From the NCBI GenBank assembly GCA_937922675.1, contig CALAJN010000014.1, positions 248,001-312,000 of the forward strand: a DNA stretch of 64,000 nucleotides, given 5' to 3'. The position numbers were made by a program, and so were the translations under genes. Of this stretch, positions 1-64,000 are shown in pieces; position 1 is the stretch's first letter; each line of letters begins with the position of its first letter. Origin of the DNA: an uncultured Granulosicoccaceae bacterium. Lineage in GTDB: Bacteria; Pseudomonadota; Gammaproteobacteria; Granulosicoccales; Granulosicoccaceae. The notes under the pieces were generated by a model that worked only from the letters and a program-made list of their open reading frames with translations, was not told where the DNA came from and searched no databases.

Positions 1-794
1 GGCCCCGGCGACTCGTCAGGTGCCTTCGCAGCCAAAATGTCGGGAATCACTGCGGCATCGAGCTGAACATCACCGATGATACGCCGCAAGGGGCGCTCCT
101 GACGCGCGATGGTAGTGGCACTGACCACCTTCTGAACACGTGCGTGTTGAGCGCTTTGCGCGGTTGAGAACGACAACATGGCAACGTGTGGATCCATAGC
201 CAGCAGAGTCTCTGCGGTATCGCCGGTAGCGGTTGCAATGGCTGCAAGTTGTGCCGCGTCAGGTTCGATCACCAGGGCGCAGTCAGCGGTCAGAAATACC
301 TCGCCGATTGCATGTCCGGGTTCCAGCAACATAATGAAGAAGCTGGAAACGATCGGTGCATCGGCCCTTTGCGCGATGGCACGGCGTGCGCTGCGAACCA
401 CATCCGCCGTGGCTGTGATTGCTCCTGCAACACAGCCGTCAGCCTCGCCGGTACGCACCATCAGGCAGCCGTAACTGACATTCATCTGCATGGCCTGCTC
501 GGCCCGTTCACGCGTCATGCCACGCTTTTTGCCCAGCTGCATCAGCATCTCTATAAAGCGCTCATTGGTGTCTGCATCGCTGCGATCGTGCAATTCAAGC
601 CCGTCTGCAGAGAGATCGAGTTGTTGCAGATCAGCCGCTATGACCGCTGGTTTGCCCAGCAGAACCGGGCTTGCCAAACCTTCAGCTGCGATACGTGCTG
701 CAGCCTTCAGTACACGCGGGTCGCTCGCTTCGGGCAATACGATGCGCCGGCGCTTTGCGCGAGCGCGCTCTATGATTCGATCAAACGCGCTCAT
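1..794 (-). CDS. pta: Phosphate acetyltransferase, partial (C-terminus beyond the left edge)
   Basis: Interconverts acetyl-CoA and acetyl phosphate in the cytoplasm. The minus strand reads from an ATG at 794 (MSAFDRIIERARAKRRRIVLPEASDPRVL), typical of the start of the PTA_PTB domain. Further on come SYGCLMVRTGEADGCVAGA and EPGHAIGEVFLTADCALVIEP, both characteristic of the family. About 264 residues are visible, roughly four fifths of the short domain-only form of about 320 residues; the long form with an N-terminal regulatory domain is excluded because the catalytic domain starts at once. It lies 18 bases after the GMC oxidoreductase gene on the same strand and may be co-transcribed with it. 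Acetate kinase would be expected beyond the edge but cannot be seen. A phosphate butyryltransferase is a less likely alternative. Confidence 0.9.
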   Translation of the reverse strand, partial: MSAFDRIIERARAKRRRIVLPEASDPRVLKAAARIAAEGLASPVLLGKPAVIAADLQQLDLSADGLELHDRSDADTNERFIEMLMQLGKKRGMTRERAEQAMQMNVSYGCLMVRTGEADGCVAGAITATADVVRSARRAIAQRADAPIVSSFFIMLLEPGHAIGEVFLTADCALVIEPDAAQLAAIATATGDTAETLLAMDPHVAMLSFSTAQSAQHARVQKVVSATTIARQERPLRRIIGDVQLDAAVIPDILAAKAPDESPG

Positions 795-812
795 GCGCGG
801 TGTGTCCTTTAG

Positions 813-2444
813 TTAGGCGGGCTTTGGATGGCGTGCATCCTCGAGGATCAGATCAGAGGCGCGTTCTGCCATCATGATGACCGGTGCATTTGTATTGCCT
901 GAAACGATTTCGGGCATGACCGAGGCGTCTATCACGCGGAGTCCGTCCACACCACGAACGCGCAGGCGAGGGTCTACAACAGACGCTGCATCAGCTCCCA
1001 TACGGCAGGTGCCAACGGGGTGGTAAATCGTGTTGGCAATGCGCCTAGCCTCTGAAAGCAGGTCAGCATCATCAGTTGCTTGCGGGTCTGGCAAGACGGC
1101 TTCCTTGATGTGCTCACGCATGGGCGCAGAGTCCATCACGGTGCGTACATGGCGCAGTGCCTCCACTGCCGTCTGGCAATCAAGATCGGTTGAGAGATAG
1201 TTGGGGACGATCTTTGGGTGCACCGAGGCGCTCGCTGACTGTATGTGGACGTGCCCACGGCTCTCCGGTCGCAGCTGACAGACGGATGCTGTGATCGCCG
1301 AGAAGGGGTGCAGGCCCTCACCAGGAGAATCGGCTGACAAGGGCTGAAAGTGATACTGAATATCCGGGCGTTGATTGGAAAGGCGCGTCCGGGAAAACGC
1401 GTAGACCTGGCTTGCAGCCATGCTCAGAGGACCGCTGCGATTCAGCAGATATTGAAGACCGGCGCGCAGTTTTTGTAGAGGGTTGCGTAGCTCGTCATTG
1501 AGTGTGACCGGCTGGTGGGTCTTGAAGACTGCTCTGATTTGTAGATGGTCCTGCAGATTTTCACCCACAGCAGGGATGTCAACCACACTCGCGATGCCCA
1601 GTGCTTCCAGCCGCTGTGCATCACCGATACCTGAGAGCTCGAGCAGTTGTGGTGAGCCTATGGCACCTGCGCACAGCAGGATCTCTGCATTGGCGTTTAT
1701 CTGCTGACGCTTGCCGTTACGCTCAAATTCAACGGCAGTAGCGCGTCCGTTGTCGCAGACCAGTCGGTGCACCATGGCCTTGGTAATGATGTGCAGGTTA
1801 TCGCGACCTCGAGCGGGTTTCAGGTACGCGACAGCGCTACTACAGCGTCGGCCTTTGTGCGCGGTGAGCTGGTAGTAGCCCACGCCTTCCTGCTCAGCGC
1901 CATTGATATCATTATTACGCGGTGTTCCTGTGGCCTCGACGCCAGCGATGAAGTCATCGCATATCGGGCGTGCAAAGCTCATGTTGCTTACGTGCAAGGG
2001 GCCACCGGTACCGTGGTATTCATCCTCTCCGCGGGTCTGGTTTTCAGCGCGCCGGAAGTAGGGCAGCACGTCTGCGTAGCTCCAACCGCTGCAGCCGAGC
2101 TCAGCCCAACGGTCGTAGTCCTCACGTTGCCCACGCACATACAACAAGCCATTGATGGAACTGGATCCGCCCAGAACTTTGCCTCGTGGCCACTTCAAGC
2201 TTCGTCCATCGAGGCCGGGGTCGGGCTCGGTTACGTAGCACCAGTCAGTGGCTGGATTGTGGATGGTCTTGAAGTAGCCAACGGGTACGTGAATCCACGG
2301 GTTGGTGTCCCTGCCACCTGCCTCTAGTAACGCCACCCGTGTAGTACCATCAGCACTGAGGCGGTTTGCCAGCACGCAACCTGCCGAGCCGGCGCCTACA
2401 ATGATGTAGTCGTAGTTCTCTGTAGTCGCAGGCGTAGTCGTCAT
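813..2444 (-). CDS. GMC family oxidoreductase (choline/alcohol dehydrogenase type)
   Basis: FAD-dependent dehydrogenase of the glucose-methanol-choline family, about 543 residues. The N-terminus holds the dinucleotide-binding motif YDYIIVGAGSAGCVLANRLS. The GMC signature GKVLGGSSSINGLLYVRGQ follows near residue 80, and the C-terminal catalytic region has YHPVGTCRMG and GNTNAPVIMMAERA. The ATG at 2444 is chosen because the FAD motif starts a few residues later; an in-frame extension to 2516 adds residues unlike the family. Close relatives are annotated as choline dehydrogenase (BetA), but no betaine aldehyde dehydrogenase or choline transporter is nearby, so an alcohol or polyethylene-glycol-type substrate is equally possible. 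The substrate cannot be settled from sequence alone. Confidence 0.9.
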   Translation of the reverse strand: MTTTPATTENYDYIIVGAGSAGCVLANRLSADGTTRVALLEAGGRDTNPWIHVPVGYFKTIHNPATDWCYVTEPDPGLDGRSLKWPRGKVLGGSSSINGLLYVRGQREDYDRWAELGCSGWSYADVLPYFRRAENQTRGEDEYHGTGGPLHVSNMSFARPICDDFIAGVEATGTPRNNDINGAEQEGVGYYQLTAHKGRRCSSAVAYLKPARGRDNLHIITKAMVHRLVCDNGRATAVEFERNGKRQQINANAEILLCAGAIGSPQLLELSGIGDAQRLEALGIASVVDIPAVGENLQDHLQIRAVFKTHQPVTLNDELRNPLQKLRAGLQYLLNRSGPLSMAASQVYAFSRTRLSNQRPDIQYHFQPLSADSPGEGLHPFSAITASVCQLRPESRGHVHIQSASASVHPKIVPNYLSTDLDCQTAVEALRHVRTVMDSAPMREHIKEAVLPDPQATDDADLLSEARRIANTIYHPVGTCRMGADAASVVDPRLRVRGVDGLRVIDASVMPEIVSGNTNAPVIMMAERASDLILEDARHPKPA

Positions 2445-2557
2445 GCGTGGAATGATAATCGACAAACAGTCGCCGGCGCCGGAGCCGTCAAGGGTCTTTA
2501 CATGAGTCCAGCACAAGCGGTTGTCCAGAGGCCGGCCGGGGTGTTTCGGTATACCGC

Positions 2558-3655
2558 ATGAGTCGTTATTGGAGTCCTACGGTACATAGGCTGACGCCGT
2601 ATGTGCCCGGTGAGCAGCGTGCCACGGGCAACGTGGTCAAGCTCAATACCAATGAGAATCCCTACCCGCCGTCACCTCAGGTACTGGCCGCGATCGCAGC
2701 GGTGAGTGGTGACAAGCTGCGTCGGTATCCACCTCCCGAGTCAGATGGGTTGCGCCAGGTCATAGCACGTCACCATGGGGTCTCTGCTGCCGAGGTCTTT
2801 GTCGGTAATGGCTCGGACGAGATTCTCGCTTTATCGTTTCTGGCGTTTTTCTCCGAGCGCGACGCGCTTCAGTTTCCGACCCCGAGTTACAGCTTCTACC
2901 CGGTGTACTGCGGCCTCTACAGTGTCGCCAGTCAGCCGCTGGCGCTGCTGGATGAGAACTATGCTCTGGATCTTGAGCGCTTTACTGTTTCAGACGCCGA
3001 TTCTGCCGGCGGCATCATCTTCCCTAACCCGAATGCACCGACCGGCGGTGCCGTGTCTCGCGCGGCTATTGCGGGGTTGCTGCAACGACACAGCGGAGTG
3101 GTGCTGGTGGATGAGGCTTATGCGGATTTCGGTGCGGAGTCTGCTATTGCCTTGGTGGGTGATTATCCTAACCTTGTCGTCAGCCGCACGTTTTCCAAAG
3201 GGCGCTCATTGGCAGGTATGCGGCTTGGCTACGCTATCGCCTCAGAGGAGCTCATGGACGGACTGCGCCGGGTCAAGAACTCGTTTAATTCCTACCCCGT
3301 GGACTCGGTTGCCGAGGCCGCAGGCATCGCCTCAATCGAGGACGACGCTGCCTACAGGGAGTCGGTAGCCCGCATCATAGCCACGCGCGCCACCTTTTCA
3401 CAAAGCCTGCGCGAGCGTGGTTTCGAGGTGCTCGATTCTGCCGCAAATTTCGTTTTTGCCAGAGCGCCATCCGGGTCGGCAGGAGCGCTTGCTCAATCGC
3501 TCGCGGCTGATGGCGTGTTGGTGCGGCATTGGTCGTCGCCAACTATTGATCAATGGTTGCGTATCTCCATTGGTACGGACGAGGATATGCAGCGCCTGTT
3601 GACGGCCATCGATTCGCATGCGACGGATGTTGCGGGCAACGCCGAGCAAAAGTGA
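2558..3655 (+). CDS. hisC: Histidinol-phosphate aminotransferase
   Basis: PLP-dependent fold-type I aminotransferase of 365 residues, converting imidazole-acetol phosphate and glutamate to histidinol phosphate in histidine synthesis. Recognisable features are the N-terminal LNTNENPYPPSP motif, FVGNGSDEILAL, the FPNPNAPTG loop, VDEAYADF and the PLP-lysine segment SRTFSKGRSLAGMRLGY. The ATG at 2558 gives a full-length protein. No other his gene is in the window, so this is a detached or second copy. The next gene overlaps its stop codon, suggesting co-transcription with the lipoprotein and phosphoesterase downstream. A related role on aromatic amino acids cannot be excluded. Confidence 0.92.
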   Translation: MSRYWSPTVHRLTPYVPGEQRATGNVVKLNTNENPYPPSPQVLAAIAAVSGDKLRRYPPPESDGLRQVIARHHGVSAAEVFVGNGSDEILALSFLAFFSERDALQFPTPSYSFYPVYCGLYSVASQPLALLDENYALDLERFTVSDADSAGGIIFPNPNAPTGGAVSRAAIAGLLQRHSGVVLVDEAYADFGAESAIALVGDYPNLVVSRTFSKGRSLAGMRLGYAIASEELMDGLRRVKNSFNSYPVDSVAEAAGIASIEDDAAYRESVARIIATRATFSQSLRERGFEVLDSAANFVFARAPSGSAGALAQSLAADGVLVRHWSSPTIDQWLRISIGTDEDMQRLLTAIDSHATDVAGNAEQK

Positions 3656-4830
3656 GAGTCTTTGTGTTTCGGCCAGTGTCGCGCTCGCACAGGTTCGGCG
3701 CCGCTGACCCACTTGTGGCTCTGGCCGTGATGCTGATGCTCACAGGCTGTGCTTTCAACAAGACCGCGTTGCCGCCGTCTCCTCCAGGCACAGTGCTGAT
3801 AGTGGAGCCAAGCGTTCCCAAGAGCGTGACGTCCGCTGAAACCACCGATGAGCTGGTATCGCCGCCACCACGTGGTCCGGAACCTCCGCCTCCTGGTGGG
3901 CTCGATTCAGTGGGTGCGCTGGTTGATCGAGCACAACGTGGGGCAACCGAGCGTTTTGGTGCCTTCATCTTCGAGCTTGATGATTTTTTCGCCGGTGATC
4001 AGAACAGCGAAGAACCGAATACCAGCTTCTTGCGTGTGCGAGCCGATGCGGTGCGACCGGCGCTGGATGATTTCGAGCTCGACCCTTCGGTGAAGTTGCG
4101 CCTGGTGCTCCCACGTGCTGAACGTCGATTCCGGCTCTTGCTCAGTTCAGGTGAGGATGAGACCGATACAGGGGATGAAGTAGAGCGTGTCGCAGCCGCA
4201 GGCCAAGATGAATCGCTTTCGTTGGCGCTGAGATTCGCGCGTCGCGTGCGCGAATCGGTCAAGCTCGATCTTGACCTTGGGGCGCGCCAGCGTGAGGGAG
4301 ACCTGCAGGTGTTCGCACGATTCAAGGCGGAGTATCGTAAACCCTTGTCAGAGCGCTGGGCCTTGCGCCTCGAGAATCGTTACTCGCTCTTCTCGCGATC
4401 AGGCTTTGACAATCGTGTTCAGGTGGATCTGACCCGACAGCTTGGCGAGCTCGACGATGCGCGCAGTAGCTTCTTTCGCTCATCGACAACCGTAGACTCG
4501 CGTGCCTCGCGCCAGGGTGCGCGGGTGGGCCAGACGCTCGGTTTCTACCTTGATCTCAGCGCCAAGAGTGCCCTGGCTGCAGAAGGCATAGCCATCTACG
4601 ACACAGAACTCAATGACGAGGTGACCGAACGATTGCGGGGTGGCGAGCTGCGACTGCGCTACCGGCGCAATGTATGGCGGCCGTGGCTGTTTGTTGAATT
4701 GTGGCCTGCAGTCGCATGGCCGGCTGAACGCGAGTATCGTCGGACATGGAATGGTCTTGCGCGCGTCGAGATCATAATCGGAGGTGAGGATCTGGTTGCC
4801 TTGCAACAGGCAGCCGCTGAAAACCGGTGA
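3652..4830 (+). CDS. Putative outer-membrane lipoprotein of unknown function
   Basis: About 392 residues. I read the start as GTG at 3652, whose last two bases are the first two of the hisC stop (GTGA overlap); an in-frame ATG at 3553 would lie inside hisC. A hydrophobic stretch ends in the lipobox LTGC at about residues 28-31, so it should be lipid-anchored. A proline-rich linker (PPPRGPEPPPPGG) follows, then an acidic region. The last 180 residues alternate charged and aromatic positions (for example YRKPLSERWALRLENRYSLF and WLFVELWPAVAWPAEREYRR), consistent with beta strands of a barrel or a periplasmic beta-sandwich. I do not recognise a named family. Confidence 0.75.
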   Translation: MRVFVFRPVSRSHRFGAADPLVALAVMLMLTGCAFNKTALPPSPPGTVLIVEPSVPKSVTSAETTDELVSPPPRGPEPPPPGGLDSVGALVDRAQRGATERFGAFIFELDDFFAGDQNSEEPNTSFLRVRADAVRPALDDFELDPSVKLRLVLPRAERRFRLLLSSGEDETDTGDEVERVAAAGQDESLSLALRFARRVRESVKLDLDLGARQREGDLQVFARFKAEYRKPLSERWALRLENRYSLFSRSGFDNRVQVDLTRQLGELDDARSSFFRSSTTVDSRASRQGARVGQTLGFYLDLSAKSALAAEGIAIYDTELNDEVTERLRGGELRLRYRRNVWRPWLFVELWPAVAWPAEREYRRTWNGLARVEIIIGGEDLVALQQAAAENR

Positions 4831-4831
4831 T

Positions 4832-5494
4832 ATGAAGCTCGTTTGCATCAGCGATACCCATGGCGATCATCGGCAAGTCACTTTGCCAGATGGTGATGTG
4901 CTGGTTCATGCCGGTGACATAACAGCGCATGGGACATCGCGTGATCTGGATGATTTTCTGGACTGGTTTGGTGCGCAGCCACATCGTCACCGTATCTTCA
5001 TTGCAGGCAATCACGACAGCTATTTGGAAGCGTCTCCAGAGGCTGCGCAGGCACGTGCCAAGGCGGCAGGTGTTGTCTGGTTGAACGATTCGGGTATTCG
5101 CCTGAATGGGATCTCCTTTTGGGGTTCGCCGATTACCCTGCGCTTTCACGACTGGAGCTTCATGCGCGATCCGGGCGAGGATATTGACAAGCACTGGCGC
5201 TTGATCCCGCAAGACACCGATGTACTGCTTACACACGGCCCGCCTTTTGGAATTCTGGATGCAGTAGATCGCGCAAACGGTCTGAAGGAACACACGGGGT
5301 GTGGCTCTCTGCTAGCTAGAACACAAGAAGTGCGGCCGCGCTTGCACCTGTTTGGACATATTCACGAGGGGCGAGGCGAGAGTACGTGCAATGGTGTGCG
5401 CTATCTCAATGTGAGCAGCATGGACAAGCAATACCGAATACGGCACCAACCGGTGGTTGTGGATTTGGCAACCAGCGGTCAGTCGATTGAATAA
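4832..5494 (+). CDS. Calcineurin-like metallophosphoesterase
   Basis: Cytoplasmic metal-dependent phosphoesterase of 220 residues. All the family motifs are present in order: SDTHGDH near residue 7, HAGDIT near 28, GNHDSY near 60, LLTHGPPFG near 137 and GHIHEG near 178, supplying the Asp, His and Asn ligands of the two-metal site. The ATG at 4832 lies one base after the lipoprotein stop (TGATATG), which indicates translational coupling; the in-frame upstream ATG at 4784 would overlap that gene. Relatives are the short metallophosphatases of the MPPED1/2 type. The substrate cannot be deduced from sequence or neighbours. Confidence 0.9.
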   Translation: MKLVCISDTHGDHRQVTLPDGDVLVHAGDITAHGTSRDLDDFLDWFGAQPHRHRIFIAGNHDSYLEASPEAAQARAKAAGVVWLNDSGIRLNGISFWGSPITLRFHDWSFMRDPGEDIDKHWRLIPQDTDVLLTHGPPFGILDAVDRANGLKEHTGCGSLLARTQEVRPRLHLFGHIHEGRGESTCNGVRYLNVSSMDKQYRIRHQPVVVDLATSGQSIE

Positions 5495-5589
5495 AGTCCG
5501 GGTAAACTGATCGTCGGGTGCGGTCGGCGGCGTCCGGAACACGCCAGCAAGGCGTATCGAGAGATGGATATCAGCCAGGAGATAGCACT

Positions 5590-6231
5590 ATGAATACAGC
5601 CAGCAAGGATCTTGTGAGTTACATCATGAGCCGCTCGTTTGCGGTGGCCGGCGGTAGCGCACTGATCATGAGCTCATCGGTGTGGGCGCAGTCAGAGGCA
5701 ATGCAAGTCGCCCAGGTCAGTGAGGCGGTAGAGGCGTGTCAGGCGGCTGCTGACCTCGGTGAATCCGGTGACCTCGAGGCTGCTCTCGAGGAGGCACGTT
5801 GGTGTCTTGAAGTGTTCGAGCAGATCCGCAGAGACTCAGCGTTCGCAGTGTTCCCTGATGAGCTAGCCGGCTGGGCCGGCGGCGAACTGAACAACCAGAG
5901 TGCTATGGGGGTGACCCTGCTGTCTCGCCGCTATACCAAGGGTGAGCAAGCAATCGATGTGTCGGTGACTACCGGCGTCGCGGGCACAGGTCTCGCAGCA
6001 CTCGCACAACTGGGTGCATCGCTGGGCGCGGGTCAAGGTCAGAAATTTCGCGTTCAGCGACGCACGGTTACCGACATGAGCGATGCCTCCGGTGAGACGG
6101 TCAACTACCTGGTCGAGCTGCGCAGCGGCGGGATGATGAATATCGAGTCAAGCAACAGCGGCAAAGCTGACGTGCGAGCCTTTGTCGAAGGTCTGCCAAT
6201 TGCAGACATCGATGACGCGATGGAGCGCTGA
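5590..6231 (+). CDS. Exported protein of unknown function
   Basis: 213 residues. The start is set by an AGGAG at 5576-5580 ahead of the ATG at 5590. The N-terminus carries a signal sequence with the hydrophobic run SFAVAGGSALIMSSSVWAQ, probably cleaved after WAQ near residue 34, so the product is periplasmic. Two cysteines follow (EACQAA and ARWCLEV), perhaps forming a disulphide in a short helical region. The C-terminal part is glycine- and serine-rich and ends in a probable alpha/beta segment. No named family is recognised. It has its own ribosome site and stands alone between the phosphoesterase and the cytochrome. Confidence 0.7.
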   Translation: MNTASKDLVSYIMSRSFAVAGGSALIMSSSVWAQSEAMQVAQVSEAVEACQAAADLGESGDLEAALEEARWCLEVFEQIRRDSAFAVFPDELAGWAGGELNNQSAMGVTLLSRRYTKGEQAIDVSVTTGVAGTGLAALAQLGASLGAGQGQKFRVQRRTVTDMSDASGETVNYLVELRSGGMMNIESSNSGKADVRAFVEGLPIADIDDAMER

Positions 6232-6333
6232 GCAGATAGTAGCCTTGGGGCGAGCCGGTCAAGTGGCTCGCGCCCGTTTGCTCTTGCCCGTCCAATGGCC
6301 CGTCAAATGGCTCGGCCTGAAGGCTAGCCCTTG

Positions 6334-6361
6334 GTTGCCGAGCTCTAGTTGCCGAGCTCTA
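6334..6361. repeat. Two-copy 14-bp tandem repeat over the cytochrome stop codon
   Basis: The unit GTTGCCGAGCTCTA occurs twice back to back (6334-6347 and 6348-6361), followed by a partial third copy (GTTA). Read on the minus strand, the copy nearest the gene contains the TAG stop of the cytochrome gene (6359-6361). This is a recent local duplication in the 3' untranslated region. Confidence 0.85.
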
Positions 6362-7093
6362 GTTACTTGCGCTGTACAAGCCTTGGATGTAGTTTGACAC
6401 CGCCTGAATTTCGGTATCTGTCAGACGCTGCGAAAGTGATCCCATCACATTGTTGGGATCATTGCTGCGCTCACCAGCGCGCCACTGGATCAGTTGATCG
6501 GCGGTGTAGCCTGCGTTTTGTCCGGACAGAACGGGGTAGACGGCACCGGGATTGCCGAGACCTGCGGGCCCGTGACAGGCGATACAGGCAGCGATGCCCT
6601 GAGCGGTGATGCCGCCTCGGTAAATCGCCTCTCCCATGGCCAGGTTTTCCTCAGCAGCTGTATTGGCGATGATAGGCATCTCGCTGTAGTAAGCCGCCAG
6701 ATCGAGAATGTCCTCGTCGCTCAGATTCGCCGCTTGACCACTCATCAGTGCGTTGACGCGATCGCCGTCGCGGTATTCAGTCAATTGTTTGGCGATGTAA
6801 GACGCATGTTGTCCTGCCAGGTTAGGGTAGGTGGGTTGCAGTGCTTTGCCGTCAGCCCCGTGGCACGCGGCGCATACAGCAGATTTTGCCTGCCCTGCAG
6901 CAGCATCACCCGCCGCATGCGTGGGTTGCGCAACCAGAGCGATGACAATCGCAGCGACCGCCATCAAGAGGCCTGTCAGGCCACGTGGCGCGTGATGATC
7001 GAGTACCCCGGTTGATGGATGGCTGAGGCGTTGGTCGGGTTGGCGACTGGGCTGGGTAGCGTTCATTGCAGGATGTGTAAATAGTGCTTTCAT
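6359..7093 (-). CDS. Dihaem cytochrome c (c4 family)
   Basis: Periplasmic electron carrier with two covalently bound haems. Two CXXCH sites are visible, CAACH and CIACH, about 100 residues apart, each followed by a class I cytochrome c fold with a later methionine-containing segment (ALMSGQA and VMGSLSQ) that can supply the sixth ligand. A hydrophobic signal segment (TGLLMAVAAIVIALVAQPTHA) precedes the mature start AAGDAAAG. The start is uncertain: ATG 7093 gives a 35-40 residue tail before the hydrophobic part, ATG 7066 a shorter one, and neither has a clear ribosome site. Its divergent arrangement with engB matches the cc4-engB neighbourhood of Pseudomonas. Cytochrome c4 usually passes electrons to terminal oxidases. 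Confidence 0.9.
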   Translation of the reverse strand: MKALFTHPAMNATQPSRQPDQRLSHPSTGVLDHHAPRGLTGLLMAVAAIVIALVAQPTHAAGDAAAGQAKSAVCAACHGADGKALQPTYPNLAGQHASYIAKQLTEYRDGDRVNALMSGQAANLSDEDILDLAAYYSEMPIIANTAAEENLAMGEAIYRGGITAQGIAACIACHGPAGLGNPGAVYPVLSGQNAGYTADQLIQWRAGERSNDPNNVMGSLSQRLTDTEIQAVSNYIQGLYSASN

Positions 7094-7335
7094 TAAACGA
7101 CACAGGCGACAGGTGCGCAAGGAACGCGCCCGCGGCAGTGTGTGAGTGTATAGCTCAGGCTGCATGGCGTGTGGTCTATACGAGGTATCTACTGTAATCG
7201 ATGTGATGGGTCAGCCTTGCTGAAGTAAGCTCTGACGACTCTCTTGTCTGCAGACCGGGTGTGAGCAGGAAGTTGTTCGCACGCTTGGCCGCGCGCTGCA
7301 GAGTCATCACCCGACAGACTTTAGCCAACGTCGCC

Positions 7336-7944
7336 ATGAACAGCGCCTATTTTTCGACCGAGTTTGTCAGCAGCGCTGAGTACCCGGATCAATGTCCCGA
7401 GACAGTGGCCGAGGTGGCTTTTGCCGGTCGGTCCAATGCCGGAAAATCCAGTGCGATCAACACTCTGACCCGTAACGGTAAGCTTGCCCGCACCAGCCGC
7501 ACACCAGGGCGCACACAGCTGATCAATCACTTTTGCGTCAAGGACGATCGCTTTCTGGTGGATTTGCCGGGATACGGCTACGCGCAAGTCTCACGCGACA
7601 AACAGCGAGCCTGGCAGCGATCCATGACGAGTTACCTGTCGGGGCGGGAGTCCCTGATGGGACTGGTAGCGGTAATGGACATTCGCCATCCATTGCAGCC
7701 GGTCGATTGGGATTTGCTGGAGATTCAGCAGTCAGCGGGAATTGACCTGCATGTGCTCCTGACAAAGGCTGACAAGATTGCGCGCTCTGCCCGCGGGCGT
7801 GCGGTTGCAGCTGTCCAGAAGCAATTGGCGGATGCGGGCATCGAGGCGACCTTGCAGTACTTTTCGTCATTGAAAGCCGAGGGTGTCGATGATGTGCACG
7901 CCGTGCTGGATCACTGGTTATTCGACAAACCCTTGCCCGGATAG
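7336..7944 (+). CDS. engB: Ribosome biogenesis GTPase EngB/YsxC
   Basis: TRAFAC-class GTPase of 202 residues needed for assembly of the large ribosomal subunit. All G motifs are seen: G1 GRSNAGKSS near residue 32, the switch TSRTPGRTQLINHF, G3 DLPGYGYA, G4 TKAD and G5 SSLKAEG. ATG 7336 is preferred because it puts the first motif at the family's usual position; the open frame reaches back to a GTG at 7261. It is divergent from the cytochrome c4 gene. Length is normal and nothing is odd about it. Confidence 0.95.
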   Translation: MNSAYFSTEFVSSAEYPDQCPETVAEVAFAGRSNAGKSSAINTLTRNGKLARTSRTPGRTQLINHFCVKDDRFLVDLPGYGYAQVSRDKQRAWQRSMTSYLSGRESLMGLVAVMDIRHPLQPVDWDLLEIQQSAGIDLHVLLTKADKIARSARGRAVAAVQKQLADAGIEATLQYFSSLKAEGVDDVHAVLDHWLFDKPLPG

Positions 7945-8084
7945 CGCTCCGCAAGGTGTCGTTACTTTTCGTAACAAGTGGGTTGGCTCGACGCTCGTCA
8001 ATATGAGAGCTGTCTCTCACCTGCAAGCTAACACCCTGAATTTGAAACAAATATATTATTCACCCTGTGTCATGAGACCTTTTC

Positions 8085-8090
8085 TATAAT
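8085..8090 (+). promoter_or_regulatory. Probable promoter -10 box of the ABC importer operon
   Basis: A perfect TATAAT lies in an AT-rich stretch. The -35 box is weak: TTCACC at 8059-8064 matches 4 of 6 consensus bases with an over-long 20-base spacer. Transcription would begin near 8097, leaving a leader of about 160 bases before the binding-protein gene. Confidence 0.5.
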
Positions 8091-8096
8091 GGCTTC

Positions 8097-8255
8097 AGGG
8101 TCGCGAACCGGGTGATGTAGACATCTGATCGTGGCCGCGGAACGCTCTCGGCTCTGGTTTATCCGTCTCGGCGTACCGGGCGGGCACGGCTTCCAAGGCC
8201 AGGTCCGACGTTCAACGATCAGCAGTGAATCCCACCTGGAGGAGTGACTCAACTT
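8097..8255 (+). promoter_or_regulatory. Long structured 5' leader of the ABC importer operon
   Basis: A GC-rich untranslated leader. CTGATCGT (8125-8132) is exactly complementary to ACGATCAG (8215-8222), so the leader can close into a domain of about 98 bases ending 15 bases before the ribosome site GGAGGAG (8238-8244). I see no known riboswitch consensus. The rest of the 311-base interval after engB holds no gene. Confidence 0.4.
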
Positions 8256-9623
8256 ATGACCGACAAAAAGCAAGCTGACACGCAAGTCTCACGACGTAAT
8301 GTGCTCAAGATGAGTGCAGGCGCGGCCGCGATCAGCGGCGCACCGATGTTTTTCACACGCCACGCCTACGGCGCGGACTACCTCAACAACCCGGGTGACG
8401 CATCCTCGGTTACGCTCGGCTTCAATGTGCCGCAGTCCGGTGCCTATGCCGACGAAGGAGCCGACGAGCTGCGCGCCTATCGCCTGGCAGTCAAACACCT
8501 GAACGGCGAGGGTGACGGTGGCCTGATGAACACGTTCAAGCCGAGCGAGCTGAAAGGCAACGGAATCCTTGGCAAGAAAGTCGAGTACGTTACCGGTGAC
8601 ACGCAGACCAAGTCCGATGCAGCACGTGCGTCTGCCAAGCGCATGATCGAGAAGGACGGCGCTGTGATGATCACAGGTGGGTCGTCTTCGGGTGTGGCTA
8701 TTGCCGTGCAGGGTCTGTGTCAGGAGGCGGGTGTTATTTTCATGGCCGGTCTTACACACTCCAACGACACCACAGGCAAGGACAAGAAAGCCAACGGTTT
8801 CCGTCATTTCTTCAACGCTTACATGTCAGGTGCGGCCTTGGGTCCTGTACTCGAGAACGCTTATGGAAAAGAGCGAAATGCCTACCATTTGACCGCTGAC
8901 TACACTTGGGGCTGGTCGCAGCAAGAGTCCATTCAGGCTTCTACCGAGTCTATTGGTTGGAAGACCGCACAAAACGTTTTGACACCGGTTGGTGCAGGCG
9001 ACTTCAGTCAGTACATCACTCCGGTGTTGAACTCGGGCGCAGATACCCTGATCCTGAACCACTACGGCAATGACATGGTCAACTCACTGACCCAGGCTAT
9101 CCAGTTCGGTCTGCGTGATCGTCAGGTTGACGGCAATGATTTCGTCATTGTTGTACCGCTGTACTCACGTTTGATGGCTCAAGGTGCGGGTGACGCTACC
9201 AAGGGCATTTTCGGCTCTACCAACTGGCACTGGTCACTGCAGGATGAGGGTAGTCAGGCATTCGTCAAGAGCTTTGGCCAGGAGTACGGCTTCCCGCCGT
9301 CGCAGGCCGCTCACACCTGCTACGTTCAGACACTGCTGTACGCAGATGCCTGTGAGCGAGCCGGAACCTTCGAGCCGTGTGCTGTAGGTGCAGCTCTTGA
9401 AGGATTTTCGTTCGACGGTATGGGCAATGGTCCGACCGAGTACCGTGCCGAAGATCACCAGTGCTTCAAGGATGTACTGGTTGTGAAAGGTAAGGAAAAC
9501 CCGTCCTCGCAGTTTGACTTGCTGGAAGTTGTAGAAGTCACTCCGCGCGCACAGGTCGAGTACCCCGTTGATCACCCGATGTTCGATGGTGGTGACCTCG
9601 GTACGTGTAACAACGGCGTTTAA
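8256..9623 (+). CDS. ABC importer substrate-binding protein, Tat-exported (HAAT family)
   Basis: Periplasmic solute-binding protein of 455 residues, family Peripla_BP_6. The N-terminus has a twin-arginine signal (SRRNVLKMSAGAAAISGAP), so the protein is probably folded before export, perhaps with its ligand. The mature part starts near DYLNNPGDASSVTLGFNVPQSGAYADEGADE, the usual first strand of Liv/Urt-type binding proteins. Four cysteines lie in the C-terminal lobe (CYVQ, ACERAG, EPCAVG, HQCFKD), candidates for two disulphides. ATG 8256 is served by GGAGGAG at 8238-8244; an in-frame GTG at 8244 overlaps that site. Two permease and two ATPase genes follow, so it is part of a complete importer. 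The ligand could be branched-chain amino acids, an amide or urea. Confidence 0.88.
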   Translation: MTDKKQADTQVSRRNVLKMSAGAAAISGAPMFFTRHAYGADYLNNPGDASSVTLGFNVPQSGAYADEGADELRAYRLAVKHLNGEGDGGLMNTFKPSELKGNGILGKKVEYVTGDTQTKSDAARASAKRMIEKDGAVMITGGSSSGVAIAVQGLCQEAGVIFMAGLTHSNDTTGKDKKANGFRHFFNAYMSGAALGPVLENAYGKERNAYHLTADYTWGWSQQESIQASTESIGWKTAQNVLTPVGAGDFSQYITPVLNSGADTLILNHYGNDMVNSLTQAIQFGLRDRQVDGNDFVIVVPLYSRLMAQGAGDATKGIFGSTNWHWSLQDEGSQAFVKSFGQEYGFPPSQAAHTCYVQTLLYADACERAGTFEPCAVGAALEGFSFDGMGNGPTEYRAEDHQCFKDVLVVKGKENPSSQFDLLEVVEVTPRAQVEYPVDHPMFDGGDLGTCNNGV

Positions 9624-9632
9624 TACCCGTCG

Positions 9633-9664
9633 CGGCGCTCCTGCTCTTGCGGGCAGGAGCGCCG
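9633..9664 (+). promoter_or_regulatory. Strong hairpin between binding-protein and permease genes
   Basis: A perfect 12-bp stem, CGGCGCTCCTGC (9633-9644) against GCAGGAGCGCCG (9653-9664), with an 8-base loop, starts nine bases after the stop codon. No T-run follows, so it is more likely a transcript-stabilising or partial-attenuation element than a full terminator. Such elements often keep binding-protein mRNA in excess over permease mRNA. The rest of the 216-base gap to the permease holds no gene. Confidence 0.7.
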
Positions 9665-9839
9665 TATCCGGAAAGTCATGTGGTCAGACAGCCTGGTCGC
9701 CACTGACTTCCTGACTCGTCGTCCCAAGGCGAGCTCCAAAAAATTCCATCGTTTGCACTGAGCTGCCCGCTCCGCGTCTTTACGCGGTCGACGAGCAAGT
9801 TGACGATGGCCATCAGACACAAGAAGGCGAGAACACACC

Positions 9840-10856
9840 GTGGACGCAATACTGCTGCAGATCCTCAACGGCCTTGACAAGGGCGCCGCCTATGCGCTGA
9901 TTGCGCTTGGTCTGACGCTCGTTTTTGGCACGCTGGGCGTAGTTAATTTTGCGCACGGCGCGCTCTTCATGCTCGGCGCGTTTTGTGCGGTCACCCTCAA
10001 TCGCCTGCTGACCATATCCACCAAGATCAAGGACGAGAGCGTCACCTTCTTTGATGCCTACAAGGAAGTGCCGATTCTTGAGGCCAAGTTTCCGACATGG
10101 GGGCCGGTCATTGTCGACTACTCAGTGCCCTTGGCGATCCTGATAGCCATACCCGTGATGCTACTCATCGGATTGATCATGGAGCGTGGCTTGATAAGAC
10201 ACTTTTACAAGCGACCTCATGCTGATCAGATCCTGGTGACTTTTGGCCTTGCCATTGTCATTCAGGAGGTCATCAAACATAGTTTCGGCGCTAACCCTAT
10301 TCCGCAACTTGCACCCGATGGTGTTGCCGGGTCTGCCAATGTCGGAGCCTGGTTCGGGATGGGTGACAACATCGTCTATCCCTGGTGGCGTCTGATCTAT
10401 CTGGGTTTTGCCATGTTGATAATCGGTGCAACCTTTGCCTTCCTGAAGTTCACCACTTTTGGCATGGTGGTGCGTGCCGGTATGCAGGACCGTGAGACTG
10501 TCGGTTTGCTCGGCATCGATATCCAGAAGCGCTTCACCATCGTGTTTGCGCTGGCGTCGGTCTGTGCCGGTCTCGCCGGGGTGATGTACACGCCCATCCT
10601 GCCTCCGAACTACCACATGGGTATGGACTTTCTGGTCTTGTCATTCGTGGTAGTTGTTGTCGGCGGCATGGGTTCGCTTGGCGGTGCTGTACTTGCCGGG
10701 TTTCTGCTTGGGATATTGCAATCCTTCGCGTCGATGACGGAGGTCAAGGCGATCATTCCCGGCATTGATCAGATCATCATCTATTTCGTTGCCGTCGTGG
10801 TGTTGCTGGTGTTGCCACGAGGTCTCCTTGGCCGCAAGGGTGTGATGGAAGACTGA
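9840..10856 (+). CDS. livH: ABC importer permease, LivH type
   Basis: Inner-membrane permease of 338 residues in the branched-chain amino acid (HAAT) family. The N-terminus [34 protein letters not shown] is the LivH hallmark, and the cytoplasmic loop facing the ATPase reads [19 protein letters not shown]. It is longer than the usual 290-310 residues because of an insertion at about residues 60-95 ([18 protein letters not shown] and following), before the third membrane segment. The start is GTG at 9840, preceded by AAGAAGGCGAG. It pairs with the LivM-type permease 52 bases downstream. Confidence 0.92.
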
Positions 10857-10908
10857 GGCGTCGCGCGTCGCCGCACTCATCACATTCACGACAAGAGCAA
10901 TCATCACT

Positions 10909-12057
10909 ATGTTCAAGCCTTCAGCCTTATCCGACTGGACCCTGTTCATTCTGTTTTCGGCGGCCATATTGACCATGCCGATATGGTTGGCGCCGCTAGG
11001 TGCAAACTATCCCGATCTGATGCAGAAATTTGCGATTTTCGGCATCTTCGCCATCGGCTTCAACATTCTGTTTGGCTTGACTGGCTATCTCTCCTTTGGT
11101 CACGCAGCCTTCCTCGGAGTCGGCTCCTACACAGCGGTATGGTCGTTCAAGTTGCTGACCATGAACGTGATACCTGCTCTGATTTTCTCGGTGATCATGG
11201 CAGGTGTGTTCGCTCTGGTCATCGGCTTTGTGAGCTTGCGTCGCTCGGGTATCTACTTCTCGATTCTCACCCTGGCGTTTGCGCAGATGTCGTTCAATCT
11301 GGCCTATTCGGTGTTGACACCTATCACCAACGGAGAATCCGGCCTTCAGCTCACTTTGCGCGATCCACGTGTACTGGACGCTGCTGCCGGAGTTGCTGTA
11401 GGACGTAGCCTGCCTTCAACCAATCTGTTCGGTTTGAAGATGAGCGGCCTCCCGGGCTTCTACATTTGCGCTGTGATGTTGATCATCGCCTTCTTTCTCT
11501 CCATGCGTATCTTCAGGTCCCCCTTCGGCATGATGCTGAAGGCCATCAAGTCAAATCAGACGCGCATGGCCTACACCGGATTCAACACCCGTCCATACCT
11601 GTTGGCAGCTTTTGTGATCTCCGGTATGTACGCGGGTCTGGCAGGTTCGCTGATGGCGGTTACCGATCCTCTGGCAGGGGCAGAGCGCATGCAGTGGACA
11701 GCTTCCGGTGAGGTGGTGCTGATGACCATACTCGGTGGTGCCGGAACCCTGATTGGTCCTGTGCTCGGATCAGCGATCATCAAGTATGCCGAGAATATTT
11801 TCTCGGCATTCAACACAAGTGAGCTGCGTCAGATATTTGATTTCATGCCCGACGGTCTGCAGCAGGTGTCCGTGGCGGTGTCCAGCATGTTTGTAGGCGA
11901 GGCTTGGCACTTTACCTTGGGATTGACCTTCATGATCGTGGTTATCTTTTTGCCGGGCGGCATCATGGAAGGGTTTAGACGAATTGGCGGCTTGTTCCGC
12001 CGTAGTGATGCAAAGGCTGGCAAGGTTGAGTCTTCCGCTGCCGCTGCTCATTCCTGA
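10909..12057 (+). CDS. livM: ABC importer permease, LivM type
   Basis: Second permease of the importer, 382 residues with about ten membrane segments. Diagnostic stretches are [24 protein letters not shown] near residue 52, the Liv-family loop [25 protein letters not shown] near 205, and [20 protein letters not shown] near 290. A charged tail ([16 protein letters not shown]) ends in the cytoplasm. It follows livH and precedes livG by 18 bases, so all should be on one transcript. Confidence 0.92.
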
Positions 12058-12075
12058 TACTCGGAGACGACACTG

Positions 12076-12837
12076 ATGGAAAACACCGTCCTGCACGTCG
12101 CCGACGTGCACAAGAGCTTCGCGGGACTGCACGCGCTCTCCGATATCGATCTGTCGGTAAGAGAAGGCGAAACCCATGCGATCATTGGACCCAACGGAGC
12201 AGGCAAGTCCACCCTGCTCAATGTCTGCATCGGCAGGTTGAAACCTGACACCGGGCATGTGATTTTCAACGGCGAAAATCTCACAGGCCGTGCCCCACAC
12301 GAGATCAACCAGCTTGGCGTTGTACGCGTCTTTCAGACACCGGAGATATTTCCTGATCTAACACTCCTCGAGAACGTGATGGTGCCGATTCTTGCCAAGC
12401 GAGATGGCAGCTTCAAGATGAGCTGGTTTCGTCGCTTCTCATCAGAGCTGAATGTGCGCAACAAGGCTATGGGCGTGCTGCAAGATCTAGGGCTCGGTGA
12501 GTTTACGAACGCAATGGCGACCAATCTCTCCCGAGGTGACAAGCGCCGTCTGGAGCTTGCTATGGGCCTTGCACAGGAGCCCAAACTGTTGCTGCTTGAC
12601 GAGCCGACAGCGGGCATGGCCCGACACGACACCAACGCAACAATCGATCTACTCAAAAAGATCAAGGCGGGTGGCATGACCAAGGTCATCATTGAGCACG
12701 ACATGCATGTTGTGTTCAGTCTTGCTGATCGAATTTCAGTACTGGCGGGCGGTCGTATCATCTGTCAGGGCACGCCTGAAGAAGTGAAGAACGACCCGCG
12801 CGTAAAAGAAGCTTATCTTGGGGAGGAGCAGGTATGA
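12076..12837 (+). CDS. livG: ABC importer ATPase, LivG type
   Basis: Cytoplasmic ATP-binding subunit of 253 residues. Walker A is GPNGAGKST near residue 40, Walker B LLLLDEPTAGMA near 170, and the H-loop EHDMHVVF near 205. The ABC signature is LSRGDKR instead of the usual LSGGQ or LSHGEQ, so both the third and fifth positions differ; Walker motifs and the H-loop are intact, and I infer the protein is active. The C-terminus IICQGTPEEVKNDPRVKEAYLGEE is typical of LivG. Its stop overlaps the start of livF (ATGA). Confidence 0.92.
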   Translation: MENTVLHVADVHKSFAGLHALSDIDLSVREGETHAIIGPNGAGKSTLLNVCIGRLKPDTGHVIFNGENLTGRAPHEINQLGVVRVFQTPEIFPDLTLLENVMVPILAKRDGSFKMSWFRRFSSELNVRNKAMGVLQDLGLGEFTNAMATNLSRGDKRRLELAMGLAQEPKLLLLDEPTAGMARHDTNATIDLLKKIKAGGMTKVIIEHDMHVVFSLADRISVLAGGRIICQGTPEEVKNDPRVKEAYLGEEQV

Positions 12838-13595
12838 GTGCCCAGGTTGTGGCCGGTAGTCACGCCTCACCGACACAGGCTGAGGTGCGTAGTGCTTACT
12901 TTGGCGTATCTGGATTGAAGTCGTACTACGGTGATAGCTACATCGTTCAAGACGTCTCTTTCACCGTTAATGAGGGTGAGATTGTTGCTCTGCTTGGTCG
13001 TAATGGAGCGGGCAAGACCTCGACCTTGCGCACTATCGCCCGGGCAGCCGCTCCAGAGCTTCGCGAAGGTGAGATTTGGTTGCAAGGAGATTCTCTGCAT
13101 GACAAGCAGGATTTTCAGGCAGCGTTGGCAGGCGTTCAACTGGTACCTGAAGACCGGCGGATCATTCCCGGACTGACGGTGGAGGAGAATATTGACCTTG
13201 CGTGTATCGCAGGTGAAATGGGCTGGAGCTATGACCGCATTTACTCACTGTTTCCACGTCTGAAAGAACGCTACAAGCAAGAGGGCACCACGCTATCGGG
13301 CGGTGAGCAGCAGATGCTTGCTATTTCTCGAGCCCTTGCCCGCAACATCAAGGTGTTGCTTCTCGATGAGCCCTACGAAGGCCTCGCACCCGTTGTCAGA
13401 CACGATATCGAGCGCGCGCTACTGGAAGTCAAGGCTGATGGCATCACCACAATCCTCGTTGAACAAAACGCTGTCGCAGCCTTGAAGCTTGCCGATAAGG
13501 CACTGATCCTCGACACCGGCGAAATCGTCTACTCCGGCACTGCCCAGGAAGTCCTCGACAACGAAGGGCTCCGCCACGAATACCTGGCAATTTAA
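12834..13595 (+). CDS. livF: ABC importer ATPase, LivF type
   Basis: Second ATP-binding subunit, 253 residues, paired with LivG. Walker A is GRNGAGKTS near residue 55, the signature LSGGEQQM near 155 and Walker B LLLDEPYEGLAP near 178; the Tyr in DEPYEG replaces the usual Thr or Ser. It has an N-terminal tail of about 25 residues (SAQVVAGSHASPTQAEVRS) before the first strand, which is uncommon in LivF. The ATG overlaps the livG stop, so translation is coupled. The operon ends here: a REP-like repeat begins two bases after the stop codon. Confidence 0.93.
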   Translation: MSAQVVAGSHASPTQAEVRSAYFGVSGLKSYYGDSYIVQDVSFTVNEGEIVALLGRNGAGKTSTLRTIARAAAPELREGEIWLQGDSLHDKQDFQAALAGVQLVPEDRRIIPGLTVEENIDLACIAGEMGWSYDRIYSLFPRLKERYKQEGTTLSGGEQQMLAISRALARNIKVLLLDEPYEGLAPVVRHDIERALLEVKADGITTILVEQNAVAALKLADKALILDTGEIVYSGTAQEVLDNEGLRHEYLAI

Positions 13596-13597
13596 GC

Positions 13598-13635
13598 CCG
13601 TGGGGTCGGACCCCAGTAAGTAATTGTTTTTGTGG
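13598..13635 (+). repeat. REP-like element, solitary copy A
   Basis: The sequence CCGTGGGGTCGGACCCC followed by AGTAAGTAATTGTTT is nearly the same as the sequence after the SPOR gene at 55634 and, reversed, at the hrpA start near 56690. The core GGGGTC-G-GACCCC is palindromic. This copy has no transposase beside it, as expected for a mobilised REP-type repeat. It begins two bases after the livF stop. The rest of the 378-base interval up to 13973 shows no convincing gene. Confidence 0.8.
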
Positions 13636-13973
13636 ATATCGAGGCGTAATCAGACAGTATTCCAGCCCTTAAACGCAGCTTATCGGCCACTTTTAGCGGT
13701 AATTAGTATTACCCGTAAAAGTTGAGTGCCTACAGGCTTTGCAAAGTGGACGAGAGCGTCTGTATGGCGCGCTGTGTGACGAGTACGCGTCGAGGGTACC
13801 TGGAGTTCAAGCGCAAACTGCGCTGGCCTCCCACTGCGACGGGAGCGCAAGGGTTGCGAGCTCCAGCTGTCCTGCATGGCATTGGTTGTTATTCTCGTAA
13901 AATCAGCCGAGCGATAGCAATGGGACGCACTATGCTGGGTCCTCTGCTGCAAAGGTGTGAAAGACGAAGCGAT

Positions 13974-14558
13974 ATGTCTGAATTGAGCAGTGCACGGCCC
14001 AACCTGGATGCTCTTCCTGACGATCTTCCTCGGCCAATCGACGATGGCATGTGTGATCATCTAACCGCGGGTTTTCCGTTGCCTTCAGTCCCGCTCCCGG
14101 CAACTGACGGCTCCATAGTTGATCTTTCTACCTTGAGTGGTCGCTCTGTAATCTTCATCTATCCACGAACAGGGCAGCCTGGTCAGGCGCTCCCGGATGG
14201 ATGGAACGATATCCCAGGCGCTCGCGGTTGCACGCCTCAAAGTTGTCGCTTTCGTGATTTACACGACGAGTTTGCTGCTTTGCGTGTTCGAGTATTCGGT
14301 CTATCAACACAAAGTGGTGACTACCAGGGTGAAGCCGTTGAACGATTACAGTTGCCGTACCCCTTATTGAGTGACGAGTCCTTGTTGCTCACGAAGACTC
14401 TTGCGTTGCCCACCTTTGCTGTTGATGACAGGGTTCTGAACAAACGCGTAACCCTGGTAGCGAACGATGGAGCTATCGAGCGAGCCTACTACCCGGTGTT
14501 CCCTCCGGACAAGGCAGCAGACCGTGTGCTTTCAGATCTTGTATTGACTGCATACTGA
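13974..14558 (+). CDS. Peroxiredoxin of the AhpC/TSA (BCP-like) family
   Basis: Thiol peroxidase of 194 residues that reduces hydrogen peroxide or organic peroxides. The family core is visible as VIFIYPRTGQPGQ, then GARGCTPQSCRFRD: the first Cys is the probable peroxidatic residue with the catalytic Thr-Pro in its usual relation, and the second Cys five residues later matches the resolving position of BCP-type 2-Cys enzymes. VFGLSTQSGDYQGEAVERLQLPYPLLSD is also typical. ATG 13974 is preferred; the open frame continues upstream to 13722 but those residues do not resemble the family. No reductase gene is beside it. Confidence 0.85.
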   Translation: MSELSSARPNLDALPDDLPRPIDDGMCDHLTAGFPLPSVPLPATDGSIVDLSTLSGRSVIFIYPRTGQPGQALPDGWNDIPGARGCTPQSCRFRDLHDEFAALRVRVFGLSTQSGDYQGEAVERLQLPYPLLSDESLLLTKTLALPTFAVDDRVLNKRVTLVANDGAIERAYYPVFPPDKAADRVLSDLVLTAY

Positions 14559-14856
14559 TGCCTTGCCATCAGCAGTCGGCGGGCAAAGACATTGACGTTC
14601 GCCCGTGATGAAATAGCCTTGTTCCAGACAGTGCCTTGTCACAAGCCAAGCGTGGCCCGTATCGCGGTGAGCGAGGCGGCAGAGCAGTCACTTCATACAA
14701 CTGGCTCTACCGCCAGAACAGCGCGGTATTTTCATTGCTGGTGAGAGTGTCATCCAGCATCCTGGCGGTAACGTGCGCTGTGACAACCCGCGCCCCTGCT
14801 GTAAATATGCCGTGCGGGGGCCTGCGATGCTGGATGAATGAGGCTACCCGAATACC
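14559..14856. other. Intergenic interval without a recognisable feature
   Basis: Lies between the convergent peroxiredoxin and pilU genes. A weak inverted repeat (CGGGC near 14580 against GCCCG near 14605) has no T-run and is not a convincing terminator. A 74-codon open frame here has no ribosome site or family resemblance. Confidence 0.5.
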
Positions 14857-16305
14857 TTAGCCGACCCTGCCCATACCAAAAGCCATCGGATCGTCTTCGT
14901 CCTCGCCGGGCTCTGGCTCCGGGTCAGGTTCCAAAGACAGTTCGAGGGCACCTGCGCTTGCACTGCCTTCCTTGGCAGCCTGAATAGCGGCGAGTTTTTC
15001 CTTCGCCTGTGCTAGTCGTTCAGCAGCATCATTGTCAGTAGACTCCGATTCATCGTTTGCTGATGTGCTGCCTGCGAGTTGCGCCTCCATTGCCGCGTGG
15101 ATGTTGGTCACGGGATTATCCGCATCTTCAGAGCTCCCTGACTCCGGTGCTTCATCGTCTGCCTTGGCGGCTGCCGCGTTGCCAGGTAACTGTCCGCGTA
15201 GCAGCAAATCACTCTGGTCTTCCTCTTGAGAGGGTGATGAGAGTTTGAAGCGCAGGCGCAGGTTGTTAGCAGAATCTGCGTTTTTCAGCGCTTCGTCCTT
15301 GGTAATTCTGCCCTCCATGGCCAGCTCGAACAGGGCGCTGTCGAAGGTCTTCATGCCCATGTTCTCTGATTTTTGCATTGTCTCCTTGATGTCGTCCAAT
15401 TGACCCTTCATGATCATCTGTTTGATGGTATGAGAGCCGAGTAATATCTCGATAGCAGCACAGCGTTTACCGTCTACAGTGGGTATCAGTCTTTGCGAAA
15501 CGATGGCGCGAATGTTGTTGCCGAGGTCGTGCAGCAGTTGCGCCTTGCGCTCGTCAGGGAAGAAATTGATGATGCGATCGATAGCCTGATTGGCGTTGTT
15601 GGCGTGCAGTGTGGATATTGCCAAGTGACCTGTTTCAGCAAAGGCTACTGCGTGCTCCATCGTTTCACGATCACGAATTTCCCCAATTAAAATGACGTCG
15701 GGTGCCTGTCGTAGGGTGTTCTTCAAGGCAGCATGAAAGCTGTTGGTATCAACGCCAACTTCTCGCTGATTGACAATACATTTTTTGTGTGGATGGACGT
15801 ACTCAACTGGATCCTCGATGGTGATGATGTGGCCGCCTTTCCACATGTTGCGATGATCAATCAAGGCCGCAAGCGAGGTTGACTTTCCAGAGCCTGTGCC
15901 ACCGACAAACAGCACCAGGCCGTTCTTTGACTGGATGACTTCCTTCAACACATCGGGAAGACCGAGGTCATCAAAGCGAGGGATCTCGGTCTGAATGTTC
16001 CGCGCAACAAGCGAGACTTCATTGCGCTGCCGGAATATGTTGAGTCGAAATCGCCCGATACCCTCTGGTGAAATCGCAAGATTCATTTCGCTCTCGCGCT
16101 CGAACTCCTCGCGTTGGTCATCATTCATGACTTCGTCAGCCATGGCTGCAACGTCACCGTGTTCCAGATTTCGATCAGACAGAGCTGTGAGCTCCCCCGC
16201 GAACTTGGCGCTCGGAGGCGCGCCAGTAGAGAGATAGAGATCAGACCCATCAAAGTCCACAAGGCGCTTCAGTAGCGCCATTAATTCTGGTCTTCCTTCG
16301 CTCAC
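14857..16305 (-). CDS. pilU: Type IV pilus retraction ATPase, PilU type, with acidic C-terminal tail
   Basis: Hexameric cytoplasmic motor ATPase that assists PilT in pilus retraction. Motifs in order are FDGSDLYLSTGAPPS, Walker A GGTGSGKST, the Asp box ITIEDPVEYVH, Walker B VILIGEIRD and the His box HLAISTLHANN. The end of the core, DEALKNADSANNLRLRFKL, is PilU-like. The usual length is about 380 residues; here about 120 more follow, rich in Asp, Glu, Ala and Ser with a run of alternating Pro-Glu/Asp and ending in MAFGMGRVG. Start options are GTG 16305 (with GAGGA six to ten bases upstream, chosen), TTG 16323 and ATG 16281. It lies 65 bases after pilY1 on the same strand. Confidence 0.92.
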   Translation of the reverse strand: MSEGRPELMALLKRLVDFDGSDLYLSTGAPPSAKFAGELTALSDRNLEHGDVAAMADEVMNDDQREEFERESEMNLAISPEGIGRFRLNIFRQRNEVSLVARNIQTEIPRFDDLGLPDVLKEVIQSKNGLVLFVGGTGSGKSTSLAALIDHRNMWKGGHIITIEDPVEYVHPHKKCIVNQREVGVDTNSFHAALKNTLRQAPDVILIGEIRDRETMEHAVAFAETGHLAISTLHANNANQAIDRIINFFPDERKAQLLHDLGNNIRAIVSQRLIPTVDGKRCAAIEILLGSHTIKQMIMKGQLDDIKETMQKSENMGMKTFDSALFELAMEGRITKDEALKNADSANNLRLRFKLSSPSQEEDQSDLLLRGQLPGNAAAAKADDEAPESGSSEDADNPVTNIHAAMEAQLAGSTSANDESESTDNDAAERLAQAKEKLAAIQAAKEGSASAGALELSLEPDPEPEPGEDEDDPMAFGMGRVG

Positions 16306-16369
16306 AGACAATTCCTCGTTCAATTACGTGATCCTGAGGTTATCGACGCTTCAGGCGTACTCTTCAAGA

Positions 16370-19300
16370 CTACTTTGCGTGCCAGTAAATCCTTGAGAGC
16401 TGTGTCTCGACCTCATTCACGGGTTCCAGTCCGACGTAGATCTGTGTTCTTTCGCCTCCCTGTGGAAAGACAATAACCGGACTTGCAAGTATGCCTGCCG
16501 TAGGCATGTTCTTATAGCGTGATTGATTCGTGTCCGGACTGTCGATGTCGGCAAGTGCGCCGGTAGGTACAGCTGAACGAATGTCCAGCTGATAGTAGCG
16601 ACCGATATGCTCTACATTACAGGCGAGCGCACCTACCGCTTCCACAGGTTCAAACGTTGTCGCCAGCAAGTTGCCTTCAAAGGTCACCAGACGAGACAGA
16701 GATTTCTCGCCCGGTGCCAAATCAAGATACCAACCTTGCGCCGCAGCGAGTTCTGCCCGTGCATTGGCAGCTACAGTTTCATCAGTAGATTCAACCAGAT
16801 TATCGGTCACATTGTAGAGTTCGTCAGGTTGGATCAAGTCTACAGATCCAGGTAGATTGTTATATCCGTTGGAATCCTTTAGTACCCACAACCTGTTTTC
16901 TGAAGTGCTATTCATCGGGTCAGTGCGATCACCCGATCCGAGCGCTACGTATAGAAAATCATCAGCAGTATTGGTGCTAAGAGAAATGCTGGGTGAATAG
17001 AAGAAGGGCTGATGGCTACCGTTTGAAAGAGTAGCGATACGCGAGACTGAGTAGTCACTGTCTTTTCGCATATCGTTGAAATCAACACGCCAGACCTGTC
17101 CTCCCAGATCCCCCACATAGAGACGATCAGCGAACCCATCTCCGTTGCTGTCTATGACAGTTGGGTCAGCAGCGATGGCATATTGCATGTTGGCATCATT
17201 GCGCTCATCTGCTGTCCACACCAGGTTTCCATCGATATCGACGACATACAGGGCGTTGCCCTGTTTGGCAGGCGTCGGTACTGTGGTGTTATCTAGTGTA
17301 TTTGAGTCATAACCACCTGAGAACACCAGAAAATATTCATCAGTGGTTCCGCTGCGGCCTTGAACCAGCGCCATCTTGGACCACGTCTCGCCCAATGATT
17401 CAAAGCCTGTGGTTGTTGGGTCAATGGTCCATTCCAAAGACGGCTTTTCATAGTCAGTGACATCTAGGGCGTAGTAGCTATCGCCGCCGCGGCGCATACC
17501 GATGACCAACAATAGTCTGTCGTTGCCGTTTACTACGCCATCACCGTTGTCGTCGGTATGGACGCGCGTGATACCACCGTCAAGACCATAGATATGATCA
17601 TAAGTGCTTGCGTTGTTCATCAATGCTGGCAGGTTTTTGAGCAAGCGCTCTGGCATAAACGCAAAAATCTCCTCACCACCCGAGATATCGGGCGTACCCG
17701 TGGCACTGACCGGTTTGCTCGCGTCTATAGCGTGCAGAAATCCCTGATTGGTCATCGTATAGAGGACGCGACGATCTCCATAGTCAACCGTCACGGGCTT
17801 GGAGTGCAAAGAGTCACCCATGGACGCTGTTTGAATCCAGTCGAGCGCTATCGCTGTCTGTGCAGAGCCAGCAGGCAAGCCAAGGTGAGCATCAGTGATG
17901 CTTGTATTGTCGTTGGAGAGACGACTTTCTGTGCCTTTGGAAAGTTCTCGACTACCACCGGTGTAGGCAAGGGCGGTATATAGGTTACGTTCAGTTGCTG
18001 GCTCACTCAATTGCTCGGATGCACCACCTTCGTTGACTTTGTTTCCATCGATCGTGCTTGACCAGAAGCTTTGGATGTCGTCAGCGAAGGCAGTACCTCC
18101 TTCGTTAGCGACATCGTTTCCGTTTAAGTCCTCAAGTCCATTAGCGGTCAGGAAATAGCCCTTGGTGTTGCCATCCCATGCAGCACCTGCACTGGGTTTG
18201 AACAAACTGAAATACGCGCGATCAGCGTGCGAAAAGCTAGCGCGATCAACATCTATCGAAAGTTCGGTGAAGGTTTCACTGTCATCCTTGATAGATTCAA
18301 CCAGCTCGCTGAACGCAGCGGTTAGTTCCTCAATATCGTTCGCAGTGCGGTTAAAGCCGCCTCCCGCTGTGGCGATGCGCTCAAGATATGCCTCTGCGTC
18401 ATCGCTTGCAGCAAAGCCAACGGTGTAGGTCTTGACGGTACTTTCCGGAATTTCCGGGACTTGAGGGTTGTTGGCCAGAATAGCCGCAATCTCGGGTCCA
18501 CAGTTGCCCTGATTGGTGGTGCCTCGGGTGTTGGCAAAGACGCTCCCGGACAGATCCTCACAGTCGGAGATATCTCCTTCGAGGACCTCGCTCAGAGCCT
18601 CGGTTTCTCGAATCCTGGTGGGCACTCCATCGGAGACGAGAACGATGGCATTGACCGCACACTGCCCTGTGATAGGGGACACATAGTTGGCGCCCTCCCA
18701 TAGATCACTTGATTGAAACTCGCACTGGCGTACAAGGACGTAGCGGCGGCCTGTTCCGTCCTCTGGAAAATTATTGCCACGCACGAGCCTGCATGTGTTG
18801 ATGCGATCAGCCTCAAAGGGCTGGCAGTTGTTTACTGTGCCGCCGTAGGGTGTGTAGTCATAGCAGTAACTGAATTGCTCACCGAGGGGTTGGTTGCGCT
18901 TGAATGCCTCTTTTGGCTGGTATGAGCTCGGTATGGCTGCCAGGGCATTACCTCCTGTGTAGCGCTGGGTAACAGGGTCCCAGACGTCAGGCTCGTTTCT
19001 TTCAGACCACAAGGGAGAAATGTCGCCGTTTGCGACGCGACCACCGCGAAAGTACAAGGCGGCCTCTGCAAGCGCGTTTACGGTAGCGGTTGATCCTGAT
19101 GCCGGGATTCTATCCAGCTGGCTGGCGATGACGTCCCTGTTGGTTATGCCCGGGCCTATGGCAGGGTCAAGATCGCTGGCATCACCCAGAGGGTCTGATA
19201 TTGGCCATCGAACACCCGATGGCCAGAGACCGTATGTTGAGCCAATGCCTGCGTTGATATCCTCTTCGTTTTCCTCGAGTACATCCAGCACCGCGCGCTT

Positions 19301-19555
19301 GAGGATCGTGAGCCTTGAGTCTTTGCCTCGTGCCGGCGGCAGCTTGCCATTGACGTCACGATTCATGCTGCCCGAATAATCCAGCACAAACAGAATGTTA
19401 GGCTTCTGTTGGGCCTCGATGCGAGCACGATAAACGTCCAGATCATCGGCGCTTGCTGGTACCGCAACGGCGGAAGTGGCAAGAGCTGCGAACAGAGCGA
19501 CGCTTAGTGAGCCTCCTGTTCCGGCATTGGTGCAACGTGTAACAATCGAGTTCAT
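16370..19555 (-). CDS. pilY1: PilY1-like type IV pilus tip adhesin
   Basis: Exported protein of about 1,061 residues that caps and primes type IV pili and mediates surface sensing. The signal sequence runs to PASA near residue 36. A von Willebrand A domain follows, with the MIDAS motif DYSGS at residues 59-63. The C-terminal half is a PilC/PilY beta-propeller (LLLVIGMRRGGDSYYALDVTD, MALVQGR, YVGDLGGQVWRVDF) with calcium loops DDNGDGVVNGND and DSNGDGFAD. The ribosome site GGAGGAG (19569-19575) is 13 bases from ATG 19555 but 7 and 4 bases from two in-frame TTG codons (19561, 19564), so the start is not certain. The minor pilin genes that usually accompany pilY1 are missing; its partner here is pilU. 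Confidence 0.92.
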   Translation of the reverse strand: MNSIVTRCTNAGTGGSLSVALFAALATSAVAVPASADDLDVYRARIEAQQKPNILFVLDYSGSMNRDVNGKLPPARGKDSRLTILKRAVLDVLEENEEDINAGIGSTYGLWPSGVRWPISDPLGDASDLDPAIGPGITNRDVIASQLDRIPASGSTATVNALAEAALYFRGGRVANGDISPLWSERNEPDVWDPVTQRYTGGNALAAIPSSYQPKEAFKRNQPLGEQFSYCYDYTPYGGTVNNCQPFEADRINTCRLVRGNNFPEDGTGRRYVLVRQCEFQSSDLWEGANYVSPITGQCAVNAIVLVSDGVPTRIRETEALSEVLEGDISDCEDLSGSVFANTRGTTNQGNCGPEIAAILANNPQVPEIPESTVKTYTVGFAASDDAEAYLERIATAGGGFNRTANDIEELTAAFSELVESIKDDSETFTELSIDVDRASFSHADRAYFSLFKPSAGAAWDGNTKGYFLTANGLEDLNGNDVANEGGTAFADDIQSFWSSTIDGNKVNEGGASEQLSEPATERNLYTALAYTGGSRELSKGTESRLSNDNTSITDAHLGLPAGSAQTAIALDWIQTASMGDSLHSKPVTVDYGDRRVLYTMTNQGFLHAIDASKPVSATGTPDISGGEEIFAFMPERLLKNLPALMNNASTYDHIYGLDGGITRVHTDDNGDGVVNGNDRLLLVIGMRRGGDSYYALDVTDYEKPSLEWTIDPTTTGFESLGETWSKMALVQGRSGTTDEYFLVFSGGYDSNTLDNTTVPTPAKQGNALYVVDIDGNLVWTADERNDANMQYAIAADPTVIDSNGDGFADRLYVGDLGGQVWRVDFNDMRKDSDYSVSRIATLSNGSHQPFFYSPSISLSTNTADDFLYVALGSGDRTDPMNSTSENRLWVLKDSNGYNNLPGSVDLIQPDELYNVTDNLVESTDETVAANARAELAAAQGWYLDLAPGEKSLSRLVTFEGNLLATTFEPVEAVGALACNVEHIGRYYQLDIRSAVPTGALADIDSPDTNQSRYKNMPTAGILASPVIVFPQGGERTQIYVGLEPVNEVETQLSRIYWHAK

Positions 19556-19699
19556 GGGCAACAATTGGCTCCTCCAACCGGAGAATGGGAATAGGCGAGG
19601 GCGAGGCCTATCCGGAGATCATGTACACAGCTCCTCAGAGGGCATAGCGGCAAGTAGATTGCGTAACTTGAATTCGAAGGTGTGGGAGAGTCTCGTCAA

Positions 19700-21088
19700 G
19701 TGATCAGGAGCGTATACAACCACCTTTTTGCGCCAGTGGACGCAGCTTTTCTAGCTGTATTCCGGATCATGTTTGGTGCCACCCTCCTGTTTGAGGCAAT
19801 CAACTACGGCGTCTTCCTGTGTCTCGACTGTCTGTATCGAGAGCCTGATTTTCTGTTCAAGTACCACCACTTCGAGTGGGTAGGCGTACTGCCAGGGCCA
19901 GGCCTTGAACTGGTGTTTGTGGCGATGGGCGTCGCGGCTCTGGGAGTCATGCTCGGCTACTTTTACAGGCTCAGCGCTCTTGTGCTGGTGATCAGCTTTG
20001 CCTATCTTTTCTTTCTGGATCAGGCGTTGTATCTGAATCACTTCTACCTCGTCTTGCTCTTTGCCACGATCCTTGTTTTCTTGCCCGCCAACCGATTGTG
20101 GTCTATCGATGCGCGGCGTCGGCCGGCCCTGAGGTCTGAAACTGTGCCAGCCTGGAGTCGCTGGTGGCTGGTTCTGCAGCTCGAAATAGTGCTCCTGTAT
20201 GCCGGCCTGGTGAAGTTGACACCGGACTGGTTGCAGCTTGAGCCCATGCGCCTGTGGATGAACTCACAAAGTCAACAGGCAGCTCCAGTATTTCAGTGGT
20301 TGACTCAAGACTGGGGTATCGCAGTGGCAAGTTATGGCGCAATCGCTTTGCACCTTCTGGGCGCCCCACTTTTATTGTTCAAACGCACCAGGCTCCTTGT
20401 CTTTTGCGTTTATGCGGTTTTCCACCTGACCAACTCTTTGGTCTTCAATATCGGAATTTTTCCGTGGGTGACTATTGCAGCTACATTGGTGCTCTTCGAT
20501 CCGGGGTGGCCGCGTCAATTTCTGGCTTTTTTGCAGGCGCGAGGGCGAGCATTGCGATGGAGTCATCTAGCGGAGCCGCCTTGCTTGCCAGCGCAAACAG
20601 ATACGGGGAAGACAGCGACCCGATTTATCGTGCTGACTGTGATCGGTGTTTGGCTGTGTGTGCAAATAGCCGTACCACTACGACATTACTTTCGTCCTGG
20701 AAATGTAGCGTGGAATGAGGACGGGCATCGTTTCAGCTGGCGTATGAAGCTGCGTAGCAAGCGCGGCACAACACAGTTTTATGTCAAGTTTGATGATGGC
20801 AGTTTCATCGATATTGATTCAAGCGAGCATCTCACGCGAAAGCAGGAGAAGAAAATGTCCTGCATCCCGGATCTCATCTGGCAGTACGCCCAGTTCATCG
20901 AAGATGAGTACCGACGATCTCCGACCGATGATCCAGCCGTACACGTCATTTCACGATGCTCACTCAATACACGAGAAGCGGTGCCACTAGTGAGTGAGCT
21001 TGTGGACTTGACGAGTATCAGTAGAGCTGAGCCCACAAGCAATTGGGTGTTACCCAACACCAAGTCAATGCCACACAGGATTTTTTGA
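19700..21088 (+). CDS. HTTM-domain protein, vitamin K-dependent gamma-glutamyl carboxylase homologue
   Basis: Polytopic membrane protein of about 462 residues. From what I recall of human GGCX, several blocks align: GYFYRLSALVLVISFAYLFF, LNHFYLVLLFA, LPANRLWSID, LLYAGLVKLTPDWL, FHLTNSLVFNIGIFPWVTIA and HRFSWRMKLRSK. His114 and Lys172 (in the two blocks LNHFYL and GLVKL) are 58 residues apart, the same spacing as the essential His160 and Lys218 of GGCX. The C-terminal third is extracytoplasmic, resembling the start of the carboxylase lumenal domain, but stops much earlier. GTG 19700 is preceded by GGGAGAG; an upstream GTG at 19682 is possible. It is divergent from pilY1 across a 144-base promoter region. 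Family is likely; carboxylase, epoxidase or another function is unproven. Confidence 0.82.
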   Translation: MIRSVYNHLFAPVDAAFLAVFRIMFGATLLFEAINYGVFLCLDCLYREPDFLFKYHHFEWVGVLPGPGLELVFVAMGVAALGVMLGYFYRLSALVLVISFAYLFFLDQALYLNHFYLVLLFATILVFLPANRLWSIDARRRPALRSETVPAWSRWWLVLQLEIVLLYAGLVKLTPDWLQLEPMRLWMNSQSQQAAPVFQWLTQDWGIAVASYGAIALHLLGAPLLLFKRTRLLVFCVYAVFHLTNSLVFNIGIFPWVTIAATLVLFDPGWPRQFLAFLQARGRALRWSHLAEPPCLPAQTDTGKTATRFIVLTVIGVWLCVQIAVPLRHYFRPGNVAWNEDGHRFSWRMKLRSKRGTTQFYVKFDDGSFIDIDSSEHLTRKQEKKMSCIPDLIWQYAQFIEDEYRRSPTDDPAVHVISRCSLNTREAVPLVSELVDLTSISRAEPTSNWVLPNTKSMPHRIF

Positions 21089-21103
21089 TCGGATGCTGTC
21101 GAA

Positions 21104-21991
21104 GTGTTAGCGCTAGCCAGTCAGATCATAGGCATTCTGGCGCCGGGTTTTTTTCTTGCGATGATCGGACTTGTCTGGCAGCGACGCGGTTTGGCGTTCC
21201 CGCTGGATTTTGTGACCAGTCTGGTAATCAACGTGAGTATGCCGGCGTTACTTTTTCATACCTTGGTGCTTATCGAAACCCCCGTGACTTCTCTGGGTAA
21301 GATCGCGGTAGCTACAGTGGCTGTACATGTGGTGTTTGCACCATTAGCGATAGGTTTGCTGTTGAAGGCCGGCTCAGATTGGCGTTTGAGCGTCGCTCAC
21401 GTAGTGGGCAATACAGGAAATCTGGGGTTGCCTGTCTGCTATTTCGCGTTCGGTGACACGGGCCTTGCTTATGCGATGACTTTTTTTGCGGTTCAGTGCT
21501 TGCTGCTGTTTACCATTGGTGAGGCGGTGTATGCCGGGCGTATCAACCTTACTCGTGTGATTCGCTCTCCTATCCTGATTTCGATCGTACTGGCGTTTTT
21601 CGCTCGGAGTCTTGAGGTTAACTTGCCGGTGTTTGCCCAGGAGACGCTCGTGCTGCTTGGGCAGATCGCCATTCCCTTGATGCTGATTACGCTGGGTGTC
21701 AGTCTAGGCTCGATGCGCGCAGCTTCCCTTCCATCAACAGTAGTATGGTCTGTAGTTCGTACTGGAGTTGCAATATGCGTAGGTTTTGGTGTAGCTCATG
21801 TGCTGGCGCTTGAAGGTGCGGCACGGGGCGTTGTAGTCATCGAGACCGTCGTACCGGTGGCGGTGTTCAACTTCCTACTTGCTGTCAAACATTCTCGCGA
21901 CAGTGAGACAGTGGCAGGCCTTGTCCTTGTGACGCACCTGGGCGCAATAGTCTATCTGCCCATTGTGTTGGGTATCCTGTTAGCGACCTAG
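21104..21991 (+). CDS. AEC family transporter
   Basis: Inner-membrane carrier of 295 residues in the auxin efflux carrier family (bile/arsenite/riboflavin transporter superfamily). It has ten hydrophobic segments in two halves, and the crossover motifs are seen as GNTGNLGLPVCYFAFGDTGLAYAM near residue 110 and IPLMLITLGVSLGSM near 205. Bacterial members commonly carry malate or malonate, but some are uncharacterised. The start is GTG at 21104, 15 bases after the carboxylase-like gene, so the two may be co-transcribed. Confidence 0.88.
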   Translation: MLALASQIIGILAPGFFLAMIGLVWQRRGLAFPLDFVTSLVINVSMPALLFHTLVLIETPVTSLGKIAVATVAVHVVFAPLAIGLLLKAGSDWRLSVAHVVGNTGNLGLPVCYFAFGDTGLAYAMTFFAVQCLLLFTIGEAVYAGRINLTRVIRSPILISIVLAFFARSLEVNLPVFAQETLVLLGQIAIPLMLITLGVSLGSMRAASLPSTVVWSVVRTGVAICVGFGVAHVLALEGAARGVVVIETVVPVAVFNFLLAVKHSRDSETVAGLVLVTHLGAIVYLPIVLGILLAT

Positions 21992-22036
21992 CGTGTCGAT
22001 AGGCCGTGTCTGTGGCATTGAGCTCACAATAATCGG

Positions 22037-22516
22037 TTAGTCAGCTGCAGCAGCGATTTCTGGTGTCATGAGCTGCCCATCGGGAGCAATGACGCCCGCC
22101 TTCAGAATCACATTGCCATAGGGGCGTCGCTCGAGTGTTCTGACAACAGCAAAGGAGGTCTTTACGTGCTCATAGAATGCAAAGCGCTCAAGAGCCTGCA
22201 TGGACCATGGCGCTCCTGGTATGTGTGCAAGAATTTTCTCGGCTTCTCGATGTACGGCGGGTGTGCCTGCCGGTGAGGCCATCACATGGACGGAATGATC
22301 ATCAAAAGTGTCCAGTGGGAGCAGAGTGAGAATGTCGGTCATGGCCTCAGGCAGGTTTCTGCCTGCAAGCTCGATAGGTTTGCCGTAGCAGGTGCTGTGG
22401 GCATCGGAGAATGCGGGGTAGTTTGAGTCTACCAAGGCGATCTCATCGCCGTGCCCCATGCACGCGAGCACGTGGAGTAGCTCAGCGGGCAAAGCGGGTG
22501 GGATATGGAATAGCAT
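22037..22516 (-). CDS. RbsD/FucU family sugar mutarotase
   Basis: Small cytoplasmic protein of 159 residues. The N-terminus MLFHIPPALPAELLHVLACMGHGDEIALVDSNYPA has the family pattern, with the catalytic His of the GHGD motif; the C-terminal ERFAFYEHVKTSFAVVRTLERRPYGNVILKAGVI matches the ring-forming end of FucU. These enzymes equilibrate anomers of free sugars such as fucose or ribose. It is last of four genes starting with gluconokinase (33 bases after gnd), so here it may act on a hexose or sugar acid feeding that pathway. Confidence 0.88.
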   Translation of the reverse strand: MLFHIPPALPAELLHVLACMGHGDEIALVDSNYPAFSDAHSTCYGKPIELAGRNLPEAMTDILTLLPLDTFDDHSVHVMASPAGTPAVHREAEKILAHIPGAPWSMQALERFAFYEHVKTSFAVVRTLERRPYGNVILKAGVIAPDGQLMTPEIAAAAD

Positions 22517-22549
22517 GGTGTGGGTGTGCTCCGCTAGACGTAGGGCGGA

Positions 22550-24010
22550 TCAGGCCTCATAGCTGCTGCTGGATACACCACCGCCAGACCCAGTCCAGTC
22601 TGTGTGGTGCCAAGTGTCTGATCCATCGATGTGCTGCCAGGTGTGGGCACCGAAGTAGTCGCGATGTGCCTGAATCATGTTGGCGGGTAGTCGCGTGCTT
22701 CGGTATCCATCATAGAAGGCGAGGGCTGCAGAGGTAGCAGGCATTGGCAGGCCCTGTACAACGCCGGCGGCCACCACGCGTCTCCAACTATCCTGAGCAC
22801 TGGCAACGCGGTCCCGAAACCAATCATCGAGCAATAGATTGGCAAGCTCCGGGTTGCGATCAAACGCGGCCTTGATGTCGTCCAGAAAAGCCGAGCGAAT
22901 GATGCAACCACCTCGCCACATCTGTGCGATACCGCCATAGTTCAAGGACCAGCCGTATTCGTTGGCCGCTTCACGCATCAGCATATAACCTTGTGCATAG
23001 GACACGATCTTGGCTGCGAACAGTGCTTCGCCAAGCGCTGAAATCCAGTTGTCAGCAGTCAAGCGCTCTTCGGACGGCCCTGCCAGTATCTGACTGGCTG
23101 CTACCCGCTCGTCCTTCATCGAAGACAGTGCGCGAGCAAACACCGCTTCACCAATCAGGGTCAGAGGAACACCAAGCTCAAGTGCGTTGATGCCGGTCCA
23201 TTTGCCTGTGCCTTTTTGTCCTGCCTTGTCAAGAATGCGATCGATCACGGCGCCATCCTTGTCACGGAAGGCGAGTATCTCGGCGGTAATCTCGATCAGA
23301 TAACTGTCGAGTTCTCCTTTGTCCCAGTGGCTGAAGACATCGGCCATGGAGTCGTTGTCCATACCGAGCAGTGTCTGCATGAAATCATAGACCTCTGCAA
23401 TAAGCTGCATGTCGCCGTATTCAATGCCGTTGTGCACCATCTTGACAAAGTGACCGGCTCCAGCGTCCCCCACCCAATCACAGCAGGGTGTACCGTCACT
23501 GGTTTTTGCCGCAATGGATTGAAAAATGTCACGGACGAGTGGCCAGGCTTCATGGTGCCCACCGGGCATCATTGATGGGCCGTTGCGTGCACCTTCTTCA
23601 CCACCAGACACCCCGGTGCCAACAAAAAGTAGGCCCTCCGCAGCCAAGCGCTCTGCACGCCGGTTGGAGTCAGGGAAATGCGAGTTACCACCATCAATGA
23701 TCACATCGCCCTTGTCGAGCAATGGCACCAGAGAATCAATCACAGCATCTACCGCTTTGCCGGCTTGAACCATAAGCATCACTTTTCGCGGCGAGCTCAG
23801 GCTGGCGACAAGCTGTTCAACTGACTCCACGCCTGTGATGCTGCGTTGCTCAACACGACGCTCAACAAATATCTCGGTAGTTGACTGCGTTCTGTTCCAG
23901 CAAGCGACCTTGAATCCATGGTCTGCCATGTTCAGGATCAAGTTCTGGCCCATTACTGCAAGGCCGATGACGCCAATATCATGTTCGCCTTGTGAACTGT
24001 TTGATTCCAT
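22550..24010 (-). CDS. gnd: 6-Phosphogluconate dehydrogenase, decarboxylating
   Basis: Cytoplasmic enzyme of 486 residues, oxidising 6-phosphogluconate to ribulose 5-phosphate with release of CO2 and formation of NADPH. The Rossmann motif is GVIGLAVMGQNLILNMADHG near residue 12. The substrate-binding loop GVSGGEEGARNGPSMMPGG is near 132, and KMVHNGIEYGDMQ, which holds the catalytic lysine, is near 190. KGTGKWTGINALELGVP near 265 and RGGCIIRSAFL near 370 are also diagnostic. It starts six bases after the 2-hydroxyacid dehydrogenase and is clearly part of the gluconokinase operon, giving a complete gluconate to ribulose 5-phosphate route. Confidence 0.96.
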   Translation of the reverse strand: MESNSSQGEHDIGVIGLAVMGQNLILNMADHGFKVACWNRTQSTTEIFVERRVEQRSITGVESVEQLVASLSSPRKVMLMVQAGKAVDAVIDSLVPLLDKGDVIIDGGNSHFPDSNRRAERLAAEGLLFVGTGVSGGEEGARNGPSMMPGGHHEAWPLVRDIFQSIAAKTSDGTPCCDWVGDAGAGHFVKMVHNGIEYGDMQLIAEVYDFMQTLLGMDNDSMADVFSHWDKGELDSYLIEITAEILAFRDKDGAVIDRILDKAGQKGTGKWTGINALELGVPLTLIGEAVFARALSSMKDERVAASQILAGPSEERLTADNWISALGEALFAAKIVSYAQGYMLMREAANEYGWSLNYGGIAQMWRGGCIIRSAFLDDIKAAFDRNPELANLLLDDWFRDRVASAQDSWRRVVAAGVVQGLPMPATSAALAFYDGYRSTRLPANMIQAHRDYFGAHTWQHIDGSDTWHHTDWTGSGGGVSSSSYEA

Positions 24011-24016
24011 GTTGGT

Positions 24017-24961
24017 TCAGACCACCTGTGTCAAGAGCTCGCGCCCGTCAAAAAACGCTGCAAGATTATCCAGCATTAACCGTCCCATAGCCGTGCGTGT
24101 TTCGCGTGTGCCGCTAGCGTTATGTGGCTGCATGACGACGTTGTCCAGTTCGTAGAAGGCGGTAGGCACTTTGGGTTCTTCTGCAAATACATCAAGGCCG
24201 GCGCCCGCGATACTACTGGTCTGCAGGCGTTCAAGCAGCGCGTTCTCATCAACGAGTGTGCCGCGCGCAACATTGATCAGATATCCCTCGGCCCCCAGTG
24301 CATCAAGCACGGCGGCATTGACTGAGCCGACGGTATCGGCTGTGGCTGCCGCTGTGACAAAGAGAAAGTCGACCTCGCGGGCGAGTTGCTGCAAGGAGGG
24401 AACAAAACGATACACACTTCCTGTTTTTTCACGTCGATTGCAATAGGCAATGTTCATATCAAACCCGCTCAATCGCTGTGCGAGTGAGTCACCGATACTT
24501 CCCATGCCGTAAATACCGGCGCGTTTTCCTGTCATTCTGACGGTCAGCGGCATGGCGCCGTCGATGGGCCAGCGACCTTCGCGTACGTAAGAGTCAGCTG
24601 TGACCATCTTGCGGCAGGTGGCAAGTGCCAGCGCCACCGCCAGATCGGCAACATCATCGCTGAGAACGTCCGGCGTATTGCCCACCCGTATGTTTCTGGT
24701 CTTGCAGTAGTCAAGATCGACAGCGTCCACACCGACACCGAATACAGATACCACTCCCACATTGGGCAGTCGCTGCATGACCTCAGCCTGCGCACCTCGT
24801 CCGCCATCGGTGACGATACCGGTACAAGTGTCGGCAATCGAGTCGAGCAGGGCATCCGGGTCGTCAGATTCCCAGAATCGGTGGACTGTATAATTGCTGT
24901 CGAGCTCCGACATGGTGGCGGGAAGCAGAGGGCCCATCAGCAGAACGGTTTCAGACATCAA
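24017..24961 (-). CDS. D-isomer specific 2-hydroxyacid dehydrogenase
   Basis: NAD(P)-dependent reductase of 314 residues. The nucleotide motif is GIYGMGSIGDSLAQRLSGFDMNIAYCNRRE near residue 155, and the three catalytic residues are in place: Arg in INVARGTLVDE, Glu in VFAEEPKVP and His in VMQPHNASG. The CNRRE at the end of the Rossmann fold favours NADPH. Located between gluconokinase and 6-phosphogluconate dehydrogenase, it is a good candidate for 2-ketogluconate reductase (GhrB/TkrA type), which returns 2-ketogluconate to gluconate; glyoxylate or hydroxypyruvate reduction is an alternative. Its ATG overlaps the gluconokinase stop. Confidence 0.88.
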   Translation of the reverse strand: MMSETVLLMGPLLPATMSELDSNYTVHRFWESDDPDALLDSIADTCTGIVTDGGRGAQAEVMQRLPNVGVVSVFGVGVDAVDLDYCKTRNIRVGNTPDVLSDDVADLAVALALATCRKMVTADSYVREGRWPIDGAMPLTVRMTGKRAGIYGMGSIGDSLAQRLSGFDMNIAYCNRREKTGSVYRFVPSLQQLAREVDFLFVTAAATADTVGSVNAAVLDALGAEGYLINVARGTLVDENALLERLQTSSIAGAGLDVFAEEPKVPTAFYELDNVVMQPHNASGTRETRTAMGRLMLDNLAAFFDGRELLTQVV

Positions 24962-25515
24962 TGCGTGCTCGGTTTGTGTGTAGTGTTCTTGTGAGTAGAG
25001 TTACTGAGAAAGGGCTGTAGAGCCAAGGCTGCGCTTGTGGCGATCTGTTCAGGCCCGGGCTCAATGCTGACGGTGTAGACATCCGGTTCCTGAGCCGGGT
25101 GTTCAAGTGTATTAAATTGACTGTCCAACAGGGACTCCGGCATGAAATGTCCGGTGCGTTGATGCATGCGGCCAGCTATCAGCTCACGACTCCCTTCAAG
25201 AAACACAAATGCCAGATCATTTGATCCACGCAGAATATCCCGATAAGCCCTTTTGAGCGCTGAACACGCGGTGACGTTGATACCGTGTTGCTCGGCCCTG
25301 CGAGCGCACTCGTCACGGACCGCTACCAGCCACGGTCTGCGATCTCGATCATCAAGTGGTTCGCCACGGCGCATCTTTTCAATGTTTGAGGGTGGGTGCA
25401 GCGAGTCGCCGTCCAAAAAATCCGCCTGCAACTGTGTCGCCAGGTGTTGGGCGATTGTCGATTTGCCGCAGCCGCTGACACCCATCACGATAATGATCTG
25501 GCCTGGTGACTCCAT
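24958..25515 (-). CDS. gntK: Gluconokinase
   Basis: P-loop kinase of 185 residues phosphorylating gluconate to 6-phosphogluconate. The Walker A motif is GVSGCGKST near residue 13, followed by the substrate segment DFLDGDSLHPPSNIEKMRRGEPLDDRDRRPWL, which is diagnostic of the GntK family, then CSALKRAYRDILRG and HFMPESLLDSQFNTLE. It is the first gene of the operon and is divergent from the gluconolactonase. A LacI-type palindrome lies in the shared promoter region. Confidence 0.95.
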   Translation of the reverse strand: MESPGQIIIVMGVSGCGKSTIAQHLATQLQADFLDGDSLHPPSNIEKMRRGEPLDDRDRRPWLVAVRDECARRAEQHGINVTACSALKRAYRDILRGSNDLAFVFLEGSRELIAGRMHQRTGHFMPESLLDSQFNTLEHPAQEPDVYTVSIEPGPEQIATSAALALQPFLSNSTHKNTTHKPSTH

Positions 25516-25578
25516 GTAGACTCCTGCTGATCGTCAAGCTGTGTGTTGCCACGCAAGTCTAAAGGAAACAGCACAAGC

Positions 25579-25592
25579 TGATAACGTTAACA
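25579..25592. promoter_or_regulatory. LacI/GntR-type operator candidate
   Basis: TGATAACGTTAACA is a 14-base near-perfect palindrome with central CG (half sites TGATAAC and TGTTAAC), the shape bound by LacI-family repressors including gluconate repressors. It is centred in the 106-base divergent region between gluconokinase and gluconolactonase, so one repressor could control both directions. No regulator gene is in the window. Confidence 0.5.
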
Positions 25593-25621
25593 TCACACCA
25601 ATCTTCAATGATTTTTTTTGC

Positions 25622-26554
25622 ATGAGCACCCGATTTGGAGAAATCCCCGGCACAGGATTTGAGGTTGTCGATCCTGCGTTTGCTGCCTGCTTTGTTGGGC
25701 ACGCTCGTGTCGAGCGTCTGTGGACAGGTGCGCGATGGAGTGAGGGTCCCGCCTGGTTCGCCGCCGGTCGGTATCTGGTGTGGTCGGATATTCCCAACAA
25801 CCGCATGCTGCGCTGGGACGAAACCAATGGCGAGGTGTCGGTCTTTCGTTCACCGTCTGGCAACAGTAACGGCAATACGGTAGACCGCCAGGGGCGCCTT
25901 GTGACCTGTGAGCATCTGCAACGTCGCGTGACCCGAACCGAGTACGACGGCTCGATTACAGTCTTGGCCGACAAATATGGCGGTGCCCGCCTCAACTCAC
26001 CCAACGATGTTGTGGTCAAGTCGGATGGCTCCATCTGGTTTACTGATCCGAGCTACGGCATCCTCAGTGATTACGAGGGTGAGCGTGCAGACCCTGAATT
26101 GCCGTGCAATGTGTATCGGATTGATCCCGATGGTTCTCTTGCTGTAGTGGCGGACGATTTTGTCATGCCCAACGGGCTCGCCTTCTCACCCGATGAGTCT
26201 CACTTGTACGTGTCGGACACAGGTGCGACCCATCAGGCTGACGGTCCTCGTCACCTTCGCAAACTGGCGGTGTCGGCTGATGGTCAATCTCTGGCCACGG
26301 ACTCTGTTTTTGCGACCTGTCAGGCCGGGTTGTTCGACGGGTTTCGTCTCGATGACGAAGGGCGTGTCTGGACCAGTACTGATGAGGGCATACACTGCTA
26401 CGCCAATGATGGCACGCTGATTGGCAAGATATTGATTCCCGAAGGTGTCGCCAACCTTGTATTCGGTGGTGCCAAACGTAATCGATTGTTTATCTGCGGT
26501 ACCACATCGCTTTACTCAGTCTATGTCACAGCACGAGCCTGTACTCCGGGATGA
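25622..26554 (+). CDS. SMP-30/gluconolactonase family protein
   Basis: Six-bladed beta-propeller lactonase of 310 residues. ATG 25622 is chosen; the 27 upstream in-frame codons do not resemble the family. Diagnostic stretches are RWSEGPAWF near residue 38 (the Glu binds the divalent metal), NGNTVDRQGRLVTCEH, RLNSPNDVVVKSDGSIWFTDPSYG near 130 (metal-binding Asn), MPNGLAFSPDESHLYVSDTG (metal-binding Asn and Asp) and FDGFRLDDEGRVWT. It should hydrolyse an aldonolactone such as gluconolactone, providing substrate for the divergent gluconokinase operon. No signal peptide is seen, so it is probably cytoplasmic. Confidence 0.9.
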   Translation: MSTRFGEIPGTGFEVVDPAFAACFVGHARVERLWTGARWSEGPAWFAAGRYLVWSDIPNNRMLRWDETNGEVSVFRSPSGNSNGNTVDRQGRLVTCEHLQRRVTRTEYDGSITVLADKYGGARLNSPNDVVVKSDGSIWFTDPSYGILSDYEGERADPELPCNVYRIDPDGSLAVVADDFVMPNGLAFSPDESHLYVSDTGATHQADGPRHLRKLAVSADGQSLATDSVFATCQAGLFDGFRLDDEGRVWTSTDEGIHCYANDGTLIGKILIPEGVANLVFGGAKRNRLFICGTTSLYSVYVTARACTPG

Positions 26555-26588
26555 GGCCTTCATCTGCATCTTCCAGGTGTACTGATCG

Positions 26589-27749
26589 ATGAATCAAAAG
26601 CTCGTTAATCGCGCCGTGCTTGCGCTTGTTGTCGCAGGAATATCGGCCTTGTTCCTGCGCATGCTCTTGCCGTTCTTGCAGGCGATTTTTCTTGCGGCGC
26701 TGTTCTCGGCTCTGTTTACGCCTCTCTACCGCAAGATACTGATGCATGTTGGCGAGCGTAAGCCGCTGGCAGCTGGGTTGACCTTAACCGTTGTACTGCT
26801 GTTTGTCGGTGTACCACTGGCTATCGTTTTTGTTGCTGTTTTGACCCAAGCGCTGGATGTGGCGGAAACAGCACGCCCATGGGTGCAGGAGCAGTTGGCA
26901 TCACCGGGGGCAATGACGGGGTGGTTTGAGTCCCTGCCTTTTTATGAGCGCATTGTGCCTTATCGCGAGCTGGCTCTTTCACGCATCGGACAGTTAGCAG
27001 GAACATTGAGTGGCGTGCTCATCAATTTTCTTCAGTCAGCAACCGTTGGGACAGTCAGCGCCTTGCTCTCGTTGTTGATCATGTTCTACACCATGTTCTT
27101 CTTTTTGATGGACGGAGACCGCTTGTTGTATCTGGTGCTCTACTACCTGCCTCTGAACGATCAGGACGAGACGCAACTGCTCAACCGCTTTTTGTCTGTG
27201 ACCAGAGCCACCTTGCGCGGCACCGCTGTCATTGGTGTCCTGCAAGGAGCATTGGCCGGTCTGGCGCTGTTCTTTGCTGGAGTGCCCAGTTCCTTGTTCT
27301 GGGCTGTTGTCATGATGTTTCTGTCGGTAGTGCCGGGAATTGGCGCGGCGCTGGTCTGGATTCCTGCCGTTGTGTGGTTGTTGGTCAGTGGCAAGCTGGT
27401 GACTGCTTTGGTCGTGGCTGCGTTCTGCAGCATTGTGGTCGGAACACTGGACAATGTGCTCAGGCCGCGGCTGGTTGGCAACGATGCTCAGCTGCACGAT
27501 CTGCTGATCTTTTTCAGCACGCTGGGTGGGCTGCTTCTGTTCGGATTTACCGGTTTTATTATCGGGCCGATCATCGCAGCCCTGTTTGTCACCGTCTGGG
27601 AGCTGTACGGAGAGGAGTTCAGAGAATGGTTGCCCAAAACGACGTTCAAGCCTGATTCTCATCGGTCCGCGCATGAGCCTGACAGCGAAGTCGACAAGCT
27701 CGATGGTAGTAGCTCGCCGGGCGCGGATGATCCGCGAAAACTCACATAG
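26589..27749 (+). CDS. AI-2E family transporter (PerM/YdiK type)
   Basis: Membrane protein of 386 residues with the family's eight hydrophobic segments. It opens with two segments (AVLALVVAGISALFLRMLLPFLQAIFLAALFSALFTPLYRK), followed by a long periplasmic loop and the conserved core GVLQGALAGLALFFAGVPSSLFWAVVMMFLSVVPGIGAALVWIPA, then LRPRLVGND and FTGFIIGPIIAALFVTVWELY. Members export autoinducer-2, act as Na+/H+ exchangers or are uncharacterised. The C-terminal 40 residues are hydrophilic. It starts 34 bases after the gluconolactonase gene. Confidence 0.9.
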   Translation: MNQKLVNRAVLALVVAGISALFLRMLLPFLQAIFLAALFSALFTPLYRKILMHVGERKPLAAGLTLTVVLLFVGVPLAIVFVAVLTQALDVAETARPWVQEQLASPGAMTGWFESLPFYERIVPYRELALSRIGQLAGTLSGVLINFLQSATVGTVSALLSLLIMFYTMFFFLMDGDRLLYLVLYYLPLNDQDETQLLNRFLSVTRATLRGTAVIGVLQGALAGLALFFAGVPSSLFWAVVMMFLSVVPGIGAALVWIPAVVWLLVSGKLVTALVVAAFCSIVVGTLDNVLRPRLVGNDAQLHDLLIFFSTLGGLLLFGFTGFIIGPIIAALFVTVWELYGEEFREWLPKTTFKPDSHRSAHEPDSEVDKLDGSSSPGADDPRKLT

Positions 27750-27769
27750 CGCGCGTGTGCCTGTTGTCG

Positions 27770-28459
27770 CTACCAGTTTTGAGGCAACTTGCGCTTGAGT
27801 TGGATGCGTCCCTGGATGATCTCGACGTACTCGCCCTTGACCAGCTCAGCCATGACCTTGCCCACCATTTCTCGGGACGCACCTATCAGGTTGCCAAGTT
27901 CTTGATGAGAGTACTTGCGCTCGAGCGTGGGCAGCGCAGACTCATCCTGCCATGCAAGCGATTCGTCTTCGATGCCTGCGAGTTCGCGTAATTTGTCAGC
28001 CAGGCGTCGGTACACGTTGTCCAGAGCAAGGCTGCGGCTCCCCTCGGTGGCAACGCGCAATCGTTGAGTCAATGAGCGGATGATGTTGAGCGCGAACTCC
28101 GGACTGTGATCAATGCAGTCAAGCAGCCCTTGGCGACCGATGACCAGTACCGAGGACTCCTCGAGCGCCATGACGCTCGCAGATCGCGGCTCGCCGTCGA
28201 GCAAGGCCATATCACCCATGACAGCCCCTGGTCCGAGCTGATGCAATACGAGTTCGCGGCCATTGTCGTCACTGACAAAGACCTTGAATTCACCCGAGCT
28301 GACGACGTACATGGAGTCGCCCTTGTCACCTTCCTGCATCAAGAGGACATTCTTGCCAAAACGCTGCTCACGCGATTGTGTAGCGAGCAGGCTCAGTTGT
28401 TCGTCTGTCAGGTGCTCGAACAATTCCGCGCCGCGCAGACGTGCCACTACATCGCTCAT
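27770..28459 (-). CDS. Crp/Fnr family transcriptional regulator
   Basis: Regulator of 229 residues. A cyclic-nucleotide-binding domain comes first, with the phosphate-cassette-like motif GDMALLDGEPRSASVMA near residue 75; then a dimerisation helix; then a winged helix-turn-helix (YSHQELGNLIGASREMVGKVMAEL). There is no N-terminal cysteine cluster, so it is not an iron-sulphur FNR. The cassette retains the Arg and Ser that hold the nucleotide phosphate, so cAMP or c-di-GMP could be the ligand. ATG 28459 has GGAGAG seven bases upstream; an ATG at 28474 overlaps that site and is rejected. Confidence 0.92.
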   Translation of the reverse strand: MSDVVARLRGAELFEHLTDEQLSLLATQSREQRFGKNVLLMQEGDKGDSMYVVSSGEFKVFVSDDNGRELVLHQLGPGAVMGDMALLDGEPRSASVMALEESSVLVIGRQGLLDCIDHSPEFALNIIRSLTQRLRVATEGSRSLALDNVYRRLADKLRELAGIEDESLAWQDESALPTLERKYSHQELGNLIGASREMVGKVMAELVKGEYVEIIQGRIQLKRKLPQNW

Positions 28460-28655
28460 CAATCGACTCTCCATGGTTTTATGACTAAAGCTTCTGTCAT
28501 GCCTCCGACACTCGAGTGGTGTTTGGGTGGCGCGGCCTACATGATAACGGCTCTGACCGATTCTTAGCGTGAGTCACGTACAACGGAGTCACCCCACCAC
28601 AGCGCATCAGACCGGTAGACTGGTACCCGGTGTATTGCGGCTGATGGAGGCAATG

Positions 28656-29021
28656 ATGTCCGAGAGTCGTTTCAGTGAGGGTGGCATTGACTACATCGAG
28701 TTACCCGCCAGTGACTTTGACGCTGTTGAGGCTTTCTACAGCCGCGTATTCGGATGGACCTTTGTCGATTGGGGGGAGGATTATCGAGCCTTCAATGATG
28801 GGCGCCTGGACGGTGGGTTTTTCAAGTCTGCCTTGACCTCGGGTCAGGATGATGGCGCACCGTTGATCATATTCAGAACTGCTGACCTGGAAAGTTGCGC
28901 GGCGGCCGTTGTTGCGGCCGGAGGTGTCATCGTAAAACCGGTCTTTGCTTTTCCCGGCGGGCGCCGCTTTCACTTCACCGACCCCTGCGGGAATGAACTT
29001 GCGGTCTGGTCAGATAGATGA
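28656..29021 (+). CDS. VOC (glyoxalase/bleomycin resistance) family protein
   Basis: Small metal-dependent fold of 121 residues with two beta-alpha-beta-beta-beta repeats. Motifs are IDYIELPASDFDAVEAFYSRVFGWTF near residue 9 and FPGGRRFHFTDPCGNELAVWS at the end, both characteristic of the CFP32/27 kDa antigen-like branch. The start ATG 28656 has GGAGG at 28646-28650; a second ATG three bases earlier is also possible. The substrate is unknown. It is divergent from the Crp-family gene. Confidence 0.88.
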   Translation: MSESRFSEGGIDYIELPASDFDAVEAFYSRVFGWTFVDWGEDYRAFNDGRLDGGFFKSALTSGQDDGAPLIIFRTADLESCAAAVVAAGGVIVKPVFAFPGGRRFHFTDPCGNELAVWSDR

Positions 29022-29027
29022 GCCGTC

Positions 29028-29627
29028 TCAGCACTGAGCGGGAATGTCTTGTTCGAGTATTGCAACGGGTCGGGCCAGATAGCTGACTCGCTCGGCGGTA
29101 GAGCCATTGTTGTTGATATCGTTGACGTCAGAGAACTCGATGTTGAGTGAGCCGTTGATGTTCAGAGACACAGTGGCATTGTCAAAATCGAAGATGTCAT
29201 TGAGAAATATCTGTGGATCATCAATCAAGCGATTGAGGGTGATCAGCCCCTGTATGGGACGTTCGCTACAGTTGCCGGTACGGTCGTCAATATCGTAGAG
29301 CACCACTTCGGCTGAGCCGTCTGAGCCAGGAGGGCGAATCACAAGCATCGCAGCGTCGCCTTCAGAGCCACTCCAGTTGCCGGTCAGGTCAAACACGCCA
29401 GCGAAATTGGTCAGTATGATCAGATCTTCGAAGTCAAAATCAAAGCTGTCACCAGTGTTGCCGCCTGAATCGAGGTCGCCACCGCATGCAGTGAACACCG
29501 TGAGAGCAGCAGCAAGGCTCGCAGTACACAGGGCTCTCGATACTGGCGATCGGGCCCGAGTTGAGGGTATGTTGTAGTCGCTGAACATAGCAGGCTTGTT
29601 GTTTGTCAAAGATATAGCATTTGCCAT
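29028..29627 (-). CDS. Small putative lipoprotein
   Basis: About 199 residues from ATG 29627, or 186 from ATG 29588; neither has a clear ribosome site. A hydrophobic segment ends in the lipobox VFTAC followed by GGDLDSGG, so the mature protein is probably anchored in the outer membrane. The rest is acidic and strand-rich (FAGVFDLTGNWSGSEGD, VSLNINGSLNIEFSDVND) and ends in a cysteine. No family is recognised. Its 5' part overlaps the last bases of the permease-like remnant next door, so it may have moved into a decaying locus. Confidence 0.65.
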   Translation of the reverse strand: MANAISLTNNKPAMFSDYNIPSTRARSPVSRALCTASLAAALTVFTACGGDLDSGGNTGDSFDFDFEDLIILTNFAGVFDLTGNWSGSEGDAAMLVIRPPGSDGSAEVVLYDIDDRTGNCSERPIQGLITLNRLIDDPQIFLNDIFDFDNATVSLNINGSLNIEFSDVNDINNNGSTAERVSYLARPVAILEQDIPAQC

Positions 29628-29812
29628 CGACAGGCGCCAGTCGAACTGACTCTTCCGGCCGGTGCTCGGGTTCTCTCGGATGGCGCGCCCGATACCATTG
29701 ATTCCGCGATCGGATAGATTGCGAACACGGTATATATCAGCGTGGCAGTCGCCAGCAACACCCCGATAATCAGCGTGGAGTCGCTTGCGTGTCCCCGCTC
29801 TGCCGAAGCAAT
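29619..29812 (-). pseudogene. Possible remnant of a sugar ABC permease (N-terminal stub)
   Basis: Directly after the binding-protein stop, the same minus-strand frame reads on without a start codon: a polar stretch, then the membrane segment STLIIGVLLATATLIYTVFAIYPI and AESMVSG, then about 25 residues to a stop near 29619. A single membrane segment ending in YP is how MalF/MalG-type permeases begin, and this is where a permease gene is expected. No further permease or ATPase follows; a lipoprotein gene takes over. I read it as a truncated, dead permease, but a chance hydrophobic frame cannot be excluded. Confidence 0.35.
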
Positions 29813-31147
29813 TTACACTCCTGAAGCGTAGCCCAAGCTCCAGAACGGCTCGAACCAGCTGTCGAGATTGGCCTGCGCGGCGGCCGCTGCCTCCCTGGGT
29901 GTCATCGTGCCATTGATGACATTGGCGGTTAGCGTCCATAGTGGCGTGTCGAGCGGAGGTTTGCCTCGTGCCAGAATCTGATGCGCGAGGCGTATCGTGG
30001 ATTCGCAGATGTCACGCTTCGCAATGAACTCACTTGCCAGTGCGTTCTCAACATCAATGCTGTGTGATGACAGTGAGAAAAAGCCAGGTGCTGCGTTGGT
30101 GAGCAAAACGGCAAATTCCTGGCTCGTAGTCCACTCAAGAAACGTCCTGACTGCTTCCTCGTTTTCAGTGGCAGCGTTCATGCCGATGCCTGTGTTGGTG
30201 TGATCACTGATGTGACACGTCCCGTCAACGCTTGCTCGGGGTGGAGGAACAGCGCCTAACTCAGAGTCAGCATGTTGCTGAAAGCCTGTGATTTCCCATG
30301 AGCCGGTTGGATAGATTGCAGCTCTGCCGAGGGTAAACAGATTTTGGCTGTCGGTATAGCCCTGAGCCTGATGGCCATCGCCAAGGTAGGGTGCCCACTT
30401 CTGCATCTCAGTGAAGGCTTGAACAAAGGCGTCGTCGGTCAGCTTCGCTTGACCACTGAGCAAGGCGTTGCGACCCTATTCGCCGTTCCAGAAAACCGGG
30501 CCCACGTGGGTGTCACCCATGGTTGCGGCCTCCCACTGGTCCTTGGTACCCATGGCCATCGGAATGAAGCTACCGTCCGCTTTAATGGCATCGAGTACTG
30601 CATAAAGGTCATCCAGTGTTGTCGGTATCTCAATACCCAGCTCGGCAAAAGCGTCCTTGTTGCACATGAAGCCGTGGATCACCGAAGCCATCGGCACACA
30701 AAGGTTCGCTCTGCCATCGTCGGTTGACCACGCGGCGCGTGCCACATCGGTAAAGTTTTCCTCAAGACCGGGCAGGTCTTTCATATCGGCGAGGTGACCT
30801 TCTTCGTGCAGTGCCAGAGCGACATCAAAGGGACGGCATACAATGATGTCCCCAGCGGTGCCGCCTGCCAGACGAGCGTTCAGTGCGGCGTTGTACTCGG
30901 TGGGTGTGGTTGGCGTGGATTGCACGTCAATCTCGGGATATTGAGCTTCGAAGATCGGCAGTATCTTCTCGTCCCGGATCGCCTGATCCTCGGAGCGCCA
31001 GCTTTCAATCGTGATGACTGTCTCTGCGACGCTGTTGCCGCAAACAAGCAGTGCCAATGCCGCTGTTGGTCCGAGAAGGCGCCTTGGGGTTGATTTTGTC
31101 GAGAGCTGTGGCAGTGGAGGTAGACGTTGATACAGATGCGTCTCCAC
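29813..31147 (-). pseudogene. Sugar ABC transporter substrate-binding protein with in-frame stop
   Basis: Family-1 type extracellular solute-binding protein split by a TAG at 30476-30478. The upstream 223 codons carry a signal sequence (LGPTAALALLVCGNSVAE) and the N-lobe (ITIESWRSEDQ, LNARLAGGTAGDIIVCRPFD). After the stop the same frame continues for about 220 codons with normal C-lobe features (GSWEITGFQQ, NTGIGMNAATENEEAVRTFLEW). Across the stop the text is FWNGE-stop-GRNALLSG, so one base change explains it and nothing else is lost. The full length would be 444 residues, normal for the family. It is divergent from the amino-sugar operon and was probably its importer. Stop-codon readthrough or an assembly error are alternatives. 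Confidence 0.85.
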
Positions 31148-31263
31148 TCTGAATCCGGTGCGGGTGCGCTGGTTGCCTCGATGGTAACGGTCCCGCGGTA
31201 CTCGTTACAATCCGATATGCCCTATCCATTTCGACGTAGAGTGAAGTTGCACGTTGGTCCCTC

Positions 31264-32112
31264 ATGCTGATAGCTGTGGATGGGGGCGCTACGCATTGCC
31301 GTCTTGCGGTTTTCAACGAGCAGGGAAGGCGAGTCGCTGCTCGCCGCCTGGCGCAGCACGCGAGCTTGTCGCTTGGCGTGGCAGAGGCCTGCGCCACTGT
31401 GCGCCAAGGCATGGAGCAGCTTCAGGCTGAGGTGACACAGACACTCGACTCGTGCCAGTTGTATTGCGGTTTGGCGGGGTCATTACGCGTAGACAGGCGG
31501 CAGCAGTTCATCGAGTATTTCTCCCCGGATCGTCATGTCGAGGTCACAACCGACGGGCATGCACAGCTTTTGGGAGCGACGGGGGGAGGCCCGGGCGTGT
31601 GTCTCGCTGTCGGGACCGGAAGCGTGGTCCATTGGTGCGACAACAGAGGCGTGCTGGGTATGGCCGGCGGTTGGGGCTATCCAGTTGGAGATCAGGCCTC
31701 CGCGGCATGGCTTGGTCTGCAATTGTTGCAGCACTACGTTGAAGCGCGCGATCAAGGGCTGCCATTGACAGGCTTGCTTGAGGCATTACAGGCAGCGGTT
31801 GGCAGCGACACCGAGCAGATTCAATCCTGGACAACCAGTTCTCGTTCTTCTCGGGTCGCGGCTCTGGCACCGCTGGTTTCGCAGTTTCATGCACAAGCTG
31901 ATGTCCTGGCAACGCAACTGCTTGAGCGAGGCATCGACGAATGTGAACGCCTGTACGCCTGTGCACCCCGCGAGCTACCGCTGTGGATTACAGGCGGCCT
32001 GGCTGAGCTCTATCAACCCGGGCTCGAGCGTCGTGGGTTCAACTTTGAAACCATTCGTGGTGACGCACTTGAGGGCTTGAAGCTGTACGCGCTGTCGCGG
32101 GGTGAGACATGA
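31264..32112 (+). CDS. BadF/BadG family sugar kinase (GlcNAc/MurNAc kinase candidate)
   Basis: ASKHA-fold kinase of 282 residues. The phosphate-1 motif is AVDGGATHCRLAVFN at the N-terminus, phosphate-2 is LAVGTGSVVHW, and the adenosine motif region is WITGGLAELY. GGWGYPVGDQASAAWLG is typical of N-acetylglucosamine kinases of this family. Clostridial MurK, from the same family, phosphorylates both GlcNAc and MurNAc. Followed by nagA and murQ with overlapping genes, this enzyme should make GlcNAc-6-P and MurNAc-6-P for them. The start ATG 31264 sits 117 bases from the divergent binding-protein gene. Confidence 0.85.
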   Translation: MLIAVDGGATHCRLAVFNEQGRRVAARRLAQHASLSLGVAEACATVRQGMEQLQAEVTQTLDSCQLYCGLAGSLRVDRRQQFIEYFSPDRHVEVTTDGHAQLLGATGGGPGVCLAVGTGSVVHWCDNRGVLGMAGGWGYPVGDQASAAWLGLQLLQHYVEARDQGLPLTGLLEALQAAVGSDTEQIQSWTTSSRSSRVAALAPLVSQFHAQADVLATQLLERGIDECERLYACAPRELPLWITGGLAELYQPGLERRGFNFETIRGDALEGLKLYALSRGET

Positions 32113-33194
32113 CCGATGGCTACTACCTTTGTGCCGGCGAATGGCGGGCCCTGCGCTGTACGCATACCCACCTGGTCCACGCTCTGGATACCATCAAGCC
32201 TGCTCGCTCCTTGCCACGGTTTGTACCGGCCCCGGTTGATCTGCATGTGCATGGCGCTGGAGGCCATGATGTCATGGAGGGCGAGCACGCTCTGCGCGAG
32301 GTACTTCGCACCCAGGCAAGTCTGGGTTGTGGAGCGCTTCTGGCAACGTCAGTTGCAGCGCCACTGGAGGCCATTGATGCCTTTCTCGCTTCGGTAAAAA
32401 CGGTCATCGCGTCACCGGATGCTGGCTCTGCCACTCTTCTGGGAGCTCATCTGGAGGGGCCCTTTATCAACCCGAACAAGCTCGGCGCTCAGCCACCTCA
32501 TGCCTGCTCGCTGGATACCAAGGCCCTTGAGCGCTGGCTGCAAACAGGCGTTGTCCGTGTGGTTACCTACGCGCCCGAGGTGGATACCGCGAGTATCGTC
32601 CCGAGCCTCTGTGCGCGTTATGGTGTGCGTGCACAGATCGGTCACACGCTGTGCTCTGCGTGGCAAGCGCAGTCTGCACTAGCACTTGGTTGTGGCGTCA
32701 CTCATTTATGGAATGCCATGAGTGGAGCGGCCCATCGTGATGGCGGTGCCGCTGTGGCAGCGCTTGCAAAAGCTGGATATGCCGAGATCATCCCGGACGG
32801 CATTCATGTTGATGAGCTTGCGTTTCTTGCATCATGGCGTGCGATACCCAGACTCTATGCGGTTACCGACGGTACCGCTGCTGTGGGCATGTCCGATGGT
32901 GCATACCGTCTTGGAAGCCATGAAGTGCACAAGCACGGGCACCGGGTAGAGCTTGCCGACGGCACGCTGGCCGGAAGTTGTCTGGATCAGCTCAGGTTGT
33001 GCAAGGTCCTGAGAGACTGGTCTTTGAGTTGGCCGGAAATTTCGCGTATGAACAGTGAATTCCCAGCGCAGTGGTTGGATGAATCAAGCCTTGGAACCAT
33101 CGCCGTTGGTCAACGTGCTCATTGGCTTGAACTCGATGAAGACAGGCCCTGTGCCTTGTGGCTTGATGGACAGCGTCAGGAGTTGCATCAATGA
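32109..33194 (+). CDS. nagA: N-acetylglucosamine-6-phosphate deacetylase
   Basis: Metal-dependent amidohydrolase of 361 residues that removes acetate from GlcNAc-6-P to give glucosamine 6-phosphate. The family signatures are all visible: PAPVDLHVHGAGGHDVME near residue 40, the metal ligand in GAHLEGPFINPNKLGA near 112, QIGHTLCSA near 178, THLWNAMSG near 198 and AVTDGTAAVGMSDG (catalytic Asp) near 255. The ATG overlaps the kinase stop (ATGA) and its own stop overlaps the murQ start, so the three genes are translationally coupled. No glucosamine-6-phosphate deaminase is in the window. Confidence 0.94.
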   Translation: MTDGYYLCAGEWRALRCTHTHLVHALDTIKPARSLPRFVPAPVDLHVHGAGGHDVMEGEHALREVLRTQASLGCGALLATSVAAPLEAIDAFLASVKTVIASPDAGSATLLGAHLEGPFINPNKLGAQPPHACSLDTKALERWLQTGVVRVVTYAPEVDTASIVPSLCARYGVRAQIGHTLCSAWQAQSALALGCGVTHLWNAMSGAAHRDGGAAVAALAKAGYAEIIPDGIHVDELAFLASWRAIPRLYAVTDGTAAVGMSDGAYRLGSHEVHKHGHRVELADGTLAGSCLDQLRLCKVLRDWSLSWPEISRMNSEFPAQWLDESSLGTIAVGQRAHWLELDEDRPCALWLDGQRQELHQ

Positions 33195-34084
33195 GTGATA
33201 CAGAGTCTATCCAGGCGCATGCGCAAGCATTGGATCTCCAGGCAAGTGATCAACTGGTGACTGCCATTGTGACCAGTCAACGTCGGGCTCTGGACTCGGT
33301 GCTGAACTCAGCTGGTGCTCTTGGGCGCGCTGTCGATGCGACAGCAGCGCGTTTGGCGGAGGGTAGCGGTCGCCTCATGCTCGTGGGGGCAGGTGCGTCG
33401 GGTCGTTTGTGTATTCAAGACGGCGCTGAGTTGTGGCCAACCTTTGCCTGGCCGCACGAGCGGCTTGAGCTGGTGATGGCGGGCGGTCCTCAGGCCTTGC
33501 TCAAGAGTATTGAAGGCGTTGAGGACGATGTATCGGCTGCCTGTGCAGAGGTTGATGCATTAGGTGTTTGTGCCGATGATGTTGTGGTCGCCGTCGCCGC
33601 GAGTGGTCGCTCACCCTGGACGGTGGCCTGGCTTGAAAGTGCCGCTTCTTCTGGCGCATTGACCATTGCGATCAGTGGCAATGCTGATGCGCCACTACTG
33701 GCGCCCGCTGATCACGGCATCGTCTTGCACAGTGGCGCTGAGGTGTTGGCAGGCTCCACGCGTTTAGCCGCAGGGACGGCGCAGAAGGCTACGCTGAATG
33801 CCTTCAGCACGGCGCTGATGGTGCGCCTGAATCGTACGTTTGATAATTTGATGGTGGACATGGCTGCACGCAACACCAAACTCGACGCACGACGGGTGCG
33901 CATGCTGCAGACCATTGTGCCGACTCTTTCAGAGGCCGAGGCGTGCAGCGCTTTGCTTGGCGCGCAGGGGTGGGTGAAGCTTGCGGCACTACTCGCAAAG
34001 GGAGACTCGGTGACCTCAGCCGAGGCACGGCTCAAACGCTTCGGTGGGTCTCTGCGGAAGGCGCTTGCGGATATCCCGGTTTGA
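33191..34084 (+). CDS. murQ: N-acetylmuramic acid 6-phosphate etherase
   Basis: SIS-domain lyase of 297 residues that cleaves the lactyl ether of MurNAc-6-P to GlcNAc-6-P and lactate. Compared with Escherichia coli MurQ as I recall it, GAGASGRLCIQDGAELWPTF, SIEGVEDD, VAVAASGRSPW, AGTAQKATLNAFSTALM and FDNLMVDMAARNTKL all align, and both catalytic glutamates (in DGAEL and SIEGVED) are kept. The only visible change is GAGASGR for GAGTSGR. The product is the substrate of NagA, one gene upstream. Confidence 0.93.
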   Translation: MSDTESIQAHAQALDLQASDQLVTAIVTSQRRALDSVLNSAGALGRAVDATAARLAEGSGRLMLVGAGASGRLCIQDGAELWPTFAWPHERLELVMAGGPQALLKSIEGVEDDVSAACAEVDALGVCADDVVVAVAASGRSPWTVAWLESAASSGALTIAISGNADAPLLAPADHGIVLHSGAEVLAGSTRLAAGTAQKATLNAFSTALMVRLNRTFDNLMVDMAARNTKLDARRVRMLQTIVPTLSEAEACSALLGAQGWVKLAALLAKGDSVTSAEARLKRFGGSLRKALADIPV

Positions 34085-34154
34085 AGGGTCCGCAGCTGCC
34101 CTTTCGAGCAGCCGCGGTACCCGTACTTTCAGCCTTGTGCGTTACGCCTGGCGT

Positions 34155-35327
34155 TTAGCCGGCGAGGCCTTCAATGGTTGCGAGCATCGGACCGACGATC
34201 GGCTCGATGATGGCACCGACGCCGGGGATTGCCTGGACCTTTTCAAACAGTGGGCCAACCGCGCCCATACCGTTTTCAAGCATGCTGGACAAGGGGCCCT
34301 TGGCAGCATCCGGCAGACGCTGGAAGACCGCAGCAAACTGCGAGACGTCTTCACTGGCCTGCGTGAGCTCTGGCAAAGCAGCGGTTGCTGATTCGGCGTC
34401 GGTGATGCCACCGAGGGCGCTGGTTGTGGATTCGAATGCGCCATTGAGCTGGCCGGTCAACCCGTCAAAGTCAACGCTGTCGGGCAAGGCGGCCTTGGCA
34501 GCATCGAGCGCCTCGGTAGAAATGCCGTCTGTGACGCTACCAAAGGCTGCGCTGGCACCGTCGGTCACGTTTGTTACTGCACCCGTTGCTGCATCGCCTA
34601 CAGCGCTGACATCAGGCGCATCCTGGTTGCTCAGGAATTTGTAGCCGAAGTACGCCAGTGCGCCTAGCACAACCAGGGGGATCAGCCACTTGGGCAGACC
34701 ACCACTTTTGGGTAGCTCAGGCGTATTGAGATCGGGCGCCGATACAGTGGGTGTGGCGACGTTGGGTGACGCTCCCGAGATGCTGTCAAAGAAGCCCTGA
34801 TTGCTCAGCTGATCTGACAGGCCTTGAGGCATGGCAGCGTTGATGTTGGATTGCTGAGACGACAGCATCGAGCTCAACCCACTGGCATCAAGGCCGCTGC
34901 CGAGAACCTGCTTCTTGAGTACGCCAATGACGATGGGCGCCAGTATGCCAAGCAGTGAAGTTGAATTGTTGCGCCCAATGCCTGCAAAACCGCCGATGAC
35001 GTTGGCGAGTGTGCCGAGCGCACCGCTACCGAGCAGTGATGACAGCAAATTGCCGCCCTCGTTTGCAAGCTGATTGCCTTGATTCTGGCCAAGCATTGAC
35101 GTGAGGTTGCCAATCAGGCCGTCATCCTGCTTGTTGACGGCATCCAGCAGCGCACCGGCGCCGCCGGGCTTGTTGGCAACGCCTGTGAGCCCGGTGAGTA
35201 GCCCCGGAATTGCGCCCGATAGCGCAGATGTCGTCTGTGTTGTATCGATCCCGGCAACGCTGCCGAGTTGATCACGAAGGTGGTCGGTGATCTGATCCTT
35301 GACAAGATCAACAATGTTGAAAGCCAT
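34155..35327 (-). CDS. DUF937-family protein with central membrane anchor
   Basis: 390 residues. The N-terminal 160 residues are the small-residue-rich DUF937 domain (MAFNIVDLVKDQITDHLRDQLGS, NLTSMLGQNQGNQLANEGGNLLSSLLGSGALGTLANVIGGFAGI, STSLLGILAPIVIGVL). One membrane segment (WLIPLVVLGALAYFGYKFL) lies near residue 225. The C-terminal part is Ala- and Gly-rich with predicted helices and no known domain. Function is unknown; related proteins in Gammaproteobacteria often carry an OmpA or other envelope domain after the membrane segment, which is absent here. It is convergent with murQ. Confidence 0.82.
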   Translation of the reverse strand: MAFNIVDLVKDQITDHLRDQLGSVAGIDTTQTTSALSGAIPGLLTGLTGVANKPGGAGALLDAVNKQDDGLIGNLTSMLGQNQGNQLANEGGNLLSSLLGSGALGTLANVIGGFAGIGRNNSTSLLGILAPIVIGVLKKQVLGSGLDASGLSSMLSSQQSNINAAMPQGLSDQLSNQGFFDSISGASPNVATPTVSAPDLNTPELPKSGGLPKWLIPLVVLGALAYFGYKFLSNQDAPDVSAVGDAATGAVTNVTDGASAAFGSVTDGISTEALDAAKAALPDSVDFDGLTGQLNGAFESTTSALGGITDAESATAALPELTQASEDVSQFAAVFQRLPDAAKGPLSSMLENGMGAVGPLFEKVQAIPGVGAIIEPIVGPMLATIEGLAG

Positions 35328-35486
35328 GTCTTTATCCGTTGTCCGTGTGGAATTGCCGGATGCAAATGCGCATCACCGGCGACATTCAATGATACGCCTA
35401 CCATCAAGCCGTGGGGTGTCGGGCTTGTAACAAATCGTTGTATGTGTCTGCTGACCGTGTATTGACGTTGAATCTGCTGCGCGGAT

Positions 35487-36467
35487 TCAGCTGTCTTGAG
35501 CAGCCTCGAAGTCATCCTCCAGATATACCTTGATGATGTCATCCATGGCTGTCTCGGCACGAAATCCTAGTGCTATGGCGCGCTGCGGATCAAAGTTTTC
35601 GGGCCAGTTGGCGACAATGGCGTCGATGGTCGGATCTGGGGCGCGCCCGATCAGAGAGACCGCGTCGCTGCCCACCACCCGTCCAAGAGCCTCTATCTGT
35701 TCGGCCACCGTTGCCGACAGCCCTGGCAGGTTCAGTGCTCGATGCGGGCCGATACGTTCAGCGTCGAGCTCTGCAGCATGGACGAGAAATTCGGTAGCGG
35801 CGCGAGGGCTGACAAACCAGTGCCGCACGGAGTCGGCTACCGGCAACACCGCCGACTTGCCGTGAATTGGCTCGCGCAGGATGTTGGAGAAGAATCCGGA
35901 GGCTGCGCGATTCGGTTTACCCGGTCGGATACAGACTGTTGGCAGGCGCAGGCCGATGCCATCGAGTAGGCCGCGGCGAGTGTAGTCGGACAAAAGGAGT
36001 TCGCCGATGCGCTTTTGCGCACCGTAGCTTGTCAGTGGAGTAGTGTGAAAATCGTCACCGATGCGCTTTGGAAACGGCGCGCCAAAAACGGCAATGGATG
36101 AAGCAAAGACCACTCGAGGGCAATAATCATCGCCAGCCAGTCGAATAGCCTCAAACAGTGAGCGCGTTGCATCGAGGTTGATTCGGTAGCCCGCCTCGAA
36201 ATCCGACTCCGCCTCCCCCGACACAATCGCTGCGAGCTGGAAGATGACATTCGGGCGTGATGAGACCAGCTGCTCGGCGGTGCCGATGGTAGACAGGTCT
36301 GCCTGCGCTGTATCCGTGGGGATAGTGCTCTCGGGCGCCTTTGGTGTAACGACATCAACCAGTGCCAGGTGAGTGATCTCGTGCCCATTCAGCGCCCCAT
36401 TGTTGGCAAGACGAGCAGCGAGTTTTGCGCCGAGCATGCCCGCCGCACCAATGATCAGAACCTTCAT
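35487..36467 (-). CDS. denD: NAD-dependent epimerase/dehydrogenase, D-erythronate dehydrogenase-like
   Basis: Short-chain (extended SDR) enzyme of 326 residues. The nucleotide motif is KVLIIGAAGMLGAKLA at the N-terminus, and the catalytic residues are Ser in VVFASSIAVFG and YxxxK in SYGAQKRIGELLL. The order of segments (QLAAIVSGEAESDFEAGYRINLDATRSLFEAIR and RLPTVCIRPGKPNRAASGFFSNILREPI) matches the D-erythronate dehydrogenase DenD group, which oxidises D-erythronate to 2-keto-D-erythronate. The usual partners (isomerase, OtnK, OtnC) are absent, so a related four-carbon or uronic acid substrate remains possible. ATG 36467 fits the Rossmann fold; an in-frame ATG at 36515 adds a tail. Confidence 0.85.
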   Translation of the reverse strand: MKVLIIGAAGMLGAKLAARLANNGALNGHEITHLALVDVVTPKAPESTIPTDTAQADLSTIGTAEQLVSSRPNVIFQLAAIVSGEAESDFEAGYRINLDATRSLFEAIRLAGDDYCPRVVFASSIAVFGAPFPKRIGDDFHTTPLTSYGAQKRIGELLLSDYTRRGLLDGIGLRLPTVCIRPGKPNRAASGFFSNILREPIHGKSAVLPVADSVRHWFVSPRAATEFLVHAAELDAERIGPHRALNLPGLSATVAEQIEALGRVVGSDAVSLIGRAPDPTIDAIVANWPENFDPQRAIALGFRAETAMDDIIKVYLEDDFEAAQDS

Positions 36468-36509
36468 ATAACTGTACTTTTCGGCTGTAAATGGTCGTGA
36501 ACTGTCCCT

Positions 36510-36561
36510 GTCCACGCAGTGGTCAGCTCAATATTGTCCACGCAGTGGCCAGCTCAAGATC
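36510..36561. repeat. Two-copy 26-bp direct repeat, possible insertion-sequence end
   Basis: GTCCACGCAGTGGTCAGCTC at 36510 recurs at 36536 (with one change, GGCCAGCTC), giving adjacent 26-base units that also share AAxAT. Short tandem terminal repeats of this sort are found at the ends of IS21-type elements, but no transposase remains. The rest of the 435-base interval up to 36902 shows no gene. Confidence 0.5.
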
Positions 36562-36902
36562 GGCCAAACAAGCCAGGCTGCTTCTTTTGTCTGTTTTCGA
36601 TGTTACTCGCGCAACAGTTCGAGAGATCGGGCGAGGCTGCCCACGCCAGTCCAAGTTGACAGATCTGGTCAACCTGAGTCAAGCGCAAAGCGGTTCTCGG
36701 ACAGTGTGTGCATTCATTGGGTAGCTACCGTGGAGTTGCTCGAACATCGCCTTTGTGACCATTGCGCCTAGCCAGCCGCGGCTGTGGCCTGGAATGTGCT
36801 CGTCACGACTTCGGATAAGTAACTGTTGCTACAGTGCGGCGCGTCGATTCTGGTGTCTTGGTCGGTGCTACGCCGTACGTCAGGCGAGGAACTCAACACG
36901 GA

Positions 36903-39900
36903 ATGGACATGGAATTCACGCAGACAGAGTTGTTGGCGCGTAGGGCCAGGCTCGTTTTACTTTTGCTAGGATTTGCGACAGCGACAGCTTCCTCACCGTT
37001 GATGGCGGCAGATACCGACGGCGATGGCATTGACGACAGTGTCGACCTGGATGATGACAACGACGGAATCCTTGATGTCAACGAAGGCGCCGAAGATACC
37101 GACAACCTGACAGATTCAGGTGTTGATGGAGCGCTGAACGCGAGCAACGTCACCTTTGACATTGCGAGTGATGCCCCGAGCATTCCGGATACACAGCACA
37201 TACTGAACTCGATCACGGTCAGTGGCGTCAGTGCGTTGATGGACGGCGTCTATGATGACCTGATAACACCGGATTCAGTGACTACCGACCTTGGTGTGAT
37301 ATCAACCGGGCGCGCTCAAGTGCTTCTGAATGGCGCGACAACCAGCGATGATTTCAATGATCCGGATTACGACTCGATAGCGACTCTCGCGTTTCAAGAT
37401 CAGAATCTGCAGCACTTCCAGCGGTTGGATGGGCAAAACTTCACCGACAAGTCGTACACACTCTTCTACGACTCGCCTGTGGTGAGCAATGCTGGTGGGT
37501 TTGTCGCCTTCACTGAGCGCAATCTGAATAACACCCTGCAGGCTGAGGCTTTCGACGCCGACGGCGTATCACTGGGTTCCATAGATCTTGGGGTAGGTGA
37601 CTACATCAACACCAATCACTATGCGGACACCACCCAGTGGATTGGAATAGCGATGTATGCGATTGATGATCTTGCGCCCGTGGGCAGCCTGATCTCCAGT
37701 ATTCGTATCACGATGCAGGGGTCCAGAAACAACAGTGATGGTCCTGACGGCAAGGTCTTTATCTATGGTGACATCGAACGCCTGACTACCGGTGTCGATA
37801 CCGACGGTGATGGGGTATTTGATCACGTTGATCTGGACAGTGACAACGACGGGATTCCAGACCTTTTGGAGAACGGTGCAACACAGGCACAGATTTCGGC
37901 TGATACCAACAATGACGGCATTATCTCTGTTGACGAAGCCTCCGCGGCGAGCGGTAGTAACGCGGATCTCGATAACGATGGTCTATTCGATATCTTCGAT
38001 GTCAATTCCTCTGATACGAGCGCTGTTGCGTCGATCGGAAACTCCGCGGTAGACAGTGACAACGATGGAGTCAACGATTATCAGGATCTTGATTCTGACA
38101 ATGACGGACTGACCGATTCGTTTGAAGCCGGCGGTGTCGACGCGAACGGGGACGGTGTGATCGATGGCTTCTCTGACACAGATAGTGACGGATGGAATGA
38201 TGCTACCGAGACGCGTGTTCTCGCGACAAGTGACTTTGACAACGACGGGCTCGCTAACCACCTTGACATGGATTCAGACAACGATGGTCTGACTGACACC
38301 TACGAGGCCGGCGGCGCGGACAGCAACAGCGATGGAGCGATCGATGGTTTTGCCGACGCGGATGGCAATGGTCTCGATGATGCCGCAACGGCTGCTCTGC
38401 CCGCACCCGATAAAGATGGGGACGGCAATGCGGATTATCTTGACCTTGATTCTGACAATGACGGTATAAGCGATACACGTGAGGCTGGTGGTGCCGACGC
38501 TAACGGAGACGGCGTTATTGATGATTTCACTGACGCAAATCAAGACGGATTGCACGATTCAGCTGCTGTAACGCCTTTGCCGATCCATAACCAGGATGGC
38601 GACAGCGAGCCCGATCATCTGGATGCAGATTCAGATAATGATGGTCTTTCTGATGTTGTCGAAGCTGGTGGTGCCGATGCAAACGACGACGGTGCAATAG
38701 ACGACTTTACCGATGCTAACGGCGATGGTCTCGATGATAGATCCACACTTCTGCAAGGCGATTTTGATTTGGACGGAGTCCCGGACCACAAGGATCTTGA
38801 CTCGGATAATGACGGCCTGCCTGACAGCGTAGAGGCCGTTGATGGCCCTGTTGACAGTGACGCTGATGGTGCTTTTGACCACCTAGATGTGGATTCAGAT
38901 AATGATGGGCTCAGCGATACGTTTGAAGCGTCCGCCGCAGCGGTTGCCGAACTTGGCTTTGTAGATGCCAACGGAGACGGCATGGACGACGCTACCGCCA
39001 CCACCGCGTTGCCGATACCCGACTTTGATAGTGACGGTAAACCGGATCATCGTGACATTGATAGTGATGGTGACAGGTTGCCGGATGTGCTTGAAGCGGC
39101 AGCTGGCGCTGTTGATTCTGATTCTGATGGGCAGTTTGATCATCTTGATCTGGATTCTGACAACGACAGTTTGCCCGACAATTTCGAAGGTGGTTCTACC
39201 GCGCTGGATGAAGACAACGATGACATCGATGATGCGTTTGACATTGATTCAACCGGTGGTGCGGATCTGAATGGTGACGGTATCGACGATGCGGCAAGTG
39301 CGCGCGATTTTGATGGCGATGGGATACCTGATTTCAGAGATCTTGATACTGATAACGATGGACTGACTGACGCAATTGAGCTCGGCGTGACCGACGCAGA
39401 CAGTGACGGGATGATTGATGACTTTGTTGATGCCAACAACGATGGTGAAGACGATATCCAGGCAGCTATCGCGACGTTCTTTCCCGCCACCGATTCAGAT
39501 ATGCTTTTCGACTACCTCGACCTCGACTCAGACAATGACGGCGTTGTCGATTTGCTGGAAGCGGGTGGGGTTGATGTTGACGGTGACGGGCAAGTAGACA
39601 ACCAGTTGGATACCAACAACAACGGGTTGGACGATCGCCTGGAGGCGAGCCCCTTGGCAAACCCTGACACGGACGCTGATGGAACTGTCAATTTTCGGGA
39701 TGTTGATAGTGATAACGATGGCATCACGGATGCCACTGAGGCCGGTGGTTCTGACCTGAACGGTGACGGAGTGATTGACAACTTCACTGACATCAACAGT
39801 GACGGCGTGGACGACACAACATCTGCAAACCCGTTGCCAGTAACGGATTCGGATAACGATGGTTCTCCGGACTACGTGTCACTGGATTCAGATGCTGATG

Positions 39901-41861
39901 GTATCTCTGATGCACGAGAGGTCGGTACCAACCCCAATAGCCCGGTTGATACAGACAACGATGGCTTGCGCGACTACCAGGAGCGAGACTCTGACGGCGA
40001 TGGAATTCCGGACGAGGTAGAAGCAGGCGCTGACCCCGCTAACCCGGTTGACACCGATGGCGATGGCACACCGGATTTTCTTGATCGCGATTCAGATGGC
40101 GATAGCATTGCTGATGCGCAAGAGGCCGGCTCTGATCCGGATAATCCTGTTGACACGGATGGCAATGGCGTGCCGGATTTTCTGGAACCTTTTGTAGAAG
40201 AGGAAGAAGTGGTTTCGCTTGACTCGGATAGCGATGGCATCCCCGATGCTGTGGAGATCGGTGCAGATACTGACAACCCGATCGATACGGATCTTGACGG
40301 CCTTGCCGACTACCTGGACCTTGATTCAGATGGCGACGGAATCGCTGATGCTCTTGAAGCGGGTGTTGATAGTGACAGTCCTGCTGATACCGATGGCGAT
40401 GGGGTAGCAGATTTTCGTGACGAGGATTCTGACAACGATGGAATCCCAGATGTTGTCGAGGCAGGTACTGATCCCGCATTGCCACTTGATACCGATCTCG
40501 ATGGCCTGGCAGACTTCATCGATCTTGATTCTGATGATGACGGTATACCCGATAGGCGTGAGGCCGGGGCTACACCAGGGTCACCAGCCGACACCGACGA
40601 AGATGGTCAGCCTGATTATCGTGACCTTGATTCAGACAGCGACGGTACAGCAGATGCGGTTGAAGCCGGTGTGGACCCGACCAACCCCGTAGACACTGAT
40701 GGAAACGGTGTGCCCGAGTATCTCGAGGTGGCGGTTGTCGAGCAGCCGGTAGTTGAGCCGGTGGTTGAGCCGGTGGTGCTTGATAGTGATGACGATGGCA
40801 TCCCCGACGCTATTGAATTTGGCAGCACCATGTCGGGTGGCACTGATACCGACCGCGACGGTGTTCCAGATTTTATGGATCTCGACTCAGACAACGACGG
40901 TCTGCTCGACTCTTACGAAGCAGGAAGCGTTGCTGATGCTGTCCGGGATACCGATAGCGATGGTCTGCCCGATTATCTGGATCGCGATAGCGACAATGAT
41001 GGATTGACAGACGTGTTCGAGGCAGGTGGGTCTGATTTGGATGGTGACGGTGTTGTTGATGGCTTTGTTGATATCAATACTGATGGTCATGACGACAATA
41101 CCGCTGCCGCTCTGTTAGCGATTCCCGATAGTGATGGCGATACTGTGGTTGATCACCTTGATCTGGATAGCGATAACGACGGCCTGCCTGACACCATTGA
41201 GTCTGCCGGCTCAAGTGTGGACATGAATGGGGATGGTGTCGTGGATGATCTGACAGATCTTGACGGCAATGGATTGCTTGACAATGTCATCGCGAATGCT
41301 GTGATCGACACAGATGCAGACGGGATCAGCAATCATCTTGATATTGATTCGGACAACGATTCATTCCCTGATGTTGTCGAAGCCGGTGGCAGTGATCTGA
41401 ACGGAGACGGCCTGGTAGATGGATGGGCTGATAGCGATGCTGACGGGATTGTTGATTCAGTTGATGTGGACGTCACCGCAGGTGAGGATGCGGATGCTGA
41501 TGGTATCGATGACTTTGCTGACGCCGACTTTGTCTCGATGCCTGACTCGGATGGTGACGGTATTGTCGATCTGTTCGATACTGATTCTCGTGGCACGGGC
41601 TTCCTGCCGATCCTTGCGTCGGACGAGCCGGCTGATTTGACACAGCTGCCGGATGTGGATGGAAATGGCGTCGTCGATGTGCTTGAAGTCAATGACGCTG
41701 AACCCGGTGCCATCCGTACGGGGCTGGATGGGCATAGCGGTTGCTCGGTCAGACAGGGCGAAGGCTCAAGCGATCCTGTTCTCGGTCTGCTAGGGCTTTT
41801 GGCCACAGGCAGTCTGGCTCTGCGCCGCAGACGAGCGGTTCGGGTTTCGGACAACAGATAG
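36903..41861 (+). CDS. Giant aspartate-rich calcium-binding repeat protein with C-terminal sorting tail
   Basis: About 1,652 residues. A signal sequence (LVLLLLGFATATASSPLMA) ends near residue 35, followed by a first thrombospondin type 3-like repeat, a globular domain at about 70-290 (NVTFDIASD to VFIYGDIERL), then about 1,300 residues of repeats. The core is DxDxDG, commonly as D-S-D-N-D-G-L/I-x-D followed by EAGG-D-A/L-N-G-D-G-V-I-D, with two glutamate/valine linkers (EPFVEEEEVVS and the VVEPVVEPVV run). Each loop should bind calcium. The end (SGCSVRQGEG, a Leu/Gly-rich segment, then RRRR) is a tripartite sorting signal like the CTERM classes; I cannot say which. ATG 36903 has GAGGA upstream. 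Role is probably surface or adhesion. Confidence 0.85.
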   Translation: MDMEFTQTELLARRARLVLLLLGFATATASSPLMAADTDGDGIDDSVDLDDDNDGILDVNEGAEDTDNLTDSGVDGALNASNVTFDIASDAPSIPDTQHILNSITVSGVSALMDGVYDDLITPDSVTTDLGVISTGRAQVLLNGATTSDDFNDPDYDSIATLAFQDQNLQHFQRLDGQNFTDKSYTLFYDSPVVSNAGGFVAFTERNLNNTLQAEAFDADGVSLGSIDLGVGDYINTNHYADTTQWIGIAMYAIDDLAPVGSLISSIRITMQGSRNNSDGPDGKVFIYGDIERLTTGVDTDGDGVFDHVDLDSDNDGIPDLLENGATQAQISADTNNDGIISVDEASAASGSNADLDNDGLFDIFDVNSSDTSAVASIGNSAVDSDNDGVNDYQDLDSDNDGLTDSFEAGGVDANGDGVIDGFSDTDSDGWNDATETRVLATSDFDNDGLANHLDMDSDNDGLTDTYEAGGADSNSDGAIDGFADADGNGLDDAATAALPAPDKDGDGNADYLDLDSDNDGISDTREAGGADANGDGVIDDFTDANQDGLHDSAAVTPLPIHNQDGDSEPDHLDADSDNDGLSDVVEAGGADANDDGAIDDFTDANGDGLDDRSTLLQGDFDLDGVPDHKDLDSDNDGLPDSVEAVDGPVDSDADGAFDHLDVDSDNDGLSDTFEASAAAVAELGFVDANGDGMDDATATTALPIPDFDSDGKPDHRDIDSDGDRLPDVLEAAAGAVDSDSDGQFDHLDLDSDNDSLPDNFEGGSTALDEDNDDIDDAFDIDSTGGADLNGDGIDDAASARDFDGDGIPDFRDLDTDNDGLTDAIELGVTDADSDGMIDDFVDANNDGEDDIQAAIATFFPATDSDMLFDYLDLDSDNDGVVDLLEAGGVDVDGDGQVDNQLDTNNNGLDDRLEASPLANPDTDADGTVNFRDVDSDNDGITDATEAGGSDLNGDGVIDNFTDINSDGVDDTTSANPLPVTDSDNDGSPDYVSLDSDADGISDAREVGTNPNSPVDTDNDGLRDYQERDSDGDGIPDEVEAGADPANPVDTDGDGTPDFLDRDSDGDSIADAQEAGSDPDNPVDTDGNGVPDFLEPFVEEEEVVSLDSDSDGIPDAVEIGADTDNPIDTDLDGLADYLDLDSDGDGIADALEAGVDSDSPADTDGDGVADFRDEDSDNDGIPDVVEAGTDPALPLDTDLDGLADFIDLDSDDDGIPDRREAGATPGSPADTDEDGQPDYRDLDSDSDGTADAVEAGVDPTNPVDTDGNGVPEYLEVAVVEQPVVEPVVEPVVLDSDDDGIPDAIEFGSTMSGGTDTDRDGVPDFMDLDSDNDGLLDSYEAGSVADAVRDTDSDGLPDYLDRDSDNDGLTDVFEAGGSDLDGDGVVDGFVDINTDGHDDNTAAALLAIPDSDGDTVVDHLDLDSDNDGLPDTIESAGSSVDMNGDGVVDDLTDLDGNGLLDNVIANAVIDTDADGISNHLDIDSDNDSFPDVVEAGGSDLNGDGLVDGWADSDADGIVDSVDVDVTAGEDADADGIDDFADADFVSMPDSDGDGIVDLFDTDSRGTGFLPILASDEPADLTQLPDVDGNGVVDVLEVNDAEPGAIRTGLDGHSGCSVRQGEGSSDPVLGLLGLLATGSLALRRRRAVRVSDNR

Positions 41862-41903
41862 GGCGCTAACCACGCGCTTCGCGTGATTGCTTGCAGCTCC
41901 ATG

Positions 41904-41928
41904 AAGCCGGCCATGTGCCGGCTTTTTT
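41904..41928 (+). terminator. Rho-independent terminator of the repeat-protein gene
   Basis: AAGCCGGC (41904-41911) and GCCGGCTT (41917-41924) form a perfect 8-bp stem with loop CATGT and a run of six T (41923-41928), 42 bases after the stop codon. Confidence 0.9.
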
Positions 41929-41975
41929 GGTTTCTGTCGCACTGGAAGCTTGCCGAACCAATGTGCTGGAATAGT

Positions 41976-42052
41976 TGGTCGGGATGAGAGGATTTGAACC
42001 TCTGGCCCCTGCCTCCCGAAGACAGTGCTCTACCAGGCTGAGCTACACCCCG
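41976..42052 (-). tRNA. tRNA-Pro (anticodon CGG)
   Basis: Read on the minus strand, the molecule starts CGGGGTG and ends CATCCCG plus encoded ACCA. The acceptor stem pairs fully with one G-T. The D arm is GTAGCTCAGCCTGGTAGAGC, the anticodon stem CTGTC/GGCAG encloses the loop TTCGGGA with anticodon CGG, and the T arm is AGAGG-TTCAAAT-CCTCT. It decodes CCG and lies alone, convergent with the repeat-protein terminator. Confidence 0.96.
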
Positions 42053-42338
42053 ACGCGTCGCGCATGATAGGCCGTTTGTGTCGGAAATTCAATGCAATAG
42101 CGCGGCTTTTGAGGCAGTCTCGGCCAACGAGGACCTCGTCAGATCCCCCTGTCCTGACATCCAGGGGTCGGGCAGTGCCAATAATTTGGCGACGAGGCCA
42201 TTGTCGATTTCCGGTTCAAAGTGTGCCGGATTCACAACACGGATGCTCTAGAATCGGCGAGCGTGGTTGTAATTCGATTGCGCCCGGAACATCCCATAGC
42301 GTTGCTGGCAATGCACGCGATATCAAGGAGATAAGTAC
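42053..42338. other. Intergenic interval between tRNA-Pro and a lipoprotein gene
   Basis: No gene is seen. It should hold the promoter of the tRNA on the minus strand and that of the lipoprotein on the plus strand; an AAGGAG at 42326-42331 serves the latter. No clear promoter boxes can be named. Confidence 0.5.
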
Positions 42339-43280
42339 ATGAAGACACGACGAATGCTCGCAGGCCGGGTGCCGCGATTGATCTTTATGGGTGCCGCAGC
42401 TAGTGCTCTCGGCGCGTGTGGAGGTGGTGGCGGTGGCGGTGGCGCCGGTGACGGCGAATTTATTCTTGTCGGCGACGCCGATGTCAACTCGGACGGCATC
42501 ATCGACATCTCGGTCGGTGACATCGATGGCGACGGCATCGAGGACTACGACATTGATGGTGATGGCAATTTCGATACACAGATCGGAATCGGTGCTTATG
42601 ACGTGAACGGTGACGGCGTCGAGGACTTTGATGTCAATGAGGACGGCTCGGTAGATTTGTCCGTTGCCGATGCCAACAATGACGGCGAGCCCGATTACGA
42701 CATCAACGGTGATGGTGTTGCTGATGTCACCATTACCGGCGCCTCGCTATTGCAGGAGCCCAACGCCGAATTCCCATGTGGATCGGCTTCGGGTGAGGAC
42801 AATGCTTCTGCCAACAACACCTGGACAGATAACTGCACCGTTTCCGGGCAGAATCAGTTCCGTAACAGCCTTTACACCGCCGGTATCCAGCGTATCGTCT
42901 GGTGCGCTGGTTTTGATGGTGGCAGCGGCGCGGCCTCTGTGGACGCCTTTACTGATGGCGACTGGGGCCCGTCTACACAGGCTGCAGTTGAGTCTTACCA
43001 GGAAGCGCGTGGCCTGTTTGCTGACGGTATCGTGGGTCCGCAAACCTGGCAAACGCTGCAGGATGAATTGACCAATGACCCACTGGAATTTGCTTTGGTC
43101 AGTGGTGTTGAGCCCTACGGTGTCGAGGGAGAGCGTTGTTCAGATCTGCCCTTGTTCCTGAACGCGGTGACGGTGGAAGGCACCCAGTTTGTCGCTGGTG
43201 GCTGGGAGCTGGCTCAGGGCGCTACCAATGACTCGGCGGTACCGTTCTCGATCGCGTCGCCGTTTGGCGTGGTCGACTGA
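42339..43280 (+). CDS. Aspartate-rich lipoprotein with peptidoglycan-binding domain
   Basis: 313 residues starting ATG 42339 behind AAGGAG. The lipobox ALGAC is followed by nine glycines in a row interrupted only at the end, a flexible tether. Residues 45-135 hold about nine Asp-Gly calcium loops (NSDGIID, DGDGIED, NGDGVED, NNDGEPD and similar), the same theme as the giant repeat protein upstream. A PG_binding_1 domain lies at about 205-245 (GDWGPSTQAAVESYQEARGLFADGIVGPQTWQTL). Four other cysteines may form disulphides. It should sit in the outer membrane and grip the cell wall. The next gene starts on the last base of its stop. Confidence 0.85.
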   Translation: MKTRRMLAGRVPRLIFMGAAASALGACGGGGGGGGAGDGEFILVGDADVNSDGIIDISVGDIDGDGIEDYDIDGDGNFDTQIGIGAYDVNGDGVEDFDVNEDGSVDLSVADANNDGEPDYDINGDGVADVTITGASLLQEPNAEFPCGSASGEDNASANNTWTDNCTVSGQNQFRNSLYTAGIQRIVWCAGFDGGSGAASVDAFTDGDWGPSTQAAVESYQEARGLFADGIVGPQTWQTLQDELTNDPLEFALVSGVEPYGVEGERCSDLPLFLNAVTVEGTQFVAGGWELAQGATNDSAVPFSIASPFGVVD

Positions 43281-44323
43281 TGAGCCAGCGAGGATCGTGG
43301 CTGGCAGCTGGCGTCTGTGCGGTGCTCCTGCTGGCGGCTGCGATCCTCGCCTTTGCTCCAGGTAGTAACTCGTCCTCGGTCGAACTCGTGGAACGAGGGC
43401 CGAGCGAGTCGCCAAAATCCGAGCCATCACCTTTTGCAACGCTCGGTCAAAGTCCCGAGGACGAGGCGTCAGGACTGGACGCCGCTGACATCGCGGCAAC
43501 ACCATTGCAAACGGGGCTGCCGGCCAGGCCGGCTGATGAGGAGCCAGTTGCACAGTTGCAAGAGCAACTTCCACCTGTCGATGTGCGCGAAATCGCGCAA
43601 CAGCCACTCACCGATGATGAGTTCGAGTCCTTGGTGGAGCGGCTTCGCTCGGACCCGGCCTTGCTTGCAGCATTGATCGATGAATCCCGCTCCCAGGTTG
43701 ACCCCGAGAGGCTGACATGGTTGTTGCGCTTGCTTGGTGATGTTGATGATCCAGCTGTCGTTGCTCTCGCGACCGAGTTTGTCTACAGCGGAGACCCCGC
43801 TCAGCGCCGACTTGGGCTCGATCTGATGAAGCGTGTCAGACCGGGTGACCCGGATGTGCTTGCCAGCGTCTCCGACTTGCTTTCGACCGAGGTTGACGGG
43901 CAGGTGCTGGTGCCCGCTCTGACCGCACTGGCTCGGCCGGGTGATGTAGATGACAGCACGCGCGCGTCGTTGGTATCGCAGGTGGCGATACTAGCGGATC
44001 ACGCAGACCCGTCTGTACGGCGCGGCAGTCTGACGATTCTGTCTCGATGGAGCAATGATTCAAGCTATACACCGCAACTGCTAGCGGGGCTTGACGATGT
44101 CGATGAGTCGGTGCGTAAAGCCGCCGCCTTTGCCTTTGTGGGTCATGAGGATGCGTCTGCTCACGTGCGATACCGTCTGATGACGACAGCTGATGACAAT
44201 CTCAGAAGTGAGGCCACGCGCAGGGGTGCGATTCTGGCGCTCAAACGTATGCCGCTTGAGCCGGATGAACGTGCCCGCGTCATGGCGATTGAGCGAGCTC
44301 TGGATAGCCGACCGATTCGCTAG
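43280..44323 (+). CDS. HEAT-repeat protein with N-terminal membrane anchor
   Basis: 347 residues, translationally coupled to the lipoprotein (TGATG overlap). One hydrophobic segment (LAAGVCAVLLLAAAILAFAPG) near the N-terminus anchors or exports it; a proline- and glutamate-rich linker runs to about residue 115. From there helical pairs repeat about every 30-35 residues (LTWLLRLLGDVDDPAVVALATEFV, DPAQRRLGLDLMKRV, DPSVRRGSLTILSRW, DESVRKAAAFAFVGH, LRSEATRRGAILAL), the HEAT pattern. It is a probable periplasmic scaffold working with the peptidoglycan-binding lipoprotein. Confidence 0.75.
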   Translation: MSQRGSWLAAGVCAVLLLAAAILAFAPGSNSSSVELVERGPSESPKSEPSPFATLGQSPEDEASGLDAADIAATPLQTGLPARPADEEPVAQLQEQLPPVDVREIAQQPLTDDEFESLVERLRSDPALLAALIDESRSQVDPERLTWLLRLLGDVDDPAVVALATEFVYSGDPAQRRLGLDLMKRVRPGDPDVLASVSDLLSTEVDGQVLVPALTALARPGDVDDSTRASLVSQVAILADHADPSVRRGSLTILSRWSNDSSYTPQLLAGLDDVDESVRKAAAFAFVGHEDASAHVRYRLMTTADDNLRSEATRRGAILALKRMPLEPDERARVMAIERALDSRPIR

Positions 44324-44344
44324 GCAATATAATTGTCCGACACG

Positions 44345-45598
44345 ATGGTGTTGTGTCAGGCGCCCCAAAGTGAGAGTCTGATCGCCCCGACCATATATAC
44401 GCGTCCAGCCTTGCCATCTTCTTCAGCTACAGCAGTTGCAGTTATCGCTGAGGCGGAAGTCGCGGCGCGACGCTTCGCCGGAATCGCATGGCAGGTCGAA
44501 CACACGGGGCACGTTGTCGAGTGCGGTGCGCGCGGGTATGTGGATCACGCCTTGTCCTGCCCTTTGCCGGCAGACGCGATCTACCGTATCTATTCGATGA
44601 CCAAGCCTGTGGTCTCCTTGCTTGCGTGTATGTTGGTTGATGAGGGCAAGTTGGCCCTCGACACGCCGGTATCACATTATCTGAGTGAGTTCGGGAAGGC
44701 GGGTGTCTTGCATGACAACGGAACGCAGGTCGCCAGCGAACGCGAGGCCACAATCGAGGACTTGCTGACCCACAAGGCCGGGCTGTCCTATGACTTCATG
44801 CCAGGTTGCCCAGTGGCTGCCCTGTATCGAGAAGCCGGCTTCTTTGCTGATGGATCACGTTCACTGGAAGCTTTGGCGCTCGAGCTCGCGGCCCTTCCCC
44901 TCGCCAGGCAACCGGGTGCTGGGTGGTATTACAGCTATGGCACTGATGTGCTGGCAGCAATTGTTCAATCCGTGCTGGATCGTCCACTGGGTGAATGTTT
45001 GCAGCGTCACTTGTTTGGTCCTCTGGGGATGACAGAAACAGGCTTTGGGGTGTCGCCGGATGCCAGGAACCGAATAGCGGACGTGTTTGGGGCGCGTGAT
45101 CTGAATGTTGAGTTCGTTGATGATAACGAGCCTCAAGTGCTCAATGCCATGCATGTTGAGCTCAGCTACCCGAGTGATCGTGCGGACACCTTTGCACGCG
45201 GTGGCCTGGGTCTGTTCTCTACCCGCGACGACTATGCATGTTTCATCCGGTGCCTCGTTGATGGCGTCACAGATGATGGCGAGCGCTTGATCTCTCAAGT
45301 TGCCCTGGATGATGCCTGGCGTAACCGCCTGACAGCGTCTCAGCGTCCGATCCGCATCGCTGAGCGCAGTTTTCCAGGTTATGGCTGGGGATTGCTGGGG
45401 CGGGTGATGGTGGACACCGACGCGATAAGTGATCCGATATCGCCGGGCGAGGGTGGCTGGTCCGGTGCCGCCTCGACCTGGTTCTGGGTAGACCGCAAAC
45501 GCAAGTTCACCGGGGTGATCCTGGCGCAATACCTGGGTGCGCAGGTGCACCTTGGTGAGCTCATGCAGTCCGCAGCCTATTCGGATTACATCGCTTGA
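44345..45598 (+). CDS. Beta-lactamase/serine hydrolase family protein (class C fold)
   Basis: About 417 residues with no obvious signal peptide, so it is more likely an esterase or cytoplasmic hydrolase than a drug-resistance enzyme. The nucleophile motif is SMTK (IYRIYSMTKPVVSLLACMLVDEGKLALDTPV) near residue 85, the second motif is YSY in GWYYSYGTDVLAAIV near 190, and a C-terminal GGWSGAASTWFWVD stands where the KTG/HxG motif is expected. The open frame has a TTG at 44333 and an ATG at 44345; the ATG is chosen though no ribosome site is clear. The best-known relatives are EstB-type esterases. Confidence 0.86.
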   Translation: MVLCQAPQSESLIAPTIYTRPALPSSSATAVAVIAEAEVAARRFAGIAWQVEHTGHVVECGARGYVDHALSCPLPADAIYRIYSMTKPVVSLLACMLVDEGKLALDTPVSHYLSEFGKAGVLHDNGTQVASEREATIEDLLTHKAGLSYDFMPGCPVAALYREAGFFADGSRSLEALALELAALPLARQPGAGWYYSYGTDVLAAIVQSVLDRPLGECLQRHLFGPLGMTETGFGVSPDARNRIADVFGARDLNVEFVDDNEPQVLNAMHVELSYPSDRADTFARGGLGLFSTRDDYACFIRCLVDGVTDDGERLISQVALDDAWRNRLTASQRPIRIAERSFPGYGWGLLGRVMVDTDAISDPISPGEGGWSGAASTWFWVDRKRKFTGVILAQYLGAQVHLGELMQSAAYSDYIA

Positions 45599-45693
45599 AG
45601 CGACAAGCGGCTGAGTAAAACGTTAGGCTCGCACCGGGCCGTTCGCTGATGTCATTGTCGGCCCGTTCGTCGGCTTTGGTGTTTTTCTGATAG

Positions 45694-46806
45694 TCAGGCA
45701 GCGTCTATCAAGGTTTGCGCTCGCTGTGCGGTGGCGTCGCGCTCCTTTTGCTCGTGCTCTCGATTACGCTGGGTATCGGTCTCGGGCCACCCTTGTGCAT
45801 GGCGTGATACCAGGTCTGCAAGAAAGCGGATATGGTCTGCTCGATCATTCAAACAGGAGATGTACTGAAACCGCTTGCCACCACTTTCCACGAAATATTC
45901 GTGATTCTCACCACTGATCTCTTCAATGGTCTCCAGACAATCTGCCGAGAAGGCCGGACTGATGATGTCGATCGAGGTGATGCCCTCTCCCGGCAGCTGT
46001 TTCATCGTCTCGTCGCAGTAAGGGCGCAGCCACTCCTCACGTCCAACCCGTGACTGGAACACCACTCGATACTTATCCGGCCCCAGCCCCAAGGCCTCGG
46101 CAAGCTGACGCGTGGTCTTGTGGCAAAGGCAGTGGTAGGGGTCACCGTTGAGCAGGTAGCGTTTCGGGATGCCGTGGTACGAGGTCACCAATAACTCACC
46201 GCGCCCGTGCTGCTCCCAACTCTCGCGTACGCTAGCAGCGAGCGCCTCGATATAGGCGGGCTCATCCGAGAACTGATTGATAAAGCGTAGCTCTGGAATC
46301 CAGCGCGTGCGTTGCAGGCAGCTTGTGACTTCGTCAAACACTGATGCTGTTGTCGTGCCAGAGTACTGTGGGTACATCGGGAGCACCACCAGGCGACGCA
46401 CGTCGGCCTCACGCAACTCGGCAAGGGCTGATTCAATACTCGGATTGCCGTAGCGCATACCAAGCGCAACAACCACATCGTCACCGTAGCGCGCCTCGAG
46501 CTCCTTGCCCAATGCGGCCTTCTGTTTGCGCGAAATGTCGAGCAGTGGCGATCCTGTCTCCTCGGACCAGACCTCTTGGTAGGCCTTCGCGCTACGTGGC
46601 GGGCGGATGCGCAGGATGACCAGGTGCAAGAGCGTCAGCCACAGCCAGCGCGGTAGCTCGATGATGCGCGGATCACTTAGAAACTCCGCCAGATAGCGTC
46701 GTACCGGGCCAGTCTCCGCAGCCTCCGGTGTGCCAAGGTTGACTAACAAAACGCCCAGGCGCGGGCGCGTACCGTGCTGGTAGTCCGGCGTGCCGATGTA
46801 TTTCAT
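45694..46806 (-). CDS. hemH: Ferrochelatase
   Basis: Inserts Fe(II) into protoporphyrin IX, the last step of haem synthesis. The protein has 370 residues from ATG 46806. Diagnostic stretches are GVLLVNLGTPEAAE near residue 18, YGNPSIESAL, LPMYPQYSGTTTASVFD, the active-site His in LLVTSYHGIPKRY, and the Glu of PAFSADCLETIEEI. A 25-residue hydrophilic, glutamine- and arginine-rich tail ends the protein. The frame is open upstream to 47337 but the extra codons are low-complexity Arg/Pro and probably not translated. Confidence 0.95.
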   Translation of the reverse strand: MKYIGTPDYQHGTRPRLGVLLVNLGTPEAAETGPVRRYLAEFLSDPRIIELPRWLWLTLLHLVILRIRPPRSAKAYQEVWSEETGSPLLDISRKQKAALGKELEARYGDDVVVALGMRYGNPSIESALAELREADVRRLVVLPMYPQYSGTTTASVFDEVTSCLQRTRWIPELRFINQFSDEPAYIEALAASVRESWEQHGRGELLVTSYHGIPKRYLLNGDPYHCLCHKTTRQLAEALGLGPDKYRVVFQSRVGREEWLRPYCDETMKQLPGEGITSIDIISPAFSADCLETIEEISGENHEYFVESGGKRFQYISCLNDRADHIRFLADLVSRHAQGWPETDTQRNREHEQKERDATAQRAQTLIDAA

Positions 46807-47108
46807 GTAGCGATTAAGTATCCGGGATGGCTGATAGCGGGTCTCCCTAAAATATGTACGGGCCGATTGGCCCTTGGATCGACGCGCCAGGAAGATGACT
46901 TGTTGATGGCGGAAGATGGCGCTGGCACTCTGTGGTGTCCCACACAGGTTCGTTTGGCCGCTGGGTCTGATCCAGCGAGCCGCCTCGGCGGTTGGCACAG
47001 ATCCGGGCCATCGCGTAGCATCCGACCGTGGCGCCCGCGGGCGACAGCTACACAGTATAAGACACCCTTGCATACACCTCCGATACAAGTTGAGTTGACC
47101 CTGGCGGT
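46807..47108. other. Divergent promoter interval between hemH and pntA
   Basis: About 300 bases with no recognisable gene, RNA or repeat. It should hold the promoters for hemH (minus) and the transhydrogenase genes (plus). Open frames on both strands are shadows without ribosome sites. Confidence 0.5.
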
Positions 47109-48737
47109 ATGACAGTTTCTGTGGCAATCCCGCTGGAGACGCGCCCCGACGAGCGTCGGGTCGCGTTGATCCCCAAGCTGGTCGAGCGTTTGCGTAACTC
47201 TGGCGCGAGGGTGCGCATTCAGTCGGGCGCCGCGCGTAATGCCGGGTATCACGATGGCGATTGGTCAGAGGTCGACATCCTTGACGATTTCGCCTCGCTT
47301 GTTTCCGGCGTGGACATTGTCGCCAAGGTGGCCCCACCCACCCTTGAAGAAGTGACTCAGATGCCGCGCGGTGTCGTTCTCATCTGTCTGATGTCGGCGT
47401 TTCAGCATCTGGAGGTCGTCGCCGCGCTACGCGAACGGCACATCACCACGCTCGCCATGGACCATGTGCCGCGAATGACCCGGGCTCGATCCATGAACGC
47501 CGTTGCCTCGCAGGCAACCATTGCGGGTTACAAGGCTGCGTTGTTGGCCGCAGAGCTGTCGCCGCGTTTGTTCCCGATGCTGACCACCGCGGCCGGTACA
47601 GTGAAACCTGCGCTGGTTGTCGTCATCGGTGCCGGTGTGGCAGGACTTCAAGCGATTGCAACTGCACGACGGCTAGGGGCGCGGGTTGAGGCCTATGATA
47701 TTCGGCGTGCTGCTCGTGAACGCATAGAGTCGCTGGGTGCGAGCATGATTGATACCGGTATCGTTGCGGAAGGATCTGACGGGCTGGCTCGGGCCTTACG
47801 CCGGGATGAGCGCCAGCAGCAGATCGATGTGCTCGGTGAGCGTTTGTCCAAGGCGCATGCTGTCATCTGCGCAGCTTCAATCCCGGGGCGACCCGCACCG
47901 CGTATCGTGACCGCCGAAATGGTGTCGCGCATGTTGCCGGATACTGTCATTGTCGACATGGCTGCTGCTACCGGTGGCAATTGTGAACTGACCCGTCCGG
48001 GCGAGCAGTACGAACATGGCGATGTACTGATCAGCGGGCCGCTAAATCTGCCAAGTCACGGTGCGGTACATGCCAGTGGCATGTACGCCCGCAACGTGGT
48101 CAATCTGATGTCGCTTGTGGTGCGTGATGGCCGTATCAGCCTCGATCCAGGTGACGAAATCGTTGCGCGAGTGGTATTGACTCATGCGGGACACGTGCAT
48201 CACTTGCCAACAGCAGGCTTGCTAGGCCTGTCCTCGGTGCCCTTTGGCGAGGTTGATCACGCGCGCGAAGATGAGGAGGTTCCCGATGACGGTGATGACT
48301 GGCTGTCAGGCAGTGATGAGGCTGAGTCTGACGAGCCTGTCGCGGCAACCAAGCTTGAGGAGGACGGCGTTCATCGGGCGGAGCTGTCGGCTGCACCTGC
48401 ACTCGAGCGTGAGACTGATCGAGAGGCTGAGCCATCACATGAGCCATTGCATGAGACGGAACCTGAGCCTGAAATTCTGCCGGAAAGTCAGTTTGCATCC
48501 GGGCATGACGCGGATCGTGAACCCGATGATTTCACTGTGATCAACGGCATTGGGCCAGCCTTGCAAAAACGTCTACGTGGGTTTGGCGTGCGTTATTTCA
48601 GCGATCTGGCTGCGCTGGATGCTGATGGCATCGAACGCTTGTCAGCGCAGCTTGAATTGGATGACGAAATGACTGAAGGCGACTGGGTAGGACAGGCGGC
48701 GCGCCTCGTGTCATCAAACAGCAGCAGCTCCTCATGA
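47109..48737 (+). CDS. pntA: NAD(P) transhydrogenase subunit alpha, part 1, with helix-hairpin-helix tail
   Basis: NAD(H)-binding component (domain I) of the proton-translocating transhydrogenase, 542 residues. The core of about 380 residues starts VAIPLETRPDERRVALIPKLVERL; the NAD site is VIGAGVAGLQAIATARRLGARVEAYDIRRA, and MDHVPRMTRARSMNAVASQATIAGYKAAL is the conserved RQD-loop region. Beyond the core there is an acidic linker of about 85 residues, then a domain (FTVINGIGPALQKRLRGFGVRYFSDLAAL) that looks like a helix-hairpin-helix. This tail is not in the Escherichia coli enzyme. The next gene overlaps the stop codon (ATGA). Confidence 0.93.
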   Translation: MTVSVAIPLETRPDERRVALIPKLVERLRNSGARVRIQSGAARNAGYHDGDWSEVDILDDFASLVSGVDIVAKVAPPTLEEVTQMPRGVVLICLMSAFQHLEVVAALRERHITTLAMDHVPRMTRARSMNAVASQATIAGYKAALLAAELSPRLFPMLTTAAGTVKPALVVVIGAGVAGLQAIATARRLGARVEAYDIRRAARERIESLGASMIDTGIVAEGSDGLARALRRDERQQQIDVLGERLSKAHAVICAASIPGRPAPRIVTAEMVSRMLPDTVIVDMAAATGGNCELTRPGEQYEHGDVLISGPLNLPSHGAVHASGMYARNVVNLMSLVVRDGRISLDPGDEIVARVVLTHAGHVHHLPTAGLLGLSSVPFGEVDHAREDEEVPDDGDDWLSGSDEAESDEPVAATKLEEDGVHRAELSAAPALERETDREAEPSHEPLHETEPEPEILPESQFASGHDADREPDDFTVINGIGPALQKRLRGFGVRYFSDLAALDADGIERLSAQLELDDEMTEGDWVGQAARLVSSNSSSSS

Positions 48738-49051
48738 TTGGCCTTGAAGCTTTCTACATCGCAGGTCTGGCAACACTTGCAGGCTACCTGCTGATAGGGC
48801 GGGTACCTTCGGTGCTGTTTACCCCGCTGCTGGCGGGTGCGAGTTTTGTGCACGGTATCGTGCTTGTGGGCGCACTACTGTTGCTCGGCTCGGCTGAAGA
48901 CACGGTGGCGCGAGTTATTGGTGTGCTCGCTGTGATTGCTGCCACGGTCAACGTCGTTGGCGGATACATCGTCATGCGACGCCTGTTTGCAATACACGCA
49001 GGCGAAAGAGGCCCGTCGCGCGCGCGAGTGAAAATTGATCATGACCGTTGA
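48734..49051 (+). CDS. pntAB: NAD(P) transhydrogenase subunit alpha, part 2 (membrane)
   Basis: Membrane part of domain II, 105 residues with three hydrophobic segments. The typical sequence is TPLLAGASFVHGIVLVGALLLL and VIGVLAVIAATVNVVGGYIVMRRL. In Escherichia coli this is fused to the end of PntA; here it is a separate gene, as in many alphaproteobacteria and other bacteria. It overlaps the start of pntB by 11 bases. Confidence 0.93.
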   Translation: MIGLEAFYIAGLATLAGYLLIGRVPSVLFTPLLAGASFVHGIVLVGALLLLGSAEDTVARVIGVLAVIAATVNVVGGYIVMRRLFAIHAGERGPSRARVKIDHDR

Positions 49052-50477
49052 TCTTTCCTTGTTGGTTGGTATTGTCTGGCTGATTGCTACGGCATTTCTG
49101 GTCACTGGGCTTCGTCGTATGGCGGCGTTGCGCACGGCCTTGCGGGGCGTGCGAAGCGCGGCGATAGGCATGGGTCTTTCAGTGGCTGCGGCACTGGCCT
49201 ACTTTGTTGGCGGTTTGAATGTGGTGCTTGCCTTTGTCGCAATGGCTGTGGGTGCGATGCTGGCTACAAGTCTTGCTGGTCGTGCCTCTGCCTCTGATTC
49301 ATTTCGCCTCATAGCGCTGGTGAATGCGTTTGGAGGGGCGGCTGCAACCTTGTTGGCCTCGGCTCACCTGATCACCGACAGGAGTGCCGAGGGCGATGGC
49401 GCATTGGGCAGTACCGATACAGCTCTTCTGGCCAAACTGTCCGTTGCGCCTGCAGTATCTGTTGTTGCGTTGTTGTGCGGCGCTGTCGTGTGTGGTGGGT
49501 CGGCGATGGCGTGGCGGCGTCTGTCAACGGGTGAGGCCGCTCGCAACAGTTTTGCCTCGCATCAGACCGCTTATCTTGTCAATGGCGCCTTCATGTTGCT
49601 ATTGGCTCTGTTGCTGGGAGCATCGAATTCACCTCATCCGATTCTTCTGAGTTTGCTTGCGATTGCAGCATTCGGTTTTGGTATCTCGATGAGCTTGCCG
49701 ATCGGCACCAGTGATATGCCGGTATTGATCGCCTTGTTCAACGCGCTGGCAGGCCTGGCTGTAGCGCTCGATGGGTTGGTGCTCGACCAGCCCTCAATGC
49801 TGGTGGCAGGCGCGATGGTCTTTGCTGCCGGCACCTTGCTGACCCGCTTGACGGCCCGTAGCATGAACAGGCGCTTGAGCGACATCATGTATTCAGGCTT
49901 TGGTATCGAGCGTGTCGAGCGTAGCGTCGGTGCGGATCCGGACCAGATGAACCCGATTGACGCCTCAGAGGCCGCGGTTTCGCTGGGTTACGCGAATCAG
50001 GTCGTGATCGTGCCGGGCTACGGTATGGCGGTGTCTCAGTCGCACCACAAATTGCGTGAACTGACTCAGTTGTTGTCCGAGCGTGACGTAAAAACGCGTT
50101 TTGCCATCCATCCTGTGGCCGGCCGTTTGCCAGGACACATGAACATTCTGCTGGCAGAGGCGGGTGTGCCGTACGAGCAGATCGTGGATGCAAATGACAT
50201 CAATGCCGAGTTTGAAACGGTTGATGTGGCTCTGGTGGTCGGTGCTGATGACATCGTCAATCCGCGCGCGCGTGGCAGTGAGGGCGGTGAGCTCGAGGGG
50301 TTGAATGTGGTGGCTGCCGATCAGGCGAAGCGTGTCATCGTGCTCAGGCGAGGTAACGGGATCGGTCATTCCGGGCTCGATAATCCTCTGATGGTTGCGC
50401 CCAATACGCGTGTGATGTTTGGTGATGCGCGTGAGTCACTTGAGGCGCTGATCGCCGAGGTCAAGACCCTCGATTGA
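49041..50477 (+). CDS. pntB: NAD(P) transhydrogenase subunit beta
   Basis: Carries the remaining membrane segments of domain II and the NADP(H)-binding domain III; 478 residues. The membrane part spans about residues 1-270 with nine segments. The soluble domain has VVIVPGYGMAVSQSHHKLRELTQLL, RFAIHPVAGRLPGHMNILLAEAGVPYEQI, VALVVGADDIVNPRAR and IVLRRGNGIGHSGLDNPL, all diagnostic. Together with the two alpha components it uses the proton gradient to make NADPH from NADH. ATG 49041 is chosen over an in-frame TTG at 49035. Confidence 0.95.
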   Translation: MTVDLSLLVGIVWLIATAFLVTGLRRMAALRTALRGVRSAAIGMGLSVAAALAYFVGGLNVVLAFVAMAVGAMLATSLAGRASASDSFRLIALVNAFGGAAATLLASAHLITDRSAEGDGALGSTDTALLAKLSVAPAVSVVALLCGAVVCGGSAMAWRRLSTGEAARNSFASHQTAYLVNGAFMLLLALLLGASNSPHPILLSLLAIAAFGFGISMSLPIGTSDMPVLIALFNALAGLAVALDGLVLDQPSMLVAGAMVFAAGTLLTRLTARSMNRRLSDIMYSGFGIERVERSVGADPDQMNPIDASEAAVSLGYANQVVIVPGYGMAVSQSHHKLRELTQLLSERDVKTRFAIHPVAGRLPGHMNILLAEAGVPYEQIVDANDINAEFETVDVALVVGADDIVNPRARGSEGGELEGLNVVAADQAKRVIVLRRGNGIGHSGLDNPLMVAPNTRVMFGDARESLEALIAEVKTLD

Positions 50478-50719
50478 GGTGAGTAAACGGGCAGCCCCCA
50501 AGCACCGGATCTGGAGGCCGCTGACAACCGGCAATCACAGCCTGTCGTGTCGTAATATTGGCGTTGAACGCGTGTATTTGGTAGGTTTTTCCAATCTCTT
50601 ATGCACACGGTCAAAAACCGCTTGCCGAGTCTCTTTGCTTCGTGTAGATGACGGAGTTGTGGCCGAGAAAGGTGCTGTAAACTGTTGTTTAATAAAAGAA
50701 TATGTCAGTTGGTCAATTT

Positions 50720-50810
50720 TTGTCCACTTTTTGATCAGCCTGCTAGCGTCGGCTTGGCAGGACCAATTCCATAATGTACTCACAGGGTTGTCCACAGATT
50801 GTGTGGATAA
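50720..50810. promoter_or_regulatory. DnaA-box cluster upstream of priA
   Basis: TTGTCCACA (50788-50796) and, inverted, TGTGGATAA (50802-50810, exactly TTATCCACA on the other strand) face each other five bases apart; a looser TTGTCCACT lies at 50720-50728. The surroundings are AT-rich. This is in the interval between pntB and priA, which has no other recognisable gene. It could be a DnaA-responsive promoter element for priA. Confidence 0.55.
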
Positions 50811-50945
50811 CGGGTATAAATCGATCGCCAGTCGAACACTGCTCCTCAAGTGAGTCCGAGACCGAGCCGCGAGAGTGGGTCCAAAGCGCCTGAATCAGCT
50901 CTCGAAATGCCTTCTGATTTGCTCGCCGTGCGGACACCCTCAGAC

Positions 50946-53162
50946 ATGGGTGCGAACAAGGCTGCGCCGATAGTGCAGGTGGCCGTACCGACCCCGGTCG
51001 CGCGGCTGTTTGACTACCGGTGGTCATTGGATGCGCCAATTCCGGTGGCCGGCATGCGTGTGGCTGTCATGTTTCGTCGGCGGCAGCTGATCGGCGTGGT
51101 GGTGTCCAGCTCCGCTGAATCCAGTGTAGCGCCCGGGCGCCTCAAGCCGGTGGGCTCTGTTATCGATAGCTCGCCGATCTTGCCCGCAGAGATGATGTCA
51201 CTGCTGGTCTGGGCCGCCAGTTACTACCACCATCCGATTGGCGAGGTGTTGGCAGCTGCGCTGCCCAGAGCCTTGAGGGATGGTGCACCTGCGGCTTTGA
51301 AGCAGCGCGAGATTTTTACGCTTGCGCAACGTGTGGACGAGCTGATGCCTACCCTCGGACGTGCCCCGGTGCAGCGGCGCCTGATAGAGCGTCTCGCCGA
51401 CACCGGTAGTGCTGACGCCACGAGTCTCTCGACGATCAGCGCTCGTTGGCGAGCTTCTCTGGCTCCGCTGATCGAGCGAGGTTCGGTCACCGTGACGATG
51501 AGTCGTTCGCTGCCTGTCAATCAGGCAAAGTCCAGCGGGCCCGGGCTGGTGGGTGAGCAAGCGGCCGCGCTGGCGGCGATTGTGTCCTCGCTTGGGCAGC
51601 AGCAAACCTTCCTGCTCAACGGTGTGACCGGAAGCGGCAAGACCGAAGTGTATCTGCAGGCGATAGAGGCGGCTCGACTGCGCGGTGAACAGGTTCTGGT
51701 CCTGGTGCCTGAGATTTCGTTGACGCCGCAGCTCATGGGCCGTTTTTCCGCCCGCTTGTCCGGTTGTCTTGTGAGTCTGCATTCTGGTTTGAACGACACC
51801 GAGCGGTCGCAGGCCTGGTTGCTCGCTGCGCTGGGTCATGCCGATGTGGTGGTGGGCACGCGGTCGGCGGTGCTCGTGCCCTTGCCTCGTTTGGGCCTGG
51901 TGATCGTTGATGAAGAGCACGATGGCTCACTCAAGCAGCAGGACGGCTTTCGCTACCATGCGCGCGACCTTGCCCTGATGCGTGGGCGAGATGCGTGCTG
52001 CCCGGTGGTGCTCGGCAGTGCGACACCGTCATTCGAGTCGCTGCGCAATGTCGCCGTTGATCGCTTTTCAGAGCTGCGCCTCACCGCGCGAGCGACCGGT
52101 GCACAGCCTCCTGTTCTCGCGCTGGTGGACATCCGTCAACGCGCCTTGACCGAGGGGCTGAGTGAGCGGCTGGTCGATGCCATTGCAGAGCATCTCGATG
52201 CGGGTTCACAAGCGCTGGTGTTCATAAATCGTCGAGGATTTGCACCTGCGCTGTTGTGCAATGACTGTGGTGATGCGGCCGACTGCCAACGTTGCGATGC
52301 CCACATGACGGTTCATGCAGCTTCAGGGCGGTTGCGTTGCCATCACTGTGGTGCCGAGCGTGATCTACCGGTTGCCTGTGCCAGCTGCGGCTCGGTGCAG
52401 CTTGATCGCGTAGGGCATGGCACCGAACGGGTCGCGGCGGCATTGGCGGAGGCCTTTCCTGATGTTGAGATCGCCCGCATTGACCGAGACAGCACCCGAA
52501 AAAAGGGGGCGCTGGAGGAGCAGCTTGAGCGCGCTGTGACTGGACGAGCGCGCCTGCTTGTCGGTACACAAATGCTTGCCAAGGGGCATCATTTTCCTGC
52601 GCTGACACTGGTCGGTGTCCTCGATGCAGACAGAGGTCTTTTTGGTACTGACTTTCGGTCGCTCGAGCAGATGGGTCAACTGATCTTGCAGGTTGCAGGG
52701 CGCGCAGGGCGCGAAAGCGCACAGGGGATGGTGATGATCCAGACGCGCAACCCCGACAATCCGATGTTGCAAACCTTGATTGCCGAGGGCTACGACGCGT
52801 TTGCTGAAGTCGCCATGCAAGAGCGGCGCGTAGCGGGCTGGCCGCCGTTTGGTCATGTGGCTCTGATACGCAGCGATGCGGTGAACCCGCAGCGGCCGAT
52901 TGAATTCCTCGACACAGTGGCCGATTTTCTCGGCAAGGATCTCGAGGCGCGTGATGCGGTGGGTGAGGTCGAACTACTTGGGCCAGCGCCAGCGCCCATG
53001 GAGCGTCTCGCGGGCCGCTATCGTGCGCGTTTGCTACTGCTGGGTGACTCTCGCGCCAAGCTTCACACGACGCTCGCGCGCCTGGCGTCGGTCATCGATG
53101 CTCTTGAGGGTGCACGTCAGGTGCGCTGGTCCATTGATGTGGATCCGGCTGATTTGTTTTAA
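50946..53162 (+). CDS. priA: Primosomal protein N' (replication restart helicase PriA)
   Basis: ATP-dependent 3'-5' helicase that reloads the replisome at stalled forks, 738 residues from ATG 50946. The N-terminal DNA-binding start VQVAVPTPVARLFDYRW follows at once. Walker A is GVTGSGKTEVY, the DEAH-like box VDEEHDGSLKQ, and the two zinc sites are made by eight cysteines in CNDCGDAADCQRCDAH and CHHCGAERDLPVACASCGSVQL. C-terminal helicase motifs are VGTQMLAKGHHFPALTLVGVLDADRGL and QVAGRAGRES. In-frame starts at 50850 (GTG) and 50907 would add residues with no family likeness. It is followed by argS and a SPOR gene as in Pseudomonas. Confidence 0.96.
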   Translation: MGANKAAPIVQVAVPTPVARLFDYRWSLDAPIPVAGMRVAVMFRRRQLIGVVVSSSAESSVAPGRLKPVGSVIDSSPILPAEMMSLLVWAASYYHHPIGEVLAAALPRALRDGAPAALKQREIFTLAQRVDELMPTLGRAPVQRRLIERLADTGSADATSLSTISARWRASLAPLIERGSVTVTMSRSLPVNQAKSSGPGLVGEQAAALAAIVSSLGQQQTFLLNGVTGSGKTEVYLQAIEAARLRGEQVLVLVPEISLTPQLMGRFSARLSGCLVSLHSGLNDTERSQAWLLAALGHADVVVGTRSAVLVPLPRLGLVIVDEEHDGSLKQQDGFRYHARDLALMRGRDACCPVVLGSATPSFESLRNVAVDRFSELRLTARATGAQPPVLALVDIRQRALTEGLSERLVDAIAEHLDAGSQALVFINRRGFAPALLCNDCGDAADCQRCDAHMTVHAASGRLRCHHCGAERDLPVACASCGSVQLDRVGHGTERVAAALAEAFPDVEIARIDRDSTRKKGALEEQLERAVTGRARLLVGTQMLAKGHHFPALTLVGVLDADRGLFGTDFRSLEQMGQLILQVAGRAGRESAQGMVMIQTRNPDNPMLQTLIAEGYDAFAEVAMQERRVAGWPPFGHVALIRSDAVNPQRPIEFLDTVADFLGKDLEARDAVGEVELLGPAPAPMERLAGRYRARLLLLGDSRAKLHTTLARLASVIDALEGARQVRWSIDVDPADLF

Positions 53163-53273
53163 GGATACGCAACAGACGCGGAGACAAAGCGTGGCGGTGC
53201 TAGACTTGACTCTTGATGCCGCAGCCACTGCAGCATCCTCCCACTTTCCTCCTGTTGGCATCGAAGCGTCCCT

Positions 53274-55049
53274 GTGAAAGCGCGACTCGAAGAGCAGCTC
53301 GCTGACGCACTCGCGACGCTGAAGACCGATGGCCTTGTGCCGTCTGATGTCTCCCCTCAAATCACCGTGACGCGGACAAAAGATCCCACGCACGGTGACT
53401 TTGCGACCAATCTGGCCATGCAATTGGCCAAGCCTGCTGGTGTCAAGCCGCGCGACATGGCCGATGCGCTGGTTGCGGCTCTGCCAGCCTCCGAGTCGGT
53501 GCGCGAGGTCACTATTGCAGGCCCAGGCTTCATCAACTTCTTTGCGAGTGAATCGACCTTGTCCGATGTCGTGCGTCGCGTGCTCGATGAGGGTGATGCG
53601 TTCGGTCGTTCCGAGGTTGGCAAGGGGCAGCGCATTCAGGTGGAGTTCGTATCGGCCAATCCCACTGGCCCTTTGCATGTAGGGCACGGTCGCGGTGCAG
53701 CCCTGGGCGCCACCATCGCCAATCTGTTGAGCGCGGCAGGGTTTGATGTCCAGCGCGAGTACTACGTCAACGATGCCGGTCGGCAAATGAACATTCTCGC
53801 GCTCAGTGTGTGGCTGCGATATCTCTCCGCAGGTACCGCAGCAGACTTTGCCTTCCCGTCAAATGGCTATCGAGGGGACTACATCAACGATATCGCAGCG
53901 TCCCTTCGTGAAACGGAGGGTGACGCGTTTGAGCGAGATCCTGCGGCGGTGTTCAGCGGCGTTGTGGATGACGAGGTCGTTGCTGCAGACGGCACCACAA
54001 CGGGTGACAAGGAAGCCCATGTTGATGCACTGATCGAGCGGGCGCAAACCGCTCTCGGTGACAACGCGTGGCGTAGGGTGTTTGACCATGGGCTCGAGGC
54101 GATTATCGAGGACATTCGAGTTGACCTCGGTGAGTTTGGTGTCAACTACGATGAGTGGTTCAGTGAGCGCTCGATTGCCAGCGATGTTGAACAGGTAGTG
54201 GAACGTCTGGCGAGTGCGGGTCATCTGTATGAGAAGGATGGGTCACGCTGGTTCCGATCCACCGCCTTTGGCGACGACAAGGACCGAGTGGTTGTACGCG
54301 ACGATGGGCGCACCACCTACTTCGCCTCAGACATCGCGTACATCGACAACAAGCTTGCACGCGGGTTTGAGCAAGTGCTTTACGTATTTGGTGCAGATCA
54401 TCACGGCTACGTCACCCGAATGAAGGCTGCATGCGAAGCACTGGGTCATGATCCACAGCGTCTTGAATTTTTGCTCATCCAGTTTGCCATCCTCTACCGC
54501 AGTGGCGAGCGCGTACAGATGTCCACACGCTCAGGTTCTTTTGTAACGCTGCGCGAGCTGCGCGAAGAAGTCGGTACCGATGCGGCGCGCTGGTTTTATG
54601 TCATGCGACGTTATCAGCAGCATCTGGATTTTGATCTCGATCTTGCCAAGTCACGCTCCAACGAAAATCCGGTCTACTACGTTCAGTATGCGCACGCGCG
54701 CATCTGTAGCGTGTTGCGTGAGCTCGGGCATCGCAATCTCGCCTTTGAGCAGGATGCAGGTCTTGCAGCGCTCGATCAACTGGTAGAGCCCGCAGAGGCA
54801 GAGCTTTTGACACTGTTGGCAACCTGGCCTGAGTTGCTCGAGCGAGCTGCCATCGCGCGTGAGCCACATCAAGTGACAGGCTACTTGCGAGATCTCGCCA
54901 ATGGTCTACATAGCTACTACAACGGTCACAAGTTTCTGGTGGACGACGATGCCTTGCGACAAGCACGTCTCTGTCTCCTGCTTGCAGTGCGTCAAGTGCT
55001 GGTCAATGGGCTGACTCTCATCGATGTATCGACCCCCGAGGTGATGTAG
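53274..55049 (+). CDS. argS: Arginyl-tRNA synthetase
   Basis: Class I aminoacyl-tRNA synthetase of 591 residues charging tRNA-Arg. The N-terminal tRNA-binding Add-1 domain is followed by the HIGH-type motif NPTGPLHVGHGRGAALGATI near residue 130 and DAGRQMNILALSVWLRY. The KMSK-like loop is RVQMSTRSGSFVTLREL near residue 410, and the DALR anticodon-binding domain ends the protein (YYVQYAHARICSVLREL and LRQARLCLLLAVRQVLVNGLTLI). GTG 53274 is the start. The next gene starts one base after its stop. Confidence 0.96.
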   Translation: MKARLEEQLADALATLKTDGLVPSDVSPQITVTRTKDPTHGDFATNLAMQLAKPAGVKPRDMADALVAALPASESVREVTIAGPGFINFFASESTLSDVVRRVLDEGDAFGRSEVGKGQRIQVEFVSANPTGPLHVGHGRGAALGATIANLLSAAGFDVQREYYVNDAGRQMNILALSVWLRYLSAGTAADFAFPSNGYRGDYINDIAASLRETEGDAFERDPAAVFSGVVDDEVVAADGTTTGDKEAHVDALIERAQTALGDNAWRRVFDHGLEAIIEDIRVDLGEFGVNYDEWFSERSIASDVEQVVERLASAGHLYEKDGSRWFRSTAFGDDKDRVVVRDDGRTTYFASDIAYIDNKLARGFEQVLYVFGADHHGYVTRMKAACEALGHDPQRLEFLLIQFAILYRSGERVQMSTRSGSFVTLRELREEVGTDAARWFYVMRRYQQHLDFDLDLAKSRSNENPVYYVQYAHARICSVLRELGHRNLAFEQDAGLAALDQLVEPAEAELLTLLATWPELLERAAIAREPHQVTGYLRDLANGLHSYYNGHKFLVDDDALRQARLCLLLAVRQVLVNGLTLIDVSTPEVM

Positions 55050-55050
55050 C

Positions 55051-55632
55051 TTGGCGTCACAACCCGCCAATACCCGGTTCTTCGTGCTGGCGCTCGGCCT
55101 GCTCGTAGGCTTTGTCATCAGCTTTGTGATGCTGCTCTCGCGCCTGCCAGTCGATAGTTCACTGGTTGACGTGCGGGCACTTGAGGCACCGACCACGACC
55201 GATAACTACGAGTTCTACACCGTGCTGCCGGCAGAGAAGGCCGCCTCACCGGTGGTGACGGCTGTTGCCGCACCAGAGCCTCAACAAATCATTCAGCCTG
55301 CAACGCGTGTGGTGCCCGGCAACGTTCAAAGCATCAGCGGTCGAAGCCTCGCCGCGGAAGGCTATGCGGAGATCCCCGCTTCCAGTCTCGGTCAGGAGTC
55401 CTACTTCCTGCAAGCGGGTAATTTTCGCGAACCTGGTGACGCCGAGAGAGCTCGGGCAGCGGTGTTGCTGCTAGGCCTGGAGGCCTTCATCGTCACCCGT
55501 CAGGACGCAAACGGTGCCACCGGTCACCGCGTGCGCGTTGGTCCCTTCTTCGACCAGAATCGCCTCGTCGAAGCCAAGCAACGCCTGCGCGGGGCCAACA
55601 TCCGCTACGACATCATCCGCGTCACCGGCTGA
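55051..55632 (+). CDS. SPOR-domain cell-division protein (FtsN-like)
   Basis: 193 residues with a short cytoplasmic start, one membrane segment (FFVLALGLLVGFVISFVML) near residue 10, a periplasmic linker and a C-terminal SPOR domain (SYFLQAGNFREPGDAERARAAVLLLGLEAFIV and HRVRVGPFFDQNRLVEAKQRLRGANIRYDIIRV) that binds denuded septal peptidoglycan. The start is TTG 55051, one base after the argS stop, so translation is coupled. In Pseudomonas the same gene follows argS and precedes hslVU; here a REP-type element starts right after the stop and hslVU is absent. Confidence 0.9.
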   Translation: MASQPANTRFFVLALGLLVGFVISFVMLLSRLPVDSSLVDVRALEAPTTTDNYEFYTVLPAEKAASPVVTAVAAPEPQQIIQPATRVVPGNVQSISGRSLAAEGYAEIPASSLGQESYFLQAGNFREPGDAERARAAVLLLGLEAFIVTRQDANGATGHRVRVGPFFDQNRLVEAKQRLRGANIRYDIIRVTG

Positions 55633-55633
55633 C

Positions 55634-55671
55634 CCCGTGGGGTCGGACCACGGTAAGTGATTGTTTAGTGG
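55634..55671 (+). repeat. REP-like element, copy B (left end)
   Basis: CCGTGGGGTCGGACCACGG and TAAGTGATTGTTTAGTGG. It matches copy A at 13598 in nearly all of about 34 positions and begins one base after the SPOR stop codon, as copy A does after livF. Confidence 0.85.
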
Positions 55672-55852
55672 AAGTTAATTCGCCAAATACGGGGCAATAC
55701 AGGCGCTAATTGGCGCCCGAACCCGGCTTTGCAGAACTTATAAGGGGTGCGTCGCCCTTGCAGTGCTAACTCCCTCAGTGTTACAACTGTTTCAGTCGCA
55801 TGAAGCGGCGCCGCATCAATGAGGATGCGGATTTCGTTCAAGGAGGGACGGT

Positions 55853-56590
55853 ATGGCGCGTGCGCACAGGCACTTCGTCACAGGCCAGGTCTGGCACATC
55901 ACTCAACGTTGCCACCAGCGCGAGTTTTTGCTCGGCTCGGATATTGATAGGCGTCGCTGGATCTACTGGCTATTTCAGGCTCGCAAACGATTCGGGCTCA
56001 GCGTGCTCGACTACGTTGTGACACGTAACCATATTCATCTATTGGTGCGAGACACCGGGGATGGAGTCATTGCATCAAGTATGCAATTGATCTCGGGCCG
56101 CACAGCACAGGAATTCAATTATCGACAGCAGCGGCGCGGTGCGTTCTGGGAGGACCGGTACCACGCCACTGCCGTGCAGAGCGATCTCCATTTGGCACGC
56201 GTGCTCGTATACATAGACTTGAACATGGTGCGAGCGGGTGTGATTAAACATCCCTCGGAGTGGAAGCGTGGTGGCTATGCAGAGCTGCAACGCCCGCGCA
56301 GAAGAGGTGGACGGCTGGACTACGAGACATTGCAGGACTTACTGAATTGCGGTTCATTGCGTGAGTTGCAACTCGCTAGGCAATCCTGGGTCGAGCAGAA
56401 GCTGGAAGAAGAGGGGTGCCTCAAGCGTGTTCCAGAGTGGACTGAATCTCTGGCTGTAGGTTCTTTCCACTACGCTGTGATGATGTTGCGTCAGCTCGCT
56501 GTTTCTAACCCCGGCAGGACGACGGCGAATACAGCGGTTGGTCATGTCGTACGGGAGCCATCGGTTAGTTATGCTGACTCGGGGGCTTAA
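55853..56590 (+). CDS. REP-associated tyrosine transposase (RAYT), Y1 HUH family
   Basis: 245 residues, start ATG 55853 behind the perfect ribosome site AAGGAGG (55840-55846). The IS200-like HUH motif is NHIHLLV (His60 and His62), and the probable catalytic tyrosine is Tyr120 in LVYIDLNMVRAGV. GAFWEDRYHATAV is another family block. The C-terminal 90 residues are not conserved among RAYTs that I know. These enzymes nick single-stranded REP sequences and spread them through the chromosome; the repeat copies A, B and C in this window are probably its substrates. The frame is intact. Confidence 0.92.
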   Translation: MARAHRHFVTGQVWHITQRCHQREFLLGSDIDRRRWIYWLFQARKRFGLSVLDYVVTRNHIHLLVRDTGDGVIASSMQLISGRTAQEFNYRQQRRGAFWEDRYHATAVQSDLHLARVLVYIDLNMVRAGVIKHPSEWKRGGYAELQRPRRRGGRLDYETLQDLLNCGSLRELQLARQSWVEQKLEEEGCLKRVPEWTESLAVGSFHYAVMMLRQLAVSNPGRTTANTAVGHVVREPSVSYADSGA

Positions 56591-56619
56591 ACAGCTACGA
56601 TTTGTGTTGTTTGATGGCG

Positions 56620-56658
56620 AATAGGGCTGCTTTCAGCCCTTATTCAAGACTTTTTTTA
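56620..56658 (+). terminator. Possible terminator after the transposase gene
   Basis: ATAGGGCTG (56621-56629) pairs with CAGCCCTTAT (56634-56643) with a small bulge and a short loop, followed by a run of seven T at about 56651-56657. The 8-base spacer between stem and T-run is longer than usual. It lies just before the hrpA start, so it may shield hrpA from transposase transcription. Confidence 0.5.
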
Positions 56659-56659
56659 G

Positions 56660-56694
56660 ATGAATCAATCAGTTAACGTGGTCCGACCCCAGGC
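56660..56694 (-). repeat. REP-like element, copy C (right end), overlapping the hrpA start
   Basis: Read on the minus strand it runs CCTGGGGTCGGACCACG, TTAACTGATTGATTCAT, matching copies A and B over about 30 bases in inverted orientation. The plus strand of this copy contains the ATG and the first 11-12 codons of hrpA. Confidence 0.8.
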
Positions 56695-59600
56695 CCAACT
56701 GCCTGTGCTGGAGCGGCGCGAGGAGTTTCTTGCGGCGTTGGAGCAGCATCAGGTGGTGATCGTGTGCGGTGAGACGGGGTCGGGCAAGACCACGCAGCTG
56801 CCGCAGATCTGTCTTGCGGGTGGGCGCGCGGTTGATGGTGCCTTGATCGGGCATACGCAGCCGCGGCGTCTCGCGGCGCGAAGTGTCTCAAGCCGTATCG
56901 CGAGTGAGCTGGGTACGAGTGTGGGTCAGGAGGTCGGGTTCAAGATCCGGTTTTCAGATCAGGTGAGTGCGTCGACACGCATCAAGTTGATGACCGACGG
57001 TATTCTGCTAGCCGAGACCCGGCGTGACCCGCTGCTCAAGGCCTATGACACCTTGATCATCGATGAGGCGCATGAGCGTTCGTTGAATATCGATTTCTTG
57101 CTCGGCTACCTTAAGAAGTTGCTTCCGCGGCGTCCCGATTTGAAGCTTGTCATCACCTCGGCAACCATTGATCCCGAGCGCTTTGCCCGGCACTTTGACA
57201 ACGCGCCAATCATTCAGGCTGAGGGTCGAACGTATCCGGTGGAGGTTCGCTATGCACCACCGGGCCTTGGGCAAGATGGCACGCAGTCCGAGGATGCGTC
57301 CACCGCCGAGGGTATGTCCGAGGCGGTTGTCGAGGCCTGTCGGGAACTGCTTTCAGAGCGCCAGCATGATGTTCTGGTGTTCTTCCCGGGAGAGCGCGAG
57401 ATTCGTGAAGCTGCAGACCTGCTTGGCAAGCAGGCGAGTCATGACAGGCTCTTCCGCGGAGTTGAAATCTTGCCTCTGTTCTCCCGGCTTTCGAATGCAG
57501 ATCAAAGCCGGATCTTTCAAGCGCATACCGCACCGCGGATCGTGCTTGCCACCAATGTCGCTGAGACGTCCTTGACTGTGCCGGGTATTCGGAGCGTGAT
57601 CGACACGGGACTCGCGCGGGTGTCGCGCTACAGCGTGCGCAGTCAGATTCAGCGTCTACCGGTCGAAAAAATATCGCAGGCGAGTGCCAATCAGCGCAAG
57701 GGGCGATGCGGGCGTGTTGCGCCAGGTGTGTGCATTCGCTTGTACGATGAAGAGGACTTTGATGCGCGTCCGGAGTTTACCGAACCGGAGATCCTTCGTA
57801 CCAATCTGGCTGCCGTCATACTCCAGATGCGATCGATGGCGCTCGGCGCGATAGATAGCTTTCCTTTCGTAGAAGCACCGGAGCCGCGTTTCGTCAATGA
57901 TGGTTATCGTACATTGCAAGAGCTTGCAGCGCTCGATACCGCACGCGAGCTTACGCCACTCGGCAAGCGTCTAGCGCGGTTGCCGATCGATCCGCGTCTT
58001 GGTCGAATGGTTCTCGCCGCTGTAGACGAAGGCGCTCTTGATGAAGTGCTCACCATTGTCAGTGCCCTGTCAGTACAGGACCCGCGTGATCGTCCTTTTG
58101 ATAAACGTCAGGCAGCCGATGAGTTGCATGCGGAGTTCAACCACGAGCGTTCCGATTTTCTGTCGTGGCTAAACCTGTGGAGTTTTGTGTCGGTACAGAA
58201 GGAGGCGTTATCCAATTCAAAATTCAGGAAGATGTGCAAGCAGCGATTCCTTGCGCCCATGCGTATTCTTGAATGGATGGATGTGCGTCGTCAGTTGCTG
58301 CTCTTGGTGCGCGAGCTGAAATTCACCATAAACACAACTCCCGCAGAGGAAGACAACATTCATCGTGCCTTGTTGACAGGTTTGCTGGCCAATGTAGCCA
58401 CGCGTACTGACAAGCGTGACTATCTGGGTACACGTAACCGACACATGGAAATATTTCCAGGCTCTGTGCTGTTTCGTCGCGCGGAGCGACCCGGTGCCAA
58501 GCCACAAAAAGCTGCCGCGCGAACCGAGGCTGCCGTGGCAAAAGCCGGAGCCAAGCCCAGCGCTCCAAAGTGGATCATGGCTGCCGAGATTGCCGAGACC
58601 AGCCGTGTATTCGCGCGCAGCGTGGGTGCGATATCACCTGCGTGGATTGAGAGTGCGGCAGCGCACTTGTTGCAATATAGCTATCGCGACGCACACTGGC
58701 AAAAAAAGGCCGGCAGGGTCTCAGCCTTTGCACAGTCCACATTGTATGGTCTTGTCATCAATGCCAAACGACGTGTCGACTATGCACGTATCAATCCGCG
58801 TGAGTGTCGCGAGATATTCATTCGAGATGCGTTGGTGGGGGGCAAAATTCAGACCCGTGCGGAGTTTCATCGTCACAACCAGGCGCTGTTGAATGAGGTT
58901 ATGACTCTTGAGGAAAAGACACGCCGGCGTGACATCGTCATAGATCCGGAGTCTCTGGTGCGCTTCTATGATGCCTTGTTGCCAGACGACATCTGTTCAA
59001 CTGCGAACTTTGAAACCTGGCGTGTTGAGTTCGAGCAGGTTAATCCACGTGGCCTGTTCTATTCACGTGAGCAACTGCTTGCCGATGGCGCCGGTGACAT
59101 TGACAACAGGGAATACCCTGATCAGATCGAGATAGGTGGCTTGGTCCTCCCTTTGACCTACCACTTTGCCCCTGGAGAAACCAACGACGGTGTGACTCTT
59201 GTTTGCCCGGTGGCTTTGCTCAATCGTGTTTCGGCTCAGCGCTGTGAGTGGTTGGTGCCAGGACTGTTGGAAGAAAAGATCGCTGTGTTGATAAAGGCGT
59301 TACCCAAGCCGCTTCGCCGTAATTTTGTGCCTGCTCCAGATTACGCCAGTGCCTGCTGTGCAGCCATGCAGGTCAGTGATGCACCCCTGGTCTCGGCCTT
59401 GTCTCGGCAACTGTTGAAGATGACGGGTACCGAGATCTCCTTGTCTGCCTGGGATGAGTCGGTATTGCCGACGCATCTGCGTATGCGGTTTGTTGTAACC
59501 GATGATGTAGGCAAGCCTGTGGATGAGGGGCGTGATCTTGAGGTGCTGCAGCGACGCTATCAGGATCAGGTAGAAGAATCATTAGTACAGTTTGGCGACG

Positions 59601-60490
59601 ACAGTCTTGAGCATGAGTCTGTAAGCGACTGGAACTTTGGTGATCTTGATGAGTGTGTGGATGTGGATAATCGTGGTGTGACCATGCAAGGTTATCCAGC
59701 ACTGCACGTCAAGGCTGATGGCAGTGTGGGTGTACGTTTGTTTGCAAGTCTGAGTGACGCCAACGCGGCCATGCCATCAGGAGTGCGTGCTCTCTATCGC
59801 CTTGTACTTCGTGAAGAGGTTCGCTACCTCGCTCGTAAATTGCCAGGCGTTGATGTGATGGCGTTGCGTTTTGCTCCCTTTGGCACCAAAAATACGCTGA
59901 TCAATGACATCATCGATGCATCCATCGATCATGCCTTCATGCCGGATGGGCAGAGACCACGAACACGCGATGCCTTTTATGGCGCGCTTGAATCCAGGCG
60001 TGCGGAGCTTGTTGGGATAGCCAATGAGTTTGCTGACTGCGTTGCTGACGTGCTCGAACGCCATCGTCAGGTTGCACGCCGTATTGAAGGGCGCATTGCA
60101 CTCAGTTGGATCGAGGCTGCCGCGGATATCAAAGAACAGATAGCGTCGCTGATCTTCGAGGGCTTTGTGACCTCAACCGGCCAGTGGCGTCTGCGACGTT
60201 TGCCGGTGTATTTTGAGGCGATGAACAAGCGTCTCGATGCTATTGACCGTGAGCCGGACAAGGATCGGCGCAGGCGTTCCGAGTTCCTGCCTGTCTGGGA
60301 GGCCTTTCAACAATTGCCCCAACCAGTAGGCGATGGCACCTACACAGACCAGCACGAGAAACTGCGCTGGGCCTTTGAGGAGCTACGCGTGCAATTGTTT
60401 GCGCAGGAGCTCGGTACGAGCGAGAAGGTATCAGTATCGCGCCTGGAAAACCGCGTCAGCGATCTGCTCAAAGTCGATCCTCGGTGGTGA
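56660..60490 (+). CDS. hrpA: ATP-dependent RNA helicase HrpA (DEAH box)
   Basis: 1,276 residues. Walker A is GETGSGKTTQ at 37-46, then HTQPRRLAARSVSSRIA, the DEAH box IIDEAHERSLNIDFLLGYLKKLL and SATIDPERFARHFDNAPII. The helicase C-terminal motif is RIVLATNVAETSLTVPGIRSVIDTGLARVSRY with QRKGRCGRVAPGVCIRLY. The long HrpA-specific C-terminal half follows (DUF3418 region). The first 12 residues come from the REP-like repeat, and there is no ribosome site before ATG 56660 (only a T-run). Escherichia coli HrpA has about 75 residues ahead of this point that are missing here. A start at the GTG 56705 would still give an intact helicase core. Confidence 0.94.
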   Translation: MNQSVNVVRPQAQLPVLERREEFLAALEQHQVVIVCGETGSGKTTQLPQICLAGGRAVDGALIGHTQPRRLAARSVSSRIASELGTSVGQEVGFKIRFSDQVSASTRIKLMTDGILLAETRRDPLLKAYDTLIIDEAHERSLNIDFLLGYLKKLLPRRPDLKLVITSATIDPERFARHFDNAPIIQAEGRTYPVEVRYAPPGLGQDGTQSEDASTAEGMSEAVVEACRELLSERQHDVLVFFPGEREIREAADLLGKQASHDRLFRGVEILPLFSRLSNADQSRIFQAHTAPRIVLATNVAETSLTVPGIRSVIDTGLARVSRYSVRSQIQRLPVEKISQASANQRKGRCGRVAPGVCIRLYDEEDFDARPEFTEPEILRTNLAAVILQMRSMALGAIDSFPFVEAPEPRFVNDGYRTLQELAALDTARELTPLGKRLARLPIDPRLGRMVLAAVDEGALDEVLTIVSALSVQDPRDRPFDKRQAADELHAEFNHERSDFLSWLNLWSFVSVQKEALSNSKFRKMCKQRFLAPMRILEWMDVRRQLLLLVRELKFTINTTPAEEDNIHRALLTGLLANVATRTDKRDYLGTRNRHMEIFPGSVLFRRAERPGAKPQKAAARTEAAVAKAGAKPSAPKWIMAAEIAETSRVFARSVGAISPAWIESAAAHLLQYSYRDAHWQKKAGRVSAFAQSTLYGLVINAKRRVDYARINPRECREIFIRDALVGGKIQTRAEFHRHNQALLNEVMTLEEKTRRRDIVIDPESLVRFYDALLPDDICSTANFETWRVEFEQVNPRGLFYSREQLLADGAGDIDNREYPDQIEIGGLVLPLTYHFAPGETNDGVTLVCPVALLNRVSAQRCEWLVPGLLEEKIAVLIKALPKPLRRNFVPAPDYASACCAAMQVSDAPLVSALSRQLLKMTGTEISLSAWDESVLPTHLRMRFVVTDDVGKPVDEGRDLEVLQRRYQDQVEESLVQFGDDSLEHESVSDWNFGDLDECVDVDNRGVTMQGYPALHVKADGSVGVRLFASLSDANAAMPSGVRALYRLVLREEVRYLARKLPGVDVMALRFAPFGTKNTLINDIIDASIDHAFMPDGQRPRTRDAFYGALESRRAELVGIANEFADCVADVLERHRQVARRIEGRIALSWIEAAADIKEQIASLIFEGFVTSTGQWRLRRLPVYFEAMNKRLDAIDREPDKDRRRRSEFLPVWEAFQQLPQPVGDGTYTDQHEKLRWAFEELRVQLFAQELGTSEKVSVSRLENRVSDLLKVDPRW

Positions 60491-60602
60491 CGCCCGCGCA
60501 TTGCCGGTATTCCGGCGTGTCATGCACATTGCGCTTGTAGGTGCTGATTTCCCGACTATTCTCTATTGCTGCGTCAATAGAGTTCGGATAGTCGGGGTGA
60601 AA

Positions 60603-61205
60603 ATGAAGAATGCACTGGCGGGTGTCCTCATGCTTGCGTGCGCGGCCAACGCCGGCGCGACTGGCGTGGACTTTTCGTTGAGCAATGAAACGGCGAATGT
60701 TGCCGTGTTGTTGAACCCCTATCAATTCCAGGCGGGTGGCGGCTCCGAGCTCGTGCTTGGTGGTTTTGTCAACGAATCGGGTGACAACCTCTTGCACGCG
60801 ACGCTCATGGCGCGCGGCAAGCGTCAGTCAAAAGACTCCGTCTACACACTGGGAGCCGGCTTCAGAGCGGTCTATGGCGAGCTGGAGATTGACGAGGAGA
60901 TCGTTATCAATGGCGCTGACAGCGAAAAGGTCGGGGCTCTGGGGATCGGGATTCAAGCGGGTCTGCTACTCGCTTCTTCCAGGCATACCCCGGTGGAGCT
61001 CATAGGCGAGGCCTTTATAGCACCGAGTATCACAAGCTTTACCGATGCGGACAAGTACACAGAAATTGGGGCGCGCCTGCAGGTAGAAGTTATACCGCAA
61101 GCGCGCGCATACCTCGGTTACCGGCGTATTTCCTTTGACACCAACGACTATATTGGTGTGAATGTGGATTCAGGTTTTCATCTGGGTTTGAACGTCTCCT
61201 TCTAG
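60603..61205 (+). CDS. YfaZ-family outer-membrane protein
   Basis: 200 residues from ATG 60603. A signal sequence (NALAGVLMLACAANAGA) ends near residue 20. The mature protein is a small beta barrel: alternating strands such as SKDSVYTLGAGFRAVYGELEI and YTEIGARLQVEVIPQARAYLGYRRIS, with terminal strand FHLGLNVSF ending in Phe as outer-membrane barrels do. Members are probable porin-like proteins of unknown function. The frame is open upstream to 60333 inside hrpA, but that part is a shadow. It lies 112 bases after hrpA. Confidence 0.85.
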   Translation: MKNALAGVLMLACAANAGATGVDFSLSNETANVAVLLNPYQFQAGGGSELVLGGFVNESGDNLLHATLMARGKRQSKDSVYTLGAGFRAVYGELEIDEEIVINGADSEKVGALGIGIQAGLLLASSRHTPVELIGEAFIAPSITSFTDADKYTEIGARLQVEVIPQARAYLGYRRISFDTNDYIGVNVDSGFHLGLNVSF

Positions 61206-61237
61206 GCACGTTGAGCGCACGCCGGACTGGCTGCGGG

Positions 61238-62035
61238 ATGACACATCAGGTGGATGAGCTGGTCGCGATCATGTCGCGACTCAGAGACCCCGAGACCGGC
61301 TGCCCATGGGATATCGAGCAGACCTTTGGCTCCATCGCACCCTACACGCTTGAAGAAGCGCACGAGGTGGTTGACGCTATTGAGCGCGGCGATCTTGAAG
61401 AGCTCAAGGGTGAGCTTGGAGATCTGCTGTTGCAGGTGGTATTTCATGCACGTATCGCAGAGGAGCAAGGTGCGTTCTCGTTTGACGATGTGACACAGGG
61501 GATTTGCGACAAGATGCGCCGCCGGCACCCTCATGTGTTCGGCGATACCAGGCAACAGCTTGATTCGGATGCACTGCATTCAGCGTGGGAGGACGCCAAG
61601 GCCCTGGAGCGCTCTACACGGAAAAACGGCAAGGGTCACTCATCAGCACTGGACGACGTCGCGCTGGCCTTGCCTGCATTGGTGCGCGCTGAAAAAATTC
61701 AAAAGCGTGCAGCGCGCGTCGGTTTTGATTGGCCAGACATTGCACAGGTCAGAGCAAAGCTTGAGGAGGAGTGTGGTGAGCTTGAACAAGCGCAATCACA
61801 GCAGGATGCAGATGCCATTGAAGATGAATTGGGTGATGTCTTGTTCAGTGTCGTGAATCTCGCTCGACACCTCGGAGTCGATGCAGAGACGGCTTTGCGT
61901 CGAGCGACGCGCAAATTCGAGACGCGTTTCAGGCAGGTGGAGGTGTTGGCTGGCAGACGTGAGCTGTCGCTTGAGTCACTTGATATCAAAGCTCTTGAAT
62001 CGCTGTGGCAGGAGAGCAAGCGCGCCCTCGGCTGA
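61238..62035 (+). CDS. mazG: Nucleoside triphosphate pyrophosphohydrolase MazG
   Basis: All-alpha NTP pyrophosphohydrolase, 265 residues. It has two MazG domains: the first with LEEAHEVVDAIERGDLEELKGELGDLLLQVVFHA (the EExxE...ExxD metal motif) and the second with LEEECGELEQAQSQQDADAIEDELGDVLFSVVNLARHL. CPWDIEQTFGSIAPY and MRRRHPHVFGD are diagnostic. It clears abnormal or excess nucleotides. ATG 61238 gives the family start; an in-frame TTG at 61211 is possible. Confidence 0.95.
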   Translation: MTHQVDELVAIMSRLRDPETGCPWDIEQTFGSIAPYTLEEAHEVVDAIERGDLEELKGELGDLLLQVVFHARIAEEQGAFSFDDVTQGICDKMRRRHPHVFGDTRQQLDSDALHSAWEDAKALERSTRKNGKGHSSALDDVALALPALVRAEKIQKRAARVGFDWPDIAQVRAKLEEECGELEQAQSQQDADAIEDELGDVLFSVVNLARHLGVDAETALRRATRKFETRFRQVEVLAGRRELSLESLDIKALESLWQESKRALG

Positions 62036-62061
62036 GCTGTCTTGCAATCCTTGCGCGTTTG

Positions 62062-63366
62062 TCAGGCCCGCAGCCGTCTGGCGAGCCAGGAGTTGGCGCG
62101 AGCCTTGCGGCGCCGCGTTATCCAGCGTGACGGAGCAAAGGCGCGCATGTCTGCATCGGCTTGTTCACCGCTGAGCAATTGCGCCACCAGCTTGCCACTC
62201 ACAGGCCCTGTCATCAAGCCAATGTGCTGGTGGCCGAAGTTTACCCACAGCCTGTCACTGCGCGGAGCGGGACCAATCACGGGAACACTGTCTGGAAGGG
62301 TAGGGCGCGCACCACGCCAGACCGGCTCATCTGTGCGTCCGGTGACATCAAAGGCTTCGAACAAACGTGGCTCGACCTGTTCAAGTTGAGATAGATCAGA
62401 AGGCGCATCGCGGGGTGCTAGTTCAACGCCTGTGGTCAAGCGCAAGCCTCCGGTCATTGGGCCTACGATGTACTCGCCGTCGACATCGTGAACCGAGTGC
62501 GCGGGTACGTCACCTTTGAGCTCGTAGTGTGCGTGGTAGCCGCGCTCTACACCCAACGTAACGTCGTAACCTGCACGCGCTAGCAAGTCGCCACTCCAGG
62601 GGCCTGCGCATAACAACACGCGATCGCTGCTTTTCAGTTCGCCTTCACATGTCCAGCTCACTGAGTCCTGTTTCTCTTCTATCTCGGAAACATCGCCATG
62701 CAACAATTTTCCGCCATCAGCGACAAAGCGCTCTGCATGTTCGCGCATCAATAGGCCCGGGTTATCGACACGCCCCCCGGCTCTCAAGTGATAGCCCGAA
62801 TTGAAAATTGGCCTCAGTGTGGGCTCCCGTGCTTGCAGGGCATCACGATCGAGTACTTCTATGTCGATCCCAAGCTCGTGCATCATGCGCCCGGCAAAAC
62901 CTGTCAATGCCTGGCTTGCGCGCTCTGGTCCGCCGTTTCTGAATACCTTTAGCCAACCGGTTTCCGAGAATCGAGCGGCATTGCCAGTGCGTTGCATCAG
63001 CGCGCGATGTTCATCGACTGCCTGACGTGTCAGCATGAACAGGGCGTGCGAGCTTGCCTGAGCGCGACGCGTTTTGCTGGCCTCAAGAAAGCCAAGTACC
63101 CATGGCAGTTGCTTGAGCAGGTGAGCTTTTTGAAAGCGCAAGGAGCCGCTCGTGTTGCGCAGATACCGACCGAGTGAGTTGTGCAAGTCGGGGTTGTTGA
63201 GCGGCACGAAGGATGATGGATTAATGACTCCCGCGTTGCCCCAGGAGGTCTCTGATGCCGGTGCCTTTCGGTCGACCAGCGTGACTCTCCAGCCACGCTG
63301 CTGCAAGTGAATGGCGCTGGAAATCCCTACTGACCCAGCGCCGATCACGGCAATGCTATTACTCAT
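62062..63366 (-). CDS. FAD-dependent amino acid oxidoreductase, D-amino acid dehydrogenase (DadA) type
   Basis: About 434 residues. The FAD motif is IAVIGAGSVGISSAIHLQQRGWRVTLVDRKAPASETSWGNAGVI at the N-terminus, with SFVPLNNPDL, the DAO-family core and the C-terminal FAD segment LWVNFGHQHIGLMTGPVSGKLVAQLLSG. It oxidises D-amino acids to keto acids at the inner face of the membrane, passing electrons to quinones. No racemase (DadX) is beside it; the L,D-transpeptidase upstream suggests a link to D-amino acids from cell-wall turnover, which is inference. ATG 63366 is chosen; an in-frame ATG at 63381 is possible. Confidence 0.9.
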   Translation of the reverse strand: MSNSIAVIGAGSVGISSAIHLQQRGWRVTLVDRKAPASETSWGNAGVINPSSFVPLNNPDLHNSLGRYLRNTSGSLRFQKAHLLKQLPWVLGFLEASKTRRAQASSHALFMLTRQAVDEHRALMQRTGNAARFSETGWLKVFRNGGPERASQALTGFAGRMMHELGIDIEVLDRDALQAREPTLRPIFNSGYHLRAGGRVDNPGLLMREHAERFVADGGKLLHGDVSEIEEKQDSVSWTCEGELKSSDRVLLCAGPWSGDLLARAGYDVTLGVERGYHAHYELKGDVPAHSVHDVDGEYIVGPMTGGLRLTTGVELAPRDAPSDLSQLEQVEPRLFEAFDVTGRTDEPVWRGARPTLPDSVPVIGPAPRSDRLWVNFGHQHIGLMTGPVSGKLVAQLLSGEQADADMRAFAPSRWITRRRKARANSWLARRLRA

Positions 63367-63403
63367 ACCCGAATGACCCATGTCCCCTTGAGGGCATGGT
63401 AGT

Positions 63404-63419
63404 CCCTGGCATGCCAGGG
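63404..63419. promoter_or_regulatory. 16-bp perfect palindrome upstream of the DadA-type gene
   Basis: CCCTGGCATGCCAGGG is a perfect palindrome, 38 bases before the start of the oxidoreductase gene and 28 bases after the stop of the transpeptidase gene, in their short shared interval. It could be an operator for a dimeric regulator or a hairpin that ends the upstream transcript; there is no T-run. Confidence 0.4.
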
Positions 63420-63446
63420 GTCGAGTCTCAAGAGCCGTCTAGCACA

Positions 63447-64000
63447 CTAACCACGTTGTGCCGCGACGCGTGGGGAGGGCGTAAGAGTCTCAGTACTTGC
63501 TGACAGATTTTCGGCCTCGATATCGGTCAACAGTGTCCCTGCCTTTACCAGAGCCTTGTGCAGCAGGCTGTCTTGCGCATAGATATCCTTGCGTTTTTGC
63601 AGGCTTCCGTCCTCGTCTACCCAGGTGGTGATGTACGTCATGTGTGAGGGTATTGGCGTGTTCAACGTAATACGCTGGGTATCAGTGCTATTCCAGATGT
63701 CATCAATCGTGCGATCAGAACGCCCATCGATCCCGAGAATTGTGCGAGTCAAGTGCTCTGCATCAGCAACACGAACACAGCCATTGCTGTACGCACGATC
63801 CGGTAGATCGAACAGTGTCTTTGCTTGAGTATCGTGAAAATAGATGGCGTACTGGTTGGGCATCATGAATTTGACGCGCCCGAGTGCATTGTTGGAGCCT
63901 GCGTTCTGCTTCAGTACATAGGGAAAGGGCCTTTTGTGCAGGTCTTCGGGTTGCACTGTGTCATAGGCAATGGGGTAGAGCAATCCGTTCCGTCTTTCCA
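63447..64000 (-). CDS. L,D-transpeptidase (YcbB-like), partial (N-terminus beyond the right edge)
   Basis: About 184 residues of the C-terminal part are visible. The YkuD catalytic motif is present as IYFHDTQAKTLFDLPDRAYSNGCVRVAD, with His and the nucleophile Cys in SNGCVR. It forms 3-3 peptidoglycan cross-links in the periplasm. LGRVKFMMPNQYAIYFHDT is the pattern of the larger YcbB (LdtD) group, whose remaining domains would lie beyond the edge. The frame stays open to the last base of the window. Confidence 0.9.
   Translation of the reverse strand, partial: ERRNGLLYPIAYDTVQPEDLHKRPFPYVLKQNAGSNNALGRVKFMMPNQYAIYFHDTQAKTLFDLPDRAYSNGCVRVADAEHLTRTILGIDGRSDRTIDDIWNSTDTQRITLNTPIPSHMTYITTWVDEDGSLQKRKDIYAQDSLLHKALVKAGTLLTDIEAENLSASTETLTPSPRVAAQRG

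What the first reader, a model, noticed from the sequence alone, without database searches (positions are those of the whole stretch)
19700..21088. Bacterial homologue of vitamin K-dependent gamma-glutamyl carboxylase with catalytic residues kept
The membrane core aligns block by block with what I recall of human GGCX, and the probable His160 and Lys218 equivalents (His114 and Lys172) keep the 58-residue spacing. The gene is divergent from pilY1, a calcium-binding exported protein. Gamma-carboxyglutamate binds calcium, so an exported protein with calcium loops is a plausible, unproven substrate. The protein lacks most of the lumenal domain, so it may instead be an epoxidase or quinone-modifying enzyme.
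Basis: partly seen in the sequence, partly recalled or inferred. Interest (0 to 1): 0.65.

Follow-up and report, generated by a model that had tools for sequence, protein, structure and literature searches.

The report
Bacterial relative of vitamin K carboxylase
A marine bacterium carries a close structural relative of the human enzyme that uses vitamin K to activate blood-clotting proteins, with its active site kept although the bacterium appears unable to make vitamin K, so it may run the same chemistry on a different quinone and an unknown target.

Summary
Window 19700-21088 (+) encodes a 462-aa protein with a full HTTM domain and a nearly full Pfam VKGC lumenal domain. It aligns with human GGCX 54-504 at 27% identity. 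A confident model (pLDDT 95) superposes on GGCX (Z 36, 3.1 A over 443 residues). Lys172 = Lys218, His114 = His160, Asn113 = Asn159, and the hydroquinone ring pocket is kept. Bacterial members of this family are already known, so membership is not new.

New here: (1) bacterial relatives split into two groups; clade II sits in imelysin/TonB-receptor loci, the window enzyme is in clade I. (2) The host (Granulosicoccaceae) shows no VKOR or MqnA match and no MenD above cut-off, but has UbiA, so it looks ubiquinone-only; MenD above cut-off and MqnA are each found in 0 of 40 family genomes. (3) Clade I genes adjoin a DCC-type thiol-disulfide oxidoreductase in 17 of 65 loci, clade II in 0 of 38; the window locus does not, but its genome has an unlinked homologue and an HTTM-DCC fusion.

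I read it as a carboxylase-type hydroquinone oxygenase, perhaps using ubiquinol, substrate unknown. PilY1 as substrate is weak: the linkage is confined to one family and PilY1's conserved acids are mostly Asp. Cofactor, product and substrate are untested.

The parts
19700..21088 (+). VKGC-type membrane enzyme gene (462 aa; alternative GTG start at 19682)
19727..20509 (+). HTTM domain (residues 10-270)
   Evidence: Pfam PF05090, 3e-80
20627..21061 (+). VKGC lumenal domain (residues 310-454), equivalent to the first part of the human lumenal region
   Evidence: Pfam PF22777, 6.9e-37, profile 4-150 of 152
20036..20041 (+). Asn113-His114 codons, equivalent to human Asn159-His160 (Glu-binding)
   Evidence: N and H in 106 of 106 sequences with letters there, search patterns favoured them
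20213..20215 (+). Lys172 codon, equivalent to human Lys218 (catalytic base)
   Evidence: K in 107 of 107 sequences with letters there, search patterns favoured it
20327..20353 (+). Residues 210-218, overlapping the wall of the quinone tail tunnel in human GGCX; Ala210, Ala214 and His218 differ from most relatives in other phyla
21104..21991 (+). AEC-type permease (Mem_trans), 15 bases downstream and possibly co-transcribed; at +1 or +2 in 11 of 24 family loci
16370..19564 (-). Divergent PilY1-like exported protein with vWA-like N-terminus (DYSGSM, by eye) and an Asp-based loop; neighbour, not shown to be a substrate
14857..16323 (-). PilT/PilU-family ATPase, downstream of the PilY1-like gene

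Best explanation
It is a bacterial member of the vitamin K-dependent gamma-carboxylase (VKGC) family in the inner membrane, with the active site facing the periplasm. Lys172 deprotonates a bound hydroquinone; O2 turns it into a strong alkoxide base; this takes a proton from a carboxylate-bearing substrate held by Asn113/His114 (and probably His343), and CO2 adds to the carbanion, leaving a quinone epoxide-type product. Because the host appears to make only ubiquinone, the hydroquinone is more likely ubiquinol than vitamin K. A DCC-type thiol-disulfide protein may recycle the oxidised quinone in place of VKOR. The substrate is unknown and is recognised without the human-type C-terminal propeptide lobe. 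Shown here: family, predicted fold, residues, absence of the menaquinone and VKOR markers that were searched, DCC adjacency in clade I relatives. Inferred: the reaction, the cofactor, the role of DCC, the membrane sidedness, substrate recognition.
For: Both Pfam domains. 27% identity to human GGCX over human 54-504. Model of pLDDT 95.2, pTM 0.92; Z 36.0, 3.1 A over 443 residues against GGCX 9wfc, next unrelated chain Z 7.4; Foldseek TM (query-normalised) up to 0.85. Residues that hold the hydroquinone ring in human GGCX (Val210, Trp223, Phe286, Phe294, Phe299, Met401, His160; PMC12589487) are all identical here; Phe286 and Phe299 are invariant in 108 of 108 sequences and were not part of the search patterns. 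Own genome: UbiA over its cut-off, its two other UbiA-like proteins being haem o synthase and (bacterio)chlorophyll synthase, not MenA; no VKOR match, no MqnA match, no MenD over cut-off. Family: MenD 0 of 40 over cut-off, MqnA 0 of 40. DCC-motif protein adjacent in 17 of 65 clade I loci, 17 of 125 immediate neighbours versus 0 of 495 genes two to six away, p = 6e-13; Pfam PF04134 over cut-off in all 16 of the 17 that were scanned. DCC proteins, fusions included, are found in 25 of 25 family genomes with the enzyme and 7 of 11 without (p = 0.006; in genomes at least 90% complete 17 of 17 versus 5 of 6, p = 0.26).
Against: No activity, cofactor or product of this clade was reported in what I read. 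The human coupling residues Lys217, Tyr379, His404 and the disulfide Cys99-Cys450 are absent; Tyr395 is His, Met402 is Lys. The window locus itself has no DCC neighbour, and only 2 of 24 family loci do. The four clade II paralogues in the same ubiquinone-only family keep Tyr165, Ala171, Asp218 and a bulky residue at 210, as in other phyla, so the pocket follows ancestry rather than host quinone. That the other phyla use menaquinone is recalled; MenD was over cut-off in only 10 of 18 of those sampled. Menaquinone could be taken up from neighbours.
Confidence: 0.5

Rival explanations
1. It is a quinone epoxidase or oxygenase without carboxylation: the hydroquinone half-reaction is kept but no CO2 is fixed, as I recall was reported for the Leptospira homologue (Rishavy 2005, recalled, not read).
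For: Glu-pocket positions Tyr395 and Met402 are changed to His343 and Lys350; the ring pocket and base are kept; the C-terminal part of the propeptide-binding region is missing.
Against: Asn113 and His114, which touch the Glu side chain in human GGCX, are in all 106 sequences with letters there, though the search patterns favoured them. An orthologue is reported to take part in antibiotic biosynthesis (title of Law 2018 seen in a reference list; that it carboxylates and is actinobacterial is recalled).
Confidence: 0.25
2. It is a classical protein gamma-carboxylase that makes gamma-carboxyglutamate in PilY1, using menaquinone taken up from outside.
For: Divergent pilY1 neighbour kept in 12 of 24 Granulosicoccaceae loci; PilY1 has a signal-like N-terminus by eye and, in 8 of 14 copies, a loop of calcium-binding type.
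Against: Linkage confined to one family, 0 of 41 other clade I loci; weak co-occurrence; conserved acids are 23 Asp and 3 Glu; no menaquinone markers at cut-off, no VKOR.
Confidence: 0.08
3. It carboxylates a small molecule or free amino acid, whose product is moved by the downstream AEC-family permease.
For: The AEC permease starts 15 bases after the stop codon and follows at +1 or +2 in 11 of 24 family loci; no C-terminal propeptide lobe; AEC permeases include carboxylate carriers (recalled).
Against: No member of that permease cluster lies within six genes of the clade I loci outside Granulosicoccaceae; 10 of the 11 loci also share the PilY1 neighbour, so the order may only be inherited; in three loci a small PepSY_2 protein lies between the two genes and is as good a candidate.
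Confidence: 0.15

Closest known systems
[quoted passage not shown]
   Same: Fold, HTTM core, first lumenal domain, Lys218, Asn159, His160 and the ring pocket
   Different: No human-type region after about residue 504, no Lys217, no Cys99-Cys450 disulfide; host without a VKOR or MqnA match or MenD above cut-off
Clade II bacterial VKGC proteins (Bacteroidota, Myxococcota); the Fur-listed Riemerella protein RAYM_09784 fits by its neighbours only
   Same: Catalytic residues kept
   Different: Imelysin at -1 in 33 of 38 loci and TonB-receptor-like gene at +1 in 25 of 38; Thr245, Val349, Met350 instead of Asn, Met, Lys; about 32-39% identical to the window protein
Leptospira VKGC homologue (recalled; mentioned in PMC4555120)
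   Same: Bacterial VKGC homologue
   Different: Not compared by sequence here; its genome is said to hold a VKOR homologue
VKGC orthologue of antibiotic biosynthesis (Law 2018, title only)
   Same: VKGC orthologue in a bacterium (recalled)
   Different: Lies in a biosynthetic cluster (recalled); not compared by sequence here
HTTM-DCC fusion proteins (own genome, C4, 647 aa)
   Same: HTTM domain; DCC domain matches the adjacent-gene pairing
   Different: HTTM score far lower (37.8 bits), no VKGC lumenal domain found

Membership tests
VKGC family (HTTM + VKGC lumenal domain) | Complete HTTM domain | tested here: met
   270 bits, profile 1-259 of 259
VKGC family (HTTM + VKGC lumenal domain) | VKGC lumenal domain | tested here: met
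   127 bits, profile 4-150 of 152
VKGC family (HTTM + VKGC lumenal domain) | Catalytic base Lys218 and Glu-binding Asn159/His160 | tested here: met
   Lys172, Asn113, His114
VKGC family (HTTM + VKGC lumenal domain) | Hydroquinone ring pocket | tested here: met
   Val210, Trp223, Phe286, Phe294, Phe299, Met401 all identical
VKGC family (HTTM + VKGC lumenal domain) | GGCX fold | tested here: met
   Z 36.0, 3.1 A over 443 residues, predicted model
VKGC family (HTTM + VKGC lumenal domain) | Hydroquinone-dependent carboxylation | not testable with these tools
   needs an assay
Animal-type protein gamma-carboxylase (GGCX in the strict sense) | C-terminal part of the propeptide-binding lumenal region | tested here: not met
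   protein ends at the equivalent of about human 504-518; propeptide contact Tyr425 is Ser374
Animal-type protein gamma-carboxylase (GGCX in the strict sense) | Lys217 and Cys99-Cys450 | tested here: not met
   Val171; Phe53 and Phe399
Animal-type protein gamma-carboxylase (GGCX in the strict sense) | Vitamin K made in the host and recycled by VKOR | tested here: not met
   no VKOR match, no MqnA match, no MenD over cut-off, best 69.7 of 244.2 bits; uptake not testable
Animal-type protein gamma-carboxylase (GGCX in the strict sense) | Gla-containing target proteins | not testable with these tools
   needs mass spectrometry
Clade II imelysin-linked VKGC | Imelysin at -1 and Thr245/Val349/Met350 | tested here: not met
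   neighbours PilY1-like and AEC; residues Asn245, Met349, Lys350

The most novel reading that the evidence does not exclude
Clade I VKGC enzymes of Pseudomonadota run the vitamin K carboxylase reaction on ubiquinol, with a DCC thioredoxin-like protein as the recycling reductase: a ubiquinone cycle parallel to the animal vitamin K cycle, making a carboxylated product not yet known in these bacteria.
Probability: 0.25. Interest if true: 0.85.

Novelty: new variant of a known kind. Interest (0 to 1): 0.5.

Why it matters
Bacterial relatives of GGCX have been known for about two decades (recalled), yet what most of them do is open as far as I know. If these act on ubiquinol, the carboxylase superbase chemistry is not tied to vitamin K, and a parallel of the animal vitamin K cycle could be studied in simple bacteria. 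The split gives two separate, testable hypotheses: clade II with iron uptake (imelysin, TonB-receptor-like gene, Fur), clade I with a thiol oxidoreductase. The DCC pairing names a candidate redox partner where VKOR is absent.

Tried and rejected
PilY1 as substrate: rejected as main reading. PutA next to the enzyme in L044-L047 first looked like a large candidate substrate (up to 1317 aa) but reads as proline dehydrogenase/aldehyde dehydrogenase, recognised by eye, not by a profile. Pocket residues as proof of ubiquinol use: the differences at 165, 210, 214 and 218 are strong (214 is Gly in 0 of 51 Pseudomonadota clade I versus 46 of 48 in other phyla; 218 is His in 51 of 51 versus Asp in 48 of 48), but the Pseudomonadota form one side of a branch, so this is about one event, and the clade II paralogues in the same hosts mostly do not follow it. 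A promoter and terminator scan gave nothing above shuffles. Genome-wide DCC presence: 25 of 25 family genomes with the enzyme, 7 of 11 without, but three of the four lacking it are 63-80% complete and fusions are counted, so the adjacency carries the argument. The His114-Lys172 distance could not be measured. Papers: I saw listings only (at most 20 rows of up to 1,421 hits; one search had none) and noticed no paper on a DCC-VKGC pairing or a ubiquinone-using VKGC; the library is open-access only. Granulosicoccus quinone content was not found (one paper listed, not opened). Rows dropped: L071-L075, copies of genomes already counted (left out, kept in 51 and 53); L042 and L055 from the tree as fragments. 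Of 107 related loci, 76 and the window went into the second model's alignment. The tree is the quick method, with human GGCX on a very long branch. The DCC motif pattern allows only G, A or S after the D, so it misses variants such as the host's own YDKECPAC and is a lower bound.

Full report
OBSERVATION. The ORF at 19700-21088 (+) encodes 462 aa. Pfam finds HTTM over residues 10-270 (3e-80) and the VKGC lumenal domain over 310-454 (6.9e-37). A sequence search of the PDB returns 15 sequences up to E 10; the 8 named vitamin K-dependent gamma-carboxylase lie at 5.6e-36 or better, the other 7 at 0.15 or worse. The alignment covers human 54-504 with 118 identities in 442 aligned positions.

STRUCTURE. 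A first model on 23 sequences reached pLDDT 79; a second on 77 sequences reached pLDDT 95.2 and pTM 0.92. The second matches GGCX by Foldseek with TM up to 0.85 and by VIA-align with Z 36.0, 3.1 A over 443 residues, against Z 7.4 for the best unrelated chain.

ACTIVE SITE. The residue roles come from the human cryo-EM paper PMC12589487 (parts 1 and 2 of 3 of the text read). Kept: Asn159, His160, Val210, Ala214, Lys218, Asp222, Trp223, Val254, Gly258, Phe286, Asn290, Phe294, Phe299, Ser398, Met401, Arg476. Changed, among others: Asn158 to Leu112, Lys217 to Val171, Asp220 to Thr174, Glu230 to Arg184, Val255 to Ala210, Gly259 to Ala214, Tyr379 to Leu327, Tyr395 to His343, Met402 to Lys350, His404 to Arg352, Tyr425 to Ser374, Arg436 to Lys385, Cys99 and Cys450 to Phe. 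In that paper Lys218 is the base, while Lys217 is needed for substrate binding and not for catalysis. None of the 107 bacterial sequences with a letter at 217 has Lys there.

RELATIVES. Of 57 genomes (own plus related), 27 had a match; 25 of the 36 genomes of the same family carry the orthologue at 48% identity or more, some of them cut off at contig ends. In an even draw of 299 genomes of the phylum, 2 have the lumenal domain, the window's own being one. The patterns contain the NH and the K motif, so conservation of those residues there is partly by construction; Phe241, Phe254 and Trp347 were not in the patterns and are invariant wherever there is a letter.

TWO GROUPS. Taking Val at residue 349 as marker, 38 of 103 loci are clade II and the other 65 (the window included) are called clade I. 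In the tree the 38 clade II rows fall together (97%) and the Pseudomonadota clade I rows are one side of a branch (99%); six of the 65 (L095, L104, L106, L123, L141, L144) branch outside the main clade I group, so clade I in the wide sense is a remainder. Clade II has imelysin at -1 in 33 of 38, a TonB-receptor-like gene at +1 in 25 and DUF4856 at -2 in 25; the 65 others have 0 of each (the labels rest on the members scanned). A Fur regulation table of Riemerella lists a TonB-dependent receptor, a VKGC and an imelysin in a row (PMC5609570, one passage seen), which fits clade II. Four Granulosicoccaceae genomes hold a clade II paralogue beside imelysin-cluster genes (L056-L059).

DCC PAIRING. 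A short protein with a [FY]DGxCxxC-type motif lies immediately next to the enzyme in 17 of 65 clade I loci: 9 downstream on the same strand, 7 upstream and divergent, 1 upstream on the same strand. None of 495 genes two to six positions away has the motif (p = 6e-13; related genomes are not independent, so take this as an index). None of 360 neighbour genes of clade II has it. Pfam DCC1-like is over cut-off in the 16 of the 17 that were scanned; L109 was not scanned. Fifteen of the 17 are outside Granulosicoccaceae (15 of 41 loci there, 2 of 24 within the family), in alpha- and gammaproteobacteria and one Chloroflexota bin. The window locus has no such neighbour, but its genome has a homologue 45% identical to the one next to L051 and an HTTM-DCC fusion of 647 aa. 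In the family, DCC proteins (fusions included) occur in 25 of 25 genomes with the enzyme and 7 of 11 without, p = 0.006; with genomes at least 90% complete, 17 of 17 versus 5 of 6, p = 0.26. DCC proteins are thiol-disulfide oxidoreductases by annotation; a role in quinone recycling is my inference.

QUINONES. The genome (100% complete, 3.63 Mb) has UbiA above cut-off; the two other UbiA-like matches are haem o synthase and (bacterio)chlorophyll synthase. It has no VKOR match, no MqnA match and no MenD above cut-off (best 69.7 versus 244.2 bits). In the 14 control genomes these searches do ring over cut-off: VKOR in 3, MqnA in 4, MenD in 7. Across 40 family genomes (28 at least 90% complete), MenD is above cut-off in 0, with weaker matches in 40, and MqnA is found in 0. 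Of the genomes of 44 of the 80 other loci, MenD is above cut-off in 1 of 26 Pseudomonadota (Ferrimonas) and in 10 of 18 others (completeness unknown, MqnA not tested there). Thus the enzyme is carried by organisms that seem unable to make vitamin K. In Pseudomonadota clade I the quinone tail region differs: position 214 (human Gly259) is Gly in 0 of 51 versus 46 of 48 in other phyla; position 210 (human Val255) is Ala or Gly in 46 of 51 versus Phe, Met or Leu in 44 of 48; position 218 is His in 51 of 51 versus Asp in 48 of 48; position 165 is Leu in 45 of 51 versus Tyr in 47 of 48. This fits a different quinone, but it is one lineage. Of the four clade II paralogues in the same hosts, all keep Tyr165, Asp218 and a bulky 210, while three have Ala at 214. 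I give the ubiquinol reading about one in three, and the full ubiquinone-cycle reading one in four.

NEIGHBOURS IN THE WINDOW. A PilY1-like gene lies at -1 or -2 in 12 of 24 family loci and the PilT-like gene is near in 12, both in 11. In others the enzyme sits elsewhere, beside enolase and short-chain dehydrogenase genes, PutA, or gamma-glutamyltranspeptidase. That looks like inherited gene order rather than a functional pair. An AEC permease follows at +1 or +2 in 11 of 24 loci, 10 of which also have PilY1; in three a small PepSY_2 protein with a signal-like N-terminus lies between. Cytochrome b561 and YceI-domain proteins lie beside the enzyme in L044-L047; YceI proteins bind isoprenoid quinones as I recall.

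VERDICT. The finding is real and the family assignment firm. The protein is a VKGC-family member but not a GGCX in the strict animal sense. What is of interest is not the homology but the setting: a conserved vitamin K-type active site in a lineage without the searched markers of vitamin K synthesis or VKOR, and a thiol oxidoreductase pairing in its clade.

Noticed in passing
L068:5937-7877 (own genome, contig C4): A second HTTM protein of the host is an HTTM-DCC1-like fusion of 647 aa; DCC matches in similarly long open frames occur in many relatives.
   Followed up: partly
L066:2755-3690 (own genome, contig C4): A (bacterio)chlorophyll synthase-type gene over NCBIfam cut-off: the host may be a phototroph.
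   Followed up: no
L111-L150 (most), L056-L059: Clade II locus DUF4856 - imelysin - VKGC - TonB-receptor-like; Granulosicoccaceae paralogues sit with imelysin, di-haem oxidoreductase or DUF5122 genes.
   Followed up: partly
L034:10367-10663, L035:11383-11670, L050:11000-11374: A small PepSY_2 protein with a signal-like start and several Glu lies between the VKGC gene and the AEC permease; a possible substrate candidate (Pfam for L034 and L050).
   Followed up: partly
L044-L047: Cytochrome b561-YceI fusion and YceI genes beside the VKGC gene in four loci; one of each scanned.
   Followed up: no
L034 and L048: Two tandem copies of the PilY1-like gene beside the VKGC gene.
   Followed up: no
L115, L141: The VKGC frame is interrupted by stops within the matched stretch; not repaired or read through.
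   Followed up: no
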